Source: a virus. From it: a stretch of DNA of 24,524 bases. Location: the IMG/VR virus record IMGVR_UViG_3300021137_000094, positions 1-24,524 of that record. One strand, 5' to 3'. The position numbers and the translations under genes are program-made. Shown here piece after piece: positions 1 through 24,524 of this stretch (its first letter is position 1; each line of letters begins with the position of its first letter). The notes under the pieces are model-generated. The model was not told the DNA's origin and ran no database searches. It worked only from the letters and a program-made list of their open reading frames with translations.

Positions 1-1
1 T

Positions 2-298
2 GTGGTTGCTGTGGTAGCAACACTTCCTACCATAGAAGAGGGTGTAATCGCCGTTGTGCGGGGCCATCCTCATTCTACTAAGGTTTGTCATGAACCAGCA
101 TTTGCAGGATATTTCATCCACTACAAAGAGAAAGTGGATGGGGCACCCGAGGATCATCATTTTCACGGGTGGTATATTGTGCAGAATATGAAGTTTTATA
201 AATCATCAAACAACACATGGTTCATTGGCGATAATGGAGCAAAAGATTATGTTGTTGTGTACCCAGACATAACGGGATTGACTTGTAAGGATCAATAA
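2..298 (+). CDS. Hypothetical phage protein, 5' end possibly outside the window
   Basis: The frame is open from the first bases of the window. The first possible start is a GTG at position 2, so the true start may lie upstream. At least 98 codons, ending with TAA at 296-298. The product is rich in His and aromatic residues (a HHFHGWY stretch near residue 54) and has no signal peptide or membrane segment in the visible part. I do not recognise the family. It is followed by a hairpin-containing intergenic gap. Confidence 0.6.
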   Translation: MVAVVATLPTIEEGVIAVVRGHPHSTKVCHEPAFAGYFIHYKEKVDGAPEDHHFHGWYIVQNMKFYKSSNNTWFIGDNGAKDYVVVYPDITGLTCKDQ

Positions 299-305
299 CT
301 AGCCG

Positions 306-345
306 TTAGATTCGCATAAAATGTGCGAATTACAGCATAATCTAA
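306..345 (+). other. Nested hairpin between genes
   Basis: TTAGATT (306-312) pairs with AATCTAA (339-345), and ATTCGCA (310-316) pairs with TGCGAAT (324-330). The two stems share the bases ATT, so they can be partly nested or alternative. There is no T-run, so it is not a standard intrinsic terminator. It could act as an mRNA 3' end or processing site. Confidence 0.4.
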
Positions 346-387
346 TAGACAACAACACAAGGCAGCTGACAATATATTAGGCACAAA

Positions 388-669
388 ATGAACAATTATT
401 TACTACCGACAGACGAAAACTTTGTAGAAGATATAGCAAAAGCTATTGCTAGAAGTAGACTTCTAGCAGATGCTGATGTTGTTGTGGATGAGATGTTAGG
501 TGATGGTTTTGATATCGAATCCGCATTGGAAGAGGTTATAACTCCTATCTTTGAACAGATGTGGCAGGATAATTCCAGAAATAGTCAGTACCAACGAAAG
601 ATGTATAGAGAAGATGCTCGTGTAGCAATCTCCGCCATAAACCTAAAGTTACTCACGATGGTAGAGTAG
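388..669 (+). CDS. Small acidic hypothetical protein
   Basis: 93 codons, ATG start with only a weak upstream TTAGG as ribosome site. The product is acidic and probably helical (for example IAKAIARSRLLADAD near the N-terminus). No signal peptide, metal site or membrane segment is visible. Family not recognised. It stands between a hairpin and a T4-type late promoter box at 673-680. Confidence 0.65.
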   Translation: MNNYLLPTDENFVEDIAKAIARSRLLADADVVVDEMLGDGFDIESALEEVITPIFEQMWQDNSRNSQYQRKMYREDARVAISAINLKLLTMVE

Positions 670-672
670 GGA

Positions 673-680
673 GATAAATA
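673..680 (+). promoter_or_regulatory. T4-type late promoter box (GATAAATA)
   Basis: GATAAATA differs by one base from the T4 late consensus TATAAATA. It lies 18 nt before the ATG at 699. The same variant recurs at 6019 and 13192 on the plus strand and at 4782 and 23215 on the minus strand, always upstream of a gene. Confidence 0.5.
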
Positions 681-701
681 CATCAATGAGGCCCATTGAT
701 G
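681..701 (+). promoter_or_regulatory. Perfect inverted repeat holding ribosome site and start codon
   Basis: CATCAATG (681-688) and CATTGATG (694-701) are exact reverse complements around a 5-nt loop. The Shine-Dalgarno GAGG (688-691) straddles stem and loop, and the ATG (699-701) of the next gene is in the 3' arm. In RNA made from an upstream promoter this hairpin would hide the start. RNA starting about 6 nt after the late box at 673-680 would lack part of the 5' arm and be open. Confidence 0.5.
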
Positions 702-980
702 ACTAATTCCCTATTCTTTAAAATCAAAGATAGCGTTGACATAGATAAACATAAACTACTCGAACTTTTCTTTAAAGACTGGGTAGATGATTCGTGTGAA
801 AATCAGGTCCATTATAATATCGAAAGAGATGTAAAGAAAGATTGGGAACCCGGAATGGTTCACCATCAAGAGACATTTCGCGTAGATTTCGAAAGGCGAG
901 AAGATGCTGTGGCCATGTGCCTTAAAGGTGTCCCGCAGGAATTTCAAAAATATTTGGAAGTAGTTAAGCAGATTGCTTGA
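699..980 (+). CDS. Hypothetical phage protein
   Basis: I chose ATG 699 over the in-frame TTG at 696 because GAGG sits 7 nt upstream. About 93 residues, charged, with a mixed alpha/beta look and no membrane segment. The stop (978-980) overlaps the -35 element of the next promoter (TTGACG, 977-982). Family not recognised. The hairpin over its start suggests translation depends on which promoter is used. Confidence 0.7.
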   Translation: MTNSLFFKIKDSVDIDKHKLLELFFKDWVDDSCENQVHYNIERDVKKDWEPGMVHHQETFRVDFERREDAVAMCLKGVPQEFQKYLEVVKQIA

Positions 981-1006
981 CGGTTAGTATATAAGTCTTT
1001 ATACTA
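977..1006 (+). promoter_or_regulatory. Sigma70-like promoter with overlapping inverted repeat
   Basis: TTGACG (977-982), 17-nt spacer, TATACT (1000-1005). An inverted repeat TAGTATA (985-991) / TATACTA (1000-1006) spans spacer and -10 box and could be an operator. It would drive the HNH gene at 1030. Confidence 0.6.
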
Positions 1007-1029
1007 GCTATAGAGATAGAAAGAATAAA

Positions 1030-1617
1030 ATGAGTGATACCCTAATATTAAACGCTGATGGCATGCCCTTGTCGCATGTACCATTGTCTGTCATAACATG
1101 GCAGGTAGCGATGCGACTTATGTTCCTGGATAAGGTACGGGTATTAAAGACCTACGATGAATGGATAGTTAGATCGCAATTTTTGGAAATGAAGGTCCCA
1201 TCTATCGTTATCATGACTGAACAAGTTAAGTGGAGTAAGACACTCAAGTACAGCAGAGCCAACGTGTACCTGCGCGATGACTTCACATGCCAACTTCAGA
1301 CTACTGGTCGTTGTAAGGATGCTCATGGTAAGGTAAAGCTAACTGAATTGACTCTTGACCATGTGGTCCCAAAATCGCATGGTGGTAAGACCAATTGGTT
1401 AAATGTAACTACTTCCTGCAAGACCTGTAATAGTGATAAGGGTGCTGACCATACGGTTATTCCAAAAAAGAAGCCGCATAAGCCGACCTATTACGAAATC
1501 TTAGCTAAGAGAAAGACATTGCCAATTCACATCCGTGATGAAGAATGGAAATTCTACTTAGATTGGCCAGAACACCTGGTTAAAGTTTTGCCGCAACCAA
1601 CCGGCCCTGCAAGTTAG
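1030..1617 (+). CDS. HNH endonuclease
   Basis: 195 residues. The C-terminal half carries an HNH nuclease core: LDHVVPKSHGGKTNWLNVT (His of the LDHV motif, central Asn in NWLN) followed by CKTCNSDKG, whose Cys pair with the upstream Cys at about residue 87 probably binds a structural zinc. The N-terminal part (ILNADGMPLSHVPLS) is of the type seen in the McrA/HNH group common in bacteria and phages. Metal-dependent nicking or cutting of DNA is expected. It has its own sigma70-like promoter and a strong terminator right after it, so it is a single-gene unit, as expected for a free-standing mobile nuclease or a packaging-type HNH. The target is unknown. Confidence 0.85.
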   Translation: MSDTLILNADGMPLSHVPLSVITWQVAMRLMFLDKVRVLKTYDEWIVRSQFLEMKVPSIVIMTEQVKWSKTLKYSRANVYLRDDFTCQLQTTGRCKDAHGKVKLTELTLDHVVPKSHGGKTNWLNVTTSCKTCNSDKGADHTVIPKKKPHKPTYYEILAKRKTLPIHIRDEEWKFYLDWPEHLVKVLPQPTGPAS

Positions 1618-1638
1618 ATACTAGCTAACTGCTCCTAG

Positions 1639-1665
1639 AAAAGCACCTTCGGGTGCTTTTCTTTT
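1639..1665 (+). terminator. Intrinsic terminator after the HNH gene
   Basis: AAAAGCACC (1639-1647), TTCG loop, GGTGCTTTT (1652-1660), then CTTTT. A 9-bp stem with a UUCG loop and T-run. Confidence 0.9.
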
Positions 1666-1666
1666 G

Positions 1667-1674
1667 GGTAAATA
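1667..1674 (+). promoter_or_regulatory. Late promoter-like box (GGTAAATA) abutting a start codon
   Basis: GGTAAATA is followed after 4 nt by the ATG at 1679. No ribosome site fits between them, so the expected transcript is leaderless. Confidence 0.4.
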
Positions 1675-1678
1675 CTAT

Positions 1679-2122
1679 ATGAATTATATACAAATATATG
1701 AAAATCTAATAGATAGGGCACAACATCGTCTCCTGGAAGGCTATGTTGAACGTCATCATATAGTCCCTAAATGCCTACAAGGAACAGATGATTCTATAAA
1801 CATAGTTTCTCTTACTCCTGAAGAGCATTATCTAGCCCATTTATTACTCATAAGAATTCACCCTCATGTAAAAGGATTATTATATGCCGTAAAGCTAATG
1901 TCTGGTCAGAGTAATAATAAGAAATATGGGTGGGTTAAACGACGTTTATCTAAAACTGGATTTACTCAGGAACATAAGGATAATCTATCCAGAGCGCAGA
2001 AAGAAAAAGCCGATTCCAGAACCTTAGAAGATATTAAAGCAAGATGGGCTAAAGGGGAGGCTAAACGTCAATTGAAGAAAGATTCTGCTATTATAACTGC
2101 ACTTATCTACGCTATAACCTAA
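1679..2122 (+). CDS. HNH homing endonuclease
   Basis: About 147 residues from ATG 1679 (an in-frame TTG at 1664 lies in the terminator T-run and is unlikely). The nuclease core is ERHHIVPKCLQGTDDSINIV followed by SLTPEEHYLAHLLL: paired His, central Asn and distal His of the phage HNH homing family. The C-terminal part, with GFTQEHKDNLSRAQKEKA, is the helix-rich DNA-binding type (NUMOD-like). It should make site-specific cuts in related phage DNA to spread its own gene. It sits directly after a terminator and a late box, as an inserted element. Base composition is more A+T-rich than the flanking genes. Confidence 0.85.
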   Translation: MNYIQIYENLIDRAQHRLLEGYVERHHIVPKCLQGTDDSINIVSLTPEEHYLAHLLLIRIHPHVKGLLYAVKLMSGQSNNKKYGWVKRRLSKTGFTQEHKDNLSRAQKEKADSRTLEDIKARWAKGEAKRQLKKDSAIITALIYAIT

Positions 2123-2229
2123 AAATCGTCCAATAAATTATCAATAAAGTGTACGAATCTTAATCTATATGGTAAATATCTGCGTATAGAATTGCTCTTA
2201 CAACTAAACCATTTTAACGGAGAACAACA

Positions 2230-2523
2230 ATGGCAAAAGCAAACAAGAAAGTGGCAGCACCAGCAGCAGCAGTAGAAGTACCTGTGGCAGAAACTGCACC
2301 AACAACAACATCAGTAGAACCAGTTCAGCTTACAATTGCTGATCTACAACTATTGGCTCGCGTGGTTGATTTGGCATCACGCCGCGGCGCATTCCAGGCT
2401 GGTGAATTATCACAAGTCGGTGACGTATTCAACAAGCTATCAGGCTTCCTAACATATGTAGAAAGCACACAGAAAACAGAAGAAGCTTCAGCAGAAGCGC
2501 CAGTAGAAGCACCAGCAGCATAA
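2230..2523 (+). CDS. Conserved T4-like phage protein with Ala/Pro-rich ends
   Basis: 97 residues with GGAG as ribosome site 8 nt before the ATG. Low-complexity ends (Ala/Pro/Val/Glu) flank a central conserved block, LTIADLQLLARVVDLASRRG. From memory this block resembles a small protein found in many T4-like phages of aquatic bacteria; the function is unknown to me. The weak box GGTAAATA at about 2170-2177 may be its late promoter. A strong hairpin terminator follows immediately. Confidence 0.75.
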   Translation: MAKANKKVAAPAAAVEVPVAETAPTTTSVEPVQLTIADLQLLARVVDLASRRGAFQAGELSQVGDVFNKLSGFLTYVESTQKTEEASAEAPVEAPAA

Positions 2524-2526
2524 TTA

Positions 2527-2546
2527 AAGGGGCTTCGGCCCCTTAT
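2527..2546 (+). terminator. Hairpin terminator
   Basis: AAGGGGC, TTCG loop, GCCCCTT. The T-run is short, but the GC-rich stem directly after a stop codon fits a terminator or an mRNA-protecting 3' hairpin. Confidence 0.75.
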
Positions 2547-2557
2547 AAGGAGGGCTT

Positions 2558-3292
2558 ATGGCCATAGAAAACTTAAAGAAGCACGCCGGGCAGCTTTTAA
2601 ATACCGGAGTCCGTGTAGCGGTAGTATTTAGAAAACTTCCTAACGATGAAAACAATTGTTTAATCGTTGAGACAGAACGCTTACCAGACAGCTATCACGA
2701 CTACTTAATCCAATGCTTAAATAGCAAAGAAGCTGTAGAAACAAACGACTTCTACGAAGTATTAAATCGTAGAACTTTCCCAGATGGTTTGAATTGCTTA
2801 ACAGCACTCCACCAACGCGGATTTTTGCGTAAGGAACCTGTAACTAACATTACAATGCTTCCTTTACCTGGTCAGGCAGTTCCTTTAGCACTTATTAATG
2901 CAACTATTGACAAGAAGGTTGATGAATATGTAGCTAGACAGAATGCTATGGCGTCACCTACTGTTGCTGAAACAGTAGCTCAAGCACAGAAGCAGAATCC
3001 GGTAGAAGTTGCTAAGGGTCTTATCATCCAGGCAGAACTATTAGAAAAAGATGCTGCTGCGAAGCGTGAAGAAGCATACGCACTCGATCCTGATTCAAAA
3101 CCGGGTAAGGGTCGCCCTGCACTACCATCTGATGTTAAAGCTGTGAAGCTTGAAGAACAGAAGACCAAGCGTCGAGAACGTGATCAACGAAACGCCGCTG
3201 AAGCCAAGGTAGAAAAGAAAGAGGCAGTCATTGATGCTAAGGTAGCAGCAAAACTCAAACGAGATGCTGCTCGGGTAGCGGCTACCAAGTAA
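2558..3292 (+). CDS. Conserved phage protein with Lys/Ala-rich helical tail
   Basis: 244 residues with a very strong ribosome site (AAGGAGGG). Residues 1-115 form a folded part with the blocks NTGVRVAVVFRKLPND and DSYHDYLIQCLNS. Residues 150-244 are Lys/Ala/Glu-rich and probably a long basic coiled coil. This arrangement matches a conserved T4-like phage protein family of unknown role (recalled, not searched). A terminator follows. The strong ribosome site suggests high expression, which would suit a virion or DNA-associated protein; that is inference. Confidence 0.75.
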   Translation: MAIENLKKHAGQLLNTGVRVAVVFRKLPNDENNCLIVETERLPDSYHDYLIQCLNSKEAVETNDFYEVLNRRTFPDGLNCLTALHQRGFLRKEPVTNITMLPLPGQAVPLALINATIDKKVDEYVARQNAMASPTVAETVAQAQKQNPVEVAKGLIIQAELLEKDAAAKREEAYALDPDSKPGKGRPALPSDVKAVKLEEQKTKRRERDQRNAAEAKVEKKEAVIDAKVAAKLKRDAARVAATK

Positions 3293-3302
3293 ATCTTATC
3301 AT

Positions 3303-3331
3303 AAAACAGCCGGTTTTCCCCCGGCTGTTTT
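3303..3331 (+). terminator. Intrinsic terminator
   Basis: AAACAGCCGG and CCGGCTGTTTT flank a short TTTTCC loop. A GC-rich stem with flanking A and T runs, possibly bidirectional. Confidence 0.85.
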
Positions 3332-3333
3332 CA

Positions 3334-3341
3334 TATAAATA
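3334..3341 (+). promoter_or_regulatory. T4-type late promoter, exact TATAAATA
   Basis: Exact match to the T4 late promoter consensus, directly downstream of a terminator and 18 nt before the next start codon. Confidence 0.7.
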
Positions 3342-3359
3342 ATAGGAGGTACTAGGGAG

Positions 3360-3704
3360 ATGAGTAATATGGCAAAGAAAACAACGACGAGTTTTAATAT
3401 TGACAGGGCTATTAGCAGGATTGCTAAACCATCTGTATTTGATCGTATAGTAAAAGAAATAGATGCTAAAGAGATTCCATCAAAGTATATAGAACAGATC
3501 CTTGTTCAATATTACGACGGTAATGTTGTTGAACTGAAGGGTGAAGAATTAACTCATCCTATCCCTGTAAACAAAAATGCTACATGGGAAGTTATGGAAG
3601 ATTCATTTAAGAAAATGAGAGATGTAAAAATCTTCATTAACACAGACAAGCTAGAAAAAGATATAAATGAATTGGTTGAAGTATATTTAGGAAATCATTG
3701 TTAA
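3360..3704 (+). CDS. Hypothetical late phage protein
   Basis: 114 residues from ATG 3360 or 111 from ATG 3369; AGGGAG at 3354-3359 is better spaced for the second. Lys-rich, with predicted helices (DRIVKEIDAKEIPSKYIEQIL) and no signal peptide. Preceded by an exact late promoter, so probably made late as a virion or assembly protein. Its last bases overlap the stop of the convergent minus-strand gene by 4 nt. Family not recognised. Confidence 0.7.
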   Translation: MSNMAKKTTTSFNIDRAISRIAKPSVFDRIVKEIDAKEIPSKYIEQILVQYYDGNVVELKGEELTHPIPVNKNATWEVMEDSFKKMRDVKIFINTDKLEKDINELVEVYLGNHC

Positions 3705-4759
3705 GCACTGAACCTCTTTTCTAACCATTCGAAATCATTGATCAACCTGAGCTTCTCAGGTTGATCCTTATGTGCTTTACCGAACCCGGCGCCATCAATA
3801 GCACCCATTATAGCAAAATCCCCAAATTCTCTATCTTCTCCCTTTGTACACCAAACAGCCAATCGATGTTCTGTTTCTGTATTATCCTGATTTGGGATTA
3901 TCTTAGAAGCAAGTTTCACACATTCTCTAAACCCACTGCGCCATGCAGAGAATGGATCTGTATTAAACTTAGTAATATTACTTACTTCCGGAATCACCTT
4001 AAGACTCTTTGATACAGTTGTCGTAAAGTCAATCGGAGAGCCTAGATATGTTTTTAATGCCTTTGTAGGAAATAATTTTACTCCACCATAACCATATTCC
4101 AAATCATTTACTGGATTATGTGAATGCCATACATGAACAAAAGTATCCTCGAGTGGATGAGGTTGAAAATCAAATTTGAATGTAGATAAGATTTGTGCAT
4201 CAGCATCAACTACGTAGAACATCTCTGTTTCTGCTAAACGGGCCGCTAATTTATGCGCTCTTAGAATACCTTTTTCATTATGTAATCTTTTTGTTCGAGG
4301 GAATCTCTCTTTTAATTTTTCGTAATTTGCCTCGGCATACTCTTCATCGTAGCTTAAGAATACAATATCAAAGACTGGGTAAGTATAAATCTTTTCAGTA
4401 TGAATTCTAAGTCTTATATTTCCATTTTCTAATTCTTTATCACAGAACTCAGTAGGATTTTCTAATACAGCATCTGTGTTATATAATCTAACCGTGCTAT
4501 CATTATCCCAGATATGAACATAATCTTCGTTTTCTTCGGGTCTGTAGTAAAAGTCGAAACTGGGAAATAGGATTTCCTTGTCAGTCTTAATCACATAGAA
4601 ATATTGCCCAATACAACTGGACGCCATTTGTGTTATTATCCTTGTCGTAAGTTCTAAATTATCGGAGTAAATTTTTTCGATTTCTCCAACCCTCTCACAT
4701 ATCTTATCTGCTATGTGTTCAGTTTGAAAGTCATAAAGTATAAAAATAGTCTGCTTCAT
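3701..4759 (-). CDS. Glycosyltransferase-like protein with internal duplication
   Basis: 352 residues. The second half contains FDIVFLSYDEEYAEANYEKL, then FYVVDADAQILSTFKFDF with a DxD-type metal/nucleotide-sugar motif (VDADA), then FVHVWHSHNPVNDLEYGYGG. The first half repeats the same order in degraded form: FYVIKTDKEILFPSFDFYY then YVHIWDNDSTVRLYNTDAVL, with DAD replaced by KTD. I read this as a tandem domain duplication in which only the C-terminal copy kept the catalytic motif. A role in glycosylating virion proteins or host surface is plausible but unproven. A late box (GATAAATA) lies upstream on the same strand. Confidence 0.65.
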   Translation of the reverse strand: MKQTIFILYDFQTEHIADKICERVGEIEKIYSDNLELTTRIITQMASSCIGQYFYVIKTDKEILFPSFDFYYRPEENEDYVHIWDNDSTVRLYNTDAVLENPTEFCDKELENGNIRLRIHTEKIYTYPVFDIVFLSYDEEYAEANYEKLKERFPRTKRLHNEKGILRAHKLAARLAETEMFYVVDADAQILSTFKFDFQPHPLEDTFVHVWHSHNPVNDLEYGYGGVKLFPTKALKTYLGSPIDFTTTVSKSLKVIPEVSNITKFNTDPFSAWRSGFRECVKLASKIIPNQDNTETEHRLAVWCTKGEDREFGDFAIMGAIDGAGFGKAHKDQPEKLRLINDFEWLEKRFSA

Positions 4760-4781
4760 AAGGATCCGTTAAGTATAGTGT

Positions 4782-4789
4782 TATTTATC
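4782..4789 (-). promoter_or_regulatory. T4-type late box on the minus strand (GATAAATA)
   Basis: Reading the minus strand, GATAAATA ends 22 nt before the ATG of the glycosyltransferase-like gene. Confidence 0.5.
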
Positions 4790-4798
4790 TTGCTTCTG

Positions 4799-4828
4799 TT
4801 GACTTAAAATAGAATTATACATTATAAT
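4799..4828 (+). promoter_or_regulatory. Sigma70-like promoter
   Basis: TTGACT (4799-4804), 18-nt spacer, TATAAT (4823-4828). The 22-nt leader holds AAGGAA before the ATG at 4851. Confidence 0.7.
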
Positions 4829-4850
4829 ACTCGTAATATCAAGGAATGTC

Positions 4851-5369
4851 ATGAAAAATTTATTTGCCACATTGGTTGCTGTATTTGCTATGTCTTCGGT
4901 AGTAGCCGAAGATACGAGCTGGAAAATTACAGAAGTACCGGGCAAAGATAAAGCAATTGTCGGGTATATCTACCATGTTGGTGCAGTAGGTACGCAAGTA
5001 GGTGCCAAGACTGAAAAAGTTGTCACAAGTCTACGATTTGTATGTTCAACAAAGATTTCTACTCAGAGAGATAATGATCCGCTTATCGTTCTATACTGGA
5101 ATACAATGACTGGCGTCAGCACGCAACATGTTCTATCAAGAACTTCAGCAGATCCTCTTGATCGTATATTTCAATGGGAACAGGATGGTCCTCTCTTGAT
5201 ACGATCGGTAAATGAATCTAAAGATATAATTCAGAAGATGAGACTTAGTAAAAATATATCTTTCACATGGTTAGGTAATGATGCTGTGCGCCGTACAACA
5301 ATATTTGATCTTCGCACCTTTGATTCACATTTAGGCGAATTCAATGCATTATGCAAGACAGAATTATAA
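4851..5369 (+). CDS. Exported hypothetical protein
   Basis: 172 residues, ATG with AAGGAA ribosome site. N-terminus MKNLFATLVAVFAMSSVVA is a typical Sec signal peptide with cleavage expected after residue 19. The mature part is mostly beta-like, with Cys at about 64 and 168 that could form a disulfide. Family not recognised. It lies behind a sigma70-like promoter at the head of a block of exported phage proteins (also at 5398, 6446 and 9202), which suggests action in the periplasm or at the envelope. Confidence 0.75.
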   Translation: MKNLFATLVAVFAMSSVVAEDTSWKITEVPGKDKAIVGYIYHVGAVGTQVGAKTEKVVTSLRFVCSTKISTQRDNDPLIVLYWNTMTGVSTQHVLSRTSADPLDRIFQWEQDGPLLIRSVNESKDIIQKMRLSKNISFTWLGNDAVRRTTIFDLRTFDSHLGEFNALCKTEL

Positions 5370-5372
5370 ATA
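5365..5372 (+). promoter_or_regulatory. T4-type late box, exact TATAAATA
   Basis: Exact consensus overlapping the end of the previous gene, 25 nt before the ATG at 5398. Confidence 0.55.
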
Positions 5373-5397
5373 GGTATATAACCCCCTGGACTATACT

Positions 5398-5739
5398 ATG
5401 AAATACTTTTCGAACAATCTACGCTTCGTAGTTGTTCTCTCAGCGATACTTGCCGTCTTTTTAACAAACTGGATAGTTGAGAATGAAACAACAGAGTTAG
5501 ATCGTGAATCCTTACACTTCGATCATAATGTTGCCAATATAAAGAGTATAGACGCGCAATTTGCTAATAAGAAGCTATATCTTAATGTGCATCTTAATCA
5601 AGATACTTCTTGTAAAGAAATTATGAATTCTCTGGCTATACAGCCTTTAATAGTGAAAGGTAAGATCTATACACCGAGCTGCCACCGCATCGATATATCA
5701 TTGATTAAGATTGTATATGTTGAAGTTGTAGAAGCATGA
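5398..5739 (+). CDS. Small membrane-anchored protein
   Basis: 113 residues. A hydrophobic segment near residues 9-27 (RFVVVLSAILAVFLTNWIV) after a basic N-terminus looks like a signal anchor, leaving about 85 residues outside the cytoplasm. Two Cys (about 76 and 98) could pair. The late box at 5365 lies upstream. The stop overlaps the next start as ATGA, so translation is probably coupled. Family not recognised. Confidence 0.7.
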   Translation: MKYFSNNLRFVVVLSAILAVFLTNWIVENETTELDRESLHFDHNVANIKSIDAQFANKKLYLNVHLNQDTSCKEIMNSLAIQPLIVKGKIYTPSCHRIDISLIKIVYVEVVEA

Positions 5740-6014
5740 AGGAATTTGTATTAGTTGAGTTTCTAACCCTTCTGGCAGATAAATTGCTGCTCATGGGAAA
5801 ACTTGAAGAATTAGGAAATGATTTTGAGCTTATTAAGTCCGATTATGAATGGGACATGGCAGATGATTTAACTCCTGACTACGAATGGGTTCGGATATCT
5901 GGGCGTATCAATTCGGCCTGTGCAACCGTAATTAAATTGCAGGATCCTTTTCTTTCGGAACGTATGCGTATCTCGTATATCCCCGAAGACCTAAAGAATA
6001 AATACCGCACGTGA
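5736..6014 (+). CDS. Small acidic hypothetical protein
   Basis: 92 residues, start coupled to the previous stop by ATGA overlap. Acidic, Asp/Glu/Trp/Tyr-rich middle (SDYEWDMADDLTPDYEWVR). No export signal. Family not recognised; the operon position links it to the membrane-anchored protein before it. Confidence 0.65.
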   Translation: MKEFVLVEFLTLLADKLLLMGKLEELGNDFELIKSDYEWDMADDLTPDYEWVRISGRINSACATVIKLQDPFLSERMRISYIPEDLKNKYRT

Positions 6015-6018
6015 AACA

Positions 6019-6026
6019 GATAAATA
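6019..6026 (+). promoter_or_regulatory. Late box abutting a start codon (GATAAATA)
   Basis: GATAAATA followed after 4 nt by the ATG at 6031. No ribosome site fits; a leaderless late transcript is expected. Confidence 0.5.
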
Positions 6027-6030
6027 CTGG

Positions 6031-6414
6031 ATGACCACTATAGCACAAATCCAGGCATTGCCAACAAGTCCATTTGAAGGTAGTGGGCTGGTTGCAATTG
6101 TTATTACAAGCGGTGTTCCTAGCTACTTCAAACTCACAGGATCAGAATTGAATAGAATTGTTTCGTTCAATTGGTATCCTAAGAATCCTGCAAGCGTTAT
6201 GTTTGAAACAAGGAAACTTATTCTTGTTGACAACACATATGGCACATTTATGGTTCGAGTAATGGATAATTTCTTAAACATAAATGATCGAGGCGGCAGA
6301 ATTAGCTTCCAATTAGATGATGGAACAGTTATATCTGCACCAGTAGTGACATATGGTCCAGTAAGTGTTGGTCCATTATGGCAAGCGCCAGCGTCTGGAC
6401 TCAACACCGGTTGA
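6031..6414 (+). CDS. Hypothetical late protein, possibly structural
   Basis: 127 residues, beta-rich, low in Lys and Cys, Gly/Pro/Val-rich end (APVVTYGPVSVGPLWQAP). This composition fits a virion or Ig-like decoration protein, but I see no diagnostic motif. It is directly preceded by a late promoter box with no room for a leader. The 3' end overlaps the -35 region of the promoter for the peptidase gene. Confidence 0.65.
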   Translation: MTTIAQIQALPTSPFEGSGLVAIVITSGVPSYFKLTGSELNRIVSFNWYPKNPASVMFETRKLILVDNTYGTFMVRVMDNFLNINDRGGRISFQLDDGTVISAPVVTYGPVSVGPLWQAPASGLNTG

Positions 6415-6439
6415 TTTTATCTTACATTTGTTTTATAAT
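6411..6439 (+). promoter_or_regulatory. Sigma70-like promoter giving a leaderless start
   Basis: TTGATT (6411-6416), 17-nt spacer, TATAAT (6434-6439). The ATG at 6446 is 6 nt after the -10 box, about where transcription should begin. Confidence 0.65.
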
Positions 6440-6445
6440 ACTAAA

Positions 6446-7219
6446 ATGAAACATCTGATTCTAGCCGTGTGCGCGGCAACTGCACTAATAGGTAATGTCG
6501 AGGCAAGAGGTAATAGGACTCGCATTGCTTCTATTCCTGTATTCAGTGCAAAGAGTTATATTGTGGCAAGCGAAGACGGAACTATACTAAAAGAACAGGA
6601 TAGTGACACAATCCGCCCTATTGCCTCAATCAGTAAGCTTATGATCGCATTACTTGCGTCAGAGCAAGATCTTACAGAATCTTTAGCAATTCCAAAGAAG
6701 CGACAGGTGCATAGTAGCATCCCGTACAAGTTAGCATCGCTTACACGATACGAATTGTTGACACTTGCGCTTGTTAGATCAGATAACTTTGCTGCTCAAA
6801 TCTTATGCATCAATCTACCTAATTGTGTAGAGCGTATGAATGAGAAAGCACAGGAAATCGGTATGACTAGTACACACTATGAGGAACCGACGGGGTTGGA
6901 TAAGGGTAATGTTAGTACCGCACATGATTTATTGAAGTTGCTTATGGTAGCATCCTTAAGTGGTACTATTAAAGATATATCACATCAACCAAATGCAGAG
7001 ATAGTAATATATAAGAGGTCAATCAAAGTAAATAATACCAATCCACTAACAAGTAAATTGGATATTATTTTATCTAAGACTGGATTTACTAATCCAGCAG
7101 GTGGCTGTCTTGTAATGATAATGAATTCAGCAGTTGGACAGCGTATATATGTCTTGCTCGGAAGTAGGAACGGGCATACTCGAATTCCCGATATGATGAA
7201 ATTAGTCAATGAAACATGA
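6446..7219 (+). CDS. Penicillin-binding D,D-peptidase (S11 / PBP7-like), exported
   Basis: 257 residues from ATG 6446. A longer frame from 6365 would run through the previous gene and hide the signal peptide. N-terminus MKHLILAVCAATALIGNVEA is a signal peptide. All three active-site motifs of serine D,D-peptidases are in order: SISK (residues 61-64, nucleophile Ser61 and Lys64), SDN (112-114) and KTG (211-213), plus the PTGLD block near 148 typical of the S11 family. Length fits PBP7/PbpG-like endopeptidases or DacA without its C-terminal domain. It should cut D-Ala peptide bonds in the host periplasm. Possible roles are help in lysis, wall remodelling or blocking other phages. The promoter is sigma70-like, so it is probably not late-only. 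Unusual cargo for a phage. Confidence 0.85.
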   Translation: MKHLILAVCAATALIGNVEARGNRTRIASIPVFSAKSYIVASEDGTILKEQDSDTIRPIASISKLMIALLASEQDLTESLAIPKKRQVHSSIPYKLASLTRYELLTLALVRSDNFAAQILCINLPNCVERMNEKAQEIGMTSTHYEEPTGLDKGNVSTAHDLLKLLMVASLSGTIKDISHQPNAEIVIYKRSIKVNNTNPLTSKLDIILSKTGFTNPAGGCLVMIMNSAVGQRIYVLLGSRNGHTRIPDMMKLVNET

Positions 7220-7407
7220 TCATCCATGTGTTTGTTCCTTGGGAAGAAGCAGATTCGCTGAAAGATAAAGAAGGCATCGATTTCAGAATTATTGCACGGC
7301 ATAGTAGAAATATGCGTGGTGAGTCTCTTCTTATAATAGATACAACAGAAGAAGAATTAGTTTTCCTCAAACTCAAATACGGCAACAACAATGCATGGAA
7401 GCGTTAA
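7216..7407 (+). CDS. Small protein, member 1 of the tandem LKL family
   Basis: 63 residues; ATG overlaps the peptidase stop (ATGA). It ends with the shared signature LIIDTTEEELVFLKLKYG. The pattern is a hydrophobic strand, then Asp/Thr/Ser, then an acidic pair, then a helix ending in L-K/R-L. The same pattern recurs near the C-terminus of the next seven genes. No signal peptide. Function unknown. Confidence 0.7.
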   Translation: MIIHVFVPWEEADSLKDKEGIDFRIIARHSRNMRGESLLIIDTTEEELVFLKLKYGNNNAWKR

Positions 7408-7414
7408 TAACCGA

Positions 7415-7443
7415 TTGTGGTAATTAACAATTTAGAGTAAAAT
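7415..7443 (+). promoter_or_regulatory. Possible sigma70-like promoter, leaderless
   Basis: TTGTGG (7415-7420), 17-nt spacer, TAAAAT (7438-7443), then ATG after 5 nt. The -35 box is weak. Confidence 0.35.
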
Positions 7444-7448
7444 GAACT

Positions 7449-7664
7449 ATGATCAAAATGTTATATACTGTGAGCCCAGCTCTAAAAGAGATAGAGCTTC
7501 AGTGGTTGCGTGATCAGAAGGTTTATCCAGCTTGTCAGGATTTGTTTGATTGGAAAGCAGGTATTCCTCTTGTTGGGTTCGGTGTTATAGTTAATCCCGA
7601 AACTGCATTGGCTATTAAGCTTCGTCATAAATTAGATATGCAGGCCGAGTATAAGCAACGATGA
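7449..7664 (+). CDS. Small protein, member 2 of the tandem LKL family
   Basis: 71 residues. The signature is VIVNPETALAIKLRHKL near residues 48-64. Starts 5 nt after a possible -10 box and has no ribosome site. The stop overlaps the next start (ATGA). Function unknown. Confidence 0.7.
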   Translation: MIKMLYTVSPALKEIELQWLRDQKVYPACQDLFDWKAGIPLVGFGVIVNPETALAIKLRHKLDMQAEYKQR

Positions 7665-7894
7665 GAATTATGTCTTTCACCTGCGATGCTTGGGAATCTG
7701 ATATAAAAAAGAAGTGGCTCACCGATGTAGTTGGTGTAACTATCTTCAGAACAAAAGAAATAGATGAACATATTCCGGGTCTGGGTCTGCAAACAGCTCA
7801 TGTGGAATTTATATTCTACGTACAGGATAAGGAACACGAAACAATGCTCAAGCTAACATATCCTCCGGGCACCTTTAAGGATCATATGGCATGA
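7661..7894 (+). CDS. Small protein, member 3 of the tandem LKL family
   Basis: 77 residues, ATGA-coupled to both neighbours. The signature FYVQDKEHETMLKLTYP (about 52-68) is shared with the neighbours. The rest diverges strongly. Function unknown. Confidence 0.7.
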   Translation: MRIMSFTCDAWESDIKKKWLTDVVGVTIFRTKEIDEHIPGLGLQTAHVEFIFYVQDKEHETMLKLTYPPGTFKDHMA

Positions 7895-8106
7895 CCAAAT
7901 ACTTCATTAGAGCAAGGTGGCCGTATGATACTGTAGAACTTGAGCAATATCTAATGGCCAAGAAGGCTAAATATGTTCTTGTATCAAATGAGTTCGGTCG
8001 GGCCGAGTTAACTGCCTTATATTCGGTTACAATGGATAGACAAGAGGCCGTGGCGCTAAAGTTATCCATCCCGATTATAGGTATGGTGGAACAGCCAATA
8101 CAATAA
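7891..8106 (+). CDS. Small protein, member 4 of the tandem LKL family
   Basis: 71 residues, ATGA-coupled to the previous gene. The start MTKYFIRARWPYD resembles the start of member 5 (MTKYTITVIADEE), which supports recent common origin. The signature is YSVTMDRQEAVALKLSIP. Function unknown. Confidence 0.7.
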   Translation: MTKYFIRARWPYDTVELEQYLMAKKAKYVLVSNEFGRAELTALYSVTMDRQEAVALKLSIPIIGMVEQPIQ

Positions 8107-8122
8107 ACACATAGGAAATAAT

Positions 8123-8521
8123 ATGACAAAATACACAATTACCGTCATCGCTGACGAGGAAGCAAAATTCAAGCGCATCATGGAACGTCTCGAGCCCGAA
8201 GAATATACCGTGCTCGAAGAACTTCATCCGATTAAAGAAGATGATGTGCGGACCTGTGATCGCCAAACTATTATAGAGATGGATCCAGAAGCTGCTCTCA
8301 CATTTCGACTTGGAATGAGATATGTAAAGATTAGACGCGAGCGCACCGAGGAAGAACTTGCTGAAGAGAAACGTCTTGATGATATGAATACTGTTCGTAT
8401 CACCGTTAAGGTGGATGGTATGAATGCCGATGGCACATTTACAGTTGATGATGCCACAAAGGGGTCGTTATTGGATGCTAATATACTTGCAGAAAAGCTA
8501 GAAGGTATCCAATTGAAATGA
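8123..8521 (+). CDS. Small protein, member 5 of the tandem LKL family, with extra C-terminal region
   Basis: 132 residues, the longest member, with its own ribosome site (AGGAAA). Residues 1-75 follow the family pattern and contain TIIEMDPEAALTFRLGMRY. After an acidic linker (EEELAEEKRLDD) there is an added C-terminal segment, VRITVKVDGMNADGTFTVDD, of about 45 residues that the others lack. ATGA overlap with the next gene. Function unknown. Confidence 0.7.
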   Translation: MTKYTITVIADEEAKFKRIMERLEPEEYTVLEELHPIKEDDVRTCDRQTIIEMDPEAALTFRLGMRYVKIRRERTEEELAEEKRLDDMNTVRITVKVDGMNADGTFTVDDATKGSLLDANILAEKLEGIQLK

Positions 8522-8742
8522 AGAGTGCATATATAGTAATTATTGATTCAGAAGAAAGAGAGCACTTTAATAATGCGGTAAGAGGGACTAATATCAAGTA
8601 TACGGTATTAGGTGATGCATATAATGTAATTAAGTATCGGGTTAGCCTTTCTAAGTACGAATTATTGTATCTCCGGCTTGCATGTAAGGTAGGAAAGATA
8701 AAGGCAGTGAACTGCAAAACAACCAAGGTAGACGTTGAATGA
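8518..8742 (+). CDS. Small protein, member 6 of the tandem LKL family
   Basis: 74 residues, ATGA-coupled on both sides. The signature is YRVSLSKYELLYLRLACK at about residues 40-57. Basic C-terminus. Function unknown. Confidence 0.7.
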   Translation: MKSAYIVIIDSEEREHFNNAVRGTNIKYTVLGDAYNVIKYRVSLSKYELLYLRLACKVGKIKAVNCKTTKVDVE

Positions 8743-8963
8743 AAACAACACATCACATCATAAGAGAAATGTTTGTCCCGGAAATTACAGCATTAGATAG
8801 ATTCATTTCTGAAAACTATATATCTTATGATATGAATTCTACCACAACAAAGGATGGATACTGCATGGTCTATAAGGTAGAACTAACGAGCGAAGATGCA
8901 TTATATTTGAAACTTACCTTCCCGAACATAGACTTAAAATGTGACGCTCTACAGACTCATTGA
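8739..8963 (+). CDS. Small protein, member 7 of the tandem LKL family
   Basis: 74 residues, ATGA-coupled to member 6. The signature YKVELTSEDALYLKLTFP is very close to that of member 6, so these two look like the most recent duplicates. Function unknown. Confidence 0.7.
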   Translation: MKTTHHIIREMFVPEITALDRFISENYISYDMNSTTTKDGYCMVYKVELTSEDALYLKLTFPNIDLKCDALQTH

Positions 8964-9189
8964 ACATAATCCAACTGGATGGAGTGATACTACTCTAGCA
9001 ATCAGTATGGGTGCAACTCACTACGGAACTATTATTGTCAATGATGTTGGTGTGCTTAGAAAATTTGTTATAGATCTTACAGAAGATGAATTAATTATTG
9101 CTAAACTAAAGTTCAGTCATCGGGTAAGTTTTGAAGTAATGGATGAAAATGAGATTAGTCTACTAACTCTCCTAAACTATATTAAATAG
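8941..9189 (+). CDS. Small protein, member 8 of the tandem LKL family
   Basis: 82 residues from a GTG that lies 23 nt inside the previous gene; no better start exists before the conserved part. The signature is FVIDLTEDELIIAKLKFS. Last of the array, followed directly by a late-type box. Function unknown. Confidence 0.65.
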   Translation: MTLYRLIEHNPTGWSDTTLAISMGATHYGTIIVNDVGVLRKFVIDLTEDELIIAKLKFSHRVSFEVMDENEISLLTLLNYIK

Positions 9190-9196
9190 GTAAATA
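9189..9196 (+). promoter_or_regulatory. Late promoter-like box abutting a start (GGTAAATA)
   Basis: GGTAAATA overlaps the previous stop codon and is followed after 5 nt by the ATG at 9202. Confidence 0.4.
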
Positions 9197-9201
9197 ACTT
9201 T

Positions 9202-9657
9202 ATGAAGTTGCGCCTATTTCTCCTATTATTAACGGTGTGTCTTCTTGCTATTTCGGGAGAAGAGAATCAAGTCTTGCGTCAGCCGATTAATTGGAAACCC
9301 ATAGTAGGTTATAAAAATTCTAAATCAAAGGCATTTGTAGATGTGAACGGATTTGATAAGACCAAGACTGCCAATGGGAATTATGTAAGTGGTGCTCTTC
9401 TATTAGTTGCCAATGATCCTCAAACAATAAAGGTTGGAGATAAATCAGTTACAGTAAAAAGTGTGGTGAAACATATCATAATAGATTGCTCTTCTAGATA
9501 TATGGTCCCTGTAATGGACTTCTACTTTGACATAGAGAAACCAAATAGACTCATTCTACCAGTTGCTGGTTTTGAATATCCAACAGAGATTGAGGGCGCG
9601 GAGTTGTTGAGCAAAAGCTCGGCAATCTATCAAGCTTTCTGTCCAGTCTATATCTGA
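9202..9657 (+). CDS. Exported hypothetical protein
   Basis: 151 residues. MKLRLFLLLLTVCLLAISG is a strong signal peptide; the Cys at residue 13 is inside the hydrophobic core, so a lipobox is not convincing. The mature part is beta-rich with two Cys (HIIIDCSS and AFCPVYI) that could form a disulfide, as in the exported protein at 4851. Possibly leaderless from the late-type box just upstream. Family not recognised. Confidence 0.7.
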   Translation: MKLRLFLLLLTVCLLAISGEENQVLRQPINWKPIVGYKNSKSKAFVDVNGFDKTKTANGNYVSGALLLVANDPQTIKVGDKSVTVKSVVKHIIIDCSSRYMVPVMDFYFDIEKPNRLILPVAGFEYPTEIEGAELLSKSSAIYQAFCPVYI

Positions 9658-9658
9658 A

Positions 9659-9780
9659 AATCCTACACAGTTTTCCATCTCAGATTTCTATCTCAGATTC
9701 GTAATTTCAGATAGCATTCCTGTCTAGGAATCCTGCACCAAAATCCTGCACCATTTTCCCGCCTATAGATCTATGATGCT
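9659..9780 (+). repeat. Short degenerate direct repeats in a non-coding gap
   Basis: AATCCTRCACMRTTTTCC-like units occur at 9659-9676 and 9742-9759, with a shorter copy at 9729-9739. ATCTCAGATT occurs at 9677 and 9690, with a variant at about 9703. CTATAGA appears twice near 9763 and 9779. No gene is seen here. It may be a protein-binding or recombination-prone region. Confidence 0.45.
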
Positions 9781-9781
9781 A

Positions 9782-9810
9782 TAGACCTACGCATACATTT
9801 ATGTTATAGT
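9782..9810 (+). promoter_or_regulatory. Sigma70-like promoter giving a leaderless start
   Basis: TAGACC (9782-9787), 17-nt spacer, TATAGT (9805-9810), 6 nt, then ATG 9817. No ribosome site. Confidence 0.5.
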
Positions 9811-9816
9811 TAGACT

Positions 9817-10320
9817 ATGGAAGAACAAAATTTTGAAGAGTTAGCTAAACGGCATCCCGACCTATTTCAGAAGTCTATAGACTTCGAATTTAGTATCGGT
9901 AACGGATGGTACGGCATTATTGATACACTTTGTGGTATGATATCATATCGTGTAGAGAATGCTAAGGCGCGTCTAAAGTATGCAATGGAAAATCCAGAAG
10001 CCACATTCAATAAACCTATCGCAGAACTAGAACAAGATGTTATTGATGCCTTGGCAGAACTTCCAGAAATTGTTCAAGTCAAGGAGAAGTTCGGCACGCT
10101 GCGTTTTTATGTGCATGGTGGAACAACCGAGATGAGTAACTATATCGACTTTGCTGAAGCTATGACAGCTCACGTATGCGAAAAATGTGGGGCGCCAGGA
10201 AAATCACGTAGTGGTAGTTGGGTTAAGGTTCTATGTAATGAACATCACAGAGAAATGTATCCGGAAGATTATCCTGACGAATTTATGACCATAGGTCTTC
10301 CGGGATTGGCGGAAGAATGA
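9817..10320 (+). CDS. Conserved phage protein with zinc-ribbon-like end
   Basis: 167 residues. Conserved block VKEKFGTLRFYVHGG (about 90-104), then CEKCGAPGKSRSGSWVKVLC with a CxxC...C pattern followed by NEHH, a likely structural zinc site. The N-terminal half is helical. The pattern is that of a hypothetical protein seen in many phages; function unknown. Start codon at the expected +1 of the promoter at 9782. ATGA overlap with the next gene. Confidence 0.75.
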   Translation: MEEQNFEELAKRHPDLFQKSIDFEFSIGNGWYGIIDTLCGMISYRVENAKARLKYAMENPEATFNKPIAELEQDVIDALAELPEIVQVKEKFGTLRFYVHGGTTEMSNYIDFAEAMTAHVCEKCGAPGKSRSGSWVKVLCNEHHREMYPEDYPDEFMTIGLPGLAEE

Positions 10321-10511
10321 ATAACACAGTCACAGCAAAATCATATTGGACTCTAGTTGAAGAATTGGGTCAAGCAATGGTAGCACTTCCAGATTCGAAT
10401 CTGGCCGATCTATGCTATACACTCTCAATGGTGTATGGCCGAGACCGAACTTCAATAAAGAATGACATTATTCTTACTGCCGACAGGATTCGAAATGAAA
10501 TCTGTCTTTAA
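10317..10511 (+). CDS. Small hypothetical protein
   Basis: 64 residues, ATGA-coupled to the zinc-ribbon protein and overlapping the next small gene by 17 nt. Helical, no special motif. Family not recognised. Confidence 0.6.
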   Translation: MNNTVTAKSYWTLVEELGQAMVALPDSNLADLCYTLSMVYGRDRTSIKNDIILTADRIRNEICL

Positions 10512-10593
10512 TGGTAAAGACGGAAATGGTTACCAACCAGTGCCTTCCAGAAAACCAAATCTCCCAGTCAATCCGCCACCTAGAAAACCGTAG
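10495..10593 (+). CDS. 32-residue Pro/Lys-rich peptide
   Basis: Reads MKSVFNGKDGNGYQPVPSRK and ends NPPPRKP. Short peptides with NGYQP at the start and a proline-rich end recur in many phage genomes, which supports a real gene. The ATG is inside the end of the previous frame. No known role; probably unstructured. Confidence 0.55.
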   Translation: MKSVFNGKDGNGYQPVPSRKPNLPVNPPPRKP

Positions 10594-10659
10594 GATTTCT
10601 AAAGAGTTTCAATACATCTAGTTACATTTCTTACAAATTGTTACAACTGGAAGAAACAG

Positions 10660-10743
10660 ATGAATACCGACACCACTCTGTGCCATTGTTGCGATCCGGC
10701 AACGGTCGGTCTTGGTGAACGTCGAGTTCCAATCTCCAGTTGA
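10660..10743 (+). CDS. Possible 27-residue Cys-rich peptide
   Basis: ATG with GGAAG upstream. Reads MNTDTTLCHCCDPATVGLGE followed by seven residues, with a CHCC cluster that could bind metal. Its stop overlaps the -35 of the next promoter. Support is limited to the ribosome site and codon fit. Confidence 0.4.
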   Translation: MNTDTTLCHCCDPATVGLGERRVPISS

Positions 10744-10768
10744 CATACATATAGCCATCGCTTACAAT
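10740..10768 (+). promoter_or_regulatory. Sigma70-like promoter
   Basis: TTGACA (10740-10745), 17-nt spacer, TACAAT (10763-10768), then leader with AGGAGA before ATG 10788. Confidence 0.65.
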
Positions 10769-10787
10769 AAGACACATAGGAGATATT

Positions 10788-10946
10788 ATGACTCAACCTA
10801 ATGATGATTACGACGAAGACGACTATGACGAAGATGCGGGATACGATCGAAATGATCCTAAGCACCCAACGTATTCGGAACGCATGGCAGATATGGCAGA
10901 TTACTTGCGTGAACAAGCACGTGATGAAGCAATGTTTAAGGACTGA
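10788..10946 (+). CDS. 52-residue acidic protein
   Basis: Good ribosome site (AGGAG). The first half is almost all Asp/Glu/Tyr (NDDYDEDDYDEDAGYD); the second half is a charged helix (MADMADYLREQARDEAMF). Such acidic proteins can mimic DNA or bind basic proteins, but that is only a possibility. First gene of a tight small-gene operon reaching 12079. Confidence 0.6.
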   Translation: MTQPNDDYDEDDYDEDAGYDRNDPKHPTYSERMADMADYLREQARDEAMFKD

Positions 10947-10947
10947 T

Positions 10948-11034
10948 ATGAAAGATCCTGAATTCTGGTCTAATGTCCGCAATGCTGCTGGCATTGTATG
11001 CCTTCTTATTGTTTTGATAGCGGTGATATGGTGA
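10948..11034 (+). CDS. 28-residue single-span membrane peptide
   Basis: ATG 1 nt after the previous stop. Soluble start MKDPEFWSNVRNAAG, then hydrophobic IVCLLIVLIAVIW to the end: one transmembrane helix. Overlaps the next start. Very short, so confidence is moderate. Confidence 0.45.
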   Translation: MKDPEFWSNVRNAAGIVCLLIVLIAVIW

Positions 11035-11267
11035 ACAAACGAATTGATGAACTATTCGGCCAGGCGCTTGACGCGGCTGTGCCCGAAACCTGGACTACAC
11101 TGAACCCGGTTCAGTTGATGCGATTGCGCGACAAGTTCGCCGAGTTGATTGTGAAAGAATGTGTGAAAATTGCAAATGATGAAGCAACTGCTCAGATAAG
11201 TGCAAAAGGTAAAGTAGCAGCAGATAATATTTGGTTTACTATTAGAAACAGATTCGGAGTTGAATGA
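11028..11267 (+). CDS. Small conserved phage protein
   Basis: 79 residues from ATG 11028, chosen over an upstream in-frame ATG at 10998 inside the membrane peptide. The block LRDKFAELIVKECVKIAN is one seen in many small phage proteins of unknown function. Coupled to the next gene by overlap. Confidence 0.65.
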   Translation: MVNKRIDELFGQALDAAVPETWTTLNPVQLMRLRDKFAELIVKECVKIANDEATAQISAKGKVAADNIWFTIRNRFGVE

Positions 11268-11422
11268 TGAGCGAACAAATGATTACCATTACCAAGGCAG
11301 AATACGACCGACTCTGCGAAGATGCTGATTGGCTTATGTGGCTCGAGGCTGCGGGCGTAGATAATTGGGTCGGGTTTGATGAAGCAAGAAATATGCGAGA
11401 TGAAGCAAAGGAAGCAGAATGA
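11264..11422 (+). CDS. 52-residue hypothetical protein
   Basis: Starts at ATG 11264 (or 11267), overlapping the previous stop, and ends in an ATGA overlap with the next gene. Product starts MMSEQMITITKAEYDRLCED and has the small-phage-protein look of a helix with Trp-rich middle (DADWLMWLEAAG). Function unknown. Confidence 0.6.
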   Translation: MMSEQMITITKAEYDRLCEDADWLMWLEAAGVDNWVGFDEARNMRDEAKEAE

Positions 11423-11793
11423 AAAAAGAAATTAAAGACGAAGCTGAAGTAAATGAATTTGTGGAATCCTTATTAGTGGATCACAAATATATTGTCGATG
11501 TTCAAGAGATGAAAGACAATACAGGTTTTCTTGTTCAATGGCAGGAACATAAATCTTATATATCCCACGATGGAAAAGAATACCGCGACGAAATTTGGCT
11601 CACTGAAGATGGGCGACTATTCCAGGTCCAGGATTTAACTGAAGCACATTGTCGCAATATTCTGCGTATGATGCTTCGCAACGACCGTGAAGCAAGAACA
11701 CACTTTGATACTCTCACTGACCATCTTACTGAAACATATCAGGCAGGTGGATTGATGATGGAAGACCCTGAAGTCCAACCTATCCTTCACTAA
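11419..11793 (+). CDS. Hypothetical phage protein
   Basis: 124 residues, ATGA-coupled to the previous gene. Acidic, alpha/beta, with HDGKEYRDEIWLTEDGRLFQVQ... in the middle and a His/Met-rich helical end. Family not recognised. Confidence 0.65.
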   Translation: MKKEIKDEAEVNEFVESLLVDHKYIVDVQEMKDNTGFLVQWQEHKSYISHDGKEYRDEIWLTEDGRLFQVQDLTEAHCRNILRMMLRNDREARTHFDTLTDHLTETYQAGGLMMEDPEVQPILH

Positions 11794-11794
11794 T

Positions 11795-12079
11795 ATGGTT
11801 ACCTTACCAAAAGAATTTGTCGCAACGAAGTATCCGGGATACTTCTGGAACATTGCGGATGAACAATTGTATTCAGTAAAGGTTACAGGAATGTTAAAGC
11901 CATTGGCGAAACAATTTCCAAACCAATTCAATCACTTTGTAGCTGGATATAAGGTATCTGTTCGCGGAAATAAACGAACACTGACTTTGGATTATTTGAA
12001 AACTCTCAAACCAAAATCAACTGTATTTCCGATCTATCAACTGGAAGTGATTGACAAATGCCTAATAGGCATTGTATAA
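11795..12079 (+). CDS. Small phage protein of the GYFW type
   Basis: 94 residues, ATG 1 nt after the previous stop. KYPGYFWNIADEQLYSVKV followed by GMLKPL matches, from memory, a small domain common in phage genomes and often fused to or near HNH nucleases; here it stands alone. The gene end contains the whole promoter for the next unit. Function unknown. Confidence 0.65.
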   Translation: MVTLPKEFVATKYPGYFWNIADEQLYSVKVTGMLKPLAKQFPNQFNHFVAGYKVSVRGNKRTLTLDYLKTLKPKSTVFPIYQLEVIDKCLIGIV

Positions 12080-12080
12080 T
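12051..12080 (+). promoter_or_regulatory. Near-consensus promoter with a palindrome in its spacer
   Basis: TTGACA (12051-12056), 18-nt spacer, TATAAT (12075-12080): both hexamers are perfect. The spacer is almost entirely the inverted repeat AATGCCT-AAT-AGGCATT (12057-12073), a good operator candidate. Confidence 0.8.
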
Positions 12081-12094
12081 TAGGCTCTAAAGAC

Positions 12095-12126
12095 CAATCT
12101 TCAGCTAGGTTGCTGATAAAAGATTG
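12095..12126 (+). other. Hairpin in the 5' untranslated leader
   Basis: CAATCTT (12095-12101) pairs with AAGATTG (12120-12126), and inside it CAGC pairs with GCTG. It lies in the roughly 70-nt leader of the Ala/Lys-rich protein and may stabilise or regulate that mRNA. Confidence 0.5.
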
Positions 12127-12159
12127 TAAATAACATACCACATTTCACAAAAGGAAAAT

Positions 12160-12393
12160 ATGAAAAAACTTATCGCACTTGTTATCACAGCTTTCGCAAT
12201 CTCCGCTATGGCTGCAACTCCTGTCGTCACTCCGGCTGCTACGGTAGCACCTGTTGCTGCTGCACCGGCTGCTAAGGCTGCACCTGCAAAGAAGGCAGTT
12301 AAGGCTAAGAAGGCTGTTGCTAAGAAGGCTGTTGCTAAGAAGGCTGTTCCAGCCGTTGCAGCACCTGCCAAAGCCGCTTCTACTGCTAAGTAA
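12160..12393 (+). CDS. Exported Ala/Lys-repeat protein
   Basis: 77 residues with AAAGGAAA ribosome site. MKKLIALVITAFAISAMA is a clear signal peptide. The mature 59 residues are almost only Ala, Lys, Pro and Val, with KKAVAKKAVAKKAV resembling histone H1 tails; here it should be secreted. The DNA contains three exact 15-bp repeats (GCTAAGAAGGCTGTT) at 12304-12348. The promoter is the strongest in the window, so expression may be high. A polycationic exported peptide could bind outer membrane, LPS or released DNA (inference). Confidence 0.75.
   Translation: MKKLIALVITAFAISAMAATPVVTPAATVAPVAAAPAAKAAPAKKAVKAKKAVAKKAVAKKAVPAVAAPAKAASTAK
12304..12348 (+). repeat. Three exact 15-bp tandem repeats inside a gene
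   Basis: GCTAAGAAGGCTGTT occurs three times end to end and encodes AKKAV units. Copy number could change by slippage without breaking the frame. Confidence 0.9.
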
Positions 12394-12411
12394 GCAGACT
12401 GACAAAGATGG

Positions 12412-12442
12412 AAGGGGCCAGTTGACGGCCCCTTCGTCTTTT
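12412..12442 (+). terminator. Intrinsic terminator overlapping the next promoter
   Basis: AAGGGGCC and GGCCCCTT flank AGTTGAC, followed by CGTCTTTT. The loop and 3' arm also form the -35 TTGACG (12422-12427) of the next promoter. Confidence 0.85.
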
Positions 12443-12450
12443 GTTATACT
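12422..12450 (+). promoter_or_regulatory. Sigma70-like promoter for a small peptide and tRNA-Arg
   Basis: TTGACG (12422-12427), 17-nt spacer, TATACT (12445-12450), followed by AAGGAG before ATG 12472. Confidence 0.65.
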
Positions 12451-12471
12451 ATATACACAAAGGAGCTAATT

Positions 12472-12573
12472 ATGAACATGCTGAATGAGATTGCTGTGAT
12501 TGTATTGCAAAACGTCAATGTGAGTTTTCTCTGTACCACCGTCATTCCTGTAATGACTGGCTTCTTTAATTGA
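12472..12573 (+). CDS. 33-residue hydrophobic peptide
   Basis: ATG with AAGGAG 7 nt upstream and its own promoter. MNMLNEIAVIVLQNVNVSFL plus 13 residues, hydrophobic enough for a membrane peptide. The stop is 4 nt before tRNA-Arg, so the peptide and tRNA may be co-transcribed. Could instead be a leader peptide. Confidence 0.5.
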   Translation: MNMLNEIAVIVLQNVNVSFLCTTVIPVMTGFFN

Positions 12574-12577
12574 TAAA

Positions 12578-12653
12578 CTGCCTGTCGTTCAACGGATTAG
12601 GACCGCATCCTTCTAAGGTGCTCATGGGGGTTCGATTCCCTCCAGGCGGACCA
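12578..12653 (+). tRNA. tRNA-Arg (anticodon TCT)
   Basis: Full cloverleaf: acceptor CTGCCTG/CAGGCGG with one T-G pair, D-stem GTTC/GGAC, anticodon stem GCATC/GGTGC with loop CTTCTAA (anticodon TCT, reads AGA), T-arm GGGGG-TTCGATT-CCCTC, discriminator A, encoded CCA. AGA is often rare in hosts of such phages, which would fit codon supply. Confidence 0.93.
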
Positions 12654-12675
12654 TTTAACACACAAAGGAAATGAT

Positions 12676-12939
12676 ATGTTTCTCCAATTACCGAAAACTG
12701 TAAAGTTTGACCCTGCTGATAAGGCGCATCGTGCCAGTGTTCGTGCGTTTATGAAACGTCGGGCATGGGTTGATTCTCCTATTCGTTTTACATATGATCC
12801 CGTTTACGGTAGCGTAGTGGAACAGGTTCAGACCAAGTTGCTTGCATGGTATCTTGAGAGGGAAATCACGCCCAGGGTAGTGAAAAAAGTTGCTGTCACG
12901 GTAAACTCCAAAGTCAGCCAAATGAAGAAGAAAGCATAA
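12676..12939 (+). CDS. Small basic hypothetical protein
   Basis: 87 residues, AAGGAAA ribosome site. Basic overall (RASVRAFMKRRAW, Lys-rich C-terminus), so nucleic-acid contact is possible. Family not recognised. First of two small genes between tRNA-Arg and the tRNA fragment. Confidence 0.65.
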   Translation: MFLQLPKTVKFDPADKAHRASVRAFMKRRAWVDSPIRFTYDPVYGSVVEQVQTKLLAWYLEREITPRVVKKVAVTVNSKVSQMKKKA

Positions 12940-12952
12940 TAAGGAAAATAAA

Positions 12953-13138
12953 ATGGAAGAAGAAAACTCAGGAAGAAGCCTTTTGGTAGAATTAAGGGCA
13001 ATGAATATTACCTTGGCAGAAATTGCGAAGCAAGGTACCGCAACAGACTGGAAACTATGGATCATTATGAATGCCTTATGTGATGGTTTGCTGGTACAAG
13101 GTGTAATTGACGAAGATCCTCGCAAGACGAAGAAATAA
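12953..13138 (+). CDS. Small hypothetical protein
   Basis: 61 residues, AAGGAAA ribosome site. Helical start (LLVELRAMNITLAEIAKQ) and a hydrophobic centre (WKLWIIMNALCDGLLV) that is borderline for a membrane helix. Ends 5 nt before the tRNA 5' fragment. Confidence 0.6.
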   Translation: MEEENSGRSLLVELRAMNITLAEIAKQGTATDWKLWIIMNALCDGLLVQGVIDEDPRKTKK

Positions 13139-13143
13139 GATAC

Positions 13144-13182
13144 GCGACGTTAGCTCAGTTGGTTAGAGCAGCGGGCTCTGCA
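13144..13182 (+). pseudogene. tRNA 5' half cut in the anticodon loop
   Basis: GCGACGT acceptor strand, TA, D-arm GCTC-AGTTGGTTA-GAGC, A, then anticodon 5' strand GCGGG and loop start CTC. After this comes a homing nuclease gene and no matching 3' half: I find no ACGTCGC acceptor partner downstream. Read straight through, the loop CTCTGCA would give anticodon CTG with an unusual pyrimidine at 37. Alternatively the break is inside the anticodon and it was once a CAT tRNA. Confidence 0.7.
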
Positions 13183-13191
13183 GGTAAATAA

Positions 13192-13199
13192 GATAAATA
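13192..13199 (+). promoter_or_regulatory. Late box abutting the homing nuclease start (GATAAATA)
   Basis: GATAAATA is followed by C and two ATGs (13201, 13204). No ribosome site fits. Confidence 0.5.
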
Positions 13200-13200
13200 C

Positions 13201-13782
13201 ATGATGAAATGCTTGTATTGTGGGAAAGACTTTACCCTTAAAAACGGACATACCTTACACCAAAAATCTTGTAAGTTAAATCCTAATCGAGTTGCGGGAA
13301 AGAATCAATGGTCTTTAGAAGACTATAAGATTAGGGATGAAACAAGGGAAAAGCTTTCAGAATGCTCTCGTATTAGAGCGTTGATGTGGAACGATGAATC
13401 AAAAAAGCTTCATTCTATTCGGATGAAACTTGTAGTTGACCAACATCCAGAATCGTATACGAGTAGCAATAGAGGGAGGACGAAACAGATAATCTATAAT
13501 GGAATAAAGTTTCAAGGGCAGTGGGAGTTAGATTTCTATAAATGGTGCGAATGTAAGAATATTGATATTGAGAGATCTACAGAATGGTTCGAATATAACT
13601 GGAATGGAATAAGAAAATATAATCCAGATTTTTATATACCATCTCTGGACTTGTATGTAGAAGTAAAAGGATATGAGACTGATAGAGATAGAGCAAAATG
13701 GTCGCAGTTTCCTAAAAAGTTGCGTATAATAAAACAGAGAGAAATAACAGAGATCAGAAAAGGATGCTTTGTTGGCCTCTAG
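13201..13782 (+). CDS. PD-(D/E)XK-type homing endonuclease inserted in a tRNA gene
   Basis: 193 residues (ATG 13201 or 13204). N-terminal zinc finger CLYCGKDFTLKNGHTLHQKSC-type (CxxC...HxxxxC), a basic helical linker, then a C-terminal nuclease fold: YNGIKFQGQWELDFYKWC, then YNPDFYIPSLDLYVEVKGYE. The D in NPDF and the ExK in VEVKG match PD-(D/E)XK catalytic residues, as in EDxHD/Vsr-like phage nucleases. I-Ssp6803I, a PD-(D/E)XK homing enzyme, also sits in a tRNA gene (tRNA-fMet intron), which makes the setting telling. The 5' side is a broken tRNA, and its last 10 nt form the acceptor strand of the next tRNA-Met. Confidence 0.8.
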   Translation: MMKCLYCGKDFTLKNGHTLHQKSCKLNPNRVAGKNQWSLEDYKIRDETREKLSECSRIRALMWNDESKKLHSIRMKLVVDQHPESYTSSNRGRTKQIIYNGIKFQGQWELDFYKWCECKNIDIERSTEWFEYNWNGIRKYNPDFYIPSLDLYVEVKGYETDRDRAKWSQFPKKLRIIKQREITEIRKGCFVGL

Positions 13783-13844
13783 CATAAAGGTAGTGCCGAG
13801 AACTCATAATTCTTAAGGTTCCAGTTCGACTCTGGAGGGGCCAA
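13773..13844 (+). tRNA. tRNA-Met/Ile (anticodon CAT)
   Basis: Acceptor TGGCCTC/GGGGCCA, D-arm GCAT-AAAGGTA-GTGC, anticodon stem GAGAA/TTCTT with loop CTCATAA, variable AAGGT, T-arm TCCAG-TTCGACT-CTGGA, discriminator A. CCA is not encoded (CAA follows). The first 10 nt overlap the end of the homing nuclease gene. CAT could read AUG, or AUA if C34 becomes lysidine. Confidence 0.9.
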
Positions 13845-13945
13845 CAAAGTTTCTTTAATATAAGAATGCTCACCACGGCATAAGTGGAGCCAATCCCGAA
13901 AGGGCTGTAAACTTCTTATAAAGGTTCCTAATACATGTCGGAACA

Positions 13946-14007
13946 GACAGTGGAAAAGCATCTCGACCGGATTAGGTTCTGGTTCGGCACTACTTTTCGT
14001 GACTGCC
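13946..14007 (+). repeat. CAGTGG/CGYGACTG stem-loop, copy 1
   Basis: CAGT (13948-13951) pairs with ACTG (14002-14005); conserved unpaired GG opposite CGTG; inner stem AAAAG/CTTTT. Confidence 0.6.
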
Positions 14008-14054
14008 AACTTTAAGGTGTCCTTCATGGATTGAAATATCTCCTTGTTGAATAC

Positions 14055-14114
14055 TGGCAATGGAAGCATCTCGGCCATCTGCATGGTGGTTCAGCATCTG
14101 CTTCGCGATTGCCA
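14055..14114 (+). repeat. CAGTGG/CGYGACTG stem-loop, copy 2 (covarying)
   Basis: TGGCAAT (14055-14061) pairs with ATTGCCA (14108-14114); GG opposite CGCG; inner stem AAGCA/TGCTT. Confidence 0.65.
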
Positions 14115-14165
14115 TCTTTTTGTGCGCTGGCCGGCAATAAATAAATCCATAAGATCCAGTTTACA

Positions 14166-14212
14166 GGCAGTGGGCATTTATCTTGCTAAAGAAGCTCTAA
14201 TCCGCGACTGCC
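14166..14212 (+). repeat. CAGTGG/CGYGACTG stem-loop, copy 3
   Basis: GGCAGT (14166-14171) pairs with ACTGCC (14207-14212); GG opposite CGCG; inner stem weaker. Confidence 0.6.
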
Positions 14213-14229
14213 ACTTATTCTATATCCTG

Positions 14230-14258
14230 TTGACTATTATTCCTAATGCTCTTATAAT
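14230..14258 (+). promoter_or_regulatory. Sigma70-like promoter giving a leaderless start
   Basis: TTGACT (14230-14235), 17-nt spacer, TATAAT (14253-14258), 6 nt, ATG 14265. Confidence 0.7.
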
Positions 14259-14264
14259 AAGAGC

Positions 14265-14810
14265 ATGAGACGCTTACTCCTATCACTTGCCCTTGTGCCT
14301 ATTATAGTGCAACAAGGTATTCCTACGATGTGCTATCGTGGGCACACAAAGATAGTAAAGGTAGATCCAAAGCAGGAAAAATGTTTGGCTACTATGATAT
14401 ATGGTGAAGCTCGAGGGGAGGCAGAGAAGGGCATGGTGGCAGTGGCATATACTGCCGTCAATCGTGCTGTAAACAAGACGGTTTGTGGGGTTGTTTTGTC
14501 CCCTAAACAATACTCAATCTTTAATAACAACCCTGCGCTCAAGGCTGCTGCAATGAGCTTGCATCTGGAACCTAAGCAAAAAAATATAATAGATAAGGAA
14601 AGTTGGAAGAAGGCATTAGCAGTTGCTAAGATTGTGATACGGAAAGAAATTAATGATCCAACCAATGGCGCAACGCATTATCTGGCTCCGACAGTGATGA
14701 AATTAAAAAGGTATAAATACCCGCAGTGGTCGAAAGAATACAAACTACTTGCTGTTATTGATAATCATAGATTTTACAAAATCATTGACAAGCAGGCGAT
14801 AAAGATTTAG
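14265..14810 (+). CDS. SleB-type cell wall hydrolase, exported
   Basis: 181 residues. N-terminus MRRLLLSLALVPIIVQQG is a signal peptide or signal anchor. The body follows the SleB / cell wall hydrolase family: MIYGEARGEAEKGMVAVAYT (catalytic Glu of YGEARGE), AVNRAV, CGVVLSPKQYSIFN, and near the end DPTNGATHYLAP. Members cut the peptidoglycan glycan strand. With a Sec signal it would act from the periplasm and may be an endolysin that needs no classical holin, or a SAR-type one. ATG lies at the expected transcription start, so the mRNA is probably leaderless from a sigma70-like promoter. Confidence 0.85.
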   Translation: MRRLLLSLALVPIIVQQGIPTMCYRGHTKIVKVDPKQEKCLATMIYGEARGEAEKGMVAVAYTAVNRAVNKTVCGVVLSPKQYSIFNNNPALKAAAMSLHLEPKQKNIIDKESWKKALAVAKIVIRKEINDPTNGATHYLAPTVMKLKRYKYPQWSKEYKLLAVIDNHRFYKIIDKQAIKI

Positions 14811-14842
14811 TTCACTTTGTCCATCATTTAGGTGATTTTATG

Positions 14843-14850
14843 TATAAATA
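14843..14850 (+). promoter_or_regulatory. T4-type late promoter, exact TATAAATA, leaderless
   Basis: TATAAATA followed after 6 nt by ATG 14857, leaving no room for a leader. Confidence 0.6.
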
Positions 14851-14856
14851 TGTGTT

Positions 14857-15567
14857 ATGCACGGATTTATATATGAATGGACTAACTCTCTAAATGGCTT
14901 AAAATACTTAGGTCGACATCAGGGGACACCCGATGATGGATATGTCGGCAGTGGGACAGTCTTTAAGAACTTCTATAACAGGCATCCTGAAACATTTACA
15001 CGAGCTATCCTCTGGGAAAGTAGTAACACATCGACAGATGAGATATTACAAAAAGAGGAAGAATTTCTAAGTCTAATACCCGATGACGAACTATATCACG
15101 GCGTAAATAGAAAATACTATAATCAGGTTAGAAACTCAGCAGGTTATACATCTGAAGAGAATCCTATGCGAAATCCCGAAGTTGTCGCAAGAATGATGGC
15201 AACACGGGAAGAGATAGGAACTTATAAGAATCCATGGGATGCTACTATAGAAAAATACGGATATGATGAAGCATGTAGATTGAAGTCTGAAAGAATGATA
15301 GGCAATAAGAATGCTGTTGGAAACAAAGGTTCGACCAACTCTACCGACCATAATGCTAACATAGCGGCCAGCATACAAGAAATGTATGCTAATAAGAAAG
15401 CTGCTGGAATAAAGAACTTAGGTGGTCGAAAACGAGCAATGGATTATAACGAAGTGGTTAAATCTGTAAAAGAATATGGATTTAAGGATACCGCAATAAA
15501 GTTAGAGATATCGGTTGCGGCGTTAAAGGGAAGGTATTATAATGCAGTTGTAGCATTAAAAAAGTAA
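14857..15567 (+). CDS. GIY-YIG homing endonuclease
   Basis: 236 residues. N-terminal GIY-YIG core: GFIYEWTNSLNGLKYLGRHQ (the IY and YLG elements), catalytic region TRAILWESSNTSTDEILQKE with a downstream Glu, then YYN. The C-terminal half is Asn/Lys-rich with NPMRNPEVVARMM and GNKNAVGNKG segments (NUMOD/NUMOD3-like) and a helix-turn-helix-like end (VKSVKEYGFKDTAIKLEIS). Similar to T4 Seg-type free-standing nucleases. It lies between the SleB gene and tRNA-Leu under an exact late promoter with no leader. Confidence 0.85.
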   Translation: MHGFIYEWTNSLNGLKYLGRHQGTPDDGYVGSGTVFKNFYNRHPETFTRAILWESSNTSTDEILQKEEEFLSLIPDDELYHGVNRKYYNQVRNSAGYTSEENPMRNPEVVARMMATREEIGTYKNPWDATIEKYGYDEACRLKSERMIGNKNAVGNKGSTNSTDHNANIAASIQEMYANKKAAGIKNLGGRKRAMDYNEVVKSVKEYGFKDTAIKLEISVAALKGRYYNAVVALKK

Positions 15568-15581
15568 TGCGATAAGAATTT

Positions 15582-15665
15582 GCCCCGGTGATGTAAAGGT
15601 AGCCATAAGGGATTTAAAATCCCTCGCGTAATTGCGTGCCGGTTCGAGTCCGGCCCGGGGCACCA
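15582..15665 (+). tRNA. tRNA-Leu (anticodon TAA)
   Basis: Class II tRNA: acceptor GCCCCGG/CCGGGGC, short D-arm, anticodon stem AGGGA/TCCCT with loop TTTAAAA, long variable arm CGCGTAATTGCGT, T-arm GCCGG-TTCGAGT-CCGGC, A, encoded CCA. Confidence 0.93.
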
Positions 15666-15683
15666 AACACATAGAAAGAATGT

Positions 15684-16076
15684 ATGAAACAACATTTTGT
15701 CACTTTTTGTTCTCCTGGAACTTTTGTATCCGAAACAAGTCAGAGCCCCATCGAAAGCTGGGATGTCAATGAAGCCAAGAAGATGGCTAAAGGCATTAAG
15801 GAACGTCATGGTGCTACGCCGTATGGTTTCTATTTCAGTACTCGTGAACGTAAGGAAAATGAGTTGGATAGCAAGGTGGTAAAGACTTCACCTATGCACT
15901 ATTTGGGTGGGAAGGTTGAGACGCTGGAAGAAGTGAAGGCAAGGAATGACCCGAAGGAAGAAACACTTCGATGGAATATGCAGACTAATGGATACAATCG
16001 TATCATTGTCAATACCAATTCCTACAAATCAACCTTTCCGTTGAAGGATGAAGATATTGTTTTGCAGTGGCCATGA
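15684..16076 (+). CDS. Conserved phage protein of unknown function
   Basis: 130 residues. Blocks VTFCSPGTFVSETS, GATPYGFYFSTR, YLGGKVETLEEVKARNDPKE and NRIIVNTNSYKSTFPL fit, from memory, a conserved hypothetical family of large phages. Weak ribosome site (AGAAAG). ATGA overlap with the next gene. No known activity. Confidence 0.75.
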   Translation: MKQHFVTFCSPGTFVSETSQSPIESWDVNEAKKMAKGIKERHGATPYGFYFSTRERKENELDSKVVKTSPMHYLGGKVETLEEVKARNDPKEETLRWNMQTNGYNRIIVNTNSYKSTFPLKDEDIVLQWP

Positions 16077-16345
16077 AGTTTTCATTCCAGGTAAATGTTC
16101 CGCATTCTAGGCATGGAAAATGCGATTGGTTTATGCCAAGTGTTTTGCAGGACTGGTTGATGGATCGTGGATTGCAAGGACACTACTGCGGTGGAAATAG
16201 TTGGGGAGATGGATATACAAATGGTGTAACCAATGCTGATTCTGTCTACATGGTAAGGAACGCAGAAGAATCCGATGGTCTTGCTTTTCGTATTATGTTT
16301 CCTGAATGCAAGGTTCACGTTTCAAGACAGTATTCACACGCTTAA
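16073..16345 (+). CDS. Hypothetical phage protein
   Basis: 90 residues from ATG 16073, chosen because it makes an ATGA overlap with the previous stop (a GTG at 16067 is also in frame). Gly/Trp/Asn-rich centre (HYCGGNSWGDGYTNG). Family not recognised. It ends 8 nt before the interrupted tRNA. Confidence 0.65.
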   Translation: MKFSFQVNVPHSRHGKCDWFMPSVLQDWLMDRGLQGHYCGGNSWGDGYTNGVTNADSVYMVRNAEESDGLAFRIMFPECKVHVSRQYSHA

Positions 16346-16353
16346 AAGAATTT

Positions 16354-16541
16354 GCCCGAGTAGCTCAGTTGGTTAGAGCCTCGGTGGAATAGGTAGAGAT
16401 TGATCACTCTAGCTGACTTCCATAGTAACCTGAAAACGATCTTATGCCGAAGTTTAATCGGTTAGACAGGGTGCATTAAACGACCTATGTCGTCATTTGG
16501 TTGATGGTTAAGTGTCGATGGTTCAAATCCATCCTCGGGCA
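16354..16541 (+). tRNA. tRNA-Phe-like gene with about 114 nt of extra sequence
   Basis: 5' part: acceptor GCCCGAG, TA, D-arm GCTC-AGTTGGTTA-GAGC. 3' part: variable GTGTC, T-arm GATGG-TTCAAAT-CCATC, acceptor CTCGGGC, A, CC. The length is 188 nt instead of about 74. CTGAAAA (16430-16436), a perfect Phe anticodon loop, is present, flanked by TAACC (16426-16430) that can pair with GGTTA (16506-16510). Extra pieces are 16381-16424, with a TAGAG/CTCTA hairpin, and 16437-16505. In the second, CCGA-AGTTTAA-TCGG has a loop that can pair with ATTAAAC downstream (pseudoknot). Too small for a normal group I intron. Confidence 0.6.
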
Positions 16542-16568
16542 CCTTATATAGATACACAGGAGTAAACT

Positions 16569-16769
16569 ATGAGTAAAGAAGTTGATTGGGGTAGCGTATC
16601 AGTCGAAGGCAATATGGAAGATGGATTCTATGCTTCCGAGGGTTGCTGGGATGACGGACTCGATATGACAGAAGAAGAATTAGATGATCTGGATCCTAGC
16701 AAGCTGTATGATATCGGGTATGATAACCTGGTAGCAGCAGCCGAAGCTACTTTCGAAGGTGATCGGTAG
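16569..16769 (+). CDS. Small very acidic protein
   Basis: 66 residues with AGGAG ribosome site. About a third Asp/Glu (MTEEELDDLDPSKLYDIGYD). Could be a DNA mimic or regulator of a basic partner, but nothing specific is seen. Followed 8 nt later by the next gene. Confidence 0.65.
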   Translation: MSKEVDWGSVSVEGNMEDGFYASEGCWDDGLDMTEEELDDLDPSKLYDIGYDNLVAAAEATFEGDR

Positions 16770-16777
16770 TATTAAAT

Positions 16778-17320
16778 ATGCTTGAAGCATCCTTAAAGAA
16801 TTATGTTGATACTCCGTACTCAAGAGTTCGGCGCGGACCCGAGTGCTACGAAGAGTCGAGCATAATTACTATAAGAGAAATTGACCGTCTTGTAGCAGCA
16901 TACCATCTCGGTGGTGGCCCACAAACACTCAGGCTGATGCGTGATGCAATTGATCATTGGCTAAGAAGATATCACGGATATAGGGTGCAAGCAAGCATTG
17001 GAGCACACTATAAAGAAGTGGGGGTTGATGCTAAAGTCTGTATCTTTGAGCATGTCATACCTGCCAGTAAAGCACGTGATCTTCTTATTAAAGGGGTATT
17101 CGATGCTAAACAGGCAATGAATATACCTACCTGTCTAATCAGTAAATCAAATGATGCTTTACTAAGGAAGAATGGTCTTACATCTTCTACACCCGATTAC
17201 TGGAATTTTTTTAAGAGATATAGTGTGCTGAATATTAAATTGCAGACGCATGATAATGTTGATATCGATCAAGAGAATTGGAATTTAGAAGATCATTTTG
17301 ATTATTTTAAGTTCGAATAG
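16778..17320 (+). CDS. Conserved phage protein with HNH-like motif
   Basis: 180 residues. YHLGGGPQTLRLMRDAIDHW and CIFEHVIPASKARDLLI are followed by IPTCLISKSNDALLRKNG. EHVIP plus a following Asn is arranged like a His-Me finger nuclease, but the final His is not evident, so activity is uncertain. From memory this resembles a conserved hypothetical protein of T4-like phages. The stop is followed by structured region B. Confidence 0.6.
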   Translation: MLEASLKNYVDTPYSRVRRGPECYEESSIITIREIDRLVAAYHLGGGPQTLRLMRDAIDHWLRRYHGYRVQASIGAHYKEVGVDAKVCIFEHVIPASKARDLLIKGVFDAKQAMNIPTCLISKSNDALLRKNGLTSSTPDYWNFFKRYSVLNIKLQTHDNVDIDQENWNLEDHFDYFKFE

Positions 17321-17335
17321 ATATCAATAATCTAA

Positions 17336-17585
17336 ATTTGAGATAGACGGTAGGATAGAGTCCCAAGTAGTCCCGACTGATCGGATTTTTCAGGCGAAAA
17401 TGATCGTAGACTCTCTTATTCGAGACAAACCCGAAAGGGTTCTCAAATACTTTTTTAAAGGTGTGAAGGCCGGTGACCCGAAAGGGCGTAAGGGCGTCTG
17501 CGAAAGCATCCTATAGTCCGTAAGAACCAAAGCACAGGCAGTGGAAAATATGCGAGAAAAACCGCCTTCTATATTTCGCGACTGC
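17336..17585 (+). ncRNA. Structured non-coding region B
   Basis: No gene between 17321 and 17584. Closing helix ATTTGAGA (17336-17343)/TCTCAAAT (17441-17448) holds AGAGTC/GACTCT (17357/17409), CCGA-CTGA-TCGG and AACCC-GAAA-GGGTT. Then come CCC-GAAA-GGG (17477), TGC-GAAA-GCA (17499) and the CAGTGG stem-loop (17537-17585). The order of closing helix, CCCGAAAGGG hairpin, AAAGGT, then CAGTGG element is the same as in region A. It ends exactly at the stop of the minus-strand gene. Confidence 0.55.
17537..17585 (+). repeat. CAGTGG/CGYGACTG stem-loop, copy 4
   Basis: GCAGT (17538-17542) pairs with ACTGC (17581-17585); GG opposite CGCG; inner stem AAATAT/ATATTT. Confidence 0.6.
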
Positions 17586-17905
17586 TATTCTTTCTTTAGA
17601 AGTTCCTGTAAGGATTTATTCATTTCCTTAATCTCTATGAATTGATCGATAAGCATTTTATGATCCTGAATTGCTCGTCTTTCTGATTTCTTACTCTGAA
17701 CATCCTGGCCGACCATAATAACAGAGAGTAGGACAAGCTGTAGGAATGTTTGAGCTATCCACGATATAATGGCTCCAATACCTAATTGTAGTGCAACTGG
17801 TAGACTGATAAGTGCTAAGGCAGCGAAAGCATAAGCACACCACATGGTGCTGACAGCATTGGTTAGAATGACAGCAACCTTATTGTTGAATGTAGATATT
17901 TTCAT
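17585..17905 (-). CDS. Two-span membrane protein, DUF1003-like
   Basis: 106 residues. Two hydrophobic segments near 21-40 (TMWCAYAFAALALISLPVAL) and 43-66, then VGQDVQSKKSERRAIQDHKML and a charged helical tail. This layout matches the small DUF1003-type membrane proteins found in bacteria and phages; function unknown. Minus strand, with AATAAATA ending 7 nt before the ATG. Transcripts would be divergent from the HNH gene at 17959. Confidence 0.7.
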   Translation of the reverse strand: MKISTFNNKVAVILTNAVSTMWCAYAFAALALISLPVALQLGIGAIISWIAQTFLQLVLLSVIMVGQDVQSKKSERRAIQDHKMLIDQFIEIKEMNKSLQELLKKE

Positions 17906-17912
17906 AATGTCT

Positions 17913-17920
17913 TATTTATT
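17913..17920 (-). promoter_or_regulatory. Late promoter-like box on the minus strand (AATAAATA)
   Basis: On the minus strand AATAAATA is followed after 7 nt by the ATG of the membrane protein. Confidence 0.45.
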
Positions 17921-17925
17921 TCCAT

Positions 17926-17953
17926 TTGACTATCTTTAATACTCTGTTATAAT
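17926..17953 (+). promoter_or_regulatory. Sigma70-like promoter giving a leaderless start
   Basis: TTGACT (17926-17931), 16-nt spacer, TATAAT (17948-17953), 5 nt, ATG 17959. Confidence 0.6.
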
Positions 17954-17958
17954 ATAGT

Positions 17959-18414
17959 ATGACACAAAGATATCTCCGTTCCGAAGTAATACCGATTACA
18001 GAAATCATACCCGATGTAAAAGCACATTGGAACGAAAAGCGTGCTCGTATCCAGCTACCGTCCGGTATATGGGTAGGTGTATCTTCTCTGCGAATGAAAA
18101 CATTTGCTCGCGCAGTATCTAAAGGAATGAAATGTGTATGCTGCGAACTGGAAGGAAAGTTCTTCGCAGTGGAGCAATCTCCTGGACAAGATTCCTGGCA
18201 CCTCAATCTATATGGTGTGCGCGATGGTGAAGAGGTATTGTTTACACATGACCATATCAAAGCAAGGGCGTTGGGTGGTGCAGATAATCTGTCCAACTCT
18301 CAACTTATGTGCTCTCCCTGCAATGGTAAGAAGAGTAAGGGCGAAGGTAAAGAAGTCGCAAGGCTTAGAAAACTTAAAGAGAAACAAGATGCAGAAACTA
18401 ATGACACTGTTTGA
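17959..18414 (+). CDS. HNH endonuclease
   Basis: 151 residues. Zinc-binding CVCC near residue 59 and a second Cys pair in CSPCNGKKS (about 119). HNH core FTHDHIKARALGGADNLSNS: His of DHI, Asn of DNLSN, then QLMCSPCN. The rest is basic. The ATG is at the expected transcription start of its own promoter. It overlaps the next small gene by 26 nt. Likely a DNA-cutting phage enzyme; target unknown. Confidence 0.85.
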   Translation: MTQRYLRSEVIPITEIIPDVKAHWNEKRARIQLPSGIWVGVSSLRMKTFARAVSKGMKCVCCELEGKFFAVEQSPGQDSWHLNLYGVRDGEEVLFTHDHIKARALGGADNLSNSQLMCSPCNGKKSKGEGKEVARLRKLKEKQDAETNDTV

Positions 18415-18595
18415 TTTTGAGGTTACCGAAGATATCGATGGTTATCTACATATCGAGGTAACTCGGTTAGCGGATGGAGCAAAGAAGAAATTCTTTCAAG
18501 CACACGGCACAGTTGATAGCATGGTCTATTTTATGAACTCTATCACAGATGACCTTGCTGAAGGATATTTCCCAAAACCAAGGAAGGTAAAATGA
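18389..18595 (+). CDS. Small hypothetical protein
   Basis: 68 residues from ATG 18389 (AAGAGA upstream); ATG 18401 is an alternative. A longer frame upstream lies inside the HNH gene and is not believed. Beta/alpha look with DGYLHIEVTRLADG. ATGA overlap with the next gene. Family not recognised. Confidence 0.6.
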   Translation: MQKLMTLFDFEVTEDIDGYLHIEVTRLADGAKKKFFQAHGTVDSMVYFMNSITDDLAEGYFPKPRKVK

Positions 18596-18810
18596 AAATT
18601 CATAGCAATTTTGTAGAAAAGATTGCATACCTTGACACTGACGAAGGCTGTTTCAAAGTATATGCAAATGGTGCTATACATCGTTGGGTGGACGACGAGA
18701 CAACTCATCAAAGTGATTGGGTTGACATGGACAGACATGCAGCAGAAGATATTTGTGAAATACAGTGTATTGATGAGATACGGCGTATTGGATTAACAAT
18801 GCTGTTATAA
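18592..18810 (+). CDS. Small acidic hypothetical protein
   Basis: 72 residues, ATGA-coupled to the previous gene. Asp/His/Trp-rich (HRWVDDETTHQSDWVDMDRH). Family not recognised. Confidence 0.6.
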   Translation: MKIHSNFVEKIAYLDTDEGCFKVYANGAIHRWVDDETTHQSDWVDMDRHAAEDICEIQCIDEIRRIGLTMLL

Positions 18811-18815
18811 TCCTG

Positions 18816-18844
18816 TTGACTCTTTATAGCGAATCAACTATAAT
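18816..18844 (+). promoter_or_regulatory. Sigma70-like promoter giving a leaderless start
   Basis: TTGACT (18816-18821), 17-nt spacer, TATAAT (18839-18844), 6 nt, ATG 18851. Drives the ligase operon. Confidence 0.7.
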
Positions 18845-18850
18845 ATACAC

Positions 18851-19285
18851 ATGGCAACAAAAGTAATCGACCCATCCGGCCGCAGGGCAAAGCGTTTAGC
18901 TGAAGAAGCTGAGACTCGTAGACTATACGATCTAAATAGCGTCGCACTGATCGCGATGTATAAAGCAACCATCCCAAAACGGTTGATGGATACTCAGGCA
19001 ATGGCATGCCACCTTGGTGTATCTACGCATGTATCTTTGACTGAGACAGGACCTTCTGTTAGATTCGAGTGTGAAGATCATACCAATAAAATCTATATTG
19101 ATGATATTATTACATACAATACAGAAGAATGGGAACTCGAATCACTTGAACGAAACCTAAAAGATCTTAAGAAAGCACATGACGAATACAATGATCGCCG
19201 CATTGTTGCAAATATGGTATGGGATAAACTGACACCTGACCAAAAACACGCAATCAAAGAACACATCGCATATCTAAAGGTTTAA
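18851..19285 (+). CDS. Hypothetical protein ahead of DNA ligase
   Basis: 144 residues. Charged start (DPSGRRAKRLAEEAETRRLYD), middle beta-like, and a long helical end (LESLERNLKDLKKAHDEYND). No metal or nucleotide motif. First gene of the ligase operon with its start at the predicted +1; the ligase follows 1 nt after its stop, so the products may work together. Family not recognised. Confidence 0.7.
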   Translation: MATKVIDPSGRRAKRLAEEAETRRLYDLNSVALIAMYKATIPKRLMDTQAMACHLGVSTHVSLTETGPSVRFECEDHTNKIYIDDIITYNTEEWELESLERNLKDLKKAHDEYNDRRIVANMVWDKLTPDQKHAIKEHIAYLKV

Positions 19286-19286
19286 T

Positions 19287-20684
19287 ATGACACACCAACT
19301 ACTTACAGAAATCGCATCCGACAATGGCAAACTCTTCAAACAGGGTGTTATTCGCAGAGAAGCTCAAGCCGGCAACGATGAATTTTTCGCTGGATTAAGG
19401 TACGCCTTAGACAATATTGATACCTTTGGTGTGAAGAAGGTCCCGGTTCGTACTGGGCCGGATGGTGCTGGTTTACCATTTGTTATGTTTAAGACACTTG
19501 CCTTTGCGTTGATCAATCGTGTGGTAACAGGTCATGCGGCGTTGGACGCAATCAATATGTCTATGTTGCGATCAACTAATGAACAATGGAATGGCTGGTA
19601 TCGAAAATTATTGATAAAAGACTTGGGCAGCGGCTTCTCAGAATCTACCGTAAATAAAGCGGTAAAAGGTGTCAACAAGGATTATGAAATTCCTGTCACT
19701 CCTTATATGCGGTGTAGCCTTCCTGAATCTTCCAACATGGAAGAATGGGATTATTCCGAAGGCGTGTATTCACAGATCAAAGCAGATGGAATGTTTGCTT
19801 ATGTAAATGTAAGCAAGGATGGATTTGTTCAAATTACTTCTCGTGGCGGCACAGTGATGCCACAGGATGTGCTTGGCATTGAAGCTGCTGCTGCGAAAAC
19901 ATTTACACACGGAACGAGCACACATGGTGAACTTACTGTATATCGCAATGGTGTGATGTTGGAACGCCAAATTGGAAATGGGATTTTGAATTCTGTTTCC
20001 AAAGGTGGGTCGTTCGGTGAAGGTGAGATTGTTGTTTTTGATTGTTGGGATCAGATTCCTTTAGAAGCATTTGTTTCTAAGGGCAAATATAATGTTTCTT
20101 ATCACGAACGTTTCACATCGCTTGAAAAACAGGTAATGAAACCTATCTTGCAAGGAACTGATGTTATTCAGATCCAGCTGATTGAAACAAAGATTGTTTA
20201 TTCGCCCGATGAAGCACTTGCACATTATCGTGATGCTCGCAGGCGTAAGCTGGAAGGCACCGTATGTAAGAGTCGCCACGCTATCTGGAAGGATGGCACA
20301 AGCAAGGATCAAGTCAAGCAGAAGGAAGTTGTTGATGTTGACCTTGAAATCACGGGGTTTACACCGGGTAAAAACAAGTTTGCACACTTGTTTGGCTCAC
20401 TTATTTGCCAGAGTAGCTGCGGGCTGCTTCTGGTCAATGCTTCGGGTATTCCAGATGACTTGCGAAACGAAATACATAACAATCGCGCCGAATACATGAA
20501 CAAGATTGCTGTCATTCGTTCTAATGGTATTATGTATTCCACTAAGGCCGGTAAGAAGCACTCGCTGTTCCTGCCACGATTGATTGAGGTGCGGGACGAC
20601 AAAACGGTTGCCGATAGTTTCGCAGAGATTGAAGCTCAGTTCGCTGCCGCTATCAAGCCGGAAAAAGTGGAGATTGAAGAATGA
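19287..20684 (+). CDS. 30: ATP-dependent DNA ligase (T4 gp30-like)
   Basis: 465 residues, close to T4 gp30. Motifs in order: I, KADGMFAYV near residue 166 (Lys takes the AMP); III, STHGELTVY; IIIa/IV region with IVVFDCWD; IV, EGTVCKSRHAIWKDG; V, KQKEVVDVDLEITGF. The N-terminal 150 residues match the helical region of gp30-type enzymes. It seals nicks in phage DNA during replication, repair and recombination. Second gene of an operon with a leaderless first gene; ATGA overlap with a 49-residue gene and then the HD hydrolase. Confidence 0.93.
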   Translation: MTHQLLTEIASDNGKLFKQGVIRREAQAGNDEFFAGLRYALDNIDTFGVKKVPVRTGPDGAGLPFVMFKTLAFALINRVVTGHAALDAINMSMLRSTNEQWNGWYRKLLIKDLGSGFSESTVNKAVKGVNKDYEIPVTPYMRCSLPESSNMEEWDYSEGVYSQIKADGMFAYVNVSKDGFVQITSRGGTVMPQDVLGIEAAAAKTFTHGTSTHGELTVYRNGVMLERQIGNGILNSVSKGGSFGEGEIVVFDCWDQIPLEAFVSKGKYNVSYHERFTSLEKQVMKPILQGTDVIQIQLIETKIVYSPDEALAHYRDARRRKLEGTVCKSRHAIWKDGTSKDQVKQKEVVDVDLEITGFTPGKNKFAHLFGSLICQSSCGLLLVNASGIPDDLRNEIHNNRAEYMNKIAVIRSNGIMYSTKAGKKHSLFLPRLIEVRDDKTVADSFAEIEAQFAAAIKPEKVEIEE

Positions 20685-20830
20685 TATCTTCCGAAGTATT
20701 TCCAACAACCCGGCAAGCGGTGGAATGGGTAATAAAGAATTATCCTAATATCGATACGACACTTATCACATATAGAATGATGCAAGGTGTTGGAACACGA
20801 GTAATTATCAAGGAAGCAAATGATGAATGA
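20681..20830 (+). CDS. 49-residue hypothetical protein
   Basis: ATG overlaps the ligase stop (ATGATA) and the stop lies inside the next gene's start, so it is tightly coupled on both sides. Begins MISSEVFPTTRQAVEWVIKN. Small alpha/beta peptide with a basic end; function unknown. Confidence 0.6.
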   Translation: MISSEVFPTTRQAVEWVIKNYPNIDTTLITYRMMQGVGTRVIIKEANDE

Positions 20831-21416
20831 ACTCAATCTTGCTGCACAGGCATGGTATGATATCAACTGGCTGAATCGTCATTACCATAATTGGGGCCAC
20901 GCTCTCAATGTTGTAAAAGGAGTTCAGGTCATTGATGAAAACGCATCACCCGAACTGATTTTGGCAGCATACTGGCACGATGCGGTATATGTGCCGGGTG
21001 CTGGATCCGATGCTAACGAACGATGCTCTGCTGCCGCGTTAGGACAGGAAGGAATGAGATACGATGATCCCGAAACTGCTCGCACCATCGAGAAGGCTAA
21101 GCGACTCATCATACAAACTTCAGTTGAAAATCATCTGACGGGAGGCCGCATCTCTGGTGATTTGGGAACCTTGCTGGATGCTGATCTTTCTACGTTGTGT
21201 TATCCATACGAAGACTTTATTGAGATTCAGAAAAATATTATCGAAGAAAATGGCGGCACCTATCCAAGAGATGGGCATTTAAGTGCTGCCTTCCTGAAGA
21301 ACTTTCTGGAATGCCGTGAGTTTATCTACCATACCGACTTTGCTCGGGAAAGGTGGGAGAATCAAGCAAGGGCAAATATTGAACGGTATCTTAAGGAACA
21401 ACCGTTGACAGAGTAA
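20820..21416 (+). CDS. HD-domain metal-dependent phosphohydrolase
   Basis: 198 residues (ATG 20820 or 20823, AAGGAAG upstream). Motifs: HYHNWGHALNV (first His), AAYWHDAVYVPGAGSDANE (the HD pair), and DADLSTL (last Asp), in the usual order for HD hydrolases of the predicted-hydrolase group COG4339. Such enzymes remove phosphates from nucleotides or related compounds. In the ligase operon it may serve nucleotide metabolism. The gene end contains the promoter of the large ncRNA. Confidence 0.85.
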   Translation: MMNELNLAAQAWYDINWLNRHYHNWGHALNVVKGVQVIDENASPELILAAYWHDAVYVPGAGSDANERCSAAALGQEGMRYDDPETARTIEKAKRLIIQTSVENHLTGGRISGDLGTLLDADLSTLCYPYEDFIEIQKNIIEENGGTYPRDGHLSAAFLKNFLECREFIYHTDFARERWENQARANIERYLKEQPLTE

Positions 21417-21433
21417 GTAAGAGGTCTTATACT
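21405..21433 (+). promoter_or_regulatory. Promoter of the 850-nt non-coding unit
   Basis: TTGACA (21405-21410), 17-nt spacer, TATACT (21428-21433). Transcription should start near 21440. No gene follows for about 890 nt. Confidence 0.8.
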
Positions 21434-21561
21434 ACATACATGAGATAGGGGATTTATAGAAGCACACGACAAGGACACATACGCCCTGCAAGGCGGCGCT
21501 GTTCAAGTTCGGTTGCAGCCGAAGAGCACATTTATCTGTGTCTTTAGGTGTGTTTCTATAA

Positions 21562-21660
21562 GTTCCTGTATGAGACAGTGGGCCTGCATCCTACGTCTTA
21601 AACGGCTGCGCTGGTATTCTTTTAATATATCAGTTTGGGGTTTCGAGTCCCCTTAGGAAT
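21562..21660 (+). other. tRNA-like element 1 inside the ncRNA
   Basis: GTTCCTG (21562-21568) pairs with TAGGAAT (21654-21660), closed on the 3' side by a T-arm-like hairpin GGGG-TTTCGAGT-CCCC (21637-21652), with an 8-nt loop where tRNA has 7. No clear D-arm. Contains the GACAGTGG motif shared with regions A and B. Confidence 0.4.
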
Positions 21661-21669
21661 TTTTGATAC

Positions 21670-21768
21670 ACTCTTGAAATGGGGATGCATTGAATGAGTT
21701 TTGTCATCGGGTCCTGCAAGCATGCCTTAGTGACCATTCGGTGTTCGGTTCAAGACCGGAGCAAGAGT
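21670..21768 (+). other. tRNA-like element 2 inside the ncRNA
   Basis: ACTCTTG (21670-21676) pairs with CAAGAGT (21762-21768); T-arm-like hairpin TTCGG-TTCAAGA-CCGGA (21744-21760) with a proper 7-nt T-loop. No canonical D-arm; a GATG/CATC stem lies between. Not a normal tRNA. Confidence 0.45.
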
Positions 21769-21863
21769 AACTAAATATAAGTCTATACCGAAAGGTGTAT
21801 ATCTGTGTCCCACCCAAGAAGCACAGACCAAATATGCGGGCATGTTAGTGGAAGGCTAACAAC

Positions 21864-21962
21864 ACACAACTGATGAGTCGGCAACGACGAAACTTTTGAA
21901 ACTTGAAGGATTGTTCGGGACGCCAGTGTGAATGGTAGATCCTCGTTTCAAAGGTATTGTGT
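21864..21962 (+). ncRNA. Hammerhead ribozyme (type I layout)
   Basis: Complete core: CTGATGA (21870-21876), stem II GTCG-GCAA-CGAC (21877-21888), GAAA (21889-21892), stem III CTTTTGAAAC (21893-21902) pairing with GTTTCAAAGG (21945-21954) with one G-T pair, extended by the A15.1-U16.1 pair, then the cleavage triplet GTA with the cut after 21956. Stem I is ACACAA (21864-21869) with TTGTGT (21957-21962). All invariant core bases are present. It would split the large RNA into pieces of about 517 and 337 nt. Confidence 0.88.
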
Positions 21963-22269
21963 TGAAACAATGGTACCGGTATTTAACATAACCTACTCTG
22001 AATATCCTATTACCAGTGAAGGGATATTTGATGGTATATTATATAAAGGGCTGAAGGCAACTATGTGGGCTATCCACCTACAAAGGAGATATATCCAAAG
22101 ATGCTAAACGATAACTTAATAGAAAAGGGGTAAAACCCCGGCCACTTATTATTAGCCCAATGGGGAGATAATAATGTCAAATAATATAGAATGAAAATTA
22201 GATGGAGAAGGCCAGCGATGGAGGAAGATGCGTAAGCACCGACCGTTGAAGTTAAGCTGCCAAGAGATT

Positions 22270-22293
22270 GCCCAGGAAACTGGGCTTTCTTTT
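22270..22293 (+). terminator. Intrinsic terminator of the large ncRNA
   Basis: GCCCAG-GAAA-CTGGGC (22270-22285) followed by TTTCTTTT. Its last T bases are shared with the next -35 box. Confidence 0.9.
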
Positions 22294-22321
22294 GACTATA
22301 AATTCTACCTTATGCTATAAT
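22292..22321 (+). promoter_or_regulatory. Sigma70-like promoter giving a leaderless start
   Basis: TTGACT (22292-22297), 18-nt spacer, TATAAT (22316-22321), 5 nt, ATG 22327. Confidence 0.65.
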
Positions 22322-22326
22322 ACGAT

Positions 22327-22518
22327 ATGAAACAAATCACCTGTTGGTATCGACTTGATGAGAGGGGTAGCCTCGAGTTCAATCATATCGAAGATGGCCG
22401 TTTGCCGAGAACAGCTACCCAACCTACACCCAAAACCGAAGAGCACAAAAAGACGTGGGCCTCTGGTGTGTGGGTGCCGTTCAACGCTTTTCTGACAGAT
22501 GATTATAAGGTTGTATAG
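22327..22518 (+). CDS. Small hypothetical protein
   Basis: 63 residues, start at the predicted +1, no ribosome site. [20 protein letters not shown] opening, Pro/Thr-rich middle. The 3' end overlaps the end of the convergent GIY-YIG gene by 38 nt. Family not recognised. Confidence 0.6.
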
Positions 22519-23155
22519 GTTGAGATTTTTCTAATCGTTTTATTTCTTCGCGAAGTTGCGCTGCCTTACACATCCGATCTCGGGTTTCTTCCGTTATAGG
22601 AGGACGGGCACGACGAGAGATACTCATCTTAGCCTTTGTTTCTTCCGATCTTTTACTGCCTACATGAGATGCCACCATTCTAGCTTTGGTCTCTTCAGAG
22701 AATATCTGTGCCTTACTAGACTCACTTAGTTTTCGTCTTGTTTCTTCTGTTGCTGGTGGCCGAAGTAATGCTGCCTTACTTATCTTATCTTTTGTTTTCT
22801 GGGCCATAGGTGGTCTTGCTAGTGCCGAAACTCTACGACGTTCTCGTGTTTCTTCAGTATCAACTTTATTAGTGGACCCATCTCCTCCATCAGTCATATT
22901 TCGGAGAATGCCTGTTCCTAAATCTTTCCGTCCATACCATTTAATCATACGGCGTTCGATAGCAAGAGCACCAATCTGTGTCATATTTGTTTCAAGAAAT
23001 ATTATTCTCGATTTATCTTTTGGCTTTGATATTGTATGTTTATCATAGGCACGATATTCGGCGCCTTTACCTATATAATAAGGTGAACCATCCTTCCTTA
23101 GATAGGCATACACATAAAATCTAGTGGAAGACTTAGAAGTTTTATAAATAGACAT
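22481..23155 (-). CDS. GIY-YIG homing endonuclease with NUMOD3-type repeats
   Basis: 224 residues, minus strand, AGGAG ribosome site. GIY-YIG core [19 protein letters not shown], then RAYDKH, catalytic-site Glu in [14 protein letters not shown], and [11 protein letters not shown]. After residue 98, several repeats of the type S-EETRxKMSxSxxARPP (NUMOD3 DNA-binding motifs). A free-standing mobile nuclease. Its 3' end runs into the neighbouring gene, as expected for an inserted element. GATAAATA on the same strand lies 59 nt upstream of the ATG. Confidence 0.88.
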
Positions 23156-23214
23156 GCTGATTGCTCCTATAAAGCGTTAGAGTAGTTGGATGCTGATACA
23201 TCGCGAACTACACT

Positions 23215-23222
23215 TATTTATC
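23215..23222 (-). promoter_or_regulatory. T4-type late box on the minus strand (GATAAATA)
   Basis: Upstream of the GIY-YIG gene, which also has an AGGAG site, so here the mRNA has a leader. Confidence 0.45.
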
Positions 23223-23224
23223 GG

Positions 23225-23253
23225 TTGATTTTTGATTTGTATTGTTTTATAAT
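23225..23253 (+). promoter_or_regulatory. Sigma70-like promoter
   Basis: TTGATT (23225-23230), 17-nt spacer, TATAAT (23248-23253); 40-nt leader with AAGGAAA before ATG 23294. Confidence 0.65.
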
Positions 23254-23293
23254 ACAGACTCTTAAATAACTTTAACCTAATTAAGGAAACTAT

Positions 23294-23518
23294 ATGTCTA
23301 ATCTTATCAAACTGATTCTTTTCGTAGGCCTTGTCTGCTTCGTCCTCCTTGCTGGACCATGGTGTTTCATATGGGGAATAAACCAGCTTATTACAGCGTC
23401 GATGGCGAAGGCTGCGGTTGGTGCTTTCATCCCTCACATTGAATTTGAATTTATGACGTGGCTTGCTGCGGCCATCTGTGGTGGTCTGGCAATCCTCCCA
23501 TCCGTTCGCCGTAGCTAA
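23294..23518 (+). CDS. Small membrane protein
   Basis: 74 residues with two likely membrane helices, about 4-28 (LIKLILFVGLVCFVLLAGPW) and about 53-68 (FMTWLAAAICGGLAILPS). Good ribosome site. Overlaps the next start as TAATG. It could be a holin-like or inner-membrane protein; nothing specific is seen. Confidence 0.7.
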   Translation: MSNLIKLILFVGLVCFVLLAGPWCFIWGINQLITASMAKAAVGAFIPHIEFEFMTWLAAAICGGLAILPSVRRS

Positions 23519-23889
23519 TGAGCATCACAAACTTCAGCATTCGGTGTCCACCTAACTATCCGAATGGCGATAAAGTCGCTGTTATCAAAGCGATTCGGAT
23601 GCTTACTGGTGTGGGGCTGAAGGAGGCTAAGGATATTTCCGAAGCTTCTGGAGATCAAGGTTTTGTTATCGCTACTGGAAACTTCTATTCCTATAGTAAT
23701 ACTGACCAGGAGATTGAGAATCAGTTTCGCATCCTCCGTAATGCCGGTGTCGAAGTTGGTGGATCTGCTTATGCTATTCTCCAATCCTTGCGGGATCTGG
23801 GTGCCGAGGCGTTGAAGCAGGGTGAGGATGAACTTGCCAACGAAATCCTGCAGCTGGTACTGGCAGAGAAGCTGCGTCGTAAGCCGTGA
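23518..23889 (+). CDS. Ribosomal protein bL12 C-terminal-domain-like protein
   Basis: 123 residues. DKVAVIKAIRMLTGVGLKEAKDISE (about 18-42) closely follows the conserved bL12 (L7/L12) C-terminal pattern K-x-AVIKxVRxxTGLGLKEAKxLV, followed by FRILRNAGVEV, like the ending helix and strand of that domain. A helical C-terminal extension (ALKQGEDELANEILQLVLAEKL) is added, and the N-terminal dimerisation domain of bL12 is absent. Phage-encoded bL12-type proteins are known. This one may bind translation factors or the ribosome stalk, or just share the fold. TAATG-coupled to the membrane protein; GTGA overlap with the next gene. Confidence 0.75.
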   Translation: MSITNFSIRCPPNYPNGDKVAVIKAIRMLTGVGLKEAKDISEASGDQGFVIATGNFYSYSNTDQEIENQFRILRNAGVEVGGSAYAILQSLRDLGAEALKQGEDELANEILQLVLAEKLRRKP

Positions 23890-24050
23890 AGCGTAACCCA
23901 ACTACTCAACGCCTTATGGGTAAAATAAGGGGCAGTCGGAAACTTCGTTTCCTTGTTGTCCAGGTGGTTGGTCGAAATGCTCTCGGCGGTGCCCGAAGAG
24001 TCCGAAAGTTAGCGAAGTCATTCTATCGGAAATTGGTCGACCAGAAGTGA
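23886..24050 (+). CDS. 54-residue very basic peptide
   Basis: GTG start overlapping the previous stop (GTGA). Begins MKRNPTTQRLMGKIRGSRKL and continues with RNALGGARRVRKLAKSFYRK; about 30 percent Arg/Lys. Size, charge and operon position after the bL12-like gene suggest RNA or DNA binding. Not seen as a known family. Confidence 0.55.
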   Translation: MKRNPTTQRLMGKIRGSRKLRFLVVQVVGRNALGGARRVRKLAKSFYRKLVDQK

Positions 24051-24065
24051 CTTCTGCGTTATAAT
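24037..24065 (+). promoter_or_regulatory. Possible sigma70-like promoter
   Basis: TCGACC (24037-24042), 17-nt spacer, TATAAT (24060-24065). Good -10, moderate -35. Confidence 0.45.
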
Positions 24066-24104
24066 AAACGCATACAACAAAATACTTCTGAATAGGAAAT
24101 CACA

Positions 24105-24395
24105 ATGGCTTACGTTGGCGAACTTAAACAAATTCCCGATGTCCAACATTGGGCAATCATCACCACCAGTTCAATTTACATTGAGGGTGATGAGCGGAGC
24201 CGCACAAATCCGGGTCACGGTTATCCGGCGCATTCCGAGACAACTATCCAATATCAGGCCTTCACTAATGAAGAGGAATGGAAGAAGGAAGTCGTACGGA
24301 TGTCGACTCCTACTACCTGGTCATCCCCTAAATCTTTCAGGGCTATGAAGGTCTTTCCTGCTGCAATTGAAACAAATATCAGCGTCAGGGTGTAA
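24105..24395 (+). CDS. Hypothetical phage protein
   Basis: 96 residues, AGGAAA ribosome site. Alpha/beta, Thr/Ser-rich, with HWAIITTSSIYIEGDERSRT and GHGYPAHSET in the first half. Resembles small phage hypothetical proteins; function unknown. Has its own leader and probable promoter. Confidence 0.7.
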   Translation: MAYVGELKQIPDVQHWAIITTSSIYIEGDERSRTNPGHGYPAHSETTIQYQAFTNEEEWKKEVVRMSTPTTWSSPKSFRAMKVFPAAIETNISVRV

Positions 24396-24401
24396 ATTCT
24401 G

Positions 24402-24430
24402 TTGACATAGAGTTCATCCTACTACATAAT
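24402..24430 (+). promoter_or_regulatory. Sigma70-like promoter
   Basis: TTGACA (24402-24407), 17-nt spacer, CATAAT (24425-24430); leader with AAGGAG before ATG 24457. Confidence 0.65.
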
Positions 24431-24456
24431 ACATACATCGCAACAAGGAGTTACAA

Positions 24457-24524
24457 ATGAGCCGCACTAAAGCAATCAATGATTACTGTAAGGGTTGTAT
24501 CTACGACCAAAAGGCACCTGGCAC
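24457..24524 (+). CDS. Small phage protein with Cys pair, cut by the window end
   Basis: ATG with AAGGAG upstream. The visible part reads MSRTKAINDYCKGCIYDQKA then PGT, open to the end. The CKGCIYD-PGT pattern is, from memory, common in a small phage protein likely to bind zinc. The rest is outside the window. Confidence 0.65.
   Translation, partial: MSRTKAINDYCKGCIYDQKAPG

Follow-up and report, generated by a model that had tools for sequence, protein, structure and literature searches.

Type I hammerhead ribozymes are known from both bacteria and phages, where their locations include phage intergenic regions and sites upstream of phage genes (PMC3088659; PMC6155905), and their role in these organisms has been described as an open question (PMC6155905). 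In the HHphage representative of haloviruses HF1 and HF2, the cleavage site is no more than three nucleotides away from a mapped 5′ end, and the ribozyme probably processes a phage transcript (PMC3088659). Hammerheads have also been reported before ardA in three Legionella strains (Perreault et al. 2011, PMC3088659).

Here we describe an element found in a 24,524-base IMG/VR record (hereafter the window), a phage fragment that carries ATP-dependent DNA ligase, phosphohydrolase and homing-endonuclease-like genes and three tRNA genes. By every sequence test available, positions 21864-21962 of the plus strand constitute a genuine hammerhead. We consider it rather likely that this element is an active type I hammerhead that, acting in cis, forms a self-cleaving boundary within a large noncoding RNA of a phage.

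The hammerhead element and its recovery by searches

A descriptor search, RNAalifold and covariation all assign 21864-21962 to a type I hammerhead, in which the sequences CUGANGA and GAAA are combined with three in-register stems and an NUH triplet before the cut. Stem I pairs ACACAA (21864-21869) with UUGUGU (21957-21962) over 6 bp. The core segment CUGAUGA (21870-21876), identified by the descriptor and by comparison of copies, leads into stem II (GUCG-GCAA-CGAC, 21877-21888), whose pairs 21877-21880/21885-21888 enclose a GCAA loop. The second core segment, GAAA (21889-21892), supplies G12, A13, A14 and A15.1, as copy comparison also indicates. Stem III and its long closed domain occupy 21893-21954; the basal helix (21893-21902/21945-21954) has 10 bp, including one U-G pair, and is closed by 42 nt (21903-21944). 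The A15.1-U16.1 pair corresponds to 21892-21955 and the GUA triplet to 21954-21956, and the position of cleavage deduced from the hammerhead fold is after A17, between 21956 and 21957. Stem I is open to the remaining RNA and stems II and III are closed, as in type I. An earlier note on this DNA had located all of these elements, and its placement holds to the base in the window, as does its description of the pairs as exact apart from one G-U.

The full type I descriptor has one match in the window, which is this element. At the element's quality (a sum of helix pairs of at least 18), 400 dinucleotide shuffles of the window gave no match on either strand, and a lenient setting gave 0.0075 matches per shuffled window, again over 400 shuffles.

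In a search with the Rfam hammerhead models, which the earlier note had named as a check, no model reached threshold in the window. The best match, Hammerhead_3 at 21849-21898, scored 23.2 bits against a gathering score of 48.5, a value that is a library cut-off and not a defining property of a hammerhead molecule. We dropped the Hammerhead_3 topology, as it is sub-threshold and places the stems unlike the covarying type I fold. The Rfam models are probably thrown off by the length of the closed stem III, which would explain the missed call. A BLAST search against 50,697 phage records returned no real relative, the lone match being 43 bases (E = 6e-3) within a helicase gene.

Conservation, covariation and competing folds

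Related phage contigs were recovered by using the ligase and phosphohydrolase as queries, and the noncoding RNA region was placed in them by blastn. The surroundings of the ribozyme were read in the window and in L013, L010, L011, L012, L017, L020 and L014, where several contigs fall into the same contig or sequence groups (L013 with L007, L008, L015 and L046; L010 with L004; L011 with L005; L012 with L006; L017 with L018 and L019). The hammerhead is kept at the same locus in the related lineages, with one per searched related record, and a reversed-pattern control for the ribozyme search gave zero matches. With a looser pattern, a distant copy was found in a 385-kb phage contig (IMGVR 3300009709_000001), which reads ACACAG-CUGACGA-GUUC AUAAG GAAC-GAAA-CGGC...GCCG-UA-CUGUGU. 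This copy resides upstream of a lipoprotein-like gene that also follows the unit in L010, L013 and L017. A search anchored on the lipoprotein gene added another phage contig, L066, whose related locus yielded no hammerhead.

All eight intact copies have CUGANGA, GAAA and GUA, and L014 is the only locus read whose core bases are not intact. In that locus the sequence diverges from the family after the stem II hairpin and the letters ‘GA’, and an HNH-like ORF, whose Pfam match is below the cut-off, starts about 20 nt further on; in contig coordinates (L014:9820-9890), the core is broken after ‘...GAGCGA’ and 9886 is the first position of the ORF. A homing element may have inserted in the most conserved site of the ribozyme. 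L020 has one additional U in stem II and, given this base and the interrupted core of L014, some phages may do without ribozyme activity. The peripheral regions are more varied. The stem II loop is GNRA in close relatives, AUAAG in the 385-kb phage and longer in L017, and the sequence that closes stem III spans roughly 30-90 nt, depending on the lineage. Beyond its basal helix lies a conserved bulged motif, CUUG(U/A)AG.../...CUCG, which the 385-kb phage retains (CUUGUAG.../...CUCG) despite other rearrangements.

RNAalifold, applied to six loci (alignment A3), returned stems I, II and III unprompted. On this structure 98.1% of cells are paired and eight pairs are changed on both sides among the six loci. 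None of 500 shuffles, which leave the relatedness among loci in place, does as well. When partners were slid, pairing fell to 40-49%, a control that leans in the structure's favour because the structure was derived from the same alignment. Compensatory changes occur in stems II and III within the close family. Stem I is invariant within the six loci, and its compensatory variation is limited to the 385-kb copy, where pair 1.1, next to the core, is changed from A-U to G-C. The covariation expected of a hammerhead is present within these bounds, and these comparisons establish the structure, conservation and covariation of the element.

The 11-base core is short, and a 59-aa ORF with a GTG start overlaps the ribozyme, features that would suit a chance match or a coding artefact. 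Against this stand the empty result of the 400 shuffles, the covariation of the family and the relatives that have no conserved ORF at the locus. Because position and core are conserved and compensatory changes are found in all three stems, the element is not a product of chance; its conservation had already refuted that reading, to which we assign a negligible probability.

Computed folding energies are less favourable. With nearest-neighbour parameters, which leave out core and tertiary contacts, the probability of stem I in the window is 0.01 when downstream sequence is included and 0.50 if the RNA ends after stem I. The main computed rival in the window is a register of stem I slipped by two bases (CAACACA/UGUGUUG), which is better by 3.2 kcal/mol. 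In fast natural hammerheads, stems I and II must touch through a loop-loop or pseudoknot contact; the stem II loops of the close family are GNRA. For L012 the hammerhead is the minimum-energy fold.

The predicted misfolding of stem I in the window, together with the extra base in stem II of L020 and the interrupted core of L014, would be accommodated if the hammerhead had decayed and were retained, inactive, as a structural piece of the RNA alone. We regard such decay as highly improbable, given that the core is invariant in all eight intact copies, one of them distant, that compensatory changes affect all three stems, and that a structural role alone would not require G12, A13, A14 or the GUA triplet.

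Another fold bears on how cleavage might be controlled. In the lineages examined, the 3′ product can fold its first 20 nt into a hairpin in competition with stem I, a pairing that is well supported in L017 and the 385-kb phage only. In the window this hairpin (ATTGT 21956-21960 with ACAAT 21967-21971) amounts to -1.4 kcal/mol and is less stable than most shuffles. The earlier note had cited its dominance as grounds for rejecting the ribozyme, and the fold proved too weak in the window to be kept as a dominant structure. As a conserved post-cleavage lock it was demoted to a minor idea, since its stability is below that of most shuffles and covariation is absent in the close family.

The competing hairpin and the long stem III, with a bulged motif that survives even in the 385-kb phage, could nonetheless belong to a regulated hammerhead. 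By way of the stem III domain and of the alternative, mutually exclusive pairing of the stem I 3′ strand, cleavage would then depend on a ligand, a protein or an RNA conformation, and splitting of the RNA would be restricted to a particular stage of infection. We consider regulation of this kind unlikely, as the hairpin is weak in the window and lacks both-side changes within the close family, and as no known aptamer was matched. In a bolder form, which we hold to be equally doubtful, the locus would define a new large phage RNA family processed by its own hammerhead, with stem III as the sensor and a functional RNA released at a chosen time of infection.

The noncoding transcript and the proposed role of cleavage

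The ribozyme is situated in a noncoding unit that extends from 21405 to about 22293 on the plus strand, downstream of the phosphohydrolase gene. A sigma-70-type promoter, TTGACA-N17-TATACT (21405-21433), matches at 11 of 12 positions, and the hexamers TTGAC and TATA are aligned with 17-base spacing in all eight homologous loci. The other end is marked by an intrinsic-terminator-like hairpin, GCCCAGgaaaCTGGGC, followed by a T run (22270-22293). The scan that called this terminator (GCCCAGgaaaCTGGGC-TTTCTTTT) is by itself no better than chance; G+C hairpins followed by T runs are found near the same place in L010, L013 and L017. No ORF of at least 60 aa is present on either strand of 21417-22326, the longest being the GTG ORF (21928-22107) that crosses the ribozyme. 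The location of the ribozyme within a promoter-to-terminator unit, as claimed at the outset, is thereby borne out for a unit that has no long gene.

Several other structured domains accompany the ribozyme. A 5′ domain (21448-21567), recovered by RNAalifold, has a closing helix of about 20 bp (21448-21467/21547-21567) around two hairpins, with nine pairs changed on both sides, an outcome equalled by none of 500 shuffles. Its loops CUGCAA (21486-21491) and UUGCAG (21513-21518) are fully complementary and invariant in seven loci, and are a possible kissing pair or dimerisation site. A second CUGCAA is located at 21714-21719, within a tRNA-like module described below. The next hairpin module (21583-21662, alignment A1) is present in every locus but L013 and contains an element, GGGGTTTCGAGTCCCC, whose resemblance to a T-arm was judged by eye alone. 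The tRNA-like module (21670-21768, RNAalifold) carries a 7-bp ‘acceptor’ helix, ACTCTTG/CAAGAGT, which changes to GCCTTTG/CAAAGGC among loci, and a T-arm with the loop TTCAAGA (21745-21759). Nine of its pairs are changed on both sides, again with no equal among 500 shuffles. Neither ARAGORN nor Rfam calls a tRNA at 21670-21768, and the resemblance is confined to the acceptor-like helix and the T-arm.

Just 5′ of the ribozyme, a hairpin module (21803-21860) consists of GTCCCACCCAAGAAGCAC and then GTTAG-TGGAAGG-CTAAC. The GTCCCACCCAAGAAGCAC module precedes the ribozyme in the window, L013, L014 and L017, and also occurs in the 385-kb phage contig, 1.3 kb upstream. Two distant phages (L047/L061 and L017:9645-9760) share it in the form GTCCCACCCAAGAAGCAC ... 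TTCTTTGGYCGGTTAA..TCCG.ATAGAC..GTCGATAAACA; in the 385-kb phage it directly follows a GIY-YIG-like ORF. It has no Rfam match, and the idea that the distant module represents a group I intron or a known large RNA was dropped for this reason. On the other side of the predicted cut, the 3′ RNA domain (21957-22269) begins with the six bases of the stem I 3′ strand and is aligned in seven loci; in the eighth, the 385-kb phage, it is indicated at the expected place by synteny and an nhmmer E value of 0.05 only. An Rfam search of the domains surrounding the ribozyme matched no family, and the multi-domain RNA looks like an undescribed family.

What immediately precedes the ribozyme differs among lineages. 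Hairpin modules are found there in the window, L013 and L017 and are missing from L010 and L011, L012 and L020 have small ORFs that stop immediately ahead of the ribozyme, and in the 385-kb phage the stop codon of the upstream ORF falls inside it. As read directly from the alignments, the upstream sequence is exchanged among lineages while the ribozyme and 3′ domain stay in order. This persistence of the ribozyme as a boundary next to changing upstream sequence makes splitting or maturing the RNA, the job suggested in the earlier note, the best-supported function on present sequence evidence. RNA processing is also the simplest one, because selection holds the ribozyme in a transcript that has no long gene to regulate.

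Under the proposed scheme, transcription would start near 21440 and end near 22293, and the ribozyme, on emerging from the polymerase, would make its single cut between 21956 and 21957. The upstream product, of about 520 nt, would retain the body of the ribozyme, which would form a structured 3′ end bearing a 2′,3′-cyclic phosphate, and the downstream product, of about 340 nt, would start with a 5′-OH and end at the terminator. We infer that cleavage takes place and that these products are the functional forms; the selected function would be to free the 3′ domain from whatever precedes it. With one predicted cut and two RNAs of known size, the locus is a clear-cut setting in which to ask what role hammerheads play in phages.

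Comparison with known systems

Hammerheads were also seen in other sequences during these searches. An unrelated phage represented by L003 (minus strand) and L002 (IMGVR 3300044732_000574 and 3300042569_000224) has, on a single strand, 12-14 hammerhead-like cores. In L003, eight type I copies are intact and their predicted cuts fall 28-57 nt ahead of an RBS-ATG, a pattern reminiscent of an mRNA chopped into pieces that share a similar 5′ leader. More than 20 additional viral contigs (L070-L074, L077, L079-L081, L083-L085, L088-L097 and L099) have near-identical type I hammerheads, AACACAA...GUC UUGUGU, directly before an RBS-ATG, often that of the same gene (MAHLIENNAITGKAEI) and sometimes two per locus. 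Many Legionella species (L100, L103, L106 and other loci) have a hammerhead-like sequence whose stem III is very short, for example AACACAACTGATGAG...CGAAACCACCAGGTCTTGTG, and some of these genomes have more than one copy.

In retrozymes and viroid-like RNAs, repeated ribozymes cut circular or tandem RNAs. Because the window RNA has one ribozyme copy, circle formation is not expected for it, and a circular or retrozyme-like element was dropped as a candidate, each related record having one ribozyme. The likeness to those RNAs is that the hammerhead sets RNA ends (PMC4918200). GOLLD and ROOL are likewise large noncoding RNAs with many structured modules (PMC12286853), a general likeness only; the window RNA differs from them in having a hammerhead and another module order, and Rfam models of GOLLD/ROOL-like families gave no match to it. 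The tRNA genes of the window, which lie elsewhere, were noted beside this likeness.

HHphage resembles the window ribozyme as a phage hammerhead with probable transcript processing. The two differ in that HHphage is followed after 13 nt by a helicase start codon and has insertions in its core, whereas the window ribozyme has a consensus core and noncoding RNA downstream. With the type I hammerheads of bacteria and phages in general, the window ribozyme shares the core, the three stems and the open stem I (PMC3088659; PMC6155905). In the open-licence PMC literature we found no hammerhead in a promoter-to-terminator phage RNA without a gene. Unlike the known type I cases, the window ribozyme belongs to a large multi-domain RNA that has its own promoter and no long gene, carries a long closed stem III with a conserved motif, and is maintained throughout a phage family in one copy and at one locus. 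Phage hammerheads are known; the setting of this one and its elaborated stem III look new.
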